Source: Thermococcus alcaliphilus (GTDB taxonomy: Archaea > Methanobacteriota_B > Thermococci > Thermococcales > Thermococcaceae). Taken from it: 64,000 bases of DNA. The position numbers and the translations under genes were made by a program. Positions 1 to 64,000 of the stretch are shown here, piece after piece. A model generated the notes under the pieces. It saw nothing but the letters and a program-made list of their open reading frames with translations. It was not told the origin of the DNA and did no database searches. The stretch spans positions 62,001 to 126,000 of the forward strand of contig NZ_JAMXLV010000021.1 in the NCBI RefSeq assembly GCF_024054535.1, read 5' to 3'. Every line of letters starts with the position of its first letter. The first letter of the stretch is position 1.

Positions 1-663
1 AGGCTTTCCGGGTTCGAAATATAAAGTCTCACCGTCTTTTGGTGAAAGGATCTGAACTTGAGGGGCTGTCCCTTTATATTCCCCTGAAATCTTCGAAGAG
101 ACTAGATTCATGACGCTCCTTCCAAGAGCCGGGAGAGGATTTGTTATGTTATACTTAGCGATAATAAAAACCTCAACACTTATAGCACCCGTTTCAGAAC
201 AGAACATTGAAGGATCATCTGCACACACTTCAACTTCTCCTATGACCCTTTCGCCCCTATAATAAGAGTGATACTGATAGACATTGGGATTCCACTCTGC
301 GGAATTGTCTTTTTCAACTTTTATACATTCAAGAGTTCTTTCGTTAACAGCAGAGCACTGGTATCCTTCTCCGCTGTAAGATTTAATTACGCTGTTAATT
401 GTTGGCCCTTGTGTAAACCTTGTAATAGTTATTTTCACTGCTACAGGAGGAGTATCCGGAGCATTGTACTTTCCAGAATAGGATTTATACACTCTGAGAT
501 TCTTGAAGTTGTGGCTATCGTACATCTTTACGTTATAGAGATTCATACCTTCAAACTCGCTGTTTGTAGGGAAATACCTGTCAAAGTCTACTTCTGCTAA
601 TATCTGCGATAATTGAAGAAGCATCAGCCCTATAAGAATAATAAACCAGACTTTCTTCTTCAT
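1..663 (-). CDS. Secreted protein of unknown function, N-terminal part (cut by window edge)
   Basis: The reading frame is open from an ATG at 663 to the left edge, giving the first 221 residues. A GGTGAT ribosome site lies just upstream. The N-terminus (MKKKVWFIILIGLMLLQLSQ) is a typical signal peptide or signal anchor, so the product is probably exported. The rest is rich in Tyr, Ser and beta-type sequence, with four cysteines at about residues 122, 132, 147 and 154 that could form disulfides. No family is recognised. The last visible residues (QILSPKDGETLYFEPGKP) resemble the start of an Ig-like or fibronectin-like beta domain; this is only an impression. The C-terminus is missing. Confidence 0.75.
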   Translation of the reverse strand, partial: MKKKVWFIILIGLMLLQLSQILAEVDFDRYFPTNSEFEGMNLYNVKMYDSHNFKNLRVYKSYSGKYNAPDTPPVAVKITITRFTQGPTINSVIKSYSGEGYQCSAVNERTLECIKVEKDNSAEWNPNVYQYHSYYRGERVIGEVEVCADDPSMFCSETGAISVEVFIIAKYNITNPLPALGRSVMNLVSSKISGEYKGTAPQVQILSPKDGETLYFEPGKP

Positions 664-916
664 CTTATCACCACATCACCTTTACCGTAGCTCAGCTTTT
701 CTCGCAGAAAAGAAAAGCGAGATAGGCATAGACCAGCTTTAATTTTTCATATTTCACTTTTGATCTTAATAAAGTTTTGGTCAAAAATTGTAAAGATTAA
801 CCAAAAATTCTTCGATTGATAGTGAATTATATCAAATCCGATAGCACAAAATGCCCAATTGTCCAATGTTACTGGCAATAGAAAACCAAATAAACTTTAA
901 AAAGCAAAAAACCAGT
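664..916. other. Gene-free spacer
   Basis: About 250 bp with no credible reading frame. It is AT-rich and must carry the promoter of the secreted protein: an AAATTAAAG TATA-like element sits near 735-745 on the minus strand. A small stem, CTTTTC/GAAAAG, falls near 699-717. Nothing else is recognised. Confidence 0.4.
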
Positions 917-1642
917 TCAATCCTTTAAAAACGCCTCAACTAAATTCCTTGTTTCTTTTAGGGCATCTAATGAAATTCCCTTTGGTAGACCGCCAATCTC
1001 ACCCTTTACATCCTTTAAAACTCCTTCTCCAGCTCCCAAGAACATTCCTTCGCTCGTTATTCCTCTGAAGTTTGCGGGGGGTAAAAGTGCCACAGCAACT
1101 CTGTGACCTTCCTTCACGGTTAAATCGTTTGTGACCACAGTAACCGCCCTATCCCCTATGTTGACATTGCATACGAGAAGCTTATCTGCATTTGGATGCT
1201 TACCGGCACTCATGACTTCCCCGACCTTTATGTCTACGGCAATGACGGGATCGTTTATCTTACCAAGTGCCAGCCTCTTATCAAGGTTAAGAATTGTGTT
1301 TAGGAAAAAGCGAACCTTTGCGATGCTCTCTTCAACTTTCTCCCTCTCACTTCTATCAGCCAGCTCGAGAAACTTGGTGTACCAGTCTTCACCACCTAAG
1401 GCTTCAATTATTCCCAAGGCTTTTTCCTTTAGTTCTTTCATCTGGGGAGTATCAATTAACTCCTGCGGCTCTAGATATGAGTAGCGCAACGCCTGGAGCT
1501 CGGGAATCATTTCTTTCGCCAATTTTACTGCCCTCTTTTTGTCCCACTTTCCCTTGAATTTAGCCCCTTCAATGGTTTTCAAAAACAGCTCAACTGCCTT
1601 TTCAGCAACCAGCAACCGATAATCCTTACTCGTGTCCCACAT
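917..1642 (-). CDS. tRNA-binding (EMAP II/CsaA-type OB-fold) domain protein
   Basis: A 241-residue protein. The C-terminal half, from about residue 131 ([20 protein letters not shown] onward through [13 protein letters not shown] and [11 protein letters not shown]), is the tRNA-binding OB-fold found in EMAP II, Arc1p and the C-terminus of MetRS. The N-terminal 130 residues are helical and charged. Such free-standing proteins are thought to hold tRNA or assist an aminoacyl-tRNA synthetase; no catalytic domain is present. The ATG at 1642 is preferred over an upstream GTG at 1651 because GTG belongs to the GGGTGAGG ribosome site. It overlaps the upstream gene by 17 bp, so the two are probably translated from one mRNA. 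Confidence 0.85.
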
Positions 1643-2696
1643 TTTCCTCACCCTCGATCGCTTTTAAAACATCTCTCTTAATATTTTCGTCGGAAATCGC
1701 CTCTGCAACCGTGATTGCCTTGAGCTTTTCACCTCTCTTTGCATAAGTTAAAGCAATTTTTTCAAAAACTCTGGATGCTATCCTATCGTCAGAGATGATT
1801 GCTCCTACCGTCAAAGCTTCCTCAATCCTGCCTATTTTCAAGAACTTTAATGCAATTTCCTCAAGCTTTTCGTCGTTTGGCTTTATTTTTCTTTCTGTAG
1901 CCATCCTAAATGCATCTTCAACAATACTCTTTGCAAGGCCCTTTTTGTCATGGAGGAAGAGCCAGTAAGCTATTTCCAAGAGCGCCAAGACCTTTTCTTC
2001 ATCTGGTAGATATTTGATAACAAACACCGCGTTGTCTACATCTCTCCTCTCGAGGAACTCAGAAACAAGTCTACTGCCCTTTTCAAGCGCCATTTCTATT
2101 AAAGATGCCTTTTTCTTCAGCTCCTGTGCACTTAAGTGCCTCTTTATGTCTTCATAAATCTCTGCGGCAAGTTCGTAGAATTCCTTAGCTTCAGGGGAAT
2201 GTATCTTCTCAGCGCTTTCCAGGATCTGCTGGGCTAATCGGTACAGAAATGACAGGACTTTTGAATAGGGCTCAGGAGATTTTTGAGCAGTTTCGTATGC
2301 TATATTGTAATAATAAAAGGCATCATCATACTTTCCTGCAAGTGCCATATAATATGCAAGATAGCCGTAACCCTCGGCCTTCCAAAGAGAGTAGTCAATT
2401 GCCTTAATAGCTTGATGGACCTTTTTAAAGAAGTACTCGCCCTTTTTGTCTCCAGTGACAGTAAGAGTGTACCCAATTAATGCCAATGCCCTAGCTTTTT
2501 CTAAAAGTCCCTCAAATGAGTCAACGATCTCAAGCATTCTTCCCAGCACAGCTTCCCTGTACTCACTTTCCTCCACGTATTGATATATGTATGAAAGGGC
2601 TTCAAGCCTTGAAAAGGGATCCTCAATCCGAAGGGCAAGTTCCAGTGCACTTGAAAAATTTCCTCTCTGGAGAAGGTCGGAAATATCTTCCATCAT
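1626..2696 (-). CDS. Helical-repeat (TPR/alpha-solenoid-like) protein of unknown function
   Basis: About 356 residues, almost entirely amphipathic helices with repeating A/L/Y spacing (for example [18 protein letters not shown] and [20 protein letters not shown]). This is the look of TPR-like or Sel1-like solenoids that bind other proteins. No catalytic motif, signal peptide or membrane segment is seen. The start is taken at ATG 2696 (ATG ATG pair) behind GGTGAT; the longer GTG form would start inside that ribosome site. It lies 5 bp downstream of the zinc protein and overlaps the tRNA-binding gene, in a five-gene operon. The function cannot be given from sequence. Confidence 0.75.
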
Positions 2697-2701
2697 AAAT
2701 A

Positions 2702-3034
2702 TCACCGAGCGCCTTTAACTCTCTTATCCCATTCTTCAAGCATTAAATCCAACGCCAGAAGATTAGTAAGCTTAAGCCTAACCTTGTTGTTGCTGTAGTC
2801 TATCGAGCCACTAAACTCATTTATAAGCTCAAAAACTTTTTCAGCCTCCCTAAGATTCAGATTTCTCCCATAAAATTCCTCGCCACATTCGGGGCATTTG
2901 AAGGTAAAATCCTCCAAAGCCGATAAGAATGCACCCTTATCTTTAAGCAGCTCCTGAAAGTTATCGAGGATGAGCATCTGTTCTATTAAATCCTCCCATT
3001 TAATGGTTTTCCCGCATATGGGGCATCTGGACAT
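2702..3034 (-). CDS. Small zinc-binding protein, unknown function
   Basis: A 110-residue protein with two Cys pairs: CPICG at residues 4-8 and CPECG at about 48-52, spaced to form one zinc site. The segment between them is helical, and the C-terminal half is a charged helix bundle. There is no similarity to a named family that I can recognise. It lies 4 bp after the DHH phosphoesterase gene and ends next to the solenoid gene, so it is co-transcribed with both. A role as a protein or nucleic-acid adaptor is possible but not shown. Confidence 0.7.
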   Translation of the reverse strand: MSRCPICGKTIKWEDLIEQMLILDNFQELLKDKGAFLSALEDFTFKCPECGEEFYGRNLNLREAEKVFELINEFSGSIDYSNNKVRLKLTNLLALDLMLEEWDKRVKGAR

Positions 3035-3038
3035 TAAA

Positions 3039-4019
3039 TCACCCCAACTTCTTTAGAAACATTTCGATTTCTTTCACTAAAAACTTAACGGCTTCCTCAA
3101 GATTTCTCTTCCCGTTAGCACCTGCCGCTCCAGAGTGACCTCCGCCAGAACCGTCTATAATCGGACCAACTTTCTCCATGAGCTTTCCTAAATGAAGACC
3201 CTTCTTGACAAGGTTTTCTTTTGCCCTTGCAGAAATCCTAACCCCCTTCTTATCGCTCCCAACAATCGCAACATCAGCCCCAAGCTGAAGGAAAATCTTA
3301 CAGGCTAAAGATTCATAGGCAGAAACCTTTGAAATAGCTATTATGTAACTGCCGACTTTTTTGATTTCCATTCTCTGGCAGGCCTTTAATATGGCCATTC
3401 TCTTTGCCTGGTCTATGTTCTCATCACTCACTGGAGCAACTAAATTGTATATCTCCCCCATCTGGATATCAAACCTCTCCAAGATTTTGGACACCGTTTT
3501 GAAGGTTTTCGAGTTTGCATATCTAAAATTGGCAGTGTCTGTGACTATTCCTGCTAAAAGGACTTTTGCAGAAACTTCATCGTAGAAGTCAAAGTACTCC
3601 AAAAGCTCCCACACAATCTCTGCAGTGGAAGTCCTTGAGGAGTCAACGATTTTTATGTCAGCCCTTATTGGGTTCTCCTTTTCGATGTGATGATCGATAA
3701 TGATTACATACTTATCATCCGGAATTTTAACAGGCTCCAGCTGTTCAAGGGACGAAGTATCAAAAATTACAACCACGTCCTCTAAAACGGCTGGATTCTT
3801 TTCTACCTGAGCGAAGTTGAGAAGGCGTTTTGCATAAGATGAGACGCTTTGGGCAACACCTATTCGGTTTTTTAAGCCTAGACTTGTAAGGTACCTAGAG
3901 AAAGCTATAGCGCTACCCAAAGAGTCCGGATCGGCGTTATGATGGCACAGCAATAAAAAAGAATAATCTTTCTCCTTTGCATTATTCAGAAAGTTTTTGA
4001 GCTTTATTTTGCCCCGCAA
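3039..4019 (-). CDS. DHH/DHHA1-family phosphoesterase (NrnA/RecJ-like)
   Basis: A 326-residue protein with the complete DHH layout: HHNADPDSLGSA at residues 26-37 (metal-binding), an Asp in FDTSS at about 87, the DHH signature at 109-111, and the DHHA1 substrate-binding motif GGGHSGAAG at 292-300. The family hydrolyses phosphodiester bonds in nanoRNA, pAp or cyclic dinucleotides, or acts as a RecJ-like exonuclease; which substrate applies here cannot be told. The start appears to be a TTG at 4019 behind GTTGAGGAAAA. No in-frame ATG lies nearby, and the frame overlaps the DUF3194 gene by 38 bp. Cytoplasmic. Confidence 0.9.
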   Translation of the reverse strand: MRGKIKLKNFLNNAKEKDYSFLLLCHHNADPDSLGSAIAFSRYLTSLGLKNRIGVAQSVSSYAKRLLNFAQVEKNPAVLEDVVVIFDTSSLEQLEPVKIPDDKYVIIIDHHIEKENPIRADIKIVDSSRTSTAEIVWELLEYFDFYDEVSAKVLLAGIVTDTANFRYANSKTFKTVSKILERFDIQMGEIYNLVAPVSDENIDQAKRMAILKACQRMEIKKVGSYIIAISKVSAYESLACKIFLQLGADVAIVGSDKKGVRISARAKENLVKKGLHLGKLMEKVGPIIDGSGGGHSGAAGANGKRNLEEAVKFLVKEIEMFLKKLG

Positions 4020-4305
4020 TTTTCCTCAACCTTTTTTCAACTTTTTCATAAGCCTTCTCAAGCGCCTCATCAATCAGCTTTTCCACGTCCACTTTCACAA
4101 ATATTGGCACCTCAAGATAGACCTCTATCTCCAAATCCAAGGTATCCTCCCGGTTTATCCTCGTTGTCACTTCTATGTCTTTCACTTCACTTCTCGTTAA
4201 GTGCTCAAAGATATACTCTATAATCTCCTCCTGGGCTAACTCCCCGAGAGATATTAGCTCTTCTTCACCCAGCTCTGGAAGCCCTATGTGAAATACCCTC
4301 TTCAT
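3982..4305 (-). CDS. DUF3194 family protein
   Basis: A 107-residue acidic protein beginning MKRVFHIGLPELGEEELI. Size, sequence style and position directly downstream of prefoldin beta match archaeal DUF3194, a family of unknown function usually found at this place. It has mixed helix and beta strands, no cysteines and no membrane segment. The gap to the prefoldin gene is 32 bp, and the 3' end overlaps the DHH gene, so it sits in the same operon. A link to the protein-folding or translation machinery is inferred only from this conserved neighbourhood. Confidence 0.75.
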   Translation of the reverse strand: MKRVFHIGLPELGEEELISLGELAQEEIIEYIFEHLTRSEVKDIEVTTRINREDTLDLEIEVYLEVPIFVKVDVEKLIDEALEKAYEKVEKRLRKIAGQNKAQKLSE

Positions 4306-4337
4306 CTACACCCCTCATAAAATGTTGAAAAAAGAAC

Positions 4338-4688
4338 TCACCCAGCGACTCCTCTCAGAGAGCTCTGTATTTGTTGTGTGAGCTCTTTAATTTTTTCGTT
4401 AAGCTTCTGTTCCTGCCTCTCTAATGCCCTTAGACGAACCTCTAGAGTTTCTACTTTCTCTTTAAGCTCCTCTAATGCCTTTGCCTTTGTAGCTTTGATT
4501 ATTAGAGTGCCAACTGTCTTGTATATTGGAGTCTCTTCCTCGACTTTTTCAATCTCCTCAAGGGCTTTTTTAGCATCGTTAAGCTCCACTTGAATCCTCT
4601 GTTTCTGCTGGATTACAAGCTGGAGCTGCTGTTGATAGTTCTCGAGCTGTCCCAACAAAGCCTGCACCTGAGGTGGAATGTTCTGCAT
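4338..4688 (-). CDS. pfdB: Prefoldin beta subunit
   Basis: A 116-residue protein made of two long coiled-coil helices joined by a beta-hairpin region (about residues 50-75, EETPIYKTVGTLIIKA), the classic prefoldin beta layout. Prefoldin is a hexameric, ATP-independent jellyfish-shaped chaperone (two alpha, four beta subunits) that captures unfolded proteins and passes them to the thermosome. The Gln-rich N-terminal helix (QLENYQQQLQLVIQQKQ) is typical. The gene is preceded by an AAGGAGGTG ribosome site and follows pcc1 in the archaeal superoperon. Confidence 0.95.
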   Translation of the reverse strand: MQNIPPQVQALLGQLENYQQQLQLVIQQKQRIQVELNDAKKALEEIEKVEEETPIYKTVGTLIIKATKAKALEELKEKVETLEVRLRALERQEQKLNEKIKELTQQIQSSLRGVAG

Positions 4689-4744
4689 GACAACACCTCC
4701 TTTTAGTCCGAGGCTATACTCTCAGAGAAGATTTAAATAGTTAA

Positions 4745-4981
4745 CTAAAGCTCGACTACATCGAGTGCAACTTTAATCCATCGAAGGTAAGAATTAAGGG
4801 TTCCTCTTAAGGCGGAGTTGTCCTTTGCAATGAACTCCATTATGACCTTGTTTTCCTTTAGAGAAAAGTTCATCCTGCTTCTCCGGTAGGGAACCGTTTT
4901 ATGCTCAAAAAGAACACTCTCATAAACAACTCTTGCTGTCTCATTGTTGGAGAATTCAATCTCGATTGTGCCTCTTATCAT
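4745..4981 (-). CDS. pcc1: KEOPS complex subunit Pcc1
   Basis: A 78-residue protein with the Pcc1/CTAG fold: a beta strand (GTIEIEFSN), a helix with ETARVVYESVLFE, then strands with the RSRMNF segment and a C-terminal helix (LRGTLNSYLRWIKVALDVV). Pcc1 is the dimerisation subunit of KEOPS, which makes the universal t6A37 modification of ANN-decoding tRNAs with the TsaC/Sua5 product. A Sua5 gene, which supplies that substrate, lies at the right end of this window. The start overlaps the Brix gene by 4 bp, indicating coupled translation. Confidence 0.9.
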   Translation of the reverse strand: MIRGTIEIEFSNNETARVVYESVLFEHKTVPYRRSRMNFSLKENKVIMEFIAKDNSALRGTLNSYLRWIKVALDVVEL

Positions 4982-5607
4982 TTCTCATCCCTTTTAATGC
5001 CGAGCTTTTCTTTATAGTCCCATCTTCTTCCGTCTTCCATTATCCATATTTTAACGCTTATCAAAGGCCCCACCGGTTTCTCCCGTGAGACATCAAAGCG
5101 GTAGAAGTTTACGGCCATTCCCCTTGGGTGGCGTTCAATTACGCCCAAAACGTCTGTATTATATTTATCTGCTATGTACTGAAGGCTCTTTTCCCCTCTC
5201 GGGACGAATTTCCCATTGGTGAGCTCAGCAAAAACCTGACCAAAAACGATGTGATCAAGTCCAACCCTTTTGGCGGTTGTAACTATAAAGGGCATTTCTT
5301 CCCTAATCGGGCGAAGGTTTCTAAACCCCATTTCTCTCTGAAGCTTGATTCCATGAAGGTAAAGATAACCCATATACCCCCAATCCTCTGGAGAAACCTT
5401 TATGAAAGTCATCTTGAGTGGATTTCCCTTCCACACATTGATTATCAGAAGCCTCTCGTAACCTCTATCGTAAGCCTCCATAAGAAGGTCTTGAATGGTT
5501 TTCTTTCCCCTAGTTAAATAAGTTGAGTTAGGAAAAACCCTCTCTAGGTCGTGTCCAAAGCTTCTAGTCCTCCTTGTGGGTCTGTGGGATGTTGTTATCA
5601 GCATCAT
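4978..5607 (-). CDS. Brix-domain ribosome biogenesis protein (Imp4-like)
   Basis: A 209-residue single Brix domain: an N-terminal MLITTSHRPTRRTRSFGHDL followed by a GKKTIQDLLMEAYDRGYERLLI core. Archaeal Brix proteins are related to eukaryotic Imp4/Rpf1 and bind rRNA during ribosome assembly. A TATA-like GATTTATAACC near 5637-5647 on the minus strand suggests a promoter inside the superoperon. The start has two in-frame ATGs (5607 and 5604) with weak AAGTGATC spacing; either is possible. Its end overlaps pcc1 by 4 bp. Confidence 0.9.
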   Translation of the reverse strand: MMLITTSHRPTRRTRSFGHDLERVFPNSTYLTRGKKTIQDLLMEAYDRGYERLLIINVWKGNPLKMTFIKVSPEDWGYMGYLYLHGIKLQREMGFRNLRPIREEMPFIVTTAKRVGLDHIVFGQVFAELTNGKFVPRGEKSLQYIADKYNTDVLGVIERHPRGMAVNFYRFDVSREKPVGPLISVKIWIMEDGRRWDYKEKLGIKRDEK

Positions 5608-5672
5608 CTCTGATCACTTGGGGATTTTAGAGAAGGGGGTTATAAATCTTTTCAATAGAGAAGAGATAGGGC

Positions 5673-5822
5673 TCAAATTGCCTTAATCCTTCTGGCAACT
5701 TTGGGCCTAGGCTTGTAGATTATCTTTGCTCCACAGTATGGACAGCGTATTTCTCTCGTAATAGCAAGATCCATTTTAAACTCTTTTCCACATTTTGCAC
5801 ATTTATACAATGCCTCTACCAT
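5673..5822 (-). CDS. rpoP: RNA polymerase subunit P (Rpb12-like)
   Basis: A 49-residue zinc-ribbon protein found by direct translation. It begins MVEALYKCAKCGKEF and contains CPYCG, with cysteines at residues 8, 11, 27 and 30, and has the basic tail KPRPKVARRIKAI typical of archaeal RpoP/Rpb12. It is a small structural subunit that stabilises the Rpb2-Rpb3 region of archaeal RNA polymerase. A GGTGAT site lies 4 bp before the ATG at 5822. It lies 29 bp downstream of L37Ae, its standard archaeal neighbour. Confidence 0.95.
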   Translation of the reverse strand: MVEALYKCAKCGKEFKMDLAITREIRCPYCGAKIIYKPRPKVARRIKAI

Positions 5823-5851
5823 AACGATCACCAAAAAATGTTTTAAGGGGT

Positions 5852-6109
5852 TTATTGAGTTGTTACACCCCTCTTAGCAATCCTTCCAGCTGGAGTTGCG
5901 GGCAAGTAAGCGCCTCCTGCAAAGGTTGCGCCACACTTCTGGCACTGCCATATTCCGGTGCTTATTCTCTTAACGGCTTTCCTTCCACATACTGGGCAAG
6001 TATGCTTTTGTCTCATCTTTTCCTCTACTGCTGCAACTCTTCTTCTGATCTTAAGACCATATCTTGGTCCAAACCTTCCAGCGGATCCAACTTTCTTTGT
6101 TCTTGGCAT
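5852..6109 (-). CDS. rpl37ae: Large ribosomal subunit protein L37Ae (eL43)
   Basis: An 85-residue basic zinc-ribbon ribosomal protein beginning [20 protein letters not shown]. The zinc motifs CPVCG (about residues 38-42) and CQKCG (about 55-59) match eL43. The start at 6109 is set by GAGGTGATGATC directly upstream; in-frame GTG and ATG codons further up lie inside this ribosome site. A TATA-like GGCTTTTAAATG near 6155-6167 gives it its own promoter, after a 145-bp gap from rrp42. It is followed closely by rpoP. Confidence 0.97.
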
Positions 6110-6254
6110 GATCATCACCTCTAATGATTATGACTGAGATGAATTTTAGGAAGTCATTTAAAAGCCTTTTCCTTCGAGTTAAGCCAGCAAATACTGAAGC
6201 TACTCCCTTTATAAACTTTTGCTAATGAGTTTAAAAAGAAGAAAACAAAAAAGG

Positions 6255-7064
6255 TCATTCTTTCTTGATGCTTTCAAGAACCACTTTTCTTATCTCTTCA
6301 GCCTTTTTATAAGCTAAATCCACAGCATAAACAACTTCTTCAAGCTTGAAGCTTCCTCCCTCGCTTTTCTGCACCGCTGAGATGTATCCATTTTCATCGG
6401 TTGTTATCGTTAGCTTGCCATCCATTACCTGTTCCTCTTCAAAGTTTGGATCTACTATCAAGGCGTTGCCTATTTTGGCAAAGCTCACTGGAATTGGGAC
6501 TTTTGTTACTGGCAAGGGCTCGTATTCATCCAGAAGCTTTACTTCTCCGCTTTCCTCATCGTATTCAACTTTTGGTATCTTTGTGCTCAACAATGCCGCA
6601 ATTGCACCGATTCCAGAAGCATCTAATAGATTCCCGTCGTGGTCGAGAACGTGTACGTCTATGAAGATCACCCTTACAAGCTTTCCAGGCACTATTACAA
6701 GCTTGCTCAAATCTACAGCCTGGCTTTCTCTTATTCCCCTATCTACAACTCTAGCCAGTTCTATTGCCCTCTCATCTGGCGGTCCTGGTTCAAAGGTCGG
6801 AGATGCTAACGGGACGAATTCGACGTTGGTTGTCATGACACCCATTTCCGGCAAATCTGGAAACGGCTCTCCAAAATCAACTTTTATTCCAACGAGAACT
6901 TGAGTGTTACCTAGTTTTACAAGAGCAGACCCTTCAGCCTTTTCTATGACGTTAGTTTCTATGGTTAGAGGCCTTAAATCTTCCGGCCCTCTTCCATCGA
7001 TTCTTTTACCCTCTTTCAAAAGGTTGAGGATGTGGTCTCTCATTATTGATGCCATTACTTCCAT
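6255..7064 (-). CDS. rrp42: Exosome core subunit Rrp42
   Basis: A 269-residue RNase PH-fold protein (KRIDGRGPEDLRPLTIETNV; VPLASPTFEPGPPDERAIEL). In the archaeal exosome, Rrp42 alternates with Rrp41 in a hexameric ring. Rrp42 is catalytically inactive but needed to form the RNA-binding channel. The ATG at 7064 follows GGTGAG with 4-bp spacing; the GTG nine bases upstream belongs to the ribosome site. The start is 1 bp after the Rrp41 stop codon, so expression is coupled and equal stoichiometry is favoured. Confidence 0.95.
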   Translation of the reverse strand: MEVMASIMRDHILNLLKEGKRIDGRGPEDLRPLTIETNVIEKAEGSALVKLGNTQVLVGIKVDFGEPFPDLPEMGVMTTNVEFVPLASPTFEPGPPDERAIELARVVDRGIRESQAVDLSKLVIVPGKLVRVIFIDVHVLDHDGNLLDASGIGAIAALLSTKIPKVEYDEESGEVKLLDEYEPLPVTKVPIPVSFAKIGNALIVDPNFEEEQVMDGKLTITTDENGYISAVQKSEGGSFKLEEVVYAVDLAYKKAEEIRKVVLESIKKE

Positions 7065-7065
7065 T

Positions 7066-7809
7066 TTACTCACCTACCTCTTCCGCTATCTTGAGATACT
7101 TCTCCTTCAAAGCCTCTCTCTGCTTTTGATACACTGCCTTAGCTCCTTTTATTGCAAGCCTTACTGCTTCAAGGAATTCTTCCTTGGTGAGGTATCCGTC
7201 CATCTGGAGAAGAGTTATGTCGTTCTTAATGGGCATTATCGCAACTGGAACATCGGCTTCCCCATAGTTGTCCTCCTCTTTGTTTAGGTCAAGGACAATC
7301 TCTCCATCTATCTTCCCAGCGGCACATGCTGCAACTAGGTCTCTCATAGGAATCCCAGCATCTGCCAAAGCAAGGGAAGCCGCAGTAATTCCAGCTACCC
7401 TTGTACCTGCATCTGCTTGAAGTACCTCTATGAACACGTCTATGGAAGTTCTTGGAAATAGTTCAAGGATAACAGCTGGTTCAAGGGCTCCTCTAATAAC
7501 TTTGCTTATTTCTACGCTTCTCCTGTCCGGTCCAGGCTTCTTCCTCTCCTCAACGCTAAAGGGCGCCATATTGTACCTAACTCTCAAAATCGCCCTGTCA
7601 GGCTTCTGAAGGTGCTTTGGATGAATCTCTCTAGGCCCATAAACTGCCGCTAAAATTTTATTCTTCCCCCATTCTACGTATGCAGAACCGTCTGCACTCT
7701 TCAAAACTCCAACTTCCATTTTAATCGGTCTCAGCTCGTACTTCTTCCTTCCATCAAGCCTCTTGCCATTCTCATCAATAAGCTTGAGTCCCTCAGGCCT
7801 TCCCATCAT
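7066..7809 (-). CDS. rrp41: Exosome catalytic subunit Rrp41 (phosphorolytic 3'-5' exonuclease)
   Basis: A 247-residue RNase PH-family protein with active-site features of Rrp41: the [20 protein letters not shown] helix with phosphate-contacting Arg, and a catalytic Asp region in [23 protein letters not shown]. It degrades or tails RNA 3' ends using phosphate or NDPs inside the exosome ring. The start is ATG 7809 (ATG ATG) behind GAGGGTGA. It overlaps rrp4 by 4 bp and is 1 bp from rrp42. Confidence 0.97.
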
Positions 7810-8561
7810 TTCTTTTCACCCTCTTCAATTTGGGGAACTTCTTCAATAATCCCCTGTTCTTTAAGCTCATGCAATCTCTTAATCAGCATCTCTCTAACCC
7901 TGTCAGTTAATCCCTGAGTGTGGCTTTCTCTGTCTACTTTTAGAATAGCCTCTATAGCCAGCTTTTCCAGCTCCTCGTTTCTTCCACTAACCCATACCCA
8001 TCCATTTTGTCCTACTATTATCCTAGTGTTCGTAAGGTTCTTGATCATGTTTATCATTGAGCCTCCCTTGCCTATCAGGCGAGGCACTTTAGAAGGTGTT
8101 ATCTTTACAAGCTGTCCTCCCTTTAGAGGTCCTCCATTGAAAGGCATTCCTTTTGTTATCAGGTCTATTTGATTGATTTCATTAAATGCCTTTACTTTTG
8201 CGTAGATTATGTCACCTATATCGAATATCTTTCTCAAATCTGTCTTTAAAATGTCTATTTTCCCTTCAACAGCATCCTGAACCCTCAGCGTGGCTTGATA
8301 GGGAGCACCTATATCGACCACCCAGTTTGAAAACTTTACGTCAACTATCTTCCCTATTACGCTATCTCCCACTTCCGGAATATACGGGCCTTCTAGCGGA
8401 ACTACTGACACTGTATCGTTTGAAATCCTAACCAATCCAACTACAGTTGAGTAAATTCTGTTTCCCTCTTTAAAAGTTCCTCTTCCATTTTTGAACGGTC
8501 CCTGAGCCAAAAGCGTTCCTGGAACCACTAATTCCCTATTTTTTACAAAAATCTTCTTCAT
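7806..8561 (-). CDS. rrp4: Exosome RNA-binding cap subunit Rrp4
   Basis: A 251-residue protein with an N-terminal beta domain, a central S1 RNA-binding domain (about residues 62-135, [19 protein letters not shown]), and a KH domain with [20 protein letters not shown] near 160-180. Rrp4 forms the trimeric cap of the archaeal exosome and feeds RNA into the Rrp41/Rrp42 ring. The start overlaps the end of the SBDS gene by 4 bp. It is the fifth of six superoperon genes transcribed in order from psmA. Confidence 0.97.
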
Positions 8562-9268
8562 AGTCCCTTCCTCTCTATAAGTTTAGTTATTGCAGTGCCC
8601 TTTGTGAGGGCGTTTAATTTCTCATAAAATTCTTCCTCAACTCCTCCAGGAATTTCTATTAAAAACATCCATGAGCCATCGCTTCCCCATTCTTCTCTCT
8701 TTATATTTCCAAACTTTCTAACTTCACCGTAGGCTTTTCCACTGTATTCAGAGGGTATCTTCACTGCTATGACCTTTGTTTCTATTTTAAGCGGTAGAGC
8801 TCCTCTCAAAGCCTTTATAACATCTGGAACCTGAGCTTCGGCATCTTTGAATATATCTACCCTAACCCCAACTTCTTCCATTGCCTTCAAAATTCTCTCC
8901 GGAGGATGAGGATAGCCAGTTCTCGGGTCTACAGCATGCCTGTGAATTATCATCGCTATCTGCTTTTTCTTCTCTTCCAGCATTTCTCTTCTCTGCTGTG
9001 CGGTAAGCTGTACTTCTCCCTTCTTGAGGATTATCTTTGCCACTTCATAGGGATCACTTGTCCCAAAAATCTTCTGCATTTCATGTTCACTGGCTTTATC
9101 TCCCTTATGGGCGTCTTTAAAAACATAAGGGGTGGCAAGGATTTCTTCAATCGGAACATCTTTGCCCTCTTTGAAGTCTCTGGCTAAATATGGATCCACT
9201 AGTATTTCAAAAACTTCACCATGTGTCTTCAATCGAGCAATCACTGCCTTATCGACGCTTATGGGCAT
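8558..9268 (-). CDS. sdo1: Ribosome assembly factor SBDS (Sdo1 homologue)
   Basis: A 236-residue three-domain SBDS protein. The N-terminal FYSH domain begins [20 protein letters not shown], followed by a helical middle domain ([34 protein letters not shown]) and a ferredoxin-like C-terminal domain. It helps release the anti-association factor aIF6 from new 50S subunits. The start is ATG 9268 behind GAGGTGATC; the upstream GTG is part of the ribosome site. It lies 10 bp after psmA and overlaps rrp4, the universal archaeal order. Confidence 0.95.
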
Positions 9269-9278
9269 GCTGATCACC

Positions 9279-10061
9279 TCAGTAGTTGCTGTCTAGCTCG
9301 CTGTAGTCCTCTTCCTTCTCTGGAACCTCCTCCGCTTCAGCCTCTTTCAATGCCTCCTCAAGACATTTGGCAACTTCTTCTTTGCTGATCTTCTTGAACT
9401 TCTTCTCCTTCACTGTGATTACTGCCACTTCAATGCTCTCTGGAGATGGCTCTTCCATTGTCTTTGCAAGAGCGAGCACTGCAAGCTTTATGGCATCTTC
9501 GAGTGTCATGTCATCCTTGTACTTTTCCTCAAATATTGCCATTGCCGTGTTTCTTCCGCTTCCTATTGCAACGGCTTTCCATTCAAAGTAAGCCCCACTC
9601 GGGTCAGTTTCAAACAGTTCGGGCTTTTCGTTTACGCCCGCCATTAAAAGGGCAGCACCAAAAGGTCTAACTCCACCGTATTGCGTGTGCATCTGCTTTA
9701 GGTCGCAAATCTTTTTCACTAAAACGGTGAGCGGAACGGGTTCTCCATAAGTAAGGCGATAAATCTGAGCCTCCAAACGTGCTCTATCAACAAGAACTCT
9801 TGCATCGGCTATTATTCCGCTTGAAGCTGCGGCTATATGGTCATCAATCTGGAAAATCTTCTCATAGCTTTCGGGCTCTATGAGCTTGCTCGTTACTCTC
9901 TTTTCTACAGCCAGAACAACACCGTCTTTACACTTTACCCCAACGGCAGTTGCTCCCCTCTTAACTGCCTCCCTAGCATACTGTACCTGGAAAAGTCTTC
10001 CATCAGGGCTGAAAACCGTTATTGCCCTATCATATCCAGCTTGCGGTGGTACAAACGCCAT
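9279..10061 (-). CDS. psmA: 20S proteasome subunit alpha
   Basis: A 260-residue alpha-type proteasome subunit. The N-terminus [20 protein letters not shown] is the alpha-specific gate and H0 helix that seals the 20S chamber and docks the PAN or Cdc48 ATPase. It lacks the Thr nucleophile of beta subunits, as expected. It ends with an acidic tail ([16 protein letters not shown]). An AGAGGTGA ribosome site precedes the ATG. It heads the exosome superoperon; a TTTATATAC-type promoter element lies near 10117-10126. A Cdc48 ATPase is also encoded in this window (43096-45606). Confidence 0.97.
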
Positions 10062-10171
10062 TTTTCATCACCTCTAAAGTTATCGTAATCGGCTATATTA
10101 GGAATTCCTCAATTCCCTTTATATACTCTCCGATGTGTAAGTTATCGGGTTGATAATTAAATTTTTCTATC

Positions 10172-10534
10172 CTATTTCCATCCAAACTCCCTTAAGAATT
10201 TTAGCTTGAGCCTCCTTATAGTTCCCGACACTCCAAGTGTTCTTATTATTGCTTTTGAACCGTTTATCTCGGTAACCAAAGTGAGAGCAAATCGGAGCTC
10301 TTCAACATATTTCCTATCGCATCTCACAATCCCAGTCTGGGTTTTTTCATCAAATTTTATAAACCAGGGTTTTACCCTCGCGGTACCGAGCTCGCCCAGA
10401 GTTCTAAGAGAGGCATCCCATATGGCTTTTTTTATCTCATCCTTTTTAAACTCCCTTTCCCCAATGATTTGAAAAGCTATGTAGCGGTGCTTATCCCTTA
10501 GTGTTGGGGGCAAGGTTTTTGGTTTCTCTCTCAT
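10172..10534 (-). CDS. rnp2: Ribonuclease P protein component 2 (Pop5)
   Basis: A 120-residue ferredoxin-like protein ([38 protein letters not shown]) that matches archaeal Pop5/Rnp2. With Rpp30 it supports the catalytic domain of RNase P RNA in removing tRNA 5' leaders. It is oriented with psmA, 110 bp upstream of it, and so may share the same transcription unit or have its own promoter. A second RNase P protein, component 4, is encoded at 50298-50666. The gene is divergent from the DUF763 gene with only 49 bp between starts. Confidence 0.95.
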
Positions 10535-10583
10535 GAGAGAGCCTTCCGCATTTTGATTTATTAAATTATCTCAAAAACTTTTA

Positions 10584-11759
10584 ATGAGTGAAGCTCAATT
10601 ATTTATGATGAGAAGAGGAATTGCGGAGCTCCCACTTCACGGCGGACATGTGCCGAGATGGTTGGCTTTAAGAATGAAGAGGTTAGCCGAGCTTGTCTTA
10701 AAGCTTCTAGTCGATGAATACGGCACTCAAGGGGTTCTCGAAAGGCTAGCAGATCCAGTGTGGTTTCAAGCGCTTAACAATCTAATCGGCATGGACTGGG
10801 ATTCATCGGGCTCAACCACCGTGACAGCTGGAATTATAAAAGAAGTTCTCTCAAGAGAAGAGCTCGGAATAAAAGCCGCTGGTGGAAAAGGAGCAAAGAG
10901 CAGACAAACCCCAGAAGAGCTGAAGAAAATAAGCGAGATCTACGAGCTAAACCCCAACGATTACATAAAGACCTCCAAGCTCGTTGCGAAGGTTGACACC
11001 GTTGCCCTGCAAAACGGCTACCAGCTCTACCATCACGTTTTCTTTGTTGATGAAGAAGGGAGATGGGCAGTTGTGCAACAGGGAATGAACCCTTCGGTCA
11101 AACTCGCGAGAAGATACCACTGGTTTTCCGAGAAGGTGGAGTCCTTTACCCTTGAGCCTCACAAGGGCATAAGCGGGATAAAAAGCGAATATGCTCTGAA
11201 TACAATAGCTAAAGAGGCAAAAGAATATCAGAAAACTCTACTTGACCTAATAGCTGAAAGTCCAGCAAAGATTGAAAGAGAAGTCAAAAGCGTGGAAGCC
11301 ATAACAAGGGGATACGTACCGTTTTACAAGCCCTATGAAAAGAGAAAGGTTCTGCCTCTGGTAGAGAGGTACCAGAGCCTTGGAAAGCTTGAGCTCAACA
11401 AGAGGGCATTGGAGCTGGCAAGGGAGCTGAGTGTGAAGAATTATGATGAACTTTTGCTGATTAAAGGCTTAGGGCCGAGCACTCTGAGAGCCCTCTCCTT
11501 GGTTCTCGAGCTTATCTATGACGTTCATCCCTCATGGAAAGATCCGGTAACTCACCCGCCTGATCCATTCAAGTTCGCCTATGCTGTCGGTGGGAAGGAT
11601 AAAGTACCCTTCCCCGTTGAAAGAGGGACTTATGACGACTTGATATCATTTCTTGAGAAGCTCCTCGAAAAGGGCAAGGAGGAAAGAGAGCTCGTTAAAC
11701 AGGTGACGAAGATAAGCAAGAAGTGGAGGTTTCCCGAGGAGGAAAAGAGGGCTACTTGA
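10584..11759 (+). CDS. DUF763 domain protein
   Basis: A 391-residue protein; the DUF763 core starts with RRGIAELPLHGGHVPRWL and runs most of the length. It includes a helix-hairpin-helix-like segment near residues 290-310 (LLLIKGLGPSTLRALSLVLE), which suggests DNA binding. DUF763 is a conserved archaeal and thermophilic bacterial family of unknown biochemical role. The start is uncertain: the ATG at 10584 would need leaderless translation (TTATTAAATT lies about 25 bp upstream), while ATGs at 10605/10608 begin right at the conserved core but lack a good ribosome site. Confidence 0.85.
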   Translation: MSEAQLFMMRRGIAELPLHGGHVPRWLALRMKRLAELVLKLLVDEYGTQGVLERLADPVWFQALNNLIGMDWDSSGSTTVTAGIIKEVLSREELGIKAAGGKGAKSRQTPEELKKISEIYELNPNDYIKTSKLVAKVDTVALQNGYQLYHHVFFVDEEGRWAVVQQGMNPSVKLARRYHWFSEKVESFTLEPHKGISGIKSEYALNTIAKEAKEYQKTLLDLIAESPAKIEREVKSVEAITRGYVPFYKPYEKRKVLPLVERYQSLGKLELNKRALELARELSVKNYDELLLIKGLGPSTLRALSLVLELIYDVHPSWKDPVTHPPDPFKFAYAVGGKDKVPFPVERGTYDDLISFLEKLLEKGKEERELVKQVTKISKKWRFPEEEKRAT

Positions 11760-11956
11760 GAATGAGAACTTTCTTGGCGATGTGAACTTTTTAGATTTTC
11801 GTGCGGTTTTTCTACAGACTTTGTGCAATATACCTTATCAGCTGCACACCCCCCATAGAGAAGCCACTTCCAAAGTGGAACAACTCTGATCTTTGTTCCG
11901 GATTCGTTTATCTCCTCTTTTCCATGTATAATTCAATCAAGACTTTCCTATCTTTT

Positions 11957-11984
11957 AAAATAGCACTAATTTTCCGCCAGCGCT
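11957..11984 (+). repeat. Direct repeat copy A (AGCACT...TTCCGCCAGCGCT)
   Basis: This segment contains AGCACT, then 4 bp, then TTCCGCCAGCGCT. The same arrangement, with 5 bp between the two blocks, recurs at 12507-12533. The 13-bp right block is identical in both copies (11972-11984 and 12521-12533). The copies are about 550 bp apart in the same orientation. Confidence 0.85.
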
Positions 11985-11996
11985 GAAACGTTACCT

Positions 11997-12029
11997 CGCA
12001 AAGTTTCATCAAAGTTGGTGGTTCCTTTT
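11997..12029 (+). repeat. Left arm of 33-bp imperfect inverted repeat
   Basis: Compared with the reverse complement of 12242-12274, 29 of 33 bases match. This includes an unbroken 12-bp block GTGGTTCCTTTT at the inner end, plus AAGTTT and ATCAA. The arms are separated by about 212 bp. The arm starts 12 bp after direct repeat copy A. Confidence 0.85.
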
Positions 12030-12129
12030 CGTAGGGGTGGTTTGGAGGAGGATTTTCTTGAAAACGTTTCGTTTAATTGTGAATTCAAACTTTAGAGAAC
12101 CTAGCCTATAAGAGTTTACATTGTAAAAA

Positions 12130-12146
12130 GACGCCCGAAGGGCGTC
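12130..12146 (-). terminator. GC-rich hairpin followed by a T run (minus strand)
   Basis: On the minus strand, GACGCCC-TTC-GGGCGTC forms a perfect 7-bp stem with a 3-nt loop and is followed directly by TTTTT. It has the look of an intrinsic terminator or the 3' end of a small RNA read leftward. Archaeal termination mostly needs only the T run, so the hairpin itself may be an RNA-stability element. Confidence 0.45.
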
Positions 12147-12241
12147 AAAGTAAGAGAAACTCTCCTAAGATAGCTAGTATTTGTGGAATTCCATCCCAAA
12201 AGAGCCTTTTAGAGTGAAAATCCCTAGTAACAGGACAACAT

Positions 12242-12274
12242 AAAAGGAACCACGAACCTTGATCAAACTTCGCG
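12242..12274 (-). repeat. Right arm of 33-bp imperfect inverted repeat
   Basis: This is the partner of 11997-12029, with four mismatches in 33 positions when read on the opposite strand. It lies immediately upstream (plus-strand sense) of the small hairpin CAAACTTTT-GGA-AAAAGTTTG at 12283-12303. Confidence 0.85.
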
Positions 12275-12282
12275 CAGGCAAG

Positions 12283-12303
12283 CAAACTTTTGGAAAAAGT
12301 TTG
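12283..12303. repeat. Perfect 9-bp hairpin
   Basis: CAAACTTTT and AAAAGTTTG are separated by GGA, making a perfect 9-bp AT-rich stem with a 3-nt loop. It adjoins the right arm of the inverted repeat. Confidence 0.6.
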
Positions 12304-12403
12304 ACCAAAAGAGTTCCCTTCTTACTAACAGGCAAAAACCAGTTGTGCACTACTCAAAAGCACTTTTAAAGGGGTTTACTTCCTAAATACACACTTTCAG
12401 ATA

Positions 12404-12452
12404 GGTTTCAATCCAATTTTAGCGTCCACAGGACGCTTTCCTGAGTGAAACC
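12404..12452. repeat. Two-tier hairpin
   Basis: The outer arms GGTTTCA (12404-12410) and TGAAACC (12446-12452) pair perfectly. They enclose a second perfect stem, AGCGTCC (12421-12427) with GGACGCT (12431-12437), closed by a 3-nt loop ACA. The two stems are separated by an asymmetric internal loop of 10 and 8 bases. It could be part of a structured RNA; the strand is unknown. Confidence 0.55.
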
Positions 12453-12506
12453 CTCATAAAAGAGCATGCAAACAAGAAACCCAACTCATTTATTGTAAAT
12501 CCTTAG

Positions 12507-12533
12507 AAAAGCACTTAACATTCCGCCAGCGCT
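12507..12533 (+). repeat. Direct repeat copy B, next to tRNA-Val
   Basis: This is the second copy of the AGCACT...TTCCGCCAGCGCT unit (see 11957-11984). It ends 20 bp from the CCA end of the tRNA-Val gene, so the two direct repeats bracket most of the gene-free region. Confidence 0.85.
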
Positions 12534-12553
12534 TACGCAGGTAAGGGCTGTTA

Positions 12554-12631
12554 TGGTGGGCCCGCGGGGATTCGAACCCCGGACCTCCACCTCGTAAGGG
12601 TGGCGTCATAACCAGTCTAGACCACGGGCCC
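12554..12631 (-). tRNA. tRNA-Val (anticodon TAC)
   Basis: On the minus strand, a complete cloverleaf can be drawn. The 7-bp acceptor stem GGGCCCG/CGGGCCC is followed by the discriminator A and an encoded CCA. The anticodon stem is CCACC/GGTGG with loop CTTACGA, so the anticodon is TAC (valine). The T arm is CCGGGGTTCGAATCCCCG. No intron is seen. A TATA-like TTTATATTTAAAC lies at about 12650-12662, the right distance upstream. Confidence 0.97.
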
Positions 12632-12673
12632 GCCCAAACCATTAAAGTTGAAGTTTAAATATAAATCTTTCGC

Positions 12674-13618
12674 TCATGGAGTTTTCTTGAGCATCTCTTT
12701 AACAACTTCCGCTATAGCCCTTGCAACCGTCGGTGGAACCGACTCCCCAACGCTGTCATACTGCACGTTTCTTCCCCCAAGGAAGATGTGATAGTCCGGA
12801 TAACCCACAAGCCTCGCCTGCTCTCTAACCGTCAAAAGCCTGTCCTCAAAGGGATGGATAAATCTGCTCGTCCCCCTAACCGTTGGGGCGGGCTTATAAG
12901 GGTGTAATCTTATCCAGTTCTTAAATCTACCTCCAAAGGAGTGCAAAGCCTCTCCCCATCCAAGCTTCGCAATTGCTCTTCTTTTCTTGGCCGAAAGCGG
13001 AACGTATTCGTGGTTTGGAATTTCTTCTTCAGAGAATCGTGGATCGGGAAGATCGCCTATTGCATCCCAGACCGTGAGCTTCTCATTGACCTTCGGAGGA
13101 TTCAAAGGCACGTTGGATATGAAGACCCTCTTCCTTATCTGGGGCGTTCCATAATCATAGGCATCCAATATGTTGAAATAAACCTCATAACCAGCTTTTT
13201 TGAACTCCTTTTGGAGGGCTTCTCTCAGAGGGCCTTCCATAACCTGAGGAACTTCCTCCATAACGAAAATTGTTGGCTTAAAAGCCTTCAAAAATCTGAT
13301 AAAATGGAGAACCAATCTGCCAATTGGATCATTGTAAAGCCTGTCGAGGGGGTTCTCCTTCCTCTTCAGGTTTATTGCGGTAAAGGGCTCACAGGGAGGA
13401 CCGCCTATAATCACTTCAACTTCTCCAATCTCCCTTTTGAGCTTCTCCGCATCGAGCCTCTTGATGTCCTCAACAAAGACAATCGTTTCGGGAAAATTGA
13501 TCTGATAGGTCTTTGCTTTTGGAGGAAAGTTCTCTACAGCGGCGACTATCTCAAATCCCTCTTCTCTAAATCCTCTGCTGAATCCCCCCGCACCTGCGAA
13601 GAGATCTATTACCTTCAT
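12674..13618 (-). CDS. DNA (cytosine-5) methyltransferase, no restriction partner nearby
   Basis: A 314-residue C5 methyltransferase. Motif I is DLFAGAGGFSRGF (residues 5-17, S-adenosylmethionine binding), motif II ENF (29-31), motif IV GGPPCEPF (72-79) with catalytic Cys76, motif VI EEVPQV (121-126), motif VIII near TPQIRKRVF, and motifs IX/X near the C-terminus (LTVREQARLVGYP; SVGESVPPTVARAIAE). Motif VI has EEV where ENV is usual. The true start is ATG 13618 at MKVIDLFAG; the frame stays open 201 bp further upstream across the promoter. No endonuclease gene adjoins it. A GCTTTTATACC TATA element lies near 13635-13646. Confidence 0.95.
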   Translation of the reverse strand: MKVIDLFAGAGGFSRGFREEGFEIVAAVENFPPKAKTYQINFPETIVFVEDIKRLDAEKLKREIGEVEVIIGGPPCEPFTAINLKRKENPLDRLYNDPIGRLVLHFIRFLKAFKPTIFVMEEVPQVMEGPLREALQKEFKKAGYEVYFNILDAYDYGTPQIRKRVFISNVPLNPPKVNEKLTVWDAIGDLPDPRFSEEEIPNHEYVPLSAKKRRAIAKLGWGEALHSFGGRFKNWIRLHPYKPAPTVRGTSRFIHPFEDRLLTVREQARLVGYPDYHIFLGGRNVQYDSVGESVPPTVARAIAEVVKEMLKKTP

Positions 13619-13688
13619 CCATCCACCGAAAAGGGTATAAAAGCTAAGCTTTATAAGGTTTTCAAAGTACTCAAGAGAGGCGAGACCG

Positions 13689-13976
13689 GTGGAGCGAGAG
13701 ATCACCGAAGAGAAGCTTAAAAAGTATTTTGAAATCACAAGAGAAGCCCTTGAAAAGCTTGAGATAGCAGTCCATGAAAAAAGCCTCCTCTTCTCTGTAG
13801 CGCAAGACTTTTTAACCATGGCAAAAAGCTACTATAGCGACGCTGAATACTACTACAAGAAAGGGGACTACGTCACAGCATTTGCCGCTTTGAACTACGC
13901 ACATGGCTTTATTGACGCAGGGGTAAGGCTTGGAGTGTTTAAAGGTGAAGATGACAGACTATTTGCATTCGGGTGA
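13689..13976 (+). CDS. DUF357 domain protein
   Basis: A 95-residue helical protein (EKLKKYFEITREALEKLEIA; DAEYYYKKGDYVTAFAALNYAHGFIDAGVRLG). The last segment is the DUF357 signature, a conserved archaeal helical family of unknown function. The start is a GTG at 13689; no in-frame ATG lies near. A TATA-like GCTTTATAAGG at about 13650-13660 serves it, back to back with the methyltransferase promoter. It ends 5 bp before the UPF0212 gene, so the two form an operon. Confidence 0.8.
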   Translation: MEREITEEKLKKYFEITREALEKLEIAVHEKSLLFSVAQDFLTMAKSYYSDAEYYYKKGDYVTAFAALNYAHGFIDAGVRLGVFKGEDDRLFAFG

Positions 13977-13981
13977 GGAAG

Positions 13982-14374
13982 ATGGGAGATTATATAGTCG
14001 TCCTTGAAGCTCCAATAATAGTGAGAGACGTTGAAAGTGCCGAAGATGCGATAAACGTTGCCGTATCAAAGGTGGCAAAGGCACTAAACAAGGAAAAACT
14101 CGACTTTGTGAGGGTTGAAATCGGCTATTCACAATGCCCTGTTTGTGGGTCACCATTTGAGAGCGCGTTTGTTATCGGGAATGTGGGCTTGGTTGGAATT
14201 TACCTAACGCTTAAGGTGTTCAATGCTCAAAGCCTTGAGCACGCGGAGAGGATAGCCAAAGCCGTTGTTGGAAAAGCCCTAAAAAAAGTACCTTTAAAAG
14301 TTTTTGAGATTAAAGAGCTCCACAACGGAAAAGAAAAAGAGGGGATAGAGATAAACGATAACAACGGCGTTTGA
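13982..14374 (+). CDS. UPF0212 (DUF555) family protein
   Basis: A 130-residue protein beginning MGDYIVVLEAPIIVRDVESA, with one CPVCG motif at about residues 46-50. Its length and sequence match the archaeal UPF0212/DUF555 family, whose function is not known. The start is ATG 13982 behind GGTGAGG; the in-frame GTG at 13973 is part of the ribosome site. It is co-transcribed with the DUF357 gene. A single Cys pair suggests shared metal binding in an oligomer, which is inference only. Confidence 0.88.
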   Translation: MGDYIVVLEAPIIVRDVESAEDAINVAVSKVAKALNKEKLDFVRVEIGYSQCPVCGSPFESAFVIGNVGLVGIYLTLKVFNAQSLEHAERIAKAVVGKALKKVPLKVFEIKELHNGKEKEGIEINDNNGV

Positions 14375-14445
14375 GTTTTACAGCCTTTTTTTCATTTTTC
14401 GCTGGGATTTATAATTTGGAGTTTATCGTTTTTAGCTTTTTCTAA

Positions 14446-16970
<2,525 letters not shown>

Positions 16971-17086
16971 TCCCACCACCAAGCGAGATAGAGGGGTCAT
17001 GGTTTTAAGGATTTTGGAAAGGGAAAAGATTTATAAGCAAATCCCTAAAATGCCCATAGGGTTAAGATCATCATGAGGTGAGAGTT

Positions 17087-17479
17087 ATGGCTATCTGGCA
17101 GGGAAGATCACTCAAAAAGCCTTCAGGTGGAAGGATTATACTCGCAAGAAAGAAGAGAAAGAGGGAACTCGGAAGAGAACCAGCCTTTACAAGGGTAGTT
17201 GAAGACAAAGAAGAGAGGAAGATAATCAGAACATACGGCGGCAACAGAAAGGTCAGACTCGTAAAGGCACTCTATGCAAACGTTTTCGAAAACGGAAAGG
17301 GTAAGAAGGTAAAGATAATCAGCGTAGTTGAGAACCCAGCCAACAGGCAGTACGTAAGAAGAAACATCATCACAAAGGGTGCAATAATCCAGACAGAGAT
17401 TGGAAAGGCAATCGTTACCTCAAGACCAGGCCAAGATGGTGTTGTAAACGCAGTTCTCATTAAGGAAGAAAACGCATGA
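17087..17479 (+). CDS. rps8e: Small ribosomal subunit protein S8e (eS8)
   Basis: A 130-residue basic protein with the eS8 N-terminus [17 protein letters not shown] and the conserved core [20 protein letters not shown]. It is a 30S ribosomal protein present in archaea and eukaryotes. The start is ATG 17087 behind GAGGTGAG; the GTG at 17078 belongs to that site. It shares the short region near 17025-17035 (TTTATAAGC) with the divergent membrane-protein gene, which has its TATA on the other strand. It is apparently monocistronic, ahead of a membrane-anchored zinc-ribbon gene. Confidence 0.97.
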
Positions 17480-17542
17480 GTTCTTCTCTTTTTCTGCGAA
17501 CCTTTTATATATTCTGAACCCCTATTTATTCCGGTGTGAGTA

Positions 17543-18436
17543 ATGGAATACTCGCGCATTGAAAAGATACTCGCGAGTTTGTTTGTCGTTTTTCTTCTTC
17601 TGGCGAGCATAAACTTTCTCAGAGAGCTTGAGAACATTCCCCAAAGACCAAATTATGAATATTATCAAGAGAAGTATGGGATAAAGGCTCTTCTCGAAAA
17701 CCAAAGCCGCTTAATGGAACTTGACAGACAGCTATTTGAGGTATATCAAAAGGCAGAGGGCAACCTAACCGAAGCTGAGAGAGTTTACCTCTTCAAAAGA
17801 GAAGAATATAGAGTTGCACTCGAGAGCGGGAACACAACAGAGGAACTAAAGACAGAATACCTAAAAGCCAAAGAAGAATACGAGAGAGCCTACTTCCAAT
17901 ACCTTGGGGCAAAAAGTGCATACGAACAAACGCATGAAAAACTGGAAGAGCTTAACTCAAAAATCCAAGAGCTCATGCAGAAGGCAAATGAGGAATATAG
18001 AAGAGCTTACAACGCCTACAGGCTTAAAGCTCTAATTTTAAAACTTTTATTTGCCGTTCCGATTTTCATAGCATCGCTTTTACTCCTTCGGAGGTACAAA
18101 AACATCTACACTTCATCTTTGATAGCGTATTCTTCGCTGTTGCTTATCTATCTCCTCCTCTCTGCAATATGGAGTACAGTCCAGCTTATAGGCTTAAGTC
18201 TCTTTGGAGCATTTGCAACGCTTTTAGCGCTCTATTACTTGAGAAAGGAGTACTTCAAGCCTGAAAGGGTGTATAAAAGGAGAATCGCCCAAAATAAGTG
18301 CTACAACTGCGGCTTTCCTATAAAGGACGATTATCTTTACTGCCCTAACTGTGGAGCAAAACTAAAAGAAAAGTGCGAGCACTGTGGAGCCCTAAAGCCT
18401 ATTCACCTTCAATTTTGCCCATACTGTGGGCAATAG
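17543..18436 (+). CDS. Membrane-anchored coiled-coil protein with C-terminal double zinc ribbon
   Basis: A 297-residue protein. One N-terminal membrane helix (ILASLFVVFLLLASINFL, about residues 9-26) is followed by a long charged coiled coil (about 40-160), then two or three membrane helices (about 168-240). The cytosolic tail carries four CxxC knuckles in the last 50 residues (CYNCG, CPNCG, CEHCG, CPYCG), enough for two zinc ribbons. No enzyme motif is present. The layout suggests a membrane sensor or scaffold, but its function is unknown. The last 38 bp overlap the opposing Nog1 gene, so the final zinc knuckle is encoded inside the overlap. Confidence 0.8.
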   Translation: MEYSRIEKILASLFVVFLLLASINFLRELENIPQRPNYEYYQEKYGIKALLENQSRLMELDRQLFEVYQKAEGNLTEAERVYLFKREEYRVALESGNTTEELKTEYLKAKEEYERAYFQYLGAKSAYEQTHEKLEELNSKIQELMQKANEEYRRAYNAYRLKALILKLLFAVPIFIASLLLLRRYKNIYTSSLIAYSSLLLIYLLLSAIWSTVQLIGLSLFGAFATLLALYYLRKEYFKPERVYKRRIAQNKCYNCGFPIKDDYLYCPNCGAKLKEKCEHCGALKPIHLQFCPYCGQ

Positions 18437-19454
18437 CTTCCATTTCTGGTTTTAGTATTTTTATTACCCTTTCCTTTAGCTCTTCTATTCCAATTCCCTT
18501 TTCAGCAGAAATCCTCAGGGGTTTGATTCCCTTAGCTCTGAGGAATTCCTCGATCTTTTTTATCTTTTCCTCATCTGCAATGTCTATCTTGTTGAGGACC
18601 ACTATAAACGGGAACTCCCCAAATTCTTCGTAGATTTCCTCAAAAAGGTGCATTTGCTCCTCTATTGGGAAACCACAGTACTCACTCGGATCAAAGATGT
18701 AAATTATCAGCTTACCGAGATGCTTTAACGCCAAAATCGCCTGCTTCTCTATTTCATTTCTCTCGCTCAATGGTCTGTCCAAGAGACCGGGAGTGTCTAT
18801 AACCTGATACTTCATCCAGTGCTCCTCGAACTGCCCAACGTTTATACCCTTCGTCGTGAAAGGATAACTCGCCACTTCAGGCTTGGCGTTTGTGAGTTTT
18901 CTAAGCAGTGTGGATTTTCCAACGTTTGGGTGGCCGGCTATCACTATAGTGGGAAGGCTGAGGTCAATTACGGGCATATCTTTGAGAACGTCCCTGGCTT
19001 TGTTTAGGTATTCGAGGTTTTCGGCTATGTCCTTTATAACGCTTGCAACCCTGCCGTAAAATTCCCTTCTCAGCTGTGCAATCTCCTTTGGATCCCTGGA
19101 ATACCTAATCTTTTCTACGTATCTCTCTTCAAGTGTCCTTATGGTCTTTATCGCCCAGTTTATTGAAGCAAGAGCCTTATGGAAGGTTCTCTTATCAACC
19201 AGCGTGTCAAGAAGCTCCTGATAAAAAGGAGGTAGCGTTGAAACCCCAGGAGTCCTGTCAAGGACTTTCCTTAGGTTGTCCCTAATAACGTTTGAGACGG
19301 TTCTTATTCTAAGCTCCTCCCTCTGCCTAGCTTTACTAACTACACTTCCCCTTGGATTAAAGGCAGAGGCAGCTTTCTCAGCTCGCCTAAAAGCCTTGTC
19401 AATGATCTCATCCGCAAGAAGTATTGTTGGCATCTTTTCAAATGGATTTTTCAT
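18399..19454 (-). CDS. Nog1-like ribosome biogenesis GTPase
   Basis: A 351-residue GTPase of the Obg/Nog1 family. An N-terminal helical domain (about residues 1-165) precedes the G domain with GHPNVGKST (174-182, G1), DTPG (220-223, G3) and NKID (about 290, G4). Nog1 proteins act late in large-subunit assembly. It lacks the long C-terminal extension of eukaryotic Nog1, as expected for archaea. A ribosome site (GGTGAGAGATC) precedes the ATG. Its 3' end overlaps the zinc-ribbon gene on the other strand by 38 bp. Confidence 0.93.
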   Translation of the reverse strand: MKNPFEKMPTILLADEIIDKAFRRAEKAASAFNPRGSVVSKARQREELRIRTVSNVIRDNLRKVLDRTPGVSTLPPFYQELLDTLVDKRTFHKALASINWAIKTIRTLEERYVEKIRYSRDPKEIAQLRREFYGRVASVIKDIAENLEYLNKARDVLKDMPVIDLSLPTIVIAGHPNVGKSTLLRKLTNAKPEVASYPFTTKGINVGQFEEHWMKYQVIDTPGLLDRPLSERNEIEKQAILALKHLGKLIIYIFDPSEYCGFPIEEQMHLFEEIYEEFGEFPFIVVLNKIDIADEEKIKKIEEFLRAKGIKPLRISAEKGIGIEELKERVIKILKPEMEAIAHSMGKIEGE

Positions 19455-19543
19455 GATCTCTCACCTTTCCTATTTTTCTCGCCGTTAGTGACTCTCTCAA
19501 TAGGTTTTTAAAGATGTTGATCAAATTTCTTAAGAGGGAGAAA

Positions 19544-20491
19544 ATGCAGGAAGAAATTGTTCTTGATAACTACCTTGAAAAAGTCGTGAGCTCACTTGAG
19601 AAAAAGTCCCCAAAGGAGATTCTAAGCTATGCTATTTTTAATGAAGAGGAAGAGGCTAAATACTATGCCGAACTTTCTAAAAAAGCTAAAAGAGAGAGCA
19701 TTAAACTTCTGTTCATCCAGATGAGCGAAGAGAGTGAAGAACACAGAAACAGGCTTTACACCCTTTTCAAAAAACTTTATCCCGGTGAGGAGCCAGTTAA
19801 AGTAGAGGCTCCTCCTATTGAAGTTCTTCCATTCTACCCGAAATTTGAAACTGTAGATGATTACCTGAAAGCTCTCGAGTACTGCATGGAAAGTGAGCTC
19901 TTCGCAAAGAAGGCTTACGAACTGCTCGCTCAAAAAGCCGAAGATGAGGATGTCAAAGCCTTAGCCCTACAGCTGGCACTCTTTGAAGAAGATCATTACA
20001 AGAGAATCAAGAAGGCTTATGAGCTCTTTACAGCCGTTAAACAGGGGAGTATTGACTTAACAGGTCTTTCTTCCATGGGTTATCTTTTTAGTGACAAAAT
20101 AAAAGCTCGATATTTATTTTTGGAAATCTTGGAGGGTCGTAAGGGTGTTGTATTCTCAAGGGACTCTCCAGAGGGAATCAAAAGATGGATAAAAAGAGAG
20201 ATAATCTCTTTTTGGATAACCTCCAAAACGTGCCAGCGATGCATAACTCCCAGAAAACTGCTGGAGTCTTTAGAAGACATTCCCAAAGAGGAAAATCTCG
20301 TGATCTTGATAGAGAATATAGAGACGCTTAGAATAGCAGCAGATAGCTTTGAAGAGTTCTACACAAACATATCAAAGCTTAAGGACGAGGCGACAGCAAA
20401 GAAGTGCTACGTTATTTTATGCGGAAACAAAAGGGCATTTGAAGATAAAGAATGGGCTATACTGGAATCGGAGTTCAAGCATGTCTCATAG
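19544..20491 (+). CDS. Ferritin-like (rubrerythrin-type) domain fused to DUF835
   Basis: About 315 residues. The N-terminal half has two ferritin-like helix pairs: EEEEAKYY with EESEEH, then [10 protein letters not shown] with FEEDH. These give the Glu and ExxH ligands for a di-iron site. The C-terminal half (about residues 175-315: GYLF...[18 protein letters not shown] ... [22 protein letters not shown]) is a DUF835 domain, a family common in Thermococcales and often attached to sensors. A cysteine pair, CQRC, lies near the join. The start is ATG 19544 behind GAGGGAGA; an upstream in-frame ATG at 19514 lacks one. A redox-sensing role is inferred only. Confidence 0.8.
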
Positions 20492-21550
20492 CCTCTCAAG
20501 CATTTTTGGAATCTCTTGAGGCTCTAAGGCTGTCTCCACAATGTAGCCCTTTTCCACTAAGATTTTGTTGAAAAGTCCTTCTCTTTTCCAGCCGTCTAAA
20601 GTGAAATCTCCATAAAACATGACCTCTGGGAGGAAAATTACTCCCAAATCCACCTCTGGCAGTTTTTCAACTTCTCTAAGGACGTCATGAGCCGTTAGTA
20701 ATCCAGCAGTACCTATGTTTCCTCCGAAGAAGTCGTTCTTGACCATGACAACGTTTATTTTTGGGAAGAGGCGCTTGATTTCTGGATAAGCGAGCTCCCC
20801 GGTGAGAATGTAAGTTGGTAAAGATGGCTCGATGTCAAAGGGCTCCAAGGGAACTTTGAACTCACCAAGAAGAGCCTCAAAAATTGGTGAGATGACTATC
20901 TTTAGGCTCAGCTCTTTCTGCTTCTCAAGGGCGACGTTTTTAACAAAAAGAAGCTCCTCCCGTGTTAAAGCTCTAGTCCTTGAGTACTTCGTAACCCCAA
21001 TTGGGAAGAGCCTAACTTCATGGACACCAAATCTATCCAAATCATCCAGAATCTCACCTATATCGGAGACGTTGTAGCCGGGAGTTAAGATTATGTCCGC
21101 TATGACCCTAAAGTTCTCCACGACCTTTGGTAAAAGGTCAATGACTTTTCCGGCGTTTCTGTTCTTCATAAGCTTAATCCTAACGTCTTTCTTTGTTGTG
21201 TGGAGGGATATCTGGATTTCATCAAGCCCAGCTGAGTAAAGGCTTTCAATCCTCTTTTCGTCAAAGCGGACGTTTGCACTTGTATCTGTAACCCTTATCC
21301 ACAAATCGTAGTGCTTCCTTGCATAGGCTATTCTGTCCTCAAGCTCCGGATCGTTGAGAGTATCATGTTTGGAAACTCTGTATATCATCTGGGGAGGATT
21401 TTGCATAAGGTAACAAAAAACGCAATCGTTACCACATGAGCCCGCCTTAGAGGACGGAGGAATTATCAGCAGGTCTTCCCTCTCATCTACCATGTCAAGC
21501 TCATATTTGGTAATCTTCCTGAGCTTGTAATCCTCTGTTAGCTCATACAT
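20486..21550 (-). CDS. Radical SAM protein with C-terminal DUF512 domain
   Basis: A 354-residue protein. Cysteines at residues 39, 43 and 46 (CGNDCVFC) form the CxxxCxxC motif that binds the 4Fe-4S cluster cleaving S-adenosylmethionine. A barrel follows ([30 protein letters not shown]). The C-terminal portion with [20 protein letters not shown] and [18 protein letters not shown] matches DUF512. The PDZ domain often present in bacterial members is absent. The substrate is unknown. The gene stands alone between two other transcription units; its end overlaps the ferritin/DUF835 gene by 6 bp. Confidence 0.88.
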
Positions 21551-21601
21551 GTGGGAAAAATTAAAATGAGGGTTTAAAAAGAATTGGATGGATAAATTAT
21601 C

Positions 21602-22921
21602 CTACTTTCCCGCTATTCTAACGTTCTCGAAGGCCATTGAAGGCACAACCATGCTTCCTCCGAAGGGCAGTACTTTTTGCTCTTTGCTTACCGCGTAGAG
21701 GTTTGGCAACAGCTCATAAACGTTGCCGCTCATCATGAACACTGTAGCGCCCTTTACCTCCCCATTCTCAATTAGAAATGCTGGATTAGCTACAACGGCA
21801 AAGTTTCCATTGTCTGGGTTGCTTGAATGAGCTCCCTGGAAGCCATCTACAAGATAGCCATGCTCTATCTCCTCGATAATCTCTTCGAGGCTTCTCTTGC
21901 CGTTCTCAATCACGACGTTGTGGAACCCTATGCTTATTCCTCCGGTAGACAGGTTCCTCTTTCCATTTCCAGTGCTTTCAGTTCCGTGAATCTTTGCCCA
22001 GTAGTTGTCCCATATAAAGCCTTTGAAAACTCCTTTCTCCACTATTACATTTCTCTTCGTTGGAACGCCCTCATCGTCCGCTATAACCGGGTTTATGCTG
22101 AGCTCGTGAAGCGGATCGTCATAGATTGTGAGGAGCTCGTTTGAAACACTTTCACCTATTTTATTAGCTAACGGAGTTGTGCCCTTGACAAGCCTCTCTC
22201 CACTGAATGCCGGGAATAGTGCATAGGATAAAAGGCTCGAAACTGCCCATGGTTCTACTACTACTTTTGCTTCCTCTGTCTTGCTTTTTTCGGTTTTAAA
22301 TGCCCATTTAACTTTTTGCAAAGCGTTTTTAACGACGCTTTCTATATCAAGCTTGAGGGAAAGCTTAGCATCGAAGTCAAAAATGCCGGGGGTCACTTTT
22401 CCTTCCCTCATCCCAACGAGTTCAATGTAAAAGAAAGCCCCTCCGCCTTCTTGAGATACGTTAACACCGTGGGAATTCATTATCAGGCTTTCTCCCCATT
22501 CTGTTCCGCCACCGCCACCTGCAACAACTATCCCTTCTTCCGACGCCATTCCAATGCCTTCTTTCGCGAGCTCCACGAAGTAGTCTGGAGAAACTTCTTT
22601 AAGTTCTTTATCAACTTTTCTTGGCTCTCTGTACTTTCCAGGCTCTGGGAATGAAACCCACTTTTCATCGGGCTTGTTGAGCTTTGCCATTTTATATGCT
22701 CTCTCTACAGCCTCTTTGATTTTCTCTTTATCTCCGCTGTCAACGATGGCAACTCCAAGCCTTTTGTCTTTAACACCCCTAACAACGGTAACAACTCTCT
22801 CCCTTAAGGCTGAAGTGGAGACCTCATTGAGCTCAATTTGAACACCTGCCTCCCTGCTCTTGTACATGGCAATCTCAAGCTCATCAAAGAATCTTTCTCC
22901 AAAACGAATTAGCTCTTCCAT
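21602..22921 (-). CDS. TldE/PmbA-type subunit of TldD/E protease
   Basis: A 439-residue member of the TldD/PmbA family without the HExxxH metal motif, so it is the TldE-type partner. Characteristic segments are ESLIMNSHGVNVSQEGGGAF, the GTESTGNGKRNLSTGGISIG region, and SSNPDNGNFAVVANPAFLIENGEVKG. In bacteria TldD/TldE form a heterodimeric metalloprotease acting on unfolded peptides; the archaeal role is less clear. The start is ATG 22921 after GGGTGATAAAG, 5 bp downstream of the tldD stop codon, so the pair is made together. Confidence 0.93.
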   Translation of the reverse strand: MEELIRFGERFFDELEIAMYKSREAGVQIELNEVSTSALRERVVTVVRGVKDKRLGVAIVDSGDKEKIKEAVERAYKMAKLNKPDEKWVSFPEPGKYREPRKVDKELKEVSPDYFVELAKEGIGMASEEGIVVAGGGGGTEWGESLIMNSHGVNVSQEGGGAFFYIELVGMREGKVTPGIFDFDAKLSLKLDIESVVKNALQKVKWAFKTEKSKTEEAKVVVEPWAVSSLLSYALFPAFSGERLVKGTTPLANKIGESVSNELLTIYDDPLHELSINPVIADDEGVPTKRNVIVEKGVFKGFIWDNYWAKIHGTESTGNGKRNLSTGGISIGFHNVVIENGKRSLEEIIEEIEHGYLVDGFQGAHSSNPDNGNFAVVANPAFLIENGEVKGATVFMMSGNVYELLPNLYAVSKEQKVLPFGGSMVVPSMAFENVRIAGK

Positions 22922-22926
22922 CTTTA

Positions 22927-24297
22927 TCACCCTATTATTATTCCCCCATCAAAGCGCATATGTGGCCCACCAGAACTTACAAAAGCCGTCTGTCCTTTTC
23001 CACATCTCCCCATTTCGAGACCAAAGTCATTTCCTACGGCACTTATCTTCTTTAATGCTTCGATGGCAATTCCGCTTATTGAAGTGTCCCTTATGGGCTT
23101 TGTTATCTCGCCGTTCTCAATCATGTAGCCCTCTTGAACTCCTACTTGGAAGGCTGAGTTGAGCTGTGCCTGGCCTCCTCTGAAATCAACTACATAATAG
23201 CCGAACTTGATGTCCTCTATCATCTCCTCAAACTTCCAGTCTCCCGGCTCAAAAATTGTGTTACGCATTCTTATTATCGGGGGATAGGTGTAGTTTTCAG
23301 CCCTCGCGTGGCCGTTTGGCTCCATATTCCACTTGTGGGCATATTCTCTGTTGAGCATTATCTCCTTCAAAATTCCGTTTTCAATTATGTGAATGTCTTT
23401 GACCGGAACGCCCTCATCGTCATAGCGGTCGTTTCCAAAGCCCCCTTCAACTATGCGCTCGCTCATTGTAACGTATTCCGGAGCAATCTGCTTTCCAATC
23501 AAATCTTTAAACGGAGAGTTTATTGTCAAATCCGCCTCTGCAAGGTGTCCAAGAGCTTCGTGGGCTATAATGCCCACCACTATCGGCCCGGCAACTATTG
23601 GGAATTCTCCCCGCTTTGGTGCAACGCCCTCTAACTGTGCATGAACTTTTCTAATGACCCTCTTGGCGACTTCTTCGTTGGGCTCTTTTTCTTTGAAAAG
23701 CTCCCAGCCGTAGTCTACCGCTCCGACCTCATCTCTTGCAGCGGCAAGCCTTTCCCCTTCCTTGCCAGTTGCCCAGACATACTGCCATACGTAGTTCAAA
23801 TCCCACTTTATCTTTGTACCCTCGTTTGTTATGAGGATCTTTTCCCCGCTTGCGTCTTCATAGCGAAGCCACGTTGATTTTATGGCTCCGTCTTCTTTGA
23901 GAAGAGCCTCCAAGTCCATTAGCCTCTCAACTTTTTCCTCTATTGGGACTTCTCTGGGCTTTATTTTCATCTTGCTCTTCACTACATCCTCGTGAGTCTT
24001 TATCTCTGCAAGCTGAATTTTCTCCTTTTTGGCTTTTGCCGTTGCTTTTGCAAGTCTGTATGCGCTTTCTATGGCTTTTTCAAGGTTTTCAAGTCTGTTT
24101 GTTGAGGCAAATCCCCAAGCTCCATCTGCTAGAACCCTAATAGCAACTCCCATTTGTCCCTTGCCTGCAAAAGTCGTGAAAGTTCCATCCTTGAGCTCCA
24201 GAGTGTTCTTGCTGATGTTTTCATAGCGGATTTCTATGTAGTCCGCTTTGAAGTTTTCGAGAGCCCAGTTAAGGGCTTTTTCTAATCTATCTTCCAT
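22927..24297 (-). CDS. tldD: TldD-type catalytic subunit of TldD/E protease
   Basis: A 456-residue TldD protein with the zinc-binding HEALGH at residues 246-251, the FGNDRYDDEGVPVKDI segment and the C-terminal GRCGKGQ cysteine. It is the catalytic half of the TldD/TldE metalloprotease; the neighbouring gene is the TldE partner. The start is ATG 24297 behind GGGTGATATGC; a TTG 15 bp upstream is in frame but overlaps that site. The promoter lies in the 150-bp gap shared with the divergent PfkB gene, where TTAAATTAAC is near 24330-24340. Confidence 0.95.
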   Translation of the reverse strand: MEDRLEKALNWALENFKADYIEIRYENISKNTLELKDGTFTTFAGKGQMGVAIRVLADGAWGFASTNRLENLEKAIESAYRLAKATAKAKKEKIQLAEIKTHEDVVKSKMKIKPREVPIEEKVERLMDLEALLKEDGAIKSTWLRYEDASGEKILITNEGTKIKWDLNYVWQYVWATGKEGERLAAARDEVGAVDYGWELFKEKEPNEEVAKRVIRKVHAQLEGVAPKRGEFPIVAGPIVVGIIAHEALGHLAEADLTINSPFKDLIGKQIAPEYVTMSERIVEGGFGNDRYDDEGVPVKDIHIIENGILKEIMLNREYAHKWNMEPNGHARAENYTYPPIIRMRNTIFEPGDWKFEEMIEDIKFGYYVVDFRGGQAQLNSAFQVGVQEGYMIENGEITKPIRDTSISGIAIEALKKISAVGNDFGLEMGRCGKGQTAFVSSGGPHMRFDGGIIIG

Positions 24298-24449
24298 GCA
24301 TATCACCCACAATCTAAAGGTTTAGATAATCATTTAAATTAACACCCAGGACTATAAAAGCGTTATCTCGAGCAAAGATGTATACAAAAGAACGTTTAGA
24401 GGAGAAAAATATAAATCGGTCAAGCGGGGAAGATGTTAGGGGTGAGAGA

Positions 24450-25328
24450 ATGTTTGATGTAATTGCAATAGGAAACCTCAACTATGATATAACCCTCCTC
24501 GTGGAGAGATTTCCCGAGTTTCATGAGAAGGTAATTGCCAAGAGAGCCCACTTCGGATTGGGGGGTGCTGCAGGCAATACCGCTTCTTGGTTAGCCCATA
24601 TGGGAGTTAAGGTGGGATTTATTGGAGCAGTCGGTAACGATGAGATTGGCGAGGCACACATAAACTATTTTAAGAAGATTGGCGTTGATGTGGGGGGCAT
24701 TAAAGTTGTTAACGAGCACTCGGGAATAGCTATCTCCCTGATAAAAGGAGAGGACAAGAGGATAGTAAAGCACCTCGGTGCTAACGCATACAGAGACGTT
24801 GATTTTGAGTACCTTTCCAAAGCTAGGCACATCCACATGTCATCAAACCCAAAAGAGCTCATTGAAAAGACTGCTAACTTTGCCTTTGAGAATGGAATTT
24901 CCGTTTCCTTGGATATAGGTGAGGCTGAGGTGCCAAAGTCTGTTGAAGACAAAATAACCTACCTGCTGATGAACGAAGATGAGTTCAAGCGAAAGTATGG
25001 AAGCCTGGAGAAAATCCATGATGTTAAAGCTAAAAACGTCATCATAACATTAAACGGTGGTGGAGCGATGGTTAGAGATGATAAAGGAAAAGTTTTTGAG
25101 ATTAGAGGGCTGAGTGCTGAAGTAGTAGATTCCACCGGAGCCGGAGATGCCTTTGATGCTGGATTTATTTATGGGATTCTTAAAGGATGGGAGCTGAGGG
25201 ATGCGGCAAAACTTGGAACTCTACTAGCATATCTAACGGTACAGAAAGTTGGTGCCAGAAGCGCAATTATTCCACTGGAGGAGATTAAAAAAATAGCAGA
25301 AGAGCTGAACTTAGGACTTCCCTTTTAG
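24450..25328 (+). CDS. PfkB-family carbohydrate/nucleoside kinase
   Basis: A 292-residue ribokinase-fold protein. The N-terminal signature is [20 protein letters not shown] (about residues 32-51), and the C-terminal signature [16 protein letters not shown] holds the catalytic Asp. Thermococcales have several PfkB kinases acting on nucleosides, ribose 1-phosphate or sugars; the substrate cannot be chosen here. The start is ATG 24450 behind GGGGTGAGAGA; an in-frame ATG 72 bp upstream has no ribosome site. The stop codon overlaps the opposing ABC permease by 4 bp. Confidence 0.93.
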
Positions 25329-26146
25329 TAGCTCTTTAAGCCAACGGTTTTTGCTTGCTTTTCGCTCCACTTGTATCCCAAGTATCCCAAAAGGGCATAG
25401 AGCAGAGAAAGAACTATAAGATAGGAAATCTCTCCAACAGATTTTTCATAGCCATAGGCAACAACTTTTCTTACGGCTTCACTAGTTGGGGCATAGGGAA
25501 GGATTTTCGCCATTATCTGCAATCCCTTAGGCAAGATTGAAATTGGATACATCGCACCGCTTAAAGCAAAGACCAGCATTTCAAGAATCGTTATAAACGG
25601 ACCCGGGTCTTTTAAATAAAGAACGATGCCAGCGGCGGCCATTCCCATCCCTATCATTCCCACCGTACCCACAAGCAACACTGGGAGGGCTTTGATAAAA
25701 TTGAAGAAGTTAAAGCTAATGTCAAATATCACGACAAAAAGGGGAATGTAAATTGCCATGTAGATTAGTGACAAGAAAATTCTGGTAAGAACGTTGCCCA
25801 TGAAAAACGTCAGTCTCCTTATTGGGGCTGCAAAGGAGTACTCGAGGGTGCCAGCATAGAGTTCATCAACAACGCTCCACACAAAGCCGCTTAGAAAAGT
25901 CAAGCCAAAGCCCAATACCATAAATCCCAAGACTGCAAAAGTCACGTAGTCTGAGTATCCAGTAAGCTGTTGAAGTGCGGGGGAATTTCTCTCTCCGGTG
26001 AGGCCTATTCCTATCAGCAGAGCCTGGCCAACAAAGAAAAACCCCAACATGACATCGCTGATAAACCACACCCTATAACTCAAGAAGATTCTCCAGCTCT
26101 TAACTGCAACACCGTAAAGCGCTCTGAGTTCGTTAGTAACCTCCAT
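25325..26146 (-). CDS. ABC-2 type transporter permease (second of pair)
   Basis: A 273-residue integral membrane protein with six hydrophobic segments, in the ABC-2 style ([38 protein letters not shown] before the third helix). It is the last gene of a three-gene operon: an ATPase and two different permeases, which likely form a heterodimeric exporter. The start is ATG 26146 behind GGGTGG; it overlaps the preceding permease by 14 bp. The substrate is unknown. Confidence 0.88.
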
Positions 26147-26936
26147 AACCAACCACCCGGGTTATCTTTTCAGCCCATTTGAAAATTAGATACCCAATCA
26201 TCCAGTAGAGAGGAACTAAAAAGAGAAGCCACACTATCTCCCCTTGTATTTCTGCGTAGGTTTTTCCAACAAAGATTGCCCTAACAGCGGAGGCAGCATG
26301 GGTAAGTGGAAACACCTTTGAAAAAGCAACCAGCCATTTGGGCATTACACTAAGGGGGAAGAAGACGCCGGAGAAAAAGAGCATTCCAAACTCAAATATC
26401 TGAGCAAAAGGCCCTATGTTCTTTAGAAGCATCACAAGCCCAGCAAAGATGAACCCAAATCCCAAAAAAGCCAATAGTGATGCCAGAATAATTGGAATAG
26501 ACTTCAGAATTATTGCAAACGTGAGAGGAATATCAAATATCAAGGCACCAATTACAAAGACGATTCCCATGAGAGCAGAATCCATTAAAAGCCAGCTAAC
26601 AGCCAATCCGGAGAGGAGCTCTAAAATCCTCGCTGGAGAAAGAACATTCATCTCAAAGGTTCCCCTTTGGAGCTCTCTCCTTACTCCCCATACATAAGCT
26701 TCCATCGGCGAAACTGAAACCCACCACAAAACGTAGCCAATCAAAGCGTACGTTGGATAATCCCCCATGCCCGTAGAGCTCGCCAAAAGCTGTGAATACC
26801 TCCCTCCAAGGACAGCCTGCCCAAAGAAGACAAACTGAAGAAGGAAAACTAACCCAACGAGAATAGAGCTTATTACCCTCAAAGGATACCTGAAAAACAT
26901 CCTAAATTCCTTCTCTATTACAGCAGGCAATATCAA
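26133..26936 (-). CDS. ABC-2 type transporter permease (first of pair)
   Basis: A 267-residue membrane protein with about six hydrophobic segments. The ABC-2 hallmark, a charged coupling region followed by GTFEMNVLSPARILELLSGL, is clear near residues 90-110. It is probably a half-transporter that pairs with the permease downstream. The start overlaps the ATPase gene by 4 bp, so all three genes are translated from one message. The exported substrate cannot be predicted. Confidence 0.88.
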   Translation of the reverse strand: MILPAVIEKEFRMFFRYPLRVISSILVGLVFLLQFVFFGQAVLGGRYSQLLASSTGMGDYPTYALIGYVLWWVSVSPMEAYVWGVRRELQRGTFEMNVLSPARILELLSGLAVSWLLMDSALMGIVFVIGALIFDIPLTFAIILKSIPIILASLLAFLGFGFIFAGLVMLLKNIGPFAQIFEFGMLFFSGVFFPLSVMPKWLVAFSKVFPLTHAASAVRAIFVGKTYAEIQGEIVWLLFLVPLYWMIGYLIFKWAEKITRVVGYGGY

Positions 26937-27901
26937 TCCCTTAACCCCCTTCCGGTGAGCTTTATAAAAACGTCCTCAAGAGTTGGCTCTTTCTGTTCTA
27001 CGCTTATTATTTTCGCTCCCTTCTTTACAAGCCACTCGACTAGCTTGGGAAGCTCTTCCTCATCCATCTGGCCTCTTAAGGTTATAATTCCCCTTTCGGA
27101 ATCCTCATCTACAACCGCCATTCTCCAAGGTAAGCTATCAAAAGTACCCTCCCATTTGAGGCGTATTTCCACGGCATCTTCGTCTTTAACAAGTTTTTTA
27201 AGCCCATCCGGAGTATCGAGGGCTATAATCCTACCATGGTCTATTATGGCTATCCTATCACAGAGCTGCTCCGCCTCGATCATGTAGTGAGTCGTTAGGA
27301 GGACGGTTTTTCCTTTCTCATCAACAAGCTTCCTTATAAATTCCCTAACGAATATGGAGCTCTGCACATCTAAGCCTAGGGTAGGTTCATCCAAAAACAG
27401 AACTTCCGGGTCGTTTATCAAAGCCTTTGCTATAGCCAGCCTCTGCTTCATCCCCCTCGAGTAGTTCATAACCAAATCATCTTTCCTCTCCCACAGTCCA
27501 ACCAATCTGAGGAGTTCTTCAATTCTTTCTTTTTCCTCTCTCTTGGGGACATAATAAATCCTCGCAAAATATTTCAGGTTTTCGTACGCACTCAAACGCC
27601 AGTAAAGAGTTCTCTCTCCCTCTGCCACAAGGTTTATTCTCTTTCTAATTTCCCTTGCATCTTTCCTTATATCATATCCCAAGATTTTCGCTTCTCCTTC
27701 AGTAGGCTCAAGCAGAGTGGTTAGCATTTTTATTGTAGTGGTCTTTCCAGCCCCATTGGGCCCAAGAAGGCCAAAAAGTTCGCCCTTTTTAACCTTAAAG
27801 CTGATGCCCTTAACCGCCTCAACCCATTCTACCTTTCTTAACGGGAGAGGAATCTTTTTAGGATACCTCTTCTTCAAATCAAAGACCTCAACTGCATACA
27901 T
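26933..27901 (-). CDS. ABC transporter ATP-binding subunit
   Basis: A 322-residue ATPase. It shows Walker A GLLGPNGAGKTTTIK, the signature YSRGMKQRLAIAKAL, Walker B VLFLDEPTLGLD, and the switch His in LLTTHYMIEAEQ. A C-terminal extension of about 80 residues (RLKWEGTFDSLPWRMAVV and after) is typical of DrrA-like drug or lipid exporters. The start is ATG 27901 (MYAVEVFDLKKRYP) behind AGGGGA; the frame is open 84 bp further upstream without support. It leads the three-gene exporter operon. Confidence 0.93.
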   Translation of the reverse strand: MYAVEVFDLKKRYPKKIPLPLRKVEWVEAVKGISFKVKKGELFGLLGPNGAGKTTTIKMLTTLLEPTEGEAKILGYDIRKDAREIRKRINLVAEGERTLYWRLSAYENLKYFARIYYVPKREEKERIEELLRLVGLWERKDDLVMNYSRGMKQRLAIAKALINDPEVLFLDEPTLGLDVQSSIFVREFIRKLVDEKGKTVLLTTHYMIEAEQLCDRIAIIDHGRIIALDTPDGLKKLVKDEDAVEIRLKWEGTFDSLPWRMAVVDEDSERGIITLRGQMDEEELPKLVEWLVKKGAKIISVEQKEPTLEDVFIKLTGRGLRD

Positions 27902-28048
27902 AACTGTTCCCCTAAGATACTCATGCTGATCAGAATACATAAAGATAGTGGTTTTTAACATGCAAAGGCTTAAAAATGGTAACAAAGATAAACCATAAAA
28001 AAGACTGCAAAAGGCTTAAAGGGCAACTGTATCATGGAGGTGGCTTCA

Positions 28049-28330
28049 TTGGAAATAACAATTGAGAAATTCAAGCCGAAAGTTACCCGGCCTTTTAAGA
28101 GGAAAAACGAATACTGGGTAAAGCTCATAGATGAGAGTGGCGAGTATATAATGAAGTTTAAAACCCCTCTAGAGGCTGAAGATGCAATATACGGGCTTCT
28201 TGATCTTCAGGTTTATGGTGGTAAAGTTAAGCTAAAGCTTAGAGAGGGGAATGTTATAGAAGATATTCAAATTCTTGAGCTCTATAAGCCCTCTGCAAAG
28301 GAGCTTGTTGATGAGTATTTTAGCGAATAG
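28049..28330 (+). CDS. Small protein of unknown function
   Basis: A protein of 93 residues if started at the TTG at 28049, which lies 5-6 bp after an excellent GGAGGTGG site. An in-frame ATG at 28034 exists, but the ribosome site would then lie inside the gene, and a TATA-like GGCTTAAAGG near 28012-28020 places the transcript start close to it. The protein is basic and soluble, with mixed helix and strand (YWVKLIDESGEYIMKFKTPL). No family is recognised. It is followed by TFE after 145 bp with a separate promoter. Confidence 0.7.
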   Translation: MEITIEKFKPKVTRPFKRKNEYWVKLIDESGEYIMKFKTPLEAEDAIYGLLDLQVYGGKVKLKLREGNVIEDIQILELYKPSAKELVDEYFSE

Positions 28331-28475
28331 CTGAAGTCCTTTTTTGTACATTAAGCTTCTTTTTTCGACAAAAACCTATATATACTACGGAGCCCAAATA
28401 TATAATTAGTGGGTTCATACAGCGTTCACAAAATCAATTTTTAAGATAAAATCCAAAGACTTGGAGGTCTTACTT

Positions 28476-28991
28476 ATGGCCAGAAGAAAAAACAAAGAAC
28501 TCCTGAAATTCGCAGAGGAGATAGGCGGAGAAGAGGCGATTGAGGTAATCAAGGCTCTCGAAAAGAAAAAAGAGGCAACCGATGAAGAGATAGCGGAGAT
28601 GACTGGAATTAGGGTAAATACCGTCAGAAAAATCTTATACGCCCTCTACGACAATCAGCTTGCAGAATTCAGAAGGGTTAGGGACAAAGATACAGGATGG
28701 TACTACTATTACTGGCGCCTCGAAACAAGGAGATTACCGGAAATCATAAGAGCAAGAAAAATGCAGGAGCTCAAAAGATTAAAAGAGATGCTTGAGGAGG
28801 AAACTAAAGAAGTCTACTACCACTGCGGAACTCCCGGTCATCCAAGACTGACTTTTGATGAGGCAATGGAATATGAGTTCAGATGCCCTCTGTGCGGTGA
28901 AATGCTTATGCAGTACGACAACAGCGAAATAGTTAAAGAGCTCCAAGAAAAAATCAAGAAGCTTGAAAAGGAACTGGGAATAAAGGCGTGA
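28476..28991 (+). CDS. tfe: Transcription initiation factor E alpha subunit (TFE)
   Basis: A 171-residue protein. The N-terminal winged helix (about residues 1-90) includes [20 protein letters not shown], followed by a coiled linker and a zinc-binding domain ([20 protein letters not shown] then CPLCG). TFE stabilises the open promoter complex of archaeal RNA polymerase, binding the clamp and stalk. The start is ATG 28476 with GGAGGT 7 bp upstream; a longer ATG frame at 28461 lacks one. A strong CTATATATAC promoter element is at about 28375-28385. Confidence 0.96.
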
Positions 28992-29024
28992 TTTTTAACT
29001 TTAATGAACTGCGGGGATGATAAG

Positions 29025-29756
29025 ATGGAGATTGTTATTCTTGAGAAGATATATGGCGATAGGAGTGGCTTTGAAAAGCTCAATAAAAAGCTTAAATCCC
29101 TTATTGGAGATCTGGAAGTTTCGTGGAAGATAGGGATCACTCAAAAACAATGGGCTAAAATATCCCTCGAAGGAGAAGACGAAGAAATTTCTGCAAATCT
29201 CATACGGGAGGAGTTTGGGGAAGTTCCATATAAGTTAAGCAAGGTAAAGGAAGGGGAAACATACAGGGGAAGGTTTATTGACCTTGGAAAAGTAGGTTAT
29301 GGAGTCTACGTTGACATTGGAGTATTCTCGCCGACCCCAAAGGATGTTTTGATCCCCCTTTATTATCTCAAGTCCACCTTTGGAGACAAGCCGGCTAGAC
29401 AGTTCATAAGAGAGTTTGGCTGGGTAGATCATTTGCCAGTAGAATTAGAAATCACAAAAGTGGAGTTTGGGGCTAGAGAGATGGAAGGAAAATTCAGCGA
29501 AAGGCAGCTAAAACAAATAGAAAAGTGGACAACCGATGGATATGACAAGATATTCGTCGCTGGCACAATAAGTGAAAAGGTCGAAGAAGCACTAATAAAA
29601 ACAGGACATTCAAGAGATGTAAAAAGACTCGAAGAGCTTGGACTTATGGAAACTCTTTTGGTTCTTAAAAAGGGCACACAGGCCCCTGGAATTATTAAGG
29701 AGATAGGACCTCATCTAAAAGCCGCGGTGTTTGGGGCAATTAAGTTTGAAGAGTGA
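29025..29756 (+). CDS. DUF2110 family protein
   Basis: A 243-residue soluble protein (MEIVILEKIYGDRSGFEKLN; RGRFIDLGKVGYGVYVDIGV). It matches the archaeal DUF2110 family, commonly next to TFE. The middle segment GRFIDLGKVGYGVYVDIGVF resembles an S1/OB-type strand pattern, so RNA binding is possible but unproven. The start is ATG 29025 behind GGGGATGA; an upstream ATG at 29004 is unlikely. It is separated from tfe by 33 bp, so the two probably share an mRNA. The stop lies inside the opposing membrane gene (17-bp overlap). Confidence 0.82.
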   Translation: MEIVILEKIYGDRSGFEKLNKKLKSLIGDLEVSWKIGITQKQWAKISLEGEDEEISANLIREEFGEVPYKLSKVKEGETYRGRFIDLGKVGYGVYVDIGVFSPTPKDVLIPLYYLKSTFGDKPARQFIREFGWVDHLPVELEITKVEFGAREMEGKFSERQLKQIEKWTTDGYDKIFVAGTISEKVEEALIKTGHSRDVKRLEELGLMETLLVLKKGTQAPGIIKEIGPHLKAAVFGAIKFEE

Positions 29757-31077
29757 GCTCACATATCAGTCTAACTGCAAGAGCTGAAGAGATGTACTGA
29801 ACCATTGGGAAGAGCTGAGAAGAGTAAGCCAATAACGGAATAAAGACAACTAGAAGCCAGAAGAACAATGCCTTTCCCCCTCTCATATTTAATACTGATC
29901 TTCTGAAGTTAAACAACAGATAAGATATTAAAATCAGTTGAAGAATTCCCTCCCTCAAAAAGACGAGAAGAGAGCTAGGATCAAAAGATAGGGAAATAGT
30001 TGGAATTGAAAAAACATTTATTCCCAAAATAAAGAAGGTAATGCTCAGACCAACGTAAATGGAATTTCTTATAGACTTTGTTGGAAAGACAAAAAACGTG
30101 AAAAATGGAAAAACAATCAGATAAGGCCACACCAAACTGCACGCCGCAACTATAAGTGAGAGGAGAAAGACGTGCCCTATTACCTTAGGGCTTTCTTCCG
30201 TGAATTTTGCATTTAGTGTAAGCGCTGCAACAAGGACTAAGAGAAACACGCTGATACTCGTGGAAAGATCTGTAATAGAGCCCCTGAAAGAGGGAGACGC
30301 AAACGTAAGTCCAAAAACTAGAAAGCCGAGCTCCCTATATGGCTTTGGAGCTGTAAAAAATATCAGAGTGGACGTGAAGAAGAGGATAAATAAATGAAGA
30401 ACAAGGAGGGCTTCTTCCGTCGGAGAATAGACTTGGAAATAGGAATTGAGAGCAAAAGATAGAAGCGAGCCTTTATCCCCCAGCAAGGCACTTTGAAAGG
30501 TATTCTTAAGGAAGTCTTCGCCGATAGTAAAGGGCATCGAGTTTGAAATCCAGAGTGCAAAGAGAGACATCACGAGAAGGTAGAAAAAGTGAGTATATGT
30601 TCCATGCCTGGAGAACAAAAACGCAAAGAAAAGCGATAAGAGAATACCTGCGAATAAGAGAGCATATTCCTCTCTGTTTCTGAATCTGTAATGCTGTGAA
30701 AATGCCTTTTCTATGAGATATATGTTATTCTCATCTCCCGTGAGGAACACGAGGTTGTTGAGAACTATAACGGATGGTTTCAAAGAAGCCTCTGGAGGTA
30801 ATCCCGTTAAATTCCAGAGCTTTTTCATCTCTGGGTTGTCGTACACATTCCCAACAAGAACCAGAACTTCATCTCCTCTCGCTTTAAACCGAGAAAGCTT
30901 CTCATCAACGTACCATCCCCATGCTTTAGAATAGTCGCTCTCTCCGGTGATCACATAATATGTCTTCCCATCAGATAAAAACTCTTCAAAGGCATTTTCA
31001 TTGGGATAGAACTCTAACTGAGACGCAGAAGCCAGGGGAAGCATAAAGAGGAGCATCATGACTAAAAATTTCTTCAT
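29740..31077 (-). CDS. Exported/polytopic membrane protein, unknown function
   Basis: A 445-residue protein. The N-terminus MKKFLVMMLLFMLPLASASQ is a signal peptide. A soluble extracytoplasmic domain of about 110 residues follows (including YYVITGESDYSKAWGWYVDE), then about nine membrane helices from residue 135 to the end. No transporter motif is recognised. The start is ATG 31077, directly behind GGTGGAGGAA. Its transcript probably begins about 80 bases upstream and would include the GC-rich foldable segment at 31100-31157. It overlaps DUF2110 tail to tail. Confidence 0.78.
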   Translation of the reverse strand: MKKFLVMMLLFMLPLASASQLEFYPNENAFEEFLSDGKTYYVITGESDYSKAWGWYVDEKLSRFKARGDEVLVLVGNVYDNPEMKKLWNLTGLPPEASLKPSVIVLNNLVFLTGDENNIYLIEKAFSQHYRFRNREEYALLFAGILLSLFFAFLFSRHGTYTHFFYLLVMSLFALWISNSMPFTIGEDFLKNTFQSALLGDKGSLLSFALNSYFQVYSPTEEALLVLHLFILFFTSTLIFFTAPKPYRELGFLVFGLTFASPSFRGSITDLSTSISVFLLVLVAALTLNAKFTEESPKVIGHVFLLSLIVAACSLVWPYLIVFPFFTFFVFPTKSIRNSIYVGLSITFFILGINVFSIPTISLSFDPSSLLVFLREGILQLILISYLLFNFRRSVLNMRGGKALFFWLLVVFIPLLAYSSQLFPMVQYISSALAVRLICELTLQT

Positions 31078-31099
31078 TTCCTCCACCGAATAAAATTAT

Positions 31100-31157
31100 G
31101 TAGCCAGGTCCAGCGCGGCATCATGGTTTCGGCCCATGCCGATCTCAGCCGCGCATC
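31100..31157 (-). ncRNA. Candidate structured RNA or 5' leader element
   Basis: Read on the minus strand, this GC-rich segment stands out from its AT-rich surroundings. A perfect 7-bp stem GCGCGGC/GCCGCGC (31148-31154 with 31113-31119) encloses either an inner CATGG/CCATG stem (31134-31138 with 31122-31126) or a competing CGGC/GCCG hairpin; the two cannot coexist. The unpaired CTGAGA and ATGATG beside the outer stem resemble the two sides of a kink-turn. A GCTTAAATC box (31179-31187) puts the transcript start near 31157. No tRNA, H/ACA or C/D layout fits. Confidence 0.45.
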
Positions 31158-31188
31158 GATAGGTAATAATTCAAAAGAGATTTAAGCT

Positions 31189-32070
31189 TTACTCTTTTTT
31201 CTTTAGCTCTTCCAGTTTTGTAACAAGTTTTTGGGCTATTTCCATAAATGCTTTTGCCGCCGGAGTGTCTTCATAAAGGACTATGGGTATACCGTTGTCG
31301 CTTGCCTCTCTAGCCTTCAAATCTATAGGAACTTTTCCAAGGAAGTCAACTCCTTCCTTCTTTGCTAATTTTTCTCCGCCTCCCTCTCCAAAGAGATCAA
31401 TTTTATTTCCACAATGGGGGCATATTAGATAGCTCATGTTCTCAATGACCGCTATGTAAGGAACGTTCATCTGCTTCATCATATTTACCGCTTTACCGGT
31501 ATCAAGCAAAGCCACCTCTTGAGGGGTGGTGACTATTATAGCCGCATCGAGCTGGATTGTTTGAGTAACGGTTAAGATTTGGTCTCCCGTTCCTGGAGGA
31601 AAGTCCACGATCATGAAGTCCAAGCTTCCCCACTTTACATCACCGAGAAGCTGTTTAATGGCTTTTGTGACGAGAGAGCCCCTCCATATTATTGGCTGGT
31701 CTTCAGGAACCATGAGTCCCATACTCATGACCTTAATTGGAGTTGTTTGACCCAGAAAGTCGTTCATTGGAGGTATCATCTCGAAATGTCCATCCTCAAA
31801 CTTCTCTGCAAGAACTTCAGCATTTTCAACACCAAGCATTTTTGCCACGTTTGGGCCGTGCACATCTGCATCCAAAATGCCCACGAAATAGCCCTGCTTT
31901 GCAAGGGCCGTCGCTAGGTTTACTGCGACTGTAGATTTTCCAACGCCTCCTTTTCCACTTAAGACCGCTACTTTGTATTTCCACTGCTTCTCTTTTTCCT
32001 TTATCCTCTGGGTGAGAGGATCAACACCCAATCCGGGTACGTTAAAACTAGGCGGAGTTTTTATTGTCAT
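31189..32070 (-). CDS. Mrp/NBP35-type iron-sulfur cluster carrier ATPase
   Basis: A 293-residue P-loop ATPase of the Mrp/ApbC/Nbp35 group. It shows the deviant Walker A SGKGGVGKSTVAVNLA, the DADVHGPNVAKMLG switch, VDFPPGTGDQ, and the metal-cluster motif CPHCG. These proteins bind and hand over Fe-S clusters. It is located directly downstream of the POR/VOR cluster, whose enzymes contain many 4Fe-4S clusters. The start is ATG 32070 behind GAGGTGATGGTA. A ACTTATAAGC promoter element lies near 32109-32118, so it has its own promoter. Confidence 0.95.
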   Translation of the reverse strand: MTIKTPPSFNVPGLGVDPLTQRIKEKEKQWKYKVAVLSGKGGVGKSTVAVNLATALAKQGYFVGILDADVHGPNVAKMLGVENAEVLAEKFEDGHFEMIPPMNDFLGQTTPIKVMSMGLMVPEDQPIIWRGSLVTKAIKQLLGDVKWGSLDFMIVDFPPGTGDQILTVTQTIQLDAAIIVTTPQEVALLDTGKAVNMMKQMNVPYIAVIENMSYLICPHCGNKIDLFGEGGGEKLAKKEGVDFLGKVPIDLKAREASDNGIPIVLYEDTPAAKAFMEIAQKLVTKLEELKKKE

Positions 32071-32171
32071 TACCATCACCTCTGGTTTAGGCTAGTCTAA
32101 AAATGCTTATAAGTTTTGCTCACAAAATACACAATATTACACAAAAATGGGTAACAAAAAAAGAGGAAAAT

Positions 32172-33119
32172 TCACGGAAGTTCGACTTCTTTACCGAGAA
32201 TTCTCCATAGCTCCTTTATCTGGTTCTTGAGCTCTTGTATCGCCTCGGGTCTCTTGAAGAGGTGCTTAAATCTTCCTTGCAACCTAAGATAGTCTTCAAT
32301 TGGCTTCTTGAACTTTCCATCCTTGGGGAACCTCTGGAACTTTATGTTGTGGAAGTCTCCGTTCTCAATCTCAAATAGTGGCCAAAGACCTGTTTCAATC
32401 GCTAGCTTGGCTACTTCAATTGTCTTCTCCGGTGGAATCCTCCATCCAGGGACACATGGCGCCAAAACCTGAACAAACGCTGGCCCATCAACACTAGCTG
32501 CCTTCTTCATCTTCCTGTAGAAATCATATGGATCCCCAATGCTAGCCGTTGCAACGTATGGGATTTGGTGGGCTGCAGCTATTAATGCCACCCACTTCTT
32601 TGGCTTGTCCTCACCAATTGAGTACTTCCCTGGAGGTGAGGTGGTTGTCCATGCTCCATATGGGGTTGAGGAACTCCTCTGGATACCGGTATTCATGTAG
32701 GCCTCGTTATCGTACATGAGGTAGACCACGTTGTGCCTTCTCTCAAGCATTCCGGAGAGTGCTTGGAGACCAATGTCAGCTGTACCACCATCTCCACCAA
32801 TAGCAAGTATCTTTCCTTTTCTGCCGAGCTTCTTCCATGCAGCTTCAACACCGCTGGCTGCAGCAGCAGCGTTTTCAAAAGCTACGTGAACCCATGGAGC
32901 TTTCCAAGCTGTGTATGGGAAAACAGCAGAGACAACTTCCATACATCCTGTGGCGTGAGCTATTGCAAAAGCGTTTGGATCACCGTACTTCTCTTCCATA
33001 GCCTCACTAAATGCCTTTGTGGCAAGCTTCATGACTATAGCCGGTCCACAACCGGCACATGCAGCGTGACCAGGTGCCCAGTATTCGCGAGTTGTGATAG
33101 GGGGCTTTCTAACAGCCAT
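32172..33119 (-). CDS. porB: Pyruvate:ferredoxin oxidoreductase, beta subunit
   Basis: A 315-residue subunit that binds thiamine diphosphate and one 4Fe-4S cluster. It shows [13 protein letters not shown] (cysteines), the TPP motif [14 protein letters not shown], and [18 protein letters not shown] oxidises pyruvate to acetyl-CoA and CO2 with ferredoxin in glycolytic and peptide metabolism. It is the last gene of porG-vorDAB-porDAB. The start is ATG 33119 (the second of an ATG ATG pair) behind GAGGTGATT. A 20-residue stretch around the [19 protein letters not shown] block is shared with VorB, showing their common origin. Confidence 0.95.
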
Positions 33120-33129
33120 CATAATCACC

Positions 33130-34314
33130 TCACAAAATCTCCTTCCTCAATCCTATCCAGTTGACTTCCTCAACTTTCTCTCCTTCAAGGGCTTTCTTTG
33201 ATATTTCAACGATTTCCTCAAGGTTCTCAAATGTGACGTCTCTTCCACCAAGGCCGAGTATGAAGTCTAGGACTATTGGCTTCTCTTTCTCATTTATGAG
33301 TGCTCTGCTGGTGTCTGCAAAAACCGCACCGCCAATTCCAAAGCTGATGTCCTTTTCGAGAATTGCAAGAACCTTTGCCTTCTTAGCGAGGGCCCTAATT
33401 TCCTCAATTGGGAATGGTCTGTAAACCGTCATCTTTGCTGCTCCGATCTTCACTCCTTCTTCCCTCTTTTTATCCACGAACTCTTTGAGTGTTCCAGCAA
33501 GTGAGCCCATAGTGAGGAGAATTATCTCAGCATCATCTGTCTTGTATTCCTCAATCATGTGATACCTTCTACCGAACTTCTTCTCGAACTCGTCAAATAC
33601 TTCCTTGATAACTTTTCTCGCGTTTTCCATAGCCTCCCAAACTGTGTATCTTGCCTCCATGTAGTGAGCTGGGAACCCAAGGGCGCCCTGAGTAATAGGC
33701 CTAGCCGGATCAAGGTAAGCGTGCTTTGGAACGTACTCCCCAAGGAACTCGTCAACTACCTCTTGATCTGGGATCTCAACTGGCTCTACTGTGTGGGTCA
33801 ATATGAACGCATCGAATCCAACCATTGCTGGGAGCAAAACGCGTTCATCTTCTGCAACCTTAAAGGCGATTAATATCAAGTCAAGTGCCTCTTGGTTGTT
33901 CTCCGCATAGAACTGCATCCATCCAGTATCTCTCTCACTTATCGTGTCCTGCCAGTCGTTCCAGATGTTAATTGGGGCTGAGAGGGCTCTATTACCAATT
34001 GCCATAACAATTGGGAGCCTCATTCCTGCAGCTATGAAGAGAACCTCATGCATCAAAGCCAAACCTTGGGAAGCAGTTGCTGTAAAGGTTCTAACTCCTG
34101 CAGCAGAGGCACCAACACATGCAGAAATTGCTGAGTGCTCGCTCTCAACTTTTATGAACTCGGCATCCATTTCTCCATCGGCGACAAATTCACTAATCTT
34201 TTCGGGAACGAGAGTTGACGGTGTAATTGGGAATGCAGCAACAACTTTTGGCTTTGCAAGCTTAGCTGCCCAAGCAGCAGCTTCATTACCCTTCATAACT
34301 TTCCTCATAGGCAT
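33130..34314 (-). CDS. porA: Pyruvate:ferredoxin oxidoreductase, alpha subunit
   Basis: A 394-residue subunit with the pyrimidine-binding fold: [35 protein letters not shown], and [20 protein letters not shown]. With beta, gamma and delta subunits it forms the heterotetramer that decarboxylates pyruvate. Assignment to POR rather than VOR rests on gene order and on [16 protein letters not shown] at the substrate loop, where the VOR paralogue has NRAMAPPWSVWDDQTD. A GAGGTGGTATAA site precedes the ATG. It sits 10 bp from porD. Confidence 0.93.
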
Positions 34315-34324
34315 TTATACCACC

Positions 34325-34642
34325 TCACTTGACTTCTCTAACCATCTCAATTGCTTTGGTTGGGCATTCGTTTGCACAGATTCCACAACCCTTACAATAG
34401 TCGTAATCAAACACTGGATAACTTTCCTCGTCCAGATAAATTGCGGGCTCTGGACAGAAGGTGTAGCACAAGAAACATCTGACGCACTTATCTTTGTTAA
34501 ACTTTGGCATGAAAACTCTCCAACCGCCGGTCTTGTTAACAACGCTGCTTCCGGGAATGTAGACTATTGCACCTGGTGTCATTTTTTCGCTATACTCCTT
34601 TTGGACTCTCTCAATATCGGCCTTGAAAGGACTTTCCGCCAT
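34325..34642 (-). CDS. porD: Pyruvate:ferredoxin oxidoreductase, delta (ferredoxin-like) subunit
   Basis: A 105-residue protein with two CxxCxxCxxxCP clusters (CVRCFLCYTFCPEP and CKGCGICANECPTKA), each binding a 4Fe-4S cluster that carries electrons from the TPP site to ferredoxin. The start is ATG 34642 with GGGGTGGTATGT before it; the frame extends 66 bp further upstream into the vorB gap without support. It is nearly identical in its C-terminal cluster to VorD. Confidence 0.94.
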   Translation of the reverse strand: MAESPFKADIERVQKEYSEKMTPGAIVYIPGSSVVNKTGGWRVFMPKFNKDKCVRCFLCYTFCPEPAIYLDEESYPVFDYDYCKGCGICANECPTKAIEMVREVK

Positions 34643-34704
34643 ACATACCACCCCGAGTGAGTTATCACACTTTTCTTTAAACTTTTCGCAAAAAGAAATA
34701 AAAA

Positions 34705-35640
34705 TCAACCGAAGAGCTCAGCCTTCTTCTTGAGCTCTTCCCATTCCTTGAGCACCCATTCTTGGAGTATCTCTATATCCTCCTTTGTCATGTACTTAAA
34801 TCTTCCCTGGAGCTTGAGGTACTCCTCAAGGGGCTTTGGTTCTTTGTTTGGTGAAGGCATGTTTATCTTGTATTTTCCATTCTCGTATTCAAAGAGCGGG
34901 AAGTATGCAGTCTGAACCGCTAAACGGGCGATTTCTATGCTCTTGTCTGTTGGGCTTCTCCACCCAGTTGGGCATGGTGCAAAGAGCTGAATGAAAGAGG
35001 GTCCCTTAATTGTTTGAGCCTTTTTGAGCTTTCTCATGAAGTCCTCTGGATAGGCAACGCTCGCAGTTGCTGCATAAGCCGGCTTGTGGGCTATAACAAT
35101 ATCGATAACCTTCTTCTTTGGCCTCTGCTCAAGGAAGTGCTTCTTTCCACCCGGAGTATTGGTTGTCCATGCTCCATATGGGGTTGAGGAACTCCTCTGG
35201 ATACCGGTATTCATGTAAGCCTCGTTGTCGTACATGATGTAAAGGGCATCGTGTCCCCTCTCAAGGAAACCGCTCAAGGCCTGAAGACCGATGTCAGCTG
35301 TACCACCATCTCCGGCCCATCCAACGACCATTATTCCATCTTCGCCCTTTACCTTGTATCCCTTTGCCTTTAATGCCGCCTCAATACCACTAATTACCGC
35401 ACCCGTTGTCTCAAATGCAGTGTGGAAGAGGGGAGCATTTAAAGCAGTGTAGGGCCATGGGCCGGCTATGATTGTAGAACAGCATGCTGGAATTGTGAAT
35501 ATTGCTTTTCCTCCATAGGCTTTAAGGACGTATCTCAAACCCAAGGCTGCACCACAACCTTGGCAAGCAGTGTGCCCAGCATAAAAGTGCTCTTCAAAGG
35601 GAAGGGTTAATCTTTTCTTAACATCAGCAGGAAGCTCCAT
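34705..35640 (-). CDS. vorB: 2-oxoisovalerate:ferredoxin oxidoreductase, beta subunit
   Basis: A 311-residue TPP- and cluster-binding subunit ([35 protein letters not shown]). VOR oxidises branched-chain 2-oxoacids from Val, Leu and Ile to acyl-CoA plus CO2, reducing ferredoxin, during peptide fermentation. The start is ATG 35640 behind GAGGTGAG; an in-frame start at 35667 would overlap vorA. It lies between vorA and porD; the 62-bp gap to porD may contain an internal promoter. Confidence 0.93.
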   Translation of the reverse strand: MELPADVKKRLTLPFEEHFYAGHTACQGCGAALGLRYVLKAYGGKAIFTIPACCSTIIAGPWPYTALNAPLFHTAFETTGAVISGIEAALKAKGYKVKGEDGIMVVGWAGDGGTADIGLQALSGFLERGHDALYIMYDNEAYMNTGIQRSSSTPYGAWTTNTPGGKKHFLEQRPKKKVIDIVIAHKPAYAATASVAYPEDFMRKLKKAQTIKGPSFIQLFAPCPTGWRSPTDKSIEIARLAVQTAYFPLFEYENGKYKINMPSPNKEPKPLEEYLKLQGRFKYMTKEDIEILQEWVLKEWEELKKKAELFG

Positions 35641-35645
35641 TTTTC

Positions 35646-36827
35646 TCACCTCTTCAAGTGGTACCATTCAATTTCCCTATCGAGCTTGCCTTTTTGGATT
35701 ATCTCTCTCATGTTCTTGGCTATTGTCTTCACATCGTTCACTGTAAGGTCTCTTCCACCAAGTCCAACGATGTAGTTCTTCATTATTGGCTTTGCGTCAG
35801 TGTTGTAGAGGACACCCTTAGCCTCGTTGAAGAGGATTCCCTCTTGCCCAAAGGAGAAGTTCCTATCGAGAACCGCTATTCCTTCAACGTTCTTTGCCAA
35901 TTCGTAGAGCTCTTCCTTCGGGAACGGTCTGAACCATCTAACCTTAGCCGCTCCGACCTTATAGCCCTCACTTCTGAGCATGTCAACTGCCTCTTTTACG
36001 GTTCCCATAAGAGAGCCCATCCCCATGAAGACTATCTCAGCATCATCAGTCTTGTAGAGCTCTATCATCTGACTGTAATCCCTTCCAAATCTCTCGCCGT
36101 ATTCCTTTCCAACCTCTTTGATGACCTTCTTTGCCTCTTCCATTGCCTTGGCTATCTTGTATCTAAACTCATAATAGTCAGCTGGAGTTCCTAAGGCACC
36201 AACTGAGAATGGGTTTTCAAAGTCAGTAAGTGTGTATAATGGCTTCCTCGGTGGGAGGAATTCATCTATCTCTTCCTGCTCCGGCATGTCAACTACATCG
36301 TAAGTGTGACTGAGGATGAAGGCACTTTCAACTACCATTACAGGAAGGTTAACCTTCTCATGCTCTGCAATCTTGAATGCCATCAATACTCCGTCATAAA
36401 CCTCTTGGTTGTTTTCGGCGTAGAATTGAAGCCATCCTGTGTCTCTTTGCGCTAGGGAGTCAGTTTGATCATCCCAAACACTCCACGGAGGAGCCATAGC
36501 TCTGTTAACATCAACCATAACAATTGGGAGCCTTGCTCCAGCCGCCCAGTGGAGCATCTCGTGCATTAGGGCAAGACCTTGAGCGGAGGTAGCAGTAAAA
36601 GCCCTAGCACCTGTTGCTGAAGCACCTATACAGGCAGCCATTGCAGAGTGCTCGCTCTCAACGGGCACATATTGAAGGTTTTCAACTTCTCCATTAGCAA
36701 TGAACTCGGCTATTTTCTCAATAATTGAGGTTTGAGGTGTGATAGGATAAGCGGCTACAACCTCAACTCTAGCATGTTTAGCAGCGTAAGCTGCAGCGTA
36801 ATTACCACTTACAACTTTCTTTGGCAT
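35646..36827 (-). CDS. vorA: 2-oxoisovalerate:ferredoxin oxidoreductase, alpha subunit
   Basis: A 393-residue paralogue of PorA (VSGNYAAAYAAKHARVEVVA; AAYPITPQTSIIEKI; VESEHSAMAACIGASATGAR). It binds the pyrimidine end of TPP and the 2-oxoacid. The VOR assignment follows its place between vorD and vorB and the NRAMAPPWSVWDD loop. A GAGGTGGTAAA site precedes the ATG. It is 5 bp from vorB and 9 bp from vorD. Confidence 0.93.
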   Translation of the reverse strand: MPKKVVSGNYAAAYAAKHARVEVVAAYPITPQTSIIEKIAEFIANGEVENLQYVPVESEHSAMAACIGASATGARAFTATSAQGLALMHEMLHWAAGARLPIVMVDVNRAMAPPWSVWDDQTDSLAQRDTGWLQFYAENNQEVYDGVLMAFKIAEHEKVNLPVMVVESAFILSHTYDVVDMPEQEEIDEFLPPRKPLYTLTDFENPFSVGALGTPADYYEFRYKIAKAMEEAKKVIKEVGKEYGERFGRDYSQMIELYKTDDAEIVFMGMGSLMGTVKEAVDMLRSEGYKVGAAKVRWFRPFPKEELYELAKNVEGIAVLDRNFSFGQEGILFNEAKGVLYNTDAKPIMKNYIVGLGGRDLTVNDVKTIAKNMREIIQKGKLDREIEWYHLKR

Positions 36828-36836
36828 TTTACCACC

Positions 36837-37154
36837 TCACTTCTCTTCTCTTACCATGCTTATTGCCTTTGTTGGGCATTCGTTTGCACAGATTCCACAA
36901 CCCTTGCAGTAGTCATAATCTACCGCAGTGTAGCCATCCTCCTTGATGTATATTGCTGGCTCCGGACAGAACTTCCAGCAGATGTAACACTTTATACACT
37001 TGCTCTCATCGATAACTGGCATGAAAGTTCTCCAATCGCCTGTGAAGTTTGATAGTGTCGTCCCTAGTGTTATTGGGGCCTCTGGATACTCATCAACGGA
37101 CTTAAATACCATTTTTTCAGCTTTTGCCTTCTTCTCCCCGAATAAAGTATTCAA
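36837..37154 (-). CDS. vorD: 2-oxoisovalerate:ferredoxin oxidoreductase, delta subunit
   Basis: A 105-residue ferredoxin-like protein with two 4Fe-4S motifs (CIKCYICWKFCPEP and CKGCGICANECPTKA). It passes electrons out of the VOR enzyme to free ferredoxin. Its N-terminal 40 residues (ending LGTTLSNFTGDWRTFMPV) dock to the other subunits. It is the first VOR-specific gene, 39 bp downstream of the gamma subunit gene. Confidence 0.93.
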   Translation of the reverse strand: MNTLFGEKKAKAEKMVFKSVDEYPEAPITLGTTLSNFTGDWRTFMPVIDESKCIKCYICWKFCPEPAIYIKEDGYTAVDYDYCKGCGICANECPTKAISMVREEK

Positions 37155-37193
37155 GACGTTTCACCCCTAAATGGATTTTAAAGGAAGGAAAAA

Positions 37194-37751
37194 TCAAAGC
37201 TCGTAAACAACAGTCTTCTCAAAGGCTTCCTTTGCGGCTTTAGCGTTCTTTTCGCCGAGCTCTCCGGAGAAAGTATCCTTGATGGCCTCTTCCACGCTTT
37301 CTATCTTAACTATCCCAGTTGCTTTTGCAACAGCACCAAGAATTGAGGTATTTGTAATCGGCAAGCCGAGAATTTCAAGGGCTATTGTTGTAGCGTCAAC
37401 GAGTGCTAGTTTGGCTGGCTTCTTCTTGAGCTTCTCGAGGACTTCCTCCTTGGTTTTCTCGGTGTTTACAATTACCATTCCTCCCTCTTTAAGACCGGCC
37501 GTAACGTCAACCGTATCCAAGAGAGAGGGATCAAGGACAACTACAACATCTGGCTCATAAATCTGGGTCTTGATTCTAATTGGCTTGTCGTCAATTCTTG
37601 TGAAAGCTGTAACTGGAGCACCTCTTCTTTCAACACCAAAGAACGGGAACGCTTGGACGTACTTGCCCTCTAAGAAAGCTGCCTCGGCTAGAATGTTTGC
37701 GGCTGTAACTGCACCTTGTCCACCTCTACCGTGAAAACGAATCTCTATCAT
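37194..37751 (-). CDS. porG: Shared gamma subunit of POR and VOR
   Basis: A 185-residue protein with [20 protein letters not shown] at the N-terminus and the conserved [20 protein letters not shown]. In Pyrococcus one gamma subunit serves both POR and VOR; only one such gene is present here, at the head of the seven-gene cluster, consistent with sharing. A GGGAGGAAG site precedes the ATG. A likely promoter, AAACTAAATAAATGC, is near 37794-37808 on the minus strand. Confidence 0.95.
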
Positions 37752-37975
37752 CGTCTCTTCCTCCCAAGTTTTGTCGGTATTATTTCACCTAGTGCATTTA
37801 TTTAGTTTTCGGTATGGCAAGAAACCTCTTTCGGCATCTGTCTTTGAGTAAAAGTGAACAAATAGTATGTTCAATGGATAATATGATACACCAGCAGACA
37901 CAAAAAATGCCTTTACGTTTGTAAAACATGAAAAAACAGGAAAGCACAAGAGTTAATTTTTTTAAGCTCTCCTCC

Positions 37976-37993
37976 ACTATATAGACTATATAG
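37976..37993 (+). promoter_or_regulatory. Tandem ACTATATAG repeats in front of the phosphate permease
   Basis: ACTATATAG occurs twice in a row without a gap (37976-37984 and 37985-37993). Each copy contains the palindrome CTATATAG. They lie between a TTTTTTAAG promoter-like box (about 37956-37966) and the start codon, overlapping the expected transcript start, so they could be an operator for a phosphate-dependent regulator or an initiator element. Confidence 0.4.
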
Positions 37994-38005
37994 ATGGTGA
38001 AGACA

Positions 38006-38968
38006 ATGGAGGCAATAGTAATAGCGGCAATTGCAATTACATTCTACATAGCATGGAACATAGGAGCCAACGATAGCGCAAATGCAATGGGAACTGCAGT
38101 AGGGGCTGGACTGCTAAGCTTCCATCAGGCAACATTAACCATAGCAATATTCGTCATGCTTGGGGCTTACCTGAAGGGCTACAAGGTTATGAAAACAATA
38201 GGCAAAGGAATTGTTCCTCCAGAGTACCTCACACTCAAAATTGCCATAATAGCCCTCCTTGCGGCTGGTATTTGGGTCACTATAGCAACTATAAAGGGGC
38301 TCCCCGTGTCCACCACCCAAGCCATAGTTGGAGGAGTTGTGGGAGTTGGAATAGCGATAAATGCTCCGATAAAATGGGAGACTCTATTGAAAATAGCTGG
38401 AGCCTGGGTGTTTTCCCCTATTTTAGCGGGTTTATTCGCCCTGATACTCTTTAGGTTTTATGGAAAAATAATAAACAGCATTAAAAGCTTGGGGAGAATT
38501 GAGTTTCTTTACAAGTGGCTTGCTGTTCTCGGAGGATCATACATGGCATTTAACTTTGGGGCAAATGAGGTGGCAAATGCAACGGGTCTTCTCGTTGGGG
38601 CAGGCTTCTTTAGTCCAAAAACTGCTGGAATGTTTGGGGCGTTAAGTTTAGCCTTGGGTTCTTTAACGTTCAGCTACGCCGTAATGTACACGGTGGGTAA
38701 AAAGATTACATCCCTCGGCCCCATCTCGGCTTTTTCAGCCCAATTCGGCTCAGCTATAGCGGTTAGCTTGGCGAACATGTTTGGGCTCCCAGTTAGCTCA
38801 AGCCAGGCTATAGTGGGAGGAGTTGTTGGAGTAGGACTTGCGGCAGGAAGGGGAGTAGAGAAGAAAGTTATATGGGAGATAGCGTTTGGATGGATCGCTA
38901 CACCAACAGTTAGCATAGCCTTAGCCCTCGGAATCTTCAAGCTTTTCCAATTCTCGGGATTAATTTAA
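38006..38968 (+). CDS. PiT-family inorganic phosphate permease
   Basis: A 320-residue membrane protein made of two inverted repeats, each opening with the PiT signature: NIGANDSANAMGTAVGAG near residue 17 and NFGANEVANATGLLVGAG near 185. The paired LPVSTTQAIVGGVVGVG and LPVSSSQAIVGGVVGVG confirm this. About ten membrane helices. It imports phosphate (or a related anion) with a cation. The start is ATG 38006 behind GGTGAAGACA; the ATG at 37994 overlaps that site. No PhoU gene adjoins it. Confidence 0.94.
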   Translation: MEAIVIAAIAITFYIAWNIGANDSANAMGTAVGAGLLSFHQATLTIAIFVMLGAYLKGYKVMKTIGKGIVPPEYLTLKIAIIALLAAGIWVTIATIKGLPVSTTQAIVGGVVGVGIAINAPIKWETLLKIAGAWVFSPILAGLFALILFRFYGKIINSIKSLGRIEFLYKWLAVLGGSYMAFNFGANEVANATGLLVGAGFFSPKTAGMFGALSLALGSLTFSYAVMYTVGKKITSLGPISAFSAQFGSAIAVSLANMFGLPVSSSQAIVGGVVGVGLAAGRGVEKKVIWEIAFGWIATPTVSIALALGIFKLFQFSGLI

Positions 38969-38978
38969 AAAAGAAAAA

Positions 38979-40253
38979 TTACCCTCTTCTCCTAAATCTC
39001 AGCTTTGCCGTGAGGATTTTTTCTGTTGTGAAAAACCTTGCGGTTACAAAGAGCGTCAGTACTGATATAGCTCCTAAATAGATTGCACTGGCGTACATTG
39101 TGGAATATTCTCCCATAAGCATTGCCCTAGAAGCCAATATCGGGTGGCTGAAGGGGATTGCTAGCAAAAAATACTTGATTGCCAAAGGCAAAGTTTCTAT
39201 GTCTGCAAACATGAGTATGAACGTAGGAAATGCCAGCGGCATTATTCCCGCACTTACTACGGTGTTTGCGCTCTTTGTGTCCTCTGCAAAAACAGCAAGC
39301 AGCATAGCGAAGCTCAAAGCGAATATCATCGCTAGGAACATTATAAGAACAAAAAGTGCCGCCCCTTGTGGAGTAACTGCCAGTCCAAGGTCTTCAAGGG
39401 AAATTCCAACTTGGGCTGAAGAAGTCAAGCTCCCGAGATAGTTTCTCATACCTATCATATAGGCTATTGCTGCTATTATGCCTATTACAGCCGTTCCTAC
39501 CATTTTTCCAGCCACAATAGTTATCCTTTTCACGGGCAGAGTGAGGAGGGTTTCGAGAGTTTTGTTCTCCTTTTCCATAGCCATGCTCCCGGCTGACATT
39601 TGGGCAACCAATATTATCATTATGAATATTACGATAGGCATAGAAAAAGACTGAGATGCTATGATGTTCGCTACCAACGAAGGTGGAACGGCAACAATGC
39701 GCCCCTTAATTACGGTGAAGCTTTTTGCGTCTATTGGTCTTAGAATAGCCTCCGGGTCACCTTCTATGTTCTGCTGTATCTTTAGCTTCGCGAGATACTC
39801 GTTGAGAACCGTCAGCACAGCGTTTATTCTACCTTCACTTACCGCTTCCCTCATGCCTCCACTTATCCCCTTGATTATGCCATACACCTCCACCTGAGCT
39901 TTTTGGTTGTTTTCTATAGCCTTTGAAAAGTTCTGTGGAATTATTACAATCATGTTGTAGTTTTTCTCTTGAGCTTTCCTGATAGCTTCATCAATGCTCA
40001 AGGCATCTATCTTGGTTAGAGTCACATTAGGGGCAGTTTCTAAAGCTTTGATCAGCAGATCGCCGTATTGACCTTCATCAAGGTTCACCAATACAACTTT
40101 AGTTTCCTCTTGAGCCTGTTCAAAACCTACCTGCATCATCTGTCCCAAGGCGGGATATATGATTAGAGGTACTATTATTATGCCAAAGATGAGCCCCTTG
40201 TCTCTCAGAAGGTCTTTGAGTTCTTTCATTACGAGTATCCAGAAGTCGCTCAT
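38979..40253 (-). CDS. ABC-2/NatB-type transporter permease
   Basis: A 424-residue membrane protein in the NatB/ABC-2 layout: one N-terminal helix (LIFGIIIVPLIIYPALGQM), a large extracytoplasmic domain of about 160 residues, then five to six helices. The SMAMEKENKTLETLLTLPVK motif before the third helix is the ABC-2 coupling region. It is the last gene of the XRE-regulated operon and directly follows its ATPase with no gap. NatAB systems export sodium or toxic compounds; the substrate here is unknown. Confidence 0.9.
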   Translation of the reverse strand: MSDFWILVMKELKDLLRDKGLIFGIIIVPLIIYPALGQMMQVGFEQAQEETKVVLVNLDEGQYGDLLIKALETAPNVTLTKIDALSIDEAIRKAQEKNYNMIVIIPQNFSKAIENNQKAQVEVYGIIKGISGGMREAVSEGRINAVLTVLNEYLAKLKIQQNIEGDPEAILRPIDAKSFTVIKGRIVAVPPSLVANIIASQSFSMPIVIFIMIILVAQMSAGSMAMEKENKTLETLLTLPVKRITIVAGKMVGTAVIGIIAAIAYMIGMRNYLGSLTSSAQVGISLEDLGLAVTPQGAALFVLIMFLAMIFALSFAMLLAVFAEDTKSANTVVSAGIMPLAFPTFILMFADIETLPLAIKYFLLAIPFSHPILASRAMLMGEYSTMYASAIYLGAISVLTLFVTARFFTTEKILTAKLRFRRRG

Positions 40254-40994
40254 TCAAACACCTCCACCGCCCGTTTGGATTATGGACATAAAGACCTCTT
40301 CGAGGTTTTCCGCTTCGTATTTTTCCTTCAGCTCTTTTGGGGTTCCGATCTCAACTATCACACCACGGTTTATCAGAGCAACCCTATCACAGAGAAACTC
40401 TACCTCAAGCATGTTGTGGCTCGAAACTAGAAATGTTATCCCCTTCTCTCTTGCAAAGCTCTTTATCGTCTGCCTTATGGAGTACGCATTTATTATGTCC
40501 AGCCCGCTTGCCGGCTCATCCAGAATGGCAAGCTTAGGCTCAACCATCAAAGCCCTCGCAAGCAAAAGCTTTCTCGTCATACCCTTTGAGTACGTGGAAA
40601 TTTTGTCGTTCAGCCTATCCCCAAGGCCACTAAGCTTTATACCAAGCTTAAGCATCTCTTCATAGCTCTTTCCCGTTTTAGCATAAAGCTTTGCCATGAA
40701 CTGGAGGTACTCAATTCCCTTGAGGTTCTTATAAGCCCCAGCTTCCTCCGGAAGGTAGCTTATGAGCTTCCTTACTTCATCTCCCTCTTTAACTATATCG
40801 TGGCCAAAAACTTCAGCCTTTCCCCCCGTTGGAGTTAACAAAGTTGCTAGAATCTTGAGCGTTGTGCTCTTTCCAGCGCCGTTAGGACCAATTAAGCCGA
40901 AGATTTCTCCCTCCTTAATCTCAAAACTTATTCCTTTGAGAGCCTTGACTTTTCCGTAGTCCTTCTCAAGGTTTTCAACTTTTACAGCGGGCAA
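40254..40994 (-). CDS. ABC transporter ATP-binding subunit
   Basis: A 246-residue ATPase with Walker A GLIGPNGAGKSTTLK, signature YSKGMTRKLLLARALM, Walker B LAILDEPASGLD and the switch SSHNMLEVE. It powers the NatB-type permease encoded directly downstream. The ATG at 40994 is preceded by GAGGGTGAGAAG. It is 20 bp after the XRE regulator gene, so regulator and exporter share an operon. Confidence 0.93.
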   Translation of the reverse strand: MPAVKVENLEKDYGKVKALKGISFEIKEGEIFGLIGPNGAGKSTTLKILATLLTPTGGKAEVFGHDIVKEGDEVRKLISYLPEEAGAYKNLKGIEYLQFMAKLYAKTGKSYEEMLKLGIKLSGLGDRLNDKISTYSKGMTRKLLLARALMVEPKLAILDEPASGLDIINAYSIRQTIKSFAREKGITFLVSSHNMLEVEFLCDRVALINRGVIVEIGTPKELKEKYEAENLEEVFMSIIQTGGGGV

Positions 40995-41014
40995 CTTCTC
41001 ACCCTCCTACAGGA

Positions 41015-41212
41015 TTACTCTTCTTCGTATATGAATATATCCTCAATTTTCGTGTTAAAAAACCTTGCTATCTTAAAGGCTAACCTTAGAGATGGGTCGT
41101 ATTTGCCTTTCTCTATCGCTATTATCGTCTGCCTCGTGACGCCAAGGGCTTTGGCAAGCTCCTCTTGCGTTAGTCCTCTCTCTTCTCTGAGCTCGCGGAG
41201 ACGGTTCTTCAT
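41015..41212 (-). CDS. XRE-family helix-turn-helix regulator
   Basis: A 65-residue protein that is only a Cro/C1-type helix-turn-helix domain: LRELREERGLTQEELAKALG, VTRQTIIAIEKGKYDPSL, then a short C-terminal helix (ARFFNTKIEDIFIYEE). These small regulators dimerise on palindromic DNA. Two 16-bp palindromes at the operon start (42199-42230) are its probable target, implying autorepression. The start is ATG 41212, 8 bp after AGGAGG; the GTG at 41218 overlaps the previous stop codon. It lies between the membrane-protein genes and the exporter. Confidence 0.92.
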   Translation of the reverse strand: MKNRLRELREERGLTQEELAKALGVTRQTIIAIEKGKYDPSLRLAFKIARFFNTKIEDIFIYEEE

Positions 41213-41214
41213 GC

Positions 41215-41514
41215 TCACATCCTCCTAGCGTAGTATGCTCTAAAGATCCAGATGCTAAAGAATATCGCCATGAAGATTATCAAAGCTGTGTCCCTAGCAT
41301 CGCTGTTTTTTGTAACAAACCAATGATAAAATAATAAAATGATGTCGACAATCATAACGAGCTCCAAAGTTTTAAGTGCAGTCCTTTTATCTATTTCCCT
41401 CGCTCTCTCATCGGCGGGAAGCCCTATTTCTCGAAGCATAATTCTCGTCATCAAAGTTCCAAGAAGAGCTCCACCAATAAGGGAGATAACTGCAACGATG
41501 AGCAATTCGTTCAT
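41215..41514 (-). CDS. Small membrane protein, DUF2178-like (paralogue 3)
   Basis: A 99-residue protein with three hydrophobic helices: an N-terminal helix (LIVAVISLIGGALLGTLM), then MIVDIILLFYHWFV and IIFMAIFFSIWIFRAYY. Between the first two is the shared motif DERAREIDKRTALKTLELV. It ends in YYARRM, like its two neighbours (YYARVM and HYSRVM). It starts immediately after the stop codon of paralogue 2. DUF2178 proteins are archaeal and of unknown function. It is probably co-expressed with the downstream regulator and exporter. Confidence 0.78.
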   Translation of the reverse strand: MNELLIVAVISLIGGALLGTLMTRIMLREIGLPADERAREIDKRTALKTLELVMIVDIILLFYHWFVTKNSDARDTALIIFMAIFFSIWIFRAYYARRM

Positions 41515-41805
41515 TCACATCACCCTGGAATAGTGAATTTCAAGAATCGTTGGAAGGAAAAAGCTGATAAGAGCAACGATCACTAATACAATACAGCGCT
41601 CCCTCCCCCAGAAGGCCTCATAAAACAACATTAAACCAACGAACACTTGCAACGCTTGAAGGGTCTTCTTCGCTGCTAGTCTGCTGATATTCTCTCCCCT
41701 CTCGTCTAGCTTTTCCCCCAAAGCTTTGCGTCTCATATAATTTAAACAAGCCGAAATGAGAGCGATTGAGAGGACAATTAGATAGTAAACCGCCAATGGG
41801 TTCAT
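41515..41805 (-). CDS. Small membrane protein, DUF2178-like (paralogue 2)
   Basis: A 96-residue protein with three to four hydrophobic segments and the shared motif KLDERGENISRLAAKKTLQA. It ends IHYSRVM. The ATG follows the stop of paralogue 1 without a gap, and the ribosome site GGGTGATGTGA is formed by the last codons of that gene. The middle protein of a tandem set; it probably forms a complex with its paralogues, an inference from co-translation. Confidence 0.78.
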   Translation of the reverse strand: MNPLAVYYLIVLSIALISACLNYMRRKALGEKLDERGENISRLAAKKTLQALQVFVGLMLFYEAFWGRERCIVLVIVALISFFLPTILEIHYSRVM

Positions 41806-42186
41806 TCACATCACCCTCGCGTAATAATGCCTTAGAATGAAATGTAGGAAAAGCATTCCAGCAAGTGTGAGTCCTATGGCAGCAAAAGCCCCCGCAAACT
41901 TTGGATCACTCAGCTTTCCTGTGAGAGCTATCATAGCGATAGCCAAAGCTACTTCTACAATTTGAATGGTTCTTACTGCGGCAATTTCACTTATCCTTTT
42001 TGTACGCTCGTCCTCGAAGACATGACCCCTATTTTCAAAGATTAAGTAATAGGTGTGAATGAAAAACGCTCCTAAGACAAAAACCGCCACGGATACTTCA
42101 ACTTTTCCCTCTGGGAGTGCCCAACCCATTATCCATCCCACTGTCATAACACCAACTAGTGGTGGAAGATGGACAAGCTTGCTCAT
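41806..42186 (-). CDS. Small membrane protein, DUF2178-like (paralogue 1)
   Basis: A 126-residue protein with four hydrophobic helices and the motif FEDERTKRISEIAAVRTIQI. It ends HYYARVM. It is the first gene of a six-gene operon. The start is ATG 42186, preceded by GGTGAGAAGG; an in-frame ATG at 42198 adds only MVRR and lies at the operator edge. Upstream is a TATA-like GGTTATAAGG (42234-42243) and two palindromic operators. Confidence 0.78.
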   Translation of the reverse strand: MSKLVHLPPLVGVMTVGWIMGWALPEGKVEVSVAVFVLGAFFIHTYYLIFENRGHVFEDERTKRISEIAAVRTIQIVEVALAIAMIALTGKLSDPKFAGAFAAIGLTLAGMLFLHFILRHYYARVM

Positions 42187-42198
42187 CCTTCTCACCAT

Positions 42199-42230
42199 GT
42201 AAAGTTTCCTTTACGTAAAGTTTCCTTTAC
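42199..42230 (-). promoter_or_regulatory. Two abutting 16-bp palindromic operators
   Basis: On the plus strand, the palindrome GTAAAG-TTTC-CTTTAC is repeated exactly with no spacer (42199-42214 and 42215-42230). The pair lies between the TATA-like box at about 42234-42243 and the first gene of the operon, so a bound protein would cover the transcription start. The XRE regulator encoded in the same operon is the natural candidate to bind here, two dimers side by side. Confidence 0.85.
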
Positions 42231-42292
42231 ATCCTTATAACCTTTATGCTAAAACCCTCACTACCCTCAATTAAACACTCCAAAAATCCTTT

Positions 42293-42673
42293 CTACTTTT
42301 TGAGCCAATAGTAAAGCATTGCGACCAAAGAAGAATACACAAGGAGCTGTACTACAACAAAAAAGTATCTACTGAGGATTTCAAACTCCTTTGTCCCATA
42401 ACTGCTCGCTAACTTCCATACGGAGAATGCCGCTATTATCGGAGCAGAAATCTCAAAAGTCAAAGTTAAAACTCTCATTTCCCTAATTTTCTCCTCTTTG
42501 CTCTTTTCAATTCCTGCAAGTTTCATTCCCAAATATATGGAACAAAAAGCCAGAATTACAGATATCGCAGCTTTATCAGGATTTTTAGATTTTATAAAGT
42601 GGTTTGTGAGAATTACAAATAAAATCATGAAGACAAAAGCAGATATCCAAACACCCCAGCGCTTAATCTCCAT
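42293..42673 (-). CDS. Small membrane protein, distant DUF2178-like paralogue
   Basis: A 126-residue protein with four hydrophobic helices, the first being ISAFVFMILFVILTNHFI. The EKSKEEKIREMRVLTLTFEI segment sits where the three neighbouring paralogues have DER...TL, hence the tentative relation. It is on the same strand, but ends 62 bp upstream of the operon promoter and so belongs to a separate transcript. The start is ATG 42673 behind GGTGATTGC. Function unknown. Confidence 0.7.
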   Translation of the reverse strand: MEIKRWGVWISAFVFMILFVILTNHFIKSKNPDKAAISVILAFCSIYLGMKLAGIEKSKEEKIREMRVLTLTFEISAPIIAAFSVWKLASSYGTKEFEILSRYFFVVVQLLVYSSLVAMLYYWLKK

Positions 42674-42716
42674 GCAATCACCGGGTGATTCCTAAAATTA
42701 GAGGAAGTAGAAAAGG

Positions 42717-43022
42717 TCAAGGTCTTTGAAGTTTCTCCTTTATCGTTGAAATCCTTCTTAGCTTGGACTTTACAGCGAGTTTGCTGTGATCAATAACAAT
42801 AAACTCTCCGATGCTCTTAACGGCCTTCATCGGTATGAGGAGAAGGCCTTCATGATCGGTAACAAACTCACTAGTGTCTAGGTCTTCGTCGGGCTCAGCA
42901 ACAATCACCAAAATTTCTCCGGTTTCCTCATCAAAACTCAGATCGTAAAGCCATCCGAGTCTTATTCCAGTGTCAGTTATAAGCTCCATATCCCTAAGCT
43001 TTGATGCCTTAATTTTCACCAT
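42717..43022 (-). CDS. PRC-barrel domain protein
   Basis: A 101-residue PRC-barrel protein (KASKLRDMELITDTGIRLGW; LYDLSFDEETGEILVIV; LLLIPMKAVKSIGEFIVID). Archaeal stand-alone PRC-barrel proteins are small beta-barrels; some link FtsZ to the membrane as CdpB-type division proteins, others are tied to RNA metabolism. The start is ATG 43022 behind GGAGGGG; a start 15 bp upstream would lie in that site. It is apparently monocistronic, downstream of Cdc48 with a 73-bp gap. Confidence 0.88.
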   Translation of the reverse strand: MVKIKASKLRDMELITDTGIRLGWLYDLSFDEETGEILVIVAEPDEDLDTSEFVTDHEGLLLIPMKAVKSIGEFIVIDHSKLAVKSKLRRISTIKEKLQRP

Positions 43023-43095
43023 CTTAGTCCCCTCCAATTTTTGCCTACATAAAAAATCGCCTTTTTTCTATAAAATCTTTTCTGAAAATGAAAGA

Positions 43096-45606
43096 TCAAA
43101 GGGTGAAGTAATCAACCTCCTTACGTTCCCCTCCCCCAGTAGCTTTCCTGCTCTCCTCAAATTGTTTGTAATAATCGAGCATATACCTTGTTATACTTGG
43201 CCTGACTTTTTTCATCGCCTCTTCAAAGTCCCTCTTTGAAACGCGAAGCTTTTCAAGGAACTCTTCAGCTTGTTCTTCTATTAGCTCCTTAGGAGTTCTG
43301 GAAACAGCTCTTCTAAGGGCAATCAAGGCTGCTTCTCTAACCAATGCAGCTAAATCTGCACCGCTGTAGCCTTCGGTTTTCTTTGCTAGCTCCTCCAAGC
43401 TAACATCACTTGCAAGAGGAACCCTCCTCGTGTGAACCTTGAGAATCTCAAGTCTTGCCTTCTCATCCGGAGCTGGAACTAAGATGAGCCTATCGAATCT
43501 TCCCGGCCTAAGTAACGCCGGATCGAGGATATCAGGCCTGTTTGTAGCAGCAATGACCACAACACCACTGTTCTCTTCAATCCCGTCCATTTCTGTGAGC
43601 AGCTGGTTAATAAGCCTATCAGTAACCCTGTTGATGTCGCTTCCCCTCATTGGGGCTATTGCGTCAATCTCGTCAATGAACACCACCGTAGGAGCAGCCT
43701 GTCTTGCCTTTCTAAAAATTTCTCTAACCCTTTTTTCGCTCTCTCCAACCCATTTGCTAAGCACTTCTGGCCCTCTGATGCCAATGAAGTTGGCCTCACT
43801 TTCGTTAGCGACGGCTTTAGCTAATAAAGTCTTACCAGTTCCCGGAGGACCATAGAGGAGGATTCCCTTCGGTGGAGTAATTCCAAGCCTCTGGAAAGCC
43901 TTAGGATACTTGAGAGGCCACTCCACTGCTTCCCTCAGTTCTTGCTTAACGTTCTCAAGGCCTCCAATATCTTCCCACCTAACGTTGGGGACCTCTATGA
44001 GGACTTCCCTTAAAGCCGAAGGTTCAATCATCTTCAATGCCTCATAGAAATCATTCTTTGTGACCTTAAGCTCCTGAAGCACCTCTGGTGGGATCCTTTC
44101 TTCCTCGGGGTTTATCTTCCCTTCTGTTATTAGCCTCCTCAGGACAACCATTGCGGCTTCTCTCGCTAATGCTGCCAAGTCAGCACCAACGAACCCGTGA
44201 GTCTTCTCAGCAAGCTCCTCAAGGAGAAGGTCAATCAAACGATGCCTAACTTCTTTGTATATCTCGCCGTCCTCTTTTAAAATCTCCTTAATCTCGTTTT
44301 CGTCCTTTGCTCCCTCAACTTTCTTAATAATTTCATCGAGCTTTGCCTTCTCGAAGGAGGATTTCCTTTTCAGCTCATTTAACACCCTCAAGACGCTCTT
44401 CTTATCATAATCTGGCTCAAGGGGCATTCCTCTTGTGTGGATTTGGAGTATTTCCTTTCTTCCCTGCTTGTCTGGAACGCCAACCTCAATCTCCCTATCA
44501 AACCTACCAGGCCTTCTAAGGGCAGGATCTAGAGCATCGGGTCTGTTAGTGGCAGCTATTACTATTACCTTGCCTCTGCTCTTCAAGCCGTCCATCAAGG
44601 TTAAAAGCTGAGAAACAACTCTCTTCTCAACTTCACCTGTAACTTCTTCTCTCTTTGGAGCTATTGCGTCAATCTCGTCAATGAAGATTATGCTCGGAGC
44701 ATTTTCTTCCGCCTCCTTAAAGATCTCCCTTAGCCTCTCTTCGCTTTCTCCGTAGTATTTGCTCATGATTTCTGGACCGTTAATTGCTATGAAGTGAGCA
44801 TTAGCCTCATTGGCAACAGCCTTAGCCAACAAAGTCTTACCAGTACCAGGAGGACCATAAAGCAAAACACCCTTAGGCGGCTCAATGCCAAGTCTCTCAA
44901 ACAGCTCCGGATGCTTAAGAGGAAGCTCTACCATCTCTCTAATCTTTTGGATGGCTTCTTTAAGGCCTCCAATGTCCTCATAGGTAACTTCAGGAACCTT
45001 TTCTTCTTTAACCTCTACCGCCTGTGGAAGAACCTCTATTTCGGTGTTGTAGGTTATCTGAACGATCCCTTTTGGATTAGTGTTCACAACGATGAACTTA
45101 AGCTCGCCAAATCCCAAAGGAAGGCTCTCAAAGAAGCCCCTAAACAGCTCATCAAATGGGGAGCCGGTATAGAATTCTGTCTCCCTTCCACTTGCCACGA
45201 TTAGGTCTCCTTTGACCACCGGTCTTCCGAGGAGGTTTCTTTTAACGAGCTCACCTGGAATCTGGAGATAGACCCCCTTTTGTGCCGGTGCCAAAACGAC
45301 CCTCTTTGCTTCTTGAACCTCCGCTTTTCTTACCGTGACGTAATCCCCTATGCTAACTCCTGCATTTCTCCTAATATAGCCGTCCATTCTTATTATGTCA
45401 AGGCCTCTATCGTCGGGATGAGCATTTTCAACTATTGCTGCGGTTTTCCTCTCTCCTTCCAGCTCCACTATATCTCCAGGTTCAACGCCAAGCTGCTTTT
45501 GATACTTTCTATCAAACCTAACTATCCCCCTACCAACATCTCGCTTTAACGCTTCAGCAACCCTCAATTTTATTTCTTCTTTGGTTTCCTCCTTCCCAAA
45601 AATCAT
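43096..45606 (-). CDS. Cdc48/VAT-type AAA+ ATPase
   Basis: An 836-residue double-AAA unfoldase. The N-terminal double-psi barrel (about 1-190) precedes D1 with Walker A GPPGTGKT at 251-258 and Walker [11 protein letters not shown] near 308-317. D2 has Walker A at 586-593 and [10 protein letters not shown] near 643-652. A charged helical insertion of about 60 residues (400-461) interrupts the lid of D1, between [10 protein letters not shown] and [10 protein letters not shown]. Cdc48 unfolds substrates for the 20S proteasome and others; the alpha subunit of that proteasome is encoded at 9279. It overlaps the RuvC-like gene by 4 bp at its start. Confidence 0.96.
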
Positions 45607-46376
45607 TTTTTATCACCCTTTTTCTTTTTATGAATTTCAATCGCTTCTTCCAGGGTCAAATTTCCCTTAGCCACTTCTCTCGCAAGCTTCGACGAGATTG
45701 TTATTTTACCATTACTCAATTCTCGGCTCCGAGTTTTTATGTACTCGATTTCACCCTTTGTAGGTTCACCAGCATGGATAAGCTCTCCCAATTTAACCTC
45801 TCTTCCATCTCTTAAAGCTATGTTTATCGAGGCAACTATATCCTGCACCTGAGAGATTTCTATCCCACCAACCTTTGGGGTTGTGCCCCTCTCATTCACG
45901 AGGATAATGGGAAAATCCTCACCAAGCACTGAAGCAAGGCTTTTAAGCATTAATATTCGATGTCTTTTTGCCCCATGTCCTATCTTAATCTTTGCCTTGG
46001 GATACTTCTCCAAAAGCTCTAAGATCGTGCCAACGTCCTTAGGATTTTTGAGATGATAGACCTCAATTACCCGGTTGTCTGCAACAACGGCCACTCCCGG
46101 CCTCTCTCCGGGATCTATGGCAATGTATATGTTCTTAAACCTTTTTCTCCCTTCAAGCCTCGCCAGAAGTTCGTCTATGAAGTTCTCATTTACAACCGCT
46201 ATCTTGACTGGGAAATTGATTTTATCGTACTCCTCCAAGCTCGTCAGAACGACCTCAACATCAAAGGGGATTCTATCTGTAAGCTTAAGGCTGTAAAAAG
46301 GGATTTTATACTCACGTAAGACCTTTGTTGCAAGGTAGTAAACCCTCGCATTCTCAGTAACAACCGCAACCCTCAT
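45603..46376 (-). CDS. Predicted RNase H/RuvC-like fold protein
   Basis: A 257-residue protein. From about residue 90 it shows [20 protein letters not shown], the first strand pair of a RuvC/YqgF-like RNase H fold with an Asp. VNERGTTPK supplies a Glu and [14 protein letters not shown] an Asp, the pattern of a three-acid metal site. The N-terminus ([20 protein letters not shown]) looks like a separate alpha/beta domain. Nuclease activity is a prediction. The start is ATG 46376; the frame is open upstream through 183 bp with no ribosome site. It is in an operon with Cdc48 (4-bp overlap). Confidence 0.75.
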
Positions 46377-46545
46377 GATTGATAAATCACGTGAGGACAT
46401 TAAAAACATTAAGGAAAACACAAAAAAGCAGGAAACTGCTTGAATTTGGAAACAAAGCTGTAAAACTTGAAAAATTTTTTGATAAAGTTTATAAACCTTG
46501 GCTGCAGAGATAAGAATGCCCCTAGAGGGGGCGGAGGTGATAAAC

Positions 46546-46728
46546 ATGCAACCTCCCAAGAAAAAGAAAGTCGAGGATTATGAAGAGGAAGAAGAGCTCT
46601 TCGAAGAGGAAGAATGGGAAGAAGATTGGGATGAGGACTGGGATGAAGAAGAATGGGAAGAGGAAGACTGGGAGGAAGATTTTGAAGAGGACTGGGACGA
46701 AGACTGGGACGAGGAAGAAGAGTGGTAA
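46546..46728 (+). CDS. Tiny, extremely acidic Trp-rich protein
   Basis: A 60-residue protein starting MQPPKKKKVEDY. The rest is only D and E with eight regularly spaced Trp: 39 of 60 residues are acidic. The ATG at 46546 sits behind a near-perfect GGAGGTGATAAAC site, and GTTTATAAACC (46486-46496) is a strong TATA box, so it is very probably expressed. The basic KKKK patch opposite an acidic tail resembles nucleic-acid mimics or histone-chaperone-like tails; this is inference. Longer frames begin at 46498 without a ribosome site. No family is known to me. Confidence 0.8.
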   Translation: MQPPKKKKVEDYEEEEELFEEEEWEEDWDEDWDEEEWEEEDWEEDFEEDWDEDWDEEEEW

Positions 46729-46785
46729 ACCATCTCATCCAACAATTTTATTAATCCTTTTCTCCTTCTTTATCCGGGTGATAAA

Positions 46786-47988
46786 ATGGCATTTTTGAAG
46801 GTTGTTCCTCTTGAGGAAGCACTAAAAATCATTAACTCCCTACCGCTCAAGCCGAAAATTGAAGAAGTTGCCTTGGAAGAAGCTCTTGGAAGGGTTCTTG
46901 CGGAAGATATACGCTCCCCCATAGATGTTCCGCCCTTTGATAGGGCAACGGTAGATGGATACGCGGTTAGGAGTCAAGACACCTGGAACGCGAGTGAGAG
47001 CAATCCGGTAGTTCTTAAGGTAATTGGAGAAGTTCATGCTGGGGAAGAGCCTCAAATTGAGCTCGGCGAAGGAAAAGCTGCATACATCTCAACCGGAGCG
47101 GTGTTACCAAAAGGAGCCGATGCTGTAATAGAGTTCGAGATAGTAGAGAGAAAGGGAGATGAGGTAATAATCACCAAGCCTACGTATCCCCAAGCGGGTG
47201 TAATGAAAGCGGGGACAGATATTCCAAAGGGAACTCTTCTTTTAAAGAAGGGGACAAAACTTGGCTTCAAGGAAACTGCCCTTCTCTCTGCCGTAGGGAT
47301 AAGCAAGGTGAAGGTCTTTGCAAAACCCAAAGTTGCAGTGATCAGCACGGGGAATGAGGTCATCTTACCCGGAGAAGATCTCAAACGGGGAAAAATTTAC
47401 GATATTAACGGAAGGGCTGTAAGTGATGCCGTTAGAGAACTTGGAGGCGAAGCATATTTCCTCGGAATAGCAAGGGACAATGAGGAGAGCTTGAAAGAGA
47501 AAATACTTGAGGGGCTTAAGTATGACATAGTAATCCTCTCTGGCGGAGCAAGCGGAGGTACGAGGGACTTAACGGCATCAATAATAGAGGAGCTTGGGGA
47601 GATAAAAGTGCATGGAATAGCCATACAGCCTGGCAAACCAACAATAATCGGGGTTATAGATGGAAAGCCTATTTTTGGACTTCCGGGGTATCCAACTTCT
47701 TGTCTAACGAACTTCACCCTTCTCGTTGCCCCGCTGATTAGGAAGATCCTAGGCGGAGAGTTTGAAACCCAAAGAATCAAAAAGAAGTTGGCCCATAAGG
47801 TGTTTTCCGTCAAAGGTAGAAGACAGTTTTTACCGGTTAAGCTAGAAGGAGAAATTGCAAAACCGATCTTGAAAGGCAGTGGAGCAGTCACAAGCTTTAT
47901 AGAAGCAGATGGGTTTGTTGATATTCCAGAAAACGTTGAGATACTCGAGGAAGGAGAGGAGGTAGATGTTATACTGTTCCGCTTTTAA
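46786..47988 (+). CDS. moeA: Molybdopterin molybdenumtransferase MoeA
   Basis: A 400-residue MoeA with its four-domain order: PFDRATVDGYAVRSQDT near the N-terminus, STGAVLPKGADAVIEFE, then the MPT-binding domain with VAVISTGNEVILPGEDL and the loop LSGGASGGTRDLT, and a C-terminal beta domain. It inserts molybdenum or tungsten into adenylated molybdopterin. Thermococcales use tungsten-dependent aldehyde oxidoreductases. A GGGTGATAAA site precedes the ATG, 57 bp after the acidic-protein gene. No fused periplasmic-binding-like domain is present. Confidence 0.96.
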   Translation: MAFLKVVPLEEALKIINSLPLKPKIEEVALEEALGRVLAEDIRSPIDVPPFDRATVDGYAVRSQDTWNASESNPVVLKVIGEVHAGEEPQIELGEGKAAYISTGAVLPKGADAVIEFEIVERKGDEVIITKPTYPQAGVMKAGTDIPKGTLLLKKGTKLGFKETALLSAVGISKVKVFAKPKVAVISTGNEVILPGEDLKRGKIYDINGRAVSDAVRELGGEAYFLGIARDNEESLKEKILEGLKYDIVILSGGASGGTRDLTASIIEELGEIKVHGIAIQPGKPTIIGVIDGKPIFGLPGYPTSCLTNFTLLVAPLIRKILGGEFETQRIKKKLAHKVFSVKGRRQFLPVKLEGEIAKPILKGSGAVTSFIEADGFVDIPENVEILEEGEEVDVILFRF

Positions 47989-48040
47989 TTTCCAAATAAC
48001 TTTTAAATGATCTCCTCATTATTAGGGTAGGTGAAAAGGA

Positions 48041-49408
48041 ATGCTCGATATAAAGCTCATCCGTGAAAACCCGGATCTGGTAAAGGGTGACCTAATAAAG
48101 CGTGGAGAATTAGAAAAGCTCAAATGGATAGACGAGATTCTTGAACTCGATGAAAAGTGGAGAGAAAACTTAAAGAAAATTAATCTCCTCAGAAGAGAAA
48201 GAAACAGGCTTGCCGTGGAGATAGGAAAAAGAAAAAAGGCAGGAGAGCCTGTGGAAGAGCTTTTAGCAAAGAGCAACGAAATAGTAAAACAAATTGAGGA
48301 AATCGAAAGAGAAAACAGGGAAATCAAAGAAAAAATCGACTATTATCTCTGGCGCCTTCCCAATATAACCCACGAAAGCGTCCCCATAGGAAAAGACGAT
48401 ACAGAGAATGTTCCAATAAAATTCTGGGGCAAGGCAAGGGTATGGAAAGGTCACTTAGAGAGCTTTCTAGAGCAGAGCCAAGGAAAGATGGAGTATGAAG
48501 TGATTGAGTGGAAGCCACACCTTCATGCTGATCTGTTACCTAAACTTGGAGGGGCGGACTTTGAAAGGGCCGCAAAGGTAAGCGGTTCAAGGTTCTTCTA
48601 CCTCTTAAACGAAATCGTCATCCTTGACCTTGCATTGATAAGGTTTGCCCTCGACAAGCTCATCGAAAAAGGATTTATCCCTGTAATACCGCCGTACATG
48701 GTCAGAAGATACGTGGAAGAAGGGGTTACCAGCTTTGATGACTTTGAAAACGTGATCTACAAAGTAGAGGGAGAAGACCTCTACCTAATACCAACTTCAG
48801 AGCATCCGCTTGCTGGTCTTCACGCAAACGAGATTCTTGATGGGAACGATTTACCTCTCCTCTACGCTGGGGTAAGCCCATGTTTCAGGAAAGAGGCAGG
48901 AACAGCTGGAAAAGACACTAAGGGAATCTTTAGGGTACACCAGTTCCATAAAGTTGAGCAGTTCGTATATTCAAAGCCAGAAGAAAGCTGGGAATGGCAC
49001 GAAAAGCTCCTCCAGAATGCGGAAGAAATCTTTCAAGCCCTTGAGATTCCATACAGAGTTGTTAACATATGTACCGGAGACTTAGGCTATGTTGCGGCAA
49101 AGAAGTATGACATTGAAGCGTGGATGAGTGCACAAGGAAAGTTCAGAGAGGTTGTAAGCTGTTCAAACTGTACAGAATGGCAAGCGAGGAGATTAAACAT
49201 AAGGTTTAGGGACAAGCCAAACGAAAAGCCGCGCTTCGTTCACACACTCAACTCAACGGCAATAGCTACATCAAGGGCGATAGTGGCAATAATAGAGAAC
49301 TTCCAGGAGGAGGATGGAACAGTAAAGATACCAAAAGTTCTTTGGCCATACACAGGGTTTAAAGAAATAGTGCCGGTAGAGAAGAAAGAAAAGTGCTGCA
49401 AAGGTTAA
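48041..49408 (+). CDS. serS: Seryl-tRNA synthetase
   Basis: A 455-residue class II synthetase of the common (bacterial-type) form. The N-terminal tRNA-binding coiled coil spans about residues 30-105. The core shows motif 2 with PCFRKEAGTAGKDTKGIFRVHQF and motif 3 SNSTAIATSRAIVAII-like LNSTAIATSRAIVAIIEN. It charges tRNA-Ser. A TCTTTGAT-type spacing and GGTGAAAAGGA site precede the ATG. The stop codon shares TTAA with the stop of the opposing DUF257 gene. Not the methanogen-type SerRS. Confidence 0.97.
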   Translation: MLDIKLIRENPDLVKGDLIKRGELEKLKWIDEILELDEKWRENLKKINLLRRERNRLAVEIGKRKKAGEPVEELLAKSNEIVKQIEEIERENREIKEKIDYYLWRLPNITHESVPIGKDDTENVPIKFWGKARVWKGHLESFLEQSQGKMEYEVIEWKPHLHADLLPKLGGADFERAAKVSGSRFFYLLNEIVILDLALIRFALDKLIEKGFIPVIPPYMVRRYVEEGVTSFDDFENVIYKVEGEDLYLIPTSEHPLAGLHANEILDGNDLPLLYAGVSPCFRKEAGTAGKDTKGIFRVHQFHKVEQFVYSKPEESWEWHEKLLQNAEEIFQALEIPYRVVNICTGDLGYVAAKKYDIEAWMSAQGKFREVVSCSNCTEWQARRLNIRFRDKPNEKPRFVHTLNSTAIATSRAIVAIIENFQEEDGTVKIPKVLWPYTGFKEIVPVEKKEKCCKG

Positions 49409-50094
49409 TCTCTGCTTTGGCTTTCCTTTAACAATTTCATTCCCTCTTTTACATCAACTTCGCCTTCAAAGCTATCCAGCTCAAGGTTCAAGGCTTTGAG
49501 AACCTTAAATTGAAAAACCGAGCCACGTTTGTTCACTCTTACCACAGTTGTAGCAAACTCTTCAAACATCGGAAGTATCATCGGTTCAGCCTTTTCAATC
49601 ATGTCCAAGTTCAAGAAGTAGAATGTCTTTCTTCTCTCATCACCAACAAAGCTTAGCATAAAATTAACCAAGCTTAGGGTATCCCTCACGGAGCTTGAGT
49701 ACAGTGCAAAGAGCTTTCCCACACCGACAACAATATTAACAACGTTTCCCTCCGAAAACAGACTTTCTAAGAGTTTTGCAATTTCCTTTTCTATAACGCT
49801 TTCCTCACTTATGGGAATTCTCCTAAGGACGTTACCGACCTCAAGCCTGCCCCCGAGCTTGATAACTTTGATATCATGAAAAACATTCACATCAAGGCCA
49901 CTAAGCCTAGCATGCTCCATATAAATCTTTAGCGTGTCCAAAATATCCGTGACCACTACCATATACCCATTTTTCTTGGCCCAGCTAACCAAGCTATAGA
50001 GCCCAAACGAAGGGAAACCTATGCTGTTGTACTCAAGGAGCACAGTCTCACCAAACTTCGTTTTCTCCCAAATATTAACAACAGGGTGCTGCAT
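49405..50094 (-). CDS. DUF257 family protein
   Basis: A 229-residue soluble protein (FGETVLLEYNSIGFPSFGLY; GYMVVVTDILDTLKIYMEHA; NIVVGVGKLFALYSSSVRDT). It matches DUF257, a family found mostly in Thermococcales. The pattern of strands and helices resembles a RecA/KaiC-like fold without a Walker A motif, which is only an impression. A GAAGGTGATGGAAG site lies before the ATG. Function unknown. Its end overlaps serS by 4 bp. Confidence 0.82.
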   Translation of the reverse strand: MQHPVVNIWEKTKFGETVLLEYNSIGFPSFGLYSLVSWAKKNGYMVVVTDILDTLKIYMEHARLSGLDVNVFHDIKVIKLGGRLEVGNVLRRIPISEESVIEKEIAKLLESLFSEGNVVNIVVGVGKLFALYSSSVRDTLSLVNFMLSFVGDERRKTFYFLNLDMIEKAEPMILPMFEEFATTVVRVNKRGSVFQFKVLKALNLELDSFEGEVDVKEGMKLLKESQSRD

Positions 50095-50109
50095 CTTCCA
50101 TCACCTTCG

Positions 50110-50301
50110 TTATAACTCAGCAAGAACATTAAAAAACGTTGCTATTTCTTCCGAAAGTTTTCCATTAGAGAAGTTAGGTAAGAAGTAAACGGCTTTTGAA
50201 TTATTAAAGCCAAGTTTTGAAACTGTAAGAGGAGCTTGAAGAGGTTTCTTTAAAAATCCGAAGAGATAATGAGTGAAGAATGGGAAAGGCATCAGTGTCA
50301 T
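50110..50301 (-). CDS. Possible small protein translated with RNase P component 4
   Basis: A 63-codon frame starting MTLMPFPFFTHYLFGFLKKP. Its ATG overlaps the RNase P component 4 stop codon as ATGA, the usual arrangement for translational coupling. The N-terminus is hydrophobic and the C-terminus helical (KLSEEIATFFNVLAEL). No ribosome site is visible other than the overlap, and no family is recognised. It fills most of an otherwise empty 200-bp gap. It could be real or chance. Confidence 0.3.
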   Translation of the reverse strand: MTLMPFPFFTHYLFGFLKKPLQAPLTVSKLGFNNSKAVYFLPNFSNGKLSEEIATFFNVLAEL

Positions 50302-50666
50302 GCATTGGCATCTTTCTTTTTCCTCCGTTCTTTCTTCTCTCTCAAATACGGGTACCTCATTATATGCCCACATTCCAAGCATTTTATAACGACGTGAGGC
50401 ATTCTTTTCTGTCTCAACCTAACCCGAGCATTAACGCCGGGAACAAGAAAGGAATGACACCTCTTGCAGTACCTCCTTTTCCATTTCCTCGGCATTCTAA
50501 CCTTGGCCTTTTGTTGCACTGCCAAGGCTATCTCAACATAGCGATTTGCCAGTTCTTTGTCATAGGGAAAGACTCTCTCAGCTAGGCTAAAAAGAATATC
50601 TATTCTTTCGAGGGCTATCCTTTTCTTTTCCCTCTGTTCCCTGCGCTTTATGAACTTTTTTGACAT
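50298..50666 (-). CDS. rnp4: Ribonuclease P protein component 4 (Rpp21)
   Basis: A 122-residue basic protein. The N-terminal helices (KFIKRREQREKKRIALERID) precede a zinc ribbon with CKRC at about residues 68-71 and CLEC at about 95-98, as in Rpp21. It pairs with Rpp29 on the specificity domain of RNase P RNA. Component 2 is encoded at 10172-10534. The start is behind GTGAGAAG, 7 bp downstream of the OB-fold protein's stop codon, so the two are co-transcribed. Confidence 0.94.
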   Translation of the reverse strand: MSKKFIKRREQREKKRIALERIDILFSLAERVFPYDKELANRYVEIALAVQQKAKVRMPRKWKRRYCKRCHSFLVPGVNARVRLRQKRMPHVVIKCLECGHIMRYPYLREKKERRKKKDANA

Positions 50667-50673
50667 CTTCTCA

Positions 50674-52176
50674 CTACTCCGGCTTTATCATCTTTAACCT
50701 ACCTATGAACAGCTCATAAAGGTAGCCATCAGCAATAAGGCGTTCTATGACCTCCTCTGCATAGGAAGGCTTGAATCCATACTCCACCAGTGCCTTGTAA
50801 AACTCCTCCCTGCTAACAGAGCCATCTATTGAAGTAGCCTCCAAATCCATAAAGACCCTCAAAGCCATTACCAAACGTTTGTTTCTAAAGTCCCGCTCGA
50901 TGTATTTCTCATAAATCTCCAACACCTTCAACATGTCTCTTTCTGAGATTTCGTTTATCCACATATCCACTATCTCTTGGTTCATATTTATAACGTCGCT
51001 TATGATGTGGGTGTTTATCTCGCCCTCAAATCGTGCCATTGAGCCGAGGAGGCGGAGGCTTAGGAGGTACCTCGTGTTTGTTTCGAATATCATCCCCTTA
51101 AGCCTTAAAGCGTCGAATTTTTCTCCGTATTCGCGGGCATTTCTAAAGACCCATCTTTCAAATCTTTCTCTAAACTTCTCTATCATTTTATCGGAAGGGT
51201 TAAGCGAGGGTATTTTTTCTTTTTCCAGAAATATTGTGGCTAGGAGATTGGGCATAAGTTGCTCCAGCTCCCGGTTTTTCTCCCATCCTATGGGTTCATT
51301 TACAATAAAAGGCGTTTCGGAAGTATAGGCCAAAGGATCCTCTGGAGAAATCCGTTTGTACACTTTTGGGGTCAGAAATACTGCTTGCTTTTTCTCAAAA
51401 TATCCTCTAGCCCACTCTGCAACTGGAACTTCTTTTTTGAGGAGACTTTTGGTCGAGGGCGAGTAGTACCTGCCCCCTTCAAAGAAGAATGGAAGGTCAA
51501 GATCAAGATTATCATCTACAAAGGATTTTGCTTTTCCTTTTTTCAAGATAAGCTCTTCAGGAAAAAGGTTGATCAAATATCTCGAGGCTTCCCAAAGAGA
51601 TTTTACAATTTTGAGGTCATTTTTAAGGGCAGAAAACGTCACGCCCTCTCCCCAGAATCTTCCACTACCAACTACCGAAGGAGAGGCAAAGAGAGAATAA
51701 AGAATAGCCTGCCTGAGCTCGTAATTGGCATTGATTGTCCCCTCTATGAGATTCTCCAGCTCTTCCTTTTTAAGGGCAAGCTCCTTATACTGAAGCCAGT
51801 AATTCTCAACACTGGCTTTTTCCAGAGAAGTAACATGTATAAGGCGCATGTTTCCGAAGGGATACGCATCCATAGTTCCTTCAATTTTAACGTACTCCCC
51901 ACTCTTCAGTTCTGCATTTATCCTGCTCTTTTCGGTTATCTTTATAGCCACGTAAGGTCTAATATCGCTCTTTGAGAGCTCACTTGGGGAGAGAGGGGAG
52001 AGAAGATAGTACACTCCATCTTTCGGCACATTTGGAGGCGGTCTTAGGATCAAGAACCCCTCTACCTCTATAGGCTCCCCATTTTTATAGGATTGAATAA
52101 CCCTCTGAAAGTCCCTAGCCCTTTTTGATGGGCTTATTGTCAATCTCTCAACACTTCTAAGCAATGCGTAGATCAT
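50674..52176 (-). CDS. OB-fold and winged-helix protein, MCM-like order without ATPase motifs
   Basis: A 500-residue protein of unknown function. An OB-fold-like region lies at about residues 30-120 (YKNGEPIEVEGFLILRPPPN; SGEYVKIEGTMDAYPFGNM). The middle shows ELRQAILYSLFASPSVVGSG, where an MCM helicase would continue into Walker A, but no GxxGxGKS or DExx motif exists. Near the end, SMARFEGEINTHIISDVINM resembles an MCM lid, and SVSREEFYKALVEYGFKPSY AEEVIERL a winged helix. A degenerate MCM relative is an inference. The ATG at 52176 is probably leaderless, 26 bp from a palindromic TATA box. Confidence 0.7.
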   Translation of the reverse strand: MIYALLRSVERLTISPSKRARDFQRVIQSYKNGEPIEVEGFLILRPPPNVPKDGVYYLLSPLSPSELSKSDIRPYVAIKITEKSRINAELKSGEYVKIEGTMDAYPFGNMRLIHVTSLEKASVENYWLQYKELALKKEELENLIEGTINANYELRQAILYSLFASPSVVGSGRFWGEGVTFSALKNDLKIVKSLWEASRYLINLFPEELILKKGKAKSFVDDNLDLDLPFFFEGGRYYSPSTKSLLKKEVPVAEWARGYFEKKQAVFLTPKVYKRISPEDPLAYTSETPFIVNEPIGWEKNRELEQLMPNLLATIFLEKEKIPSLNPSDKMIEKFRERFERWVFRNAREYGEKFDALRLKGMIFETNTRYLLSLRLLGSMARFEGEINTHIISDVINMNQEIVDMWINEISERDMLKVLEIYEKYIERDFRNKRLVMALRVFMDLEATSIDGSVSREEFYKALVEYGFKPSYAEEVIERLIADGYLYELFIGRLKMIKPE

Positions 52177-52197
52177 CAGAGGAAATTCAACCGTAAA

Positions 52198-52207
52198 CTT
52201 TATAAAG
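52198..52207. promoter_or_regulatory. Palindromic TATA box serving two divergent transcripts
   Basis: CTTTATAAAG is a perfect 10-bp palindrome. Rightward it lies about 28 bp from the 5' end of 5S rRNA; leftward about 26 bp from the ATG of the OB-fold protein. Both distances are normal for archaeal promoters, so one box probably serves both directions. Confidence 0.7.
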
Positions 52208-52228
52208 CCTGTGCTGAGAGTTAGTATC

Positions 52229-52353
52229 GGTACGGCGGTCATAGCGGCGGGGTCACACCCGGACTCGTTTCGACCCCGGAAGTTAAGCCCGCCAGCGATC
52301 CCGGGTGTACTGCCCTCCGAGAGGGGGCGGGAAACCGGGGACGCCGCCGGCCA
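52229..52353 (+). rRNA. rrf: 5S ribosomal RNA
   Basis: The segment has the archaeal 5S pattern: 5' TACGGCGGTCATAGCGGCGG pairs with 3' GCCGCCGGCCA. The conserved CACCCGG, the GAAGTTAAGCCCGCCAGCGA loop and the TGTACTGCCC arm are all present. The ends are approximate by a few bases. It is not linked to 16S or 23S genes here, as is usual in Thermococcales, where 5S genes are often separate. TATA box at 52198-52207. Confidence 0.96.
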
Positions 52354-52449
52354 CTCAACAAACTTTTTCTGAGAGTTCTCAAGAACAGATGAAACAAATT
52401 ATAAATTACGGTATTGCTCTTTGGAAAAATTGTAAAAATTAAAAAGAAG

Positions 52450-52851
52450 TCACTCTTCTCTTTCACAAAGCTCAAGGAGAACTCCACCAACACTCTTCGG
52501 GTGTATAAAAGCTATTTTAGCCCCACCTGCTCCTATTCTAGGCTTTTCATCAATGAGTCTGAACCCCTTTTCTTTGAGCTTCTCTAGGTGCTCCTCAATG
52601 TTGTCAACGCCGAGAGCAATGTGGTGTATGCCTTCTCCTCTCTTTTCGATAAACTTCGCTATTGGTGAGTCTTCTGCAGTTGCCTCTAAGAGCTCAATCC
52701 TCGTTTCACCGGCGTGGAAAATAGCAGTCCTAACTTTTTGATCCGGAACTTCCTCAATCTCCTCAACCTTTAACCCGAGATTTTCCCAAATCTTAATAGC
52801 TTCCTCAAGGTTCCTAACGGCAATTCCAATATGGTCAACTTTCTTTATCAT
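52450..52851 (-). CDS. mce: Methylmalonyl-CoA epimerase
   Basis: A 133-residue glyoxalase-fold protein: [20 protein letters not shown] in the first half, [20 protein letters not shown] in the second, and GVLLELCE at the end. His6, Gln/Glu and the second His-containing strand supply the metal ligands. It interconverts (2S)- and (2R)-methylmalonyl-CoA. It overlaps the MeaB gene by 4 bp and belongs to a three-gene cluster with the mutase small subunit. The large mutase subunit is not in this window. Confidence 0.95.
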
Positions 52852-53807
52852 ACTTTCACCCCCAAGGCTTTCTCTAAAACAAGATCAGCAGCAGAATAAG
52901 GATCAATCTCTCTGTTGGCAATCTTCTCTATGAGCTGAGATATCTCATTATCCCCCATCATTTCCCCAATTTTCCTTGCGATAGTGCTCGAAACGATTGC
53001 TTTGATCTCTTCTTCCACTCTGAATTTTCTTTTCTTTTCGATTTCCCCACTCTCCAACAAAAAGTCCCTGTGTTTGTTGATGGCTTCCCAAAGCTGATCG
53101 ATCCCTTTATTGGTAAAAGCAACGGTGGAAACTATTGGCGGCCTCCAGCCCCTTTTCTCCCATTTCTCCTTTTCAAGATCGAGCATCAGCTCAAGTTCGA
53201 ATATTGTAGCCTCCGCGCCTTCTTTATCAGCTTTGTTGACCACAAAGATATCCGCTATCTCCATAAGCCCCGCTTTTATGGCTTGAATGTCATCTCCTAA
53301 GCCTGGAACGGTGACCAAAACTACCGTATCGGCGGTTTTTACAATATCCACCTCAATCTGCCCCACACCAACGGTTTCTACAAAAATAACATCACAGCCG
53401 TAGGCATCAAGTATTTTTATAGCATCGTTGGTTGCCTTTGCCAATCCCCCGAGAGAGCCCCTTGTTGCCATGCTCCTTATAAATACGCCCGGGTCTGTGG
53501 AGTGCCTTTGCATTCTTATCCTATCTCCAAGAAGAGCCCCTCCAGTGAACGGAGATGTAGGGTCTATGGCTATAACTCCCACTATTTTCCCTTCTTCCCT
53601 GGCTTTTTTTATGAGCTTATCAACTAGAGTCGACTTTCCAGAGCCAGGGGGGCCGGTTATTCCAACGATATAGGCGTTTCCGGTATATGGGTAAATCTTC
53701 TTGACTATTTCCCTTGCTTTTTCTTCATCGTTTTCTACTAAAGTTATCAGCCTTGCAGTTGCCCTCTTATCTCCTTTAAGCATTCTCTCAATTAGCTCGT
53801 CTATCAT
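52848..53807 (-). CDS. meaB: MeaB-type GTPase chaperone of methylmalonyl-CoA mutase
   Basis: A 319-residue G3E-family GTPase. Walker A GPPGSGKS is at residues 52-59, [18 protein letters not shown] follows, then [11 protein letters not shown] (switch) and NKADKEGAE (base recognition). MeaB loads and protects adenosylcobalamin in methylmalonyl-CoA mutase. The start is ATG 53807 behind AAGTGATAA; a GTG three codons upstream belongs to that site. It lies between the mutase small subunit and epimerase genes. Confidence 0.94.
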
Positions 53808-53850
53808 ATTTATCACTTGGATTAATTATCCAAAAAAGAAAATATAAACC

Positions 53851-54285
53851 TTAGCTTTCTCCCCTGAACTTCTTGAGCTTTGGAACGTTCTCATCGATGA
53901 ACTTGATGATCTCTTCAATTGAACTTCCAGGGCCGAAAACCCTTGCAACACCCATTTTTTCAAGCTCTTGAGCATCGTCAGGGGGTATTATACCTCCGGC
54001 AAGCACGAGTATATCTTCATTCGGTTTTATACCTTTCTCCTCAAGAAGCCTGAGAATCTTTGGGATGAGAACCATGTGTGCTCCGGAAAGAATGCTCAAC
54101 CCAAGAACATCTATATCCTCTTGTATGACGCTTTCTACTATCTGCTCGGGCGTTTGTCTTATTCCAGTATAGATGACCTCAAAACCCGCATCCCTAAGTG
54201 CCCTCGCTATGACCTTTGCCCCTCTATCGTGACCATCCAGTCCCGGCTTTGCTATTAGAACCCTAACCTTCGAACGCTCGACCAT
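53851..54285 (-). CDS. Methylmalonyl-CoA mutase, small (B12-binding) subunit
   Basis: A 144-residue cobalamin-binding domain. DGHDRG (residues 17-22) with His19 coordinates cobalt from below, and [16 protein letters not shown] plus [11 protein letters not shown] complete the B12 fold. It is a separate chain from the catalytic large subunit in archaea. The start is ATG 54285 behind GGTGGTGAAT. It leads the mutase-MeaB-epimerase cluster; the promoter region of about 135 bp is shared with the divergent PHP gene. Confidence 0.94.
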
Positions 54286-54422
54286 ATTCACCACCGACTT
54301 TCATTAGAGTAAAATAGTATTTAAAGGTTGTCAAACCTAAAGGTTGGGGTTTACATTGGATATTTTATCCAAAAAAGTGCAAGGCTTTTAAATTTTTAAG
54401 CGGATGAGATACGGGAGCTAAG

Positions 54423-55073
54423 ATGATGGACCTCCACACCCATACGAGGTTTTCTGATGGAATCGGTTACATAAGGGACAATATTGCCGAGGCTGAGAGG
54501 AAGGGACTAAAGATTGTTGGAATCAGCGATCACGTGCATTTCTTTACTCCTCACCTGCTCAACTCATACCTTTCCCTTATAGATCAAGCCAAAAAAGAAA
54601 GCGAGATAACTGTTCTGGCTGGGATAGAGGCCAATATTCTCCCGGAAGGGGTTGATATAAACGACGACTTTAGAAAAAAGCTCGACTATGTAATAGCCTC
54701 CGTTCACCTTTACTTCGACCCAGGGAGGTATGATGAATATCTCGAACTCATAAAACTCGCCCTTCAGGACGAGAATGTCGATATAATAGGACACTTTGGG
54801 AATGTCTTTCCCTATGTGGGCTATCCTTCGATTGAAGAATATAAAGAGATAGTCGAGCTGGCAGAAAAACATGGGAAGGCTTTTGAGATAAGCTCCCGAT
54901 ACAGAGTGCCGGAGTTAGACTTCATAAAGCTGTGCATCCAGAAGGGAGTAAAACTAACATTCGCAAGCGATGCCCATCAGCCAAGAGATGTTGGAAACAT
55001 AAGCTGGAGCTTAAAAGCGTTCAAAAGAGCCGGAGGCAAAAAGGAGGATTTACTCTTTTCAGAGCTCTTATGA
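54423..55073 (+). CDS. PHP-domain phosphoesterase
   Basis: A 216-residue PHP protein with the metal-binding motifs in order: DLHTHTRFSDG at the N-terminus, GISDHVHFF, AGIEANIL, IGHFGNVFPY, and FASDAHQPRDVGN near the C-terminus. PHP proteins hydrolyse phosphomonoesters such as histidinol phosphate, or nucleic-acid ends; the target is unknown. Two in-frame ATGs (54423 and 54426) are possible. It has no histidine biosynthesis neighbours. The 3' end overlaps the Maf gene by 6 bp. Confidence 0.92.
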   Translation: MMDLHTHTRFSDGIGYIRDNIAEAERKGLKIVGISDHVHFFTPHLLNSYLSLIDQAKKESEITVLAGIEANILPEGVDINDDFRKKLDYVIASVHLYFDPGRYDEYLELIKLALQDENVDIIGHFGNVFPYVGYPSIEEYKEIVELAEKHGKAFEISSRYRVPELDFIKLCIQKGVKLTFASDAHQPRDVGNISWSLKAFKRAGGKKEDLLFSELL

Positions 55074-55625
55074 AAGTTTAAATCCAAGTTTTCTAAGCTC
55101 AAGGATTATTTTCATCGGAAAGCCGACAACGTTGTAGTAATCACCTTTTATCCCTTCCACCAGAATTCCTCCTTTCCCTTGGATTCCATAGGCACCTGCC
55201 TTGTCAAGGGGTTCGCCTGTAGCGACGTACCATTCTATCTCTTCTTCGCTGAGCTCCCTAAACTTAACCTCTGTGACCACATAACCTGTAATCTCACTCT
55301 CTTTATGGATAATGCAGTAACCAGTTATGACCTTGTGTATTCTTCCGCTTAAAGCTCTGAGCATTTCCTTTGCTTCTTCCTTATTCTTTGGCTTTCCAAG
55401 GATTTTGCCGTCCAAGACGACGATGGTATCTGCTCCTATTACCGTGCCTCCATATCGGGAGTAAACATCACGGGCTTTTTTCTTTGCCACCTCTACAGCA
55501 TGCTCTGCCGGGTCTAAAGCTTTAGATTCCTCACTAACGTTGCTCGGGATGACGTCAAAAGCATCAAAGAACTTTGCAAGTATTTCCCTTCTCCTTGGAC
55601 TTTGAGACGCTAAGATTAGCCTCAT
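55068..55625 (-). CDS. Maf-family nucleotide pyrophosphatase
   Basis: A 185-residue Maf protein. It starts MRLILASQSPRRREILAKFF, followed by VIGADTIVVLDGKILGKPKN and the KAGAYGIQGKGGILVEGIKGD signature. Maf enzymes hydrolyse non-canonical or excess NTPs such as dTTP and UTP. The start is ATG 55625; the frame stays open 51 bp upstream but the conserved N-terminus is here. A TTTTATATTTT element about 25 bp upstream suggests leaderless translation. Confidence 0.95.
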   Translation of the reverse strand: MRLILASQSPRRREILAKFFDAFDVIPSNVSEESKALDPAEHAVEVAKKKARDVYSRYGGTVIGADTIVVLDGKILGKPKNKEEAKEMLRALSGRIHKVITGYCIIHKESEITGYVVTEVKFRELSEEEIEWYVATGEPLDKAGAYGIQGKGGILVEGIKGDYYNVVGFPMKIILELRKLGFKLS

Positions 55626-55728
55626 CAAAAGGCACTTAAAGGATGAAAATATAAAAATTTCGGGCGATGAGGACAATTTCGCTAGCTGAGTAATGATGAG
55701 TACCCTCGCAACCGAGCCAAAAAGAGAA

Positions 55729-57537
55729 TTAAAGAGAAGCCCAGAGCTCTATTCCCGCATCTAGCACTCTCTTGAGCTCTTTACCAATTGGTGTGTTTTT
55801 GTTAACCTTTACAAGCCCCTTTCTTGAAGGCGTTGCGGTGAATATGTACTGCTCACCTGCAAAGAACTTAAGGGGTTTCTTAGCAAAATCGGGTGAAACT
55901 CTAAGGACTATTTGCTTTTTCTTTTCTTCTGCCTCCACAGGTATCTTTTCTTTGGGCATTTCCGCGAGCTTTTCGTCAAAGCTTCTTACATCGATACTTA
56001 TGCCAAGCTTTTTCTCTATTTCGCTTATTCTCTTGCCCTTCTTCCCTATTATTGCCGGGATGTCGAACTCATCTGCGTATATTATAGCCTTGTGTGGACT
56101 TGCAAGCTCAACTTCCGTGTAAACGTCGGGAAGGAACTTCTTGATCTCCTGTTTAAGCTTTTTCTCCGCAAGTTTCATTGCCGGCGGCTTCTCTTTTTTC
56201 TTTACTGGAACAACGCTTATCTCTTCTCCATAGGTGTAAATCTCGTATTCAAGTTCACCCGTCATGAAGTCCCTGACCTCTATAACCGGTCTCGCTAAGT
56301 CCTCTTCAGTCATCCCACTTGGCACCTTAACCTTATACTCCAGAGTCAGAACTTTATCAACATTCCCCGCTTTTATGAATATCACTGTATCAACTATTTG
56401 AGGGATCATTCCAAGCTCCACCCTTCCAATAAACCTCTGAATGGCATCTATAGGCTTTGTAGCGTGTACAACGCCTATCATTCCAACTCCCGCAAGCCTT
56501 AGGTCAGCATAGATCTTGAAGTCACTCGTCTTTCTCATCTCGTCAAATATGGTGTAATCTGGTCTCACAAGCAATAGAACATCCCCTGTTTTTTCCATTC
56601 TTCCCCCAAGTGCTGTATACTGGGTTATCTTTTCACTAACCTGAAGGTCTCTGGGTTTTTCCATTGTCTTAACTATCTTACCCATAGAGGCATAGTACTC
56701 AGCTAAAGCCTGTGCAAAAGTTGTCTTTCCCTCTCCAGGCGCACCAGCTATAAGTATTCCCTCCGCTTTGTCGGTTAAACGTTCTAAGAGCTTTTCTGGG
56801 AGGTCGTAGTCCTCTATGCTCAATTTGGTTATTGGCCTTACAGCTGTAATCTCTATTCTATCGGCAAACGGAGGCTTTGCTATAACTATACGGTAGTTCC
56901 TCAACTGAACAACAGTAGCTCCTGGCTCATCAAGCTCTATAAACGACTCTGGGTCTCTCTTAGCCCTCTCGACTATGTCATCCGCTATCTCCTCAAGCTC
57001 CTTATCCGTAAGCTCCTCATCCCTTATGGGAACAAGCCTCCATTGACCGGGCTTTCCTTTCTTTGCCAATGGCTTTACTCCGGCTTTAAGGTGAACGCTC
57101 ATTGTGTGCTCATCAAAAAAGTCCTCAAGTCTGTGCTTGACCTCTTTTCTGCTCTCCAAGTAGATTACCTCAATGCCCTTGGCTATGGCAATATCCCTCT
57201 GCACCTGATCACCGGTTATAAGGATTGCGTTAAGCTCTCTGGCAACTTCTCTTATCATGTGGTCAATTTCCCCAGCCTTTGCCCTTCTAATTTGCCACAA
57301 ATCCGGCCTTTCACCGTAGAATTCTAAAAGGATCTTATCTTCATCGGCAAGCTTTCTAAGTTTTTTTAACTCTTCCAATCCAGTGTGCCCTATAGCCTTG
57401 CCCTCATTTGCCTGATGCTCGATCTCAGCAACGACGGCCTCAGGAATAATTACCTTAACCTTTTCGTTAATCCTATTGAGGTATTGAGTGAGCCTCCCAT
57501 CGACTATAACACTCGTGTCTGCAACAAATACCCTCAT
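55729..57537 (-). CDS. PIN-domain, secretion-type ATPase and KH-domain fusion protein
   Basis: A 602-residue protein. The N-terminal PIN nuclease domain is MRVFVADTSVIVDGR with ITGDQVQRDIAIA. A VirB11/PilT-like ATPase follows (Walker A AGAPGEGKTTFAQ; DYTIFDEMRKTSDFKIYADL), and near residue 520 a KH domain IIGKKGKRISEIEKKLGI. It is a conserved archaeal protein thought to act on RNA. The start is ATG 57537 behind GGAAGGTGAGAAAA; a longer frame to 57594 lacks one. It is back to back with the MinD gene (90 bp). Confidence 0.92.
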   Translation of the reverse strand: MRVFVADTSVIVDGRLTQYLNRINEKVKVIIPEAVVAEIEHQANEGKAIGHTGLEELKKLRKLADEDKILLEFYGERPDLWQIRRAKAGEIDHMIREVARELNAILITGDQVQRDIAIAKGIEVIYLESRKEVKHRLEDFFDEHTMSVHLKAGVKPLAKKGKPGQWRLVPIRDEELTDKELEEIADDIVERAKRDPESFIELDEPGATVVQLRNYRIVIAKPPFADRIEITAVRPITKLSIEDYDLPEKLLERLTDKAEGILIAGAPGEGKTTFAQALAEYYASMGKIVKTMEKPRDLQVSEKITQYTALGGRMEKTGDVLLLVRPDYTIFDEMRKTSDFKIYADLRLAGVGMIGVVHATKPIDAIQRFIGRVELGMIPQIVDTVIFIKAGNVDKVLTLEYKVKVPSGMTEEDLARPVIEVRDFMTGELEYEIYTYGEEISVVPVKKKEKPPAMKLAEKKLKQEIKKFLPDVYTEVELASPHKAIIYADEFDIPAIIGKKGKRISEIEKKLGISIDVRSFDEKLAEMPKEKIPVEAEEKKKQIVLRVSPDFAKKPLKFFAGEQYIFTATPSRKGLVKVNKNTPIGKELKRVLDAGIELWASL

Positions 57538-57627
57538 TTTTCTCACCTTCCCATTGCTGGTCTCTCCACTTATAACCTTTTGGTAAAAGTTCATAAAGGT
57601 TTAGGAGAATTATAGTGGGGAATAAAC

Positions 57628-58365
57628 ATGGGGAGAATAATCTCAATAGCTTCTGGAAAAGGAGGTACCGGAAAAACAACCATTACAGCAAACCTTGCGA
57701 TTGCTCTAGGAAAGTTGGGAAAAAAAGTATGCGCGGTTGATGCGGATTTGACTATGGCAAACCTAAGCCTGCATTTTGGATTAGACGATGCTGGAAGAAC
57801 TATTCACGATGTGTTAATTGAAGGGGAAGACATAAGAAAAGCTGTCCATACCACGAAGTACGAGCTCGTGTACGTAGTCCCAGCTGCAGTGGATTGGGAG
57901 CACGTTGCTAAAGCAGATCCTAGAGATCTACCAAAGGTGATCCCCAAGCTAAAGGAGGATTTTGATTACATCCTTATAGACTGTCCAGCGGGGCTGCAAA
58001 TAGATGCCATGAGTGCCATGCTGAGTGGGGAGGAGATTATCCTAGTAACTAATCCGGAGATAGCAAGCCTCAGCGACACAATGAAAGTAGGGATAGTGCT
58101 GAAGAAAGCTGGGCGAGAAGTTTTGGGGTTTATACTTAACAGGTACGGTGGACATAAAAACGACATACCCCCAGAAGCCGCCGAAGAGGTTATGGAGTTT
58201 CCTCTCTTGGCAGTTATTCCTGAAGATCCAAAAGTAAGGGAAGCAGCACTGGAAGGAATGCCCGTAGTAGTATATGCTCCAGATTCAAAAGCCTCAAAAG
58301 CATTTTTTGAACTTGCGGAGAAGATTGTAGGGATGGAATCAGGGAGACAATGGTGGATGGAGTGA
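57628..58365 (+). CDS. minD: MinD/ParA-family ATPase
   Basis: A 245-residue protein with deviant Walker A GKGGTGKT at residues 10-17, the switch DADLTMANLSLHFGL and IDCPAGLQ. MinD-like ATPases in archaea sit at the cell poles and organise chemotaxis and archaellum machinery; whether this copy does so cannot be told. The sequence lacks an obvious C-terminal amphipathic membrane helix. It overlaps the GPN GTPase by 16 bp, so both are expressed together. Confidence 0.92.
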   Translation: MGRIISIASGKGGTGKTTITANLAIALGKLGKKVCAVDADLTMANLSLHFGLDDAGRTIHDVLIEGEDIRKAVHTTKYELVYVVPAAVDWEHVAKADPRDLPKVIPKLKEDFDYILIDCPAGLQIDAMSAMLSGEEIILVTNPEIASLSDTMKVGIVLKKAGREVLGFILNRYGGHKNDIPPEAAEEVMEFPLLAVIPEDPKVREAALEGMPVVVYAPDSKASKAFFELAEKIVGMESGRQWWME

Positions 58366-59105
58366 TAGTGGTATTCGTTGGAACCGCTGGAAGCGGAAAA
58401 ACCACTCTAACAGGAGAATTTGGGAAGTTTTTGGAAGAGAACGAGAAGAGGGTAGCATATATCAACTTAGATACGGGAGTCAAGACCCTTCCCTACACCC
58501 CTACAGTGGATGTTAGAGAGCATATAACCGTGGAAGAGCTTATGAAAAAGGGTTACGGGCCCAATGGGGCTATTGTGGAAAGCTATGACTTTTTGATGGA
58601 CTATCTCGACGAATACGTTGAAAAAATACTAGAGCTGGAAAAAGAAAACGACTACGTTCTTATAGATACCCCAGGCCAGATGGAAACGTTTCTCTTCCAT
58701 GATTTTGGGGTTAAGCTAATGGAAAACCTCCCAACTCCGCTTGTTGTATACTTATTTGATCCCACAATACTAAGAAAACCTCATGATTACTGCTTTGTTA
58801 GGTTTTTTGCCCTTTTGATAGACCTTCGGCTTGGTGCAACAACCGTACCAGCTCTTAACAAGGTGGACCTTATCAGAGATTTGGAAAAGATAAAAAGGTA
58901 TCTAGAGGATGTTGAATATCTCTCAGCTCGTTTAAAGCTTGACAGTTCAATGCAGGGACTTTTGGCGTACAAGCTATGTAAATTTTTACCCGAAGTCTCA
59001 CCCCCGGTTAGGGTGCTCTATCTATCCGCAAAAACGAGAATCGGATTCGATGAACTTGAGACGGTGGCTTATGAACACTACTGCACCTGTGGGGATTTAA
59101 CATAA
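58350..59105 (+). CDS. GPN-loop GTPase
   Basis: A 251-residue GTPase. Walker A GTAGSGKT is at residues 11-18, the hallmark Gly-Pro-Asn at 70-72 (GYGPNGAI), DTPGQME and NKVDL follow. GPN GTPases form homodimers; the eukaryotic versions help assemble or import RNA polymerase II. It ends with CTCGDLT. The start at ATG 58350 lies within the end of minD, and the ribosome site would be GGGAGACA. Confidence 0.93.
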   Translation: MVDGVIVVFVGTAGSGKTTLTGEFGKFLEENEKRVAYINLDTGVKTLPYTPTVDVREHITVEELMKKGYGPNGAIVESYDFLMDYLDEYVEKILELEKENDYVLIDTPGQMETFLFHDFGVKLMENLPTPLVVYLFDPTILRKPHDYCFVRFFALLIDLRLGATTVPALNKVDLIRDLEKIKRYLEDVEYLSARLKLDSSMQGLLAYKLCKFLPEVSPPVRVLYLSAKTRIGFDELETVAYEHYCTCGDLT

Positions 59106-59228
59106 GTTCAGCAGAAAAAATTAGAACAGAACTTTCATTCAAGAAATTTTTCCTAAAATGAATTCTTCTTCAGGAAGAAACCGGGAAGGTTTTTATTGGC
59201 AGATAAACAAGAGATTCTGGTGAGAAAA

Positions 59229-60671
59229 GTGTGTCTCATCGCGGGAGGGATAGGAAAACATCTAAAACCCAAGCTTATAGCAATGATGCGATCTGGAAAA
59301 CATAGGGGTAGGGATTCTTTTGGTGTGTGGACTGATGAAGGGGTGTTGAAGAGCGAGGATTTTTCCAAAATTGGTGAAATTCCAGACGGCAGTATAGGGC
59401 TCCTCCAGTGCCGTTTAGCCATGACAGGTTCAAAGAGCTTTACTCAGCCATTTTTCAATAATTTTGTCCTAGTCCACAATGGAGAGATATACAACCACAG
59501 GCAAATAAGAGAGTTTTTGGAGAGAAGGGGGGTTGGATTCGAGAGTGATGTCGATACGGAAGTGATTCTGCGCTTCTTGGAGTTTCAAATTGAGAGGGGC
59601 AATTCCATAGCTGAGAGCGTGAAAAGCTTAATGAGAATCTTAAACGGAGATTACGCCGTAGCATTTTCCGATAAAGAAAACATCTATCTTTTTAGAGACC
59701 CAATTGGGATTAGACCTCTCTATTATTCTCAGAACGGCTTCTTTGCCTCGGAAAAGAAAGTTCTTTGGAGCATAGGAGAAAGAGCAATCCCCGTAAATCC
59801 AGGAGAGCTCGTTAAAATATCTAGGAAGGGCATTGAACGAGTTCAGCTCTTTACACTCTCAGAGCTAAAAGGAAAACCTTTTTCCTATGAAAGGGCAAAG
59901 CTAAGCATAAGGAAAAGCCTGGAATATGCAGTAAGAATTAGGAGTGCAAAAAAGGTAGGGGTGTTGTTTTCAGGAGGGCTAGATAGTTCTTTAATAGCCC
60001 TTCTTGCTTCAAAATACTCAGATGTTATCCTTTACACGGCGGGGGCAGAAGGGAGTCAAGACTTAGAGTGGGCTAGAAAAGTTAGTGAGAAACTTGGCCT
60101 GAAGCTTAGGGAGTACGTATTTGATCTCGATGACGTAAAAAACTCTCTTGAAAAAGTTATGTTTGCCATAGAAGAGCCCAACCCCATGAACCTCGCGATA
60201 GGAATCCCAATCTACTTCGCAACAAAACTTGCCGGTGAAGACAACACCAAAGTTCTTTTAACCGGTCAAGGAGCCGATGAACTTTTTGGAGGGTATGCAA
60301 AATACCTTAGAGATCCTTCGCTAATGGAGAAAGATATTTTGGAGATGGGAGAAAGGAACCTTGCCAGAGATGACAAAATTGCCATGTTGAACAGCGTTGA
60401 AGGAAGGTTTCCGTTCTTAGATCTCAACGTCGTCAGAAGCGGGCTAAGAACACCTTTAGAGTACAAAATCCACAATGGGGTAAGAAAAGCTATCCTAAGG
60501 GAAGTAGCCCTTGAAATAGGTCTTCCCAAAGAAGTTGCATACAGAGAAAAGAAAGCCTGTCAATATGGAAGCAATGCACAAAAGATTCTCGAAAAGATAG
60601 CAAAGAAAGAGGGCCTGAGGTTATCTCAATTTGCCGAAAAAGTCTTTTATGAGGTTTTTGAACATACATAA
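59229..60671 (+). CDS. asnB: Asparagine synthetase (glutamine-hydrolysing)
   Basis: A 480-residue enzyme if started at the GTG at 59229 (GTG TGT), which makes Cys2 the N-terminal nucleophile of its glutaminase domain. GGTGAG lies 4 bp upstream, and the in-frame ATG at 59196 would bury that Cys. The glutaminase part includes HRGRDSFGVWTD and VHNGEIYNH; the synthetase P-loop SGGLDSS is at 248-254. It makes Asn from Asp, ATP and Gln. The first residues read MCLIAGG rather than the common MCGI. The C-terminus CQYGSN-AQKI is normal for the archaeal type. Confidence 0.93.
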   Translation: MCLIAGGIGKHLKPKLIAMMRSGKHRGRDSFGVWTDEGVLKSEDFSKIGEIPDGSIGLLQCRLAMTGSKSFTQPFFNNFVLVHNGEIYNHRQIREFLERRGVGFESDVDTEVILRFLEFQIERGNSIAESVKSLMRILNGDYAVAFSDKENIYLFRDPIGIRPLYYSQNGFFASEKKVLWSIGERAIPVNPGELVKISRKGIERVQLFTLSELKGKPFSYERAKLSIRKSLEYAVRIRSAKKVGVLFSGGLDSSLIALLASKYSDVILYTAGAEGSQDLEWARKVSEKLGLKLREYVFDLDDVKNSLEKVMFAIEEPNPMNLAIGIPIYFATKLAGEDNTKVLLTGQGADELFGGYAKYLRDPSLMEKDILEMGERNLARDDKIAMLNSVEGRFPFLDLNVVRSGLRTPLEYKIHNGVRKAILREVALEIGLPKEVAYREKKACQYGSNAQKILEKIAKKEGLRLSQFAEKVFYEVFEHT

Positions 60672-60815
60672 ACGGTTTTAAACTTTTTTTAACCCTCGCA
60701 AAGTCAAAAAGAGTTTTCGTAGCATTTGAATAAACAAACAAAGACAGAACAAAACGATTTCATGAAAAAAGCTTAAATAGGATTTTTTCACTATAATAAA
60801 GTGAGGTGATAAGCC

Positions 60816-61991
60816 ATGGTGGCGAAAAAAGTGTTTGCATTGTTGTTTGGTGCCTTGCTCTTAGCGAGCATAATACCACTATCACAGGCACAGAGTCTTT
60901 CAATAGTTATTCTCGTAAGCGACAACGAGGCAGATTCAGCACTTGCAGAGGAACTTGCAGAAGTATTAAACGCAACCGTAGTAGTCACAACTTGGGGAGT
61001 GTATGACCCCAATGTCACGGCAGAGATTATGGAGAACGCCCCAGATAAAGTCATAATCATAGGCGGGCCCGATGCTGTGCCAAAAGATTACGAAACGGAT
61101 CTAGGCGAGCTAGGAGTCTCATACGTTAGGTGGTATGGTGAAAACAGGTACGAAACCAATTTAGAAGTACTTAAAAAAGCTATTGAAGAGTATCCAGAGC
61201 TTTTTGAAGGTGTCAAAATAGTAATCGCTCACGGAAGAGACCTGGGAGCAATAAAACAAGCTAAAGGCATAGAAGGGAAGAAGTTTATCCTATACGTGGA
61301 TAACAATCTAACAAATACAACTGAAATAATTGGTACTCTGCTCAAAACCAAGAGCGTAATAATAATCAAGAGCCATTTAATGGATAACAAAACTGCCGAA
61401 GAAATAAGAGAACGTGTTAGGGAGAGAGTCAGAGACGGAAACGTAACCGAAGAAGACGTAAATGTGACAGCTGAGATGGCATGGGAGGCAATACAAGTGG
61501 CTATTAACAGAACTGAAACGGCAAAAGAAATGCTCGATGATCTTCCAGTTCCAGCCGCTAAAAGACTAATTGAAATTGCCGAAAAGAAAATACAAATCGC
61601 AAACGAGAGCTACAATGAAGGAAACTATGGAAAAGCTTATGGACAAGCAATAGCTGCAAAGGCTCACGCAGAGGCGGTGATTAAGCTGGCCAGCAAGGAG
61701 TGGCAGAAGGTCATTCATGCAAGGGTTGACATCCAGCTCGAAAAGGAAGTACACAGGCTCGAAGTTAAAATAAAAGTTCTCGAAAAAGCTGGAATTGATG
61801 TAACTCAAATAAAAGAGAAGATAGATGCCGCAAAAGCCGCAATCCAAGCAGGAGATTACGACACTGCTAGAGAGCTCATCGAAGATGCCAAAAACATGTT
61901 AAGGGAAGCCTTTATGCAAGGAAAAGGCAAAATAAAGGAGAAGTACCTACCAGTAAATCCACCACGTGGAAAAGGTAGAGGCAGACCATAG
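60816..61991 (+). CDS. Secreted protein with CWB2-like domain and coiled coil
   Basis: A 391-residue protein. The signal peptide is MVAKKVFALLFGALLLASII with a likely cut after SQAQ. The next 150 residues (IVILVSDNEADSALAEELAE; KVIIIGGPDAVPKDYETDLG; RWYGENRYETNLEVLKKAIE) match the cell-wall-binding repeat 2 style. A long charged helical stalk follows to the end, with a basic tail (PPRGKGRGRP). Several NxT/NxS sites allow glycosylation. The AGGTGATAAGCC site and a GCTTAAATAGG promoter are clear. It is probably a surface protein near the S-layer. Confidence 0.82.
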   Translation: MVAKKVFALLFGALLLASIIPLSQAQSLSIVILVSDNEADSALAEELAEVLNATVVVTTWGVYDPNVTAEIMENAPDKVIIIGGPDAVPKDYETDLGELGVSYVRWYGENRYETNLEVLKKAIEEYPELFEGVKIVIAHGRDLGAIKQAKGIEGKKFILYVDNNLTNTTEIIGTLLKTKSVIIIKSHLMDNKTAEEIRERVRERVRDGNVTEEDVNVTAEMAWEAIQVAINRTETAKEMLDDLPVPAAKRLIEIAEKKIQIANESYNEGNYGKAYGQAIAAKAHAEAVIKLASKEWQKVIHARVDIQLEKEVHRLEVKIKVLEKAGIDVTQIKEKIDAAKAAIQAGDYDTARELIEDAKNMLREAFMQGKGKIKEKYLPVNPPRGKGRGRP

Positions 61992-62026
61992 AAAGGCTTT
62001 TTACTTCTCTTCTACATTTTTTATTC

Positions 62027-63094
62027 ATGAGAATTTTGATTATGGGACATTATCCCCCTCACAAAGGAGGGGTCGCAAATCATACTGATAGCTTAGTTAA
62101 AGAGCTCAGAAAGCGGCATGAAGTGTACGTTCTCACTTATGGACCCATAAAACCCAGAGAGTTTGAGAAAGAGAGAGTTTATCAGGTTAAAGTTCCCCCA
62201 ATCTTTGGTTTGAGAGGAATCCTATTTGCCCTCCTAGCTTTCTTGAAGATAGTTAAACTCCACAAAAAGCTGAATTTTGAGCTCATCCATGCCCACTATA
62301 TTGGAACAACTAGCTATGCCGGGGTTCTCGCAAAGAAGAAACTGGGGATCCCTCTAATTGTAACGGCCCATGGAAGCGACCTTGACTTTATGTCAAACCT
62401 TCCGTTGGGGAGGTACTTTGTTAAGGATAGCATAGCAAAGAGCGATGTTATAATAGCTGTAAGCCACTACCTGAAAAAGAAAGCCCTCTCTCTTGGAGCA
62501 AAAAAGGTAAAAGTTATCCCAAACGGAATAAGGGCACTAAAGCTAAAGAGAGCAGTAAAACGATACATCACGTTCATCGGGGCACTAACCCCCTATAAAG
62601 ACCCAAAAACGTTTATACGCCTTGCAGAATACTTTCCGGATGAGAAATTCCTAGTGGTTGGCGATGGTCCACTGATGGAAGAACTGAAAACCATGGCCCC
62701 TCCTAACGTCAAGTTTCTCGGTTATAGGGAGGATATTGATACCATACTCGCGGAGAGCAAAATGCTAATAGTTCCTTCCCTGAGAGAGGGATTTGGGCTT
62801 GTGATTGTTGAAGCTAATTCCCTTGGAGTGCCCGTAATTGGAAGGGCTGTTGGGGGAATAAAGGAGCTCATAAGGGATGGAAAAAATGGGTATCTCTTTA
62901 AAGACTTTGACGAGCTTATAGAAAGGGTGGAGCTTTTGCTCGATAACAAAAAAGCTTTAAAAATGGGTAAAATTGGAAGAAGAATCGGTGAAAAGTACAC
63001 GTGGGAAAAAGTCGCTGAGAGAGTTGAGAGGGTTTACACGGAAGTTTTAGGTGAGGGACATGACGATAGTGATAAACATGCGAGAAGGCGTTGA
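62027..63094 (+). CDS. GT4-family glycosyltransferase
   Basis: A 355-residue GT-B enzyme. The N-terminal domain begins RILIMGHYPPHKGGVANHTD. The C-terminal domain has TFIGALTPYKDPKTFIRLAE, VVGDGPLMEEL, and the donor-binding REGFGLVIVEANSLGVPVIG. It transfers sugar from a nucleotide or dolichol donor, likely for surface glycans or glycolipids. Start ATG 62027, no strong ribosome site. It lies 36 bp after the CWB2-like surface protein, consistent with a surface role, and overlaps sua5 by 35 bp. Confidence 0.92.
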   Translation: MRILIMGHYPPHKGGVANHTDSLVKELRKRHEVYVLTYGPIKPREFEKERVYQVKVPPIFGLRGILFALLAFLKIVKLHKKLNFELIHAHYIGTTSYAGVLAKKKLGIPLIVTAHGSDLDFMSNLPLGRYFVKDSIAKSDVIIAVSHYLKKKALSLGAKKVKVIPNGIRALKLKRAVKRYITFIGALTPYKDPKTFIRLAEYFPDEKFLVVGDGPLMEELKTMAPPNVKFLGYREDIDTILAESKMLIVPSLREGFGLVIVEANSLGVPVIGRAVGGIKELIRDGKNGYLFKDFDELIERVELLLDNKKALKMGKIGRRIGEKYTWEKVAERVERVYTEVLGEGHDDSDKHARRR

Positions 63095-64000
63095 CTGGGA
63101 GAAAATCAAGATAGCTGCTAGGTTTATTAGAGAGGGGAAACTTGTTGCGTTTCCTACGGAGACGGTTTATGGATTGGGTGCAGATGCTCTAAATGAAAAC
63201 GCTGTCAAAAGAATCTTCGAGGCAAAGGGGAGACCTCCGGATAATCCTTTGATAATTCACATAGCCGAGTTTGATCAGGTTTATGAGCTCGCAAGAGAAG
63301 TCCCTGAGAAAGCTAAAATGCTTGCAGAGAAGTTCTGGCCGGGGCCGTTGACAATAGTGCTCCCCAAAGGGGACAAAGTTCCCTATGCAACCACAGGCGG
63401 GTTAGAGACTGTGGCGATAAGAATGCCCGCTCATGAGATTGCCCTTGCGTTGATAAAGACAAGCAAAAGACCCATTGCTGCGCCTTCAGCCAATATAAGC
63501 GGAAAGCCAAGCCCCACTCTAGCGGAACACGTTGCCGACGACTTTTATGGAAGGATAGAGTGCATAATAGATGGGGGCGAGACAAAGATAGGGGTAGAAT
63601 CAACGGTAATAGATCTAACCACAGAGCCTCCGATGCTCTTAAGACCTGGTGGGTTGCCTCTTGAGGAAATAGAGAGGGTAATCGGAAAAATAAAGATTCA
63701 TCCAGCCGTAAAAGGGAAACCGGTAAAGCTGGCAAAAGCTCCCGGAATGAAGTACAAACACTACGCCCCAGAGGCTCAGGTTATAGTCATCGAAGGAGAG
63801 CGTAAAAGGGTTAAAGAGAAGATCAAGGAGCTTGTCAAAGAGTACAAAGCTCAGGGGATGAAAGTTGGTGTAATGGCCACCGGGGATTTCTATGAGGCAG
63901 ACGCATATTTCAACATAGGGGAGAGCGAGGAAGAGATAGCAAGAAATCTATTTAAAGCCCTTAGAGAACTCGATAAGTCTGGAGTAGACATAATACTAGC
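63060..64000 (+). CDS. sua5: Threonylcarbamoyl-AMP synthase Sua5, C-terminus cut by window
   Basis: The first 313 residues are visible; Sua5 proteins are usually about 340. The YrdC domain is clear: LVAFPTETVYGLGADA, GRPPDNPLIIHIAEF, and APSANISGKPSPT. The linker RPGGLPLEEIE and MKYKHYAPEAQVIVIEG lead into the C-terminal Sua5 domain. It makes threonylcarbamoyl-adenylate from Thr, bicarbonate and ATP, which KEOPS (Pcc1 encoded at 4745) transfers to tRNA. The start is ATG 63060 after GGTGAGGGAC; the gene begins inside the glycosyltransferase end. Confidence 0.95.
   Translation, partial: MTIVINMREGVDWEKIKIAARFIREGKLVAFPTETVYGLGADALNENAVKRIFEAKGRPPDNPLIIHIAEFDQVYELAREVPEKAKMLAEKFWPGPLTIVLPKGDKVPYATTGGLETVAIRMPAHEIALALIKTSKRPIAAPSANISGKPSPTLAEHVADDFYGRIECIIDGGETKIGVESTVIDLTTEPPMLLRPGGLPLEEIERVIGKIKIHPAVKGKPVKLAKAPGMKYKHYAPEAQVIVIEGERKRVKEKIKELVKEYKAQGMKVGVMATGDFYEADAYFNIGESEEEIARNLFKALRELDKSGVDIIL

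Follow-up and report, generated by a model that had tools for sequence, protein, structure and literature searches.

Short repeats that move without genes of their own, and elements that home on tRNA genes, are both familiar in prokaryotes. Prokaryotic MITEs have been reviewed, with no mention of Thermococcus or of tRNA (PMC10969869); REP, BIME and REPIN sequences are moved by RAYT, a Y1 HUH transposase (PMC3116915, PMC3733652); the casposase of the family 2 casposon of A. boonei prefers the 3' end of tRNA-Pro and makes 14- to 15-bp duplications (PMC6614799); and archaeal integrases favor tRNA 3' ends as targets (PMC8371274). A literature search on the motif described below, on Thermococcales MITEs and on tRNA-downstream repeats, with most subscription papers outside its reach, returned nothing on the family reported here.

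In the window, that is, the whole 64,000-nucleotide stretch of Thermococcus alcaliphilus DNA that was analyzed, a long imperfect inverted repeat represents the two ends of one noncoding unit (unit 2) within an array of hairpin-ended repeats that lies directly behind a tRNA gene. We consider it probable that this array consists of nonautonomous, MITE-like mobile elements that end in hairpins and strongly prefer tRNA 3' ends.

The array behind tRNA-Val(TAC)

Repeat finding and direct comparison confirmed the inverted repeat reported in the initial annotation: positions 11997-12029 and the reverse complement of 12242-12274 match at 29 of 33 positions, with the inner 12 identical and 212 nt between the arms. 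The ungapped score of the arms was reached by 2 of 400 dinucleotide shuffles of the 794-bp region, which by itself gives them a moderate, suggestive significance; the earlier statement that chance was very unlikely was somewhat too strong on these grounds and was settled by recurrence in other genomes. The inverted repeat is nonrandom because the same inverted ends recur in both orthologous and nonorthologous copies elsewhere. The region is gene free, as had been claimed, with only short overlapping open reading frames (ORFs) across it, and its neighbors are a gene ending at 11759 and tRNA-Val(TAC) (12554-12631, minus strand; ARAGORN; Rfam RF00005, 66 bits), which encodes its CCA and anchors the array. 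This adjoining tRNA gene, a second type of end and the real extent of the array, about 11947-12550, had been overlooked.

The array begins 3 nt past the CCA end of the tRNA and, read in the direction of the tRNA, comprises unit 1 (12550 to 12283), unit 2 (about 12279 to 11985) and a truncated unit 3 (11984 to about 11947). Unit 1 (12283-12550, minus strand, 268 bp) runs from an A end to a B end; a 93% identical copy in the same genome was found by BLAST behind tRNA-Arg(CCG) on contig C18, and A...B units occur elsewhere. Its type A stem-loop, CAGCCCTTACCTGCGTAAGCGCTG (12527-12550, minus strand), is the element that lies 3 nt past the tRNA CCA, and the apical stem covaries among copies; the adjoining conserved box, GCGGAA (12521-12526, minus strand), is kept in copies found by BLAST and in pattern counts for which the reversed control was zero. 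The central GC hairpin of unit 1, GCGTCC-aca-GGACGC (12422-12436), is supported by the consensus of 24 AB units and RNAalifold and is enclosed by GGTTTCA (12404-12410) and TGAAACC (12446-12452). A resemblance of GTTTCAATCCAATTTTAG near 12405 to a CRISPR repeat, seen by eye only, was dropped, since this sequence is part of the central stem. A type B stem-loop, CAAACTTTTGGAAAAAGTTTG (12283-12303, plus strand), with its box ACCAAAAGAG (12304-12313), closes the unit.

Unit 2 (about 11985-12279, minus strand, about 295 bp) runs from B end to B end. The right arm of the inverted repeat (12242-12274, minus strand) is its first B-type end, and the same sequence lies behind tRNAs in other genomes (e.g., at L058 and L235); the left arm (11997-12029, plus strand) is its second, with a stem-loop from about 11985 and a 22-nt exact match in the same genome (C6:6812-6833), which is the end of another B...B unit that is not beside a tRNA. 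Between the arms, the hairpin and T run described in the initial annotation are present: GACGCCC-gaa-GGGCGTC (12130-12146) is followed by TTTTT on the minus strand, and the BB consensus at this place is aCgCCC..GGGCGt. For 11980-12300, the folding z score is -6.1 (minus strand) and -3.5 (plus strand). Both interpretations offered earlier were borne out, in that both arms are B-type ends, which recur in dispersed form, and the two arms bound one unit of about 295 bp from a multicopy family for which there is evidence of insertion. The similar translations of the arms, in contrast, are incidental and carry no meaning, since no coding frame is supported; the 268-bp and 295-bp units hold only short overlapping ORFs, and a coding remnant was rejected for want of a supported ORF.

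Unit 3 is represented by a truncated A end (11947-11984, minus strand, with AGCGCTGGCGGAA at 11972-11984), recognized from the direct repeat D1, the exact motif and an alignment with L032, which places a longer third unit at the orthologous position in G076. The 18-bp repeat D1 (11967-11984 and 12516-12533) represents the A-end motif that units 3 and 1 have in common. It could also pass for an att repeat, which, together with the preference of archaeal integrases for tRNA 3' ends (PMC8371274), would fit the remnant of an integrated plasmid or virus of the tyrosine recombinase type that had used the tRNA as its attachment site. We regard this origin as extremely unlikely, given that D1 belongs to two units of a repeat family, that the array contains neither a coding remnant nor an integrase gene, and that the units recur behind many tRNAs and elsewhere with a duplicated sequence that differs from site to site, whereas att cores are the element's own. 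A plasmid, phage or viral origin was likewise disfavored by searches of plasmid, phage and viral collections, which gave no match at the sensitivity used.

Just beyond the tRNA lies a DNA cytosine methyltransferase-like ORF (12674-13819, minus strand), its function being judged from sequence only. It looks like a lineage-specific insertion beside tRNA-Val(TAC), because the gene is absent in G083, G078 and G074, where homology jumps from about 12674 to about 13602-13639.

Ends, folding and distribution in the Thermococcaceae

Two kinds of stem-loop mark the ends of units of the family, and a conserved box follows each of them. End A has the form CAGCCCTT-loop-AAGCGCTG plus GCGGAA, with a constant C-C mismatch; end B has the form (G/C)AAACTT-loop-AAGTTT(G/C) plus A(T/C)CAAAG, with variants. 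The A...B units (about 265 bp) and B...B units (about 300 bp) are both common, and sizes range from about 265-300 bp in the window to about 110-200 bp for other members, none of which contains a gene. Because the A end is not an inverted copy of the B end, unit 1 lacks classical terminal inverted repeats. In the short copies that have target duplications, the A end is present and the right end is poorly defined.

The multicopy matches that were to be sought by BLAST were found, with related copies both in the genome of the window and in other Thermococcaceae, 76 of 94 genomes in all; the single-copy, unconserved sequence named beforehand as the refuting outcome was not observed. The A motif, CTTN{2,12}AAGCGCTGGCGGAA, is present in 70 of the 94 genomes (reversed control, 0), with up to 16 matches per genome, although overlapping readings of one site may count twice. 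It was found in none of nine genomes of the sister genus g3 and in none of 21 genomes from other families of the class. Most A ends lie right behind the 3' ends of tRNAs of many kinds (Val, Leu, Arg, Ile, Pro, Met, Lys, Ser, Gly and others), most often starting exactly 3 nt past the CCA, with linkers TAA, CAA and TTA (a tally that counts some sites twice). Reading of the 3' flanks in G022, a finished genome, showed an A or B end behind 16 of 34 sampled tRNAs; a regular expression census of the same genome gave nine A and three B ends and missed four B ends visible in that tRNA list. In the genome of the window, 3 of 32 sampled tRNAs have an A or B end behind them. A recurrent non-tRNA site ending in TTTTTGCAAT|CAGCCC was also observed in five Thermococcaceae genomes (L105, L145, L181, L208 and L367).

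Pairing is kept at the tip of the A stem, which reads CTTTC..GAAAG, CTTAC..GTAAG, CTTGC..GCAAG or CTTTGC..GCAAAG. In copies found by pattern, only the inner pairs are informative, because the search pattern itself fixed the CTT/AAG pairs; the tRNA-anchored copies of the A end were found by BLAST, without that pattern. The AB units contain nested complementary blocks around the GC-rich central hairpin, and their alignment gave an RNAalifold energy of -16.3 kcal/mol, compared with -1.3 +/- 1.5 kcal/mol for column-shuffled alignments, with two-sided changes in 9 of 23 pairs. Mean folding z scores were about -6.4 on either strand for BB units and about -3.3 (sense) and -3.0 (antisense) for AB units; since these means are about equal on both strands, they do not distinguish a role in RNA from one in DNA.

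This strongly conserved folding and covariation, the position 3 nt past the CCA of many tRNAs, and an excess of G-U over A-C (50 versus 12) among aligned AB pairs on the tRNA-sense strand would also be expected of tRNA-linked noncoding RNA genes, or of tRNA 3' trailer elements under selection for processing, termination or a read-through RNA, with dispersal as a by-product of gene duplication and of recombination between tRNA loci. We consider such a role improbable, however, since 29 of 32 tRNAs sampled in the window's genome, and all of the g3 genomes, lack the element, copies with target duplications have been inserted away from tRNAs, and the units fold about equally well, on average, on both strands. 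Nor is there an Rfam match: in a scan of the region, only the tRNA scored above the cutoff, and a known RNA family was rejected on this basis.

Occupied and empty sites and the search for the mover

Past movement of the family is evident because occupied and empty pyrI/pyrB sites differ by the element plus a 17- to 18-bp target duplication. The junction (its flanks were named from a reading of the sequence rather than a database search) is contiguous in G025 (94% identical), G066, G049 and other genomes, where it reads ..GGGCATTTTAGAGCACCCCCAGCG.. or a close variant, with no insert. In the occupied junction at L146 (G063), ..GGCATTTTAGAGCACCCCCATAA is followed by an insert beginning CAGCCCTT... 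and then by CATTCAGAGCACCCCCAGCG.., and in G063, G019 and G060, which are occupied, the BLAST pieces share an 18-bp overlap. At a second site, L174, which is contiguous in many other genomes, the duplication measures 16-17 bp. The duplicated sequence differs from site to site, and several occupied sites end in CCA, as tRNA 3' ends do (CTCACCACCA, CTCACCTCCA and AGCACCCCCA), which suggests a common target preference.

Presence and absence are also seen at orthologous tRNAs. The element lies behind tRNA-Val(CAC) in G076 and G077 and not in the genome of the window; among orthologues of the tRNA-Val(TAC) locus, G076 has the longer third unit, G080 has a shrunken remnant, and G078 and G083 have none. 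The clean insertion edges that the initial annotation had hoped for were obtained at the pyrI/pyrB junction and at L174, with target duplication, but not at tRNA-Val(CAC), where the edges are not clean because the intervening DNA differs, although synteny is restored beyond it. Past the far end of arrays that adjoin a tRNA, no duplication of the tRNA tail scored above shuffled controls, and the one borderline score came from a tRNA-Gly (L305) that carries no element. Because no target duplication is detectable at tRNA-adjacent copies, these may have arisen differently. We have demonstrated the structure of the family, its tRNA 3' preference, its presence at some and absence from other orthologous tRNAs, and sites that are empty in some genomes and occupied, with a duplication, in others.

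It can be envisioned that an enzyme supplied in trans recognizes the hairpin ends of a unit that folds back around its central GC-rich hairpin, with a stem-loop and conserved box at each boundary. Insertion into C-rich, CCA-like targets by a staggered cut would produce the Thermococcus duplication of about 17-18 bp, the commonest safe harbor would be tRNA 3' ends, and repeated insertion or duplication there could build head-to-tail arrays; the tRNA-adjacent units would have entered by the same route as the copies away from tRNAs.

The loci examined yielded no transposase and no autonomous relative that shared the ends, and pairs of plus and minus ends more than 350 bp apart enclosed no convincing gene. 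The Y1 transposase (PF01797) is present in G024, G042, G076, G077 and G094 and absent from the window's genome (G000) and from G022, G025, G027, G030, G058, G063, G015 and G095-G098; it was rejected as the mover, since it is missing from the window's genome and from most of the copy-rich genomes tested. Units that serve as nonautonomous substrates of a Cas1-type integrase, through casposase- or Cas1-like integration, would account for the choice of target, and the 14- to 15-bp duplications of the casposase are close in kind to those seen here. We nonetheless regard this mechanism as very unlikely: Cas1 (PF01867) is absent from three copy-rich genomes, G027 (99% complete), G058 and G094, and also from G097, the duplications here are longer, and the casposon study describes terminal inverted repeats rather than stem-loops with a box (PMC6614799). 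Cas1 was rejected as the mover on account of its absence from several copy-rich genomes. The present-day absence of Y1 and Cas1 is compatible with a mover that may since have been lost.

Distant archaeal relatives and comparison with known systems

The A end is not confined to the Thermococcaceae. The pattern CAGCCCTTN{3,10}AAGCGCTGGCGGAA occurs in at least 117 stretches of species genomes, and among the matches listed are genomes of Thermococcus, Aenigmatarchaeota, Pacearchaeota, Woesearchaeota, Altiarchaeota, Nanoarchaeota and Thermoplasmata; about 17 matches (control, zero) lie in the 0.9 Mb of a single Aenigmatarchaeota genome. Eight distinct copies lie inside tRNAs that ARAGORN predicts to contain introns, some of the isotype calls being doubtful. 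Predicted tRNA introns in DPANN and related genomes (L110, L113, L165, L167, L168, L184, L192 and L337) harbor the A hairpin, in the anticodon loop and apparently also in the D and T loops, and several of these loci share a longer sequence, ...GCGGAAAAACCAG...AAAGG..GAGAA.

Some other copies outside the Thermococcaceae have direct repeats on both sides, 16 to 58 bp in length, and the long ones could be target duplications or tandem duplications. Repeats of 23-58 bp were observed for groundwater and Pacearchaeota copies (L185/L338, L187/L330, L343 and L126/L329), and the one at L185 covers the start of an apparent RNA polymerase subunit gene. In Thermoplasmata AUK033 (L119, L130, L133, L136, L147 and L173), a near-uniform repeat, ...CCCTTTCTT-CAGCCCTTTTAGAAAAAGCGCTGGCGGAAAAATGTATCAGTTCTTTTTGGG..., recurs, and there are about 13 A motifs in 1.3 Mb. 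The bacterial label of L215 and L217 (Pseudomonadota CSMAG_1613) is probably a binning error, because the sequence next to the hairpin resembles that of Altiarchaeota L121, and the Shewanella matches L128 and L166, from two related species and in sequence that looks coding, were set aside as probable chance.

Judged by the motif, the shared A end would reflect common descent or transfer. A single archaeal superfamily (CAGCCCTT-loop-AAGCGCTG-GCGGAA) that spans the Thermococcaceae, DPANN, Altiarchaeota and Thermoplasmata, uses tRNAs as harbors both behind the CCA and as a spliced intron, and is moved by an undescribed enzyme that recognizes folded ends is conceivable, but we hold it to be rather doubtful. 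The elements would constitute a widespread archaeal repeat family, seemingly missed by earlier catalogues and unusual for its strong tRNA 3' preference, its documented empty and occupied sites and an end motif common to distant archaeal lineages. It accounts for gene-free stretches behind tRNAs in Thermococcus-type genomes and offers a handle on the presumed integration enzyme and on the gain of introns and long 3' trailers by some archaeal tRNA genes.

Archaeal tRNA introns resemble the DPANN copies, where the A hairpin sits inside predicted introns; the Thermococcaceae element, in contrast, is found behind the tRNA and not within it, and for most copies an intron is out of the question. Casposons such as that of A. 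boonei are alike in target choice (PMC6614799), whereas the units here have no cas1, polymerase gene or casposon-type ends, several copy-rich hosts lack Cas1, and the duplications, of 17-18 bp, are seen away from tRNAs and are not detectable at them. The REP, BIME and REPIN sequences are likewise short palindromes with a conserved tag, found in inverted pairs and clusters between genes (PMC3116915, PMC3733652). Unlike these, the units described here carry a box, GCGGAA or A(T/C)CAAAG, at the 3' foot instead of a GTAG/CGTC tag, have their ends spaced by about 220 bp and make target duplications, and neither the window's genome nor most copy-rich genomes tested encode a Y1 transposase. To our knowledge, target duplications are not expected for Y1 HUH transposition.

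The resemblance to MITEs goes further (PMC10969869): the units are short, without coding capacity, multicopy and dispersed, they fold back, they are associated with target duplication at non-tRNA sites (17-18 bp, at pyrI/pyrB and L174), and they are presumably moved in trans. Unit 2 has terminal inverted repeats (29/33), whereas the ends of AB units, unit 1 among them, are stem-loops of two different kinds. Such dissimilar ends, the 17- to 18-bp length of the duplications, the arrays, tRNA 3' ends as the main target and the lack of a known parent transposon set the units apart from MITEs. In conclusion, the family lacks features that define REPINs, casposons and integrated replicons, and it works like a MITE.
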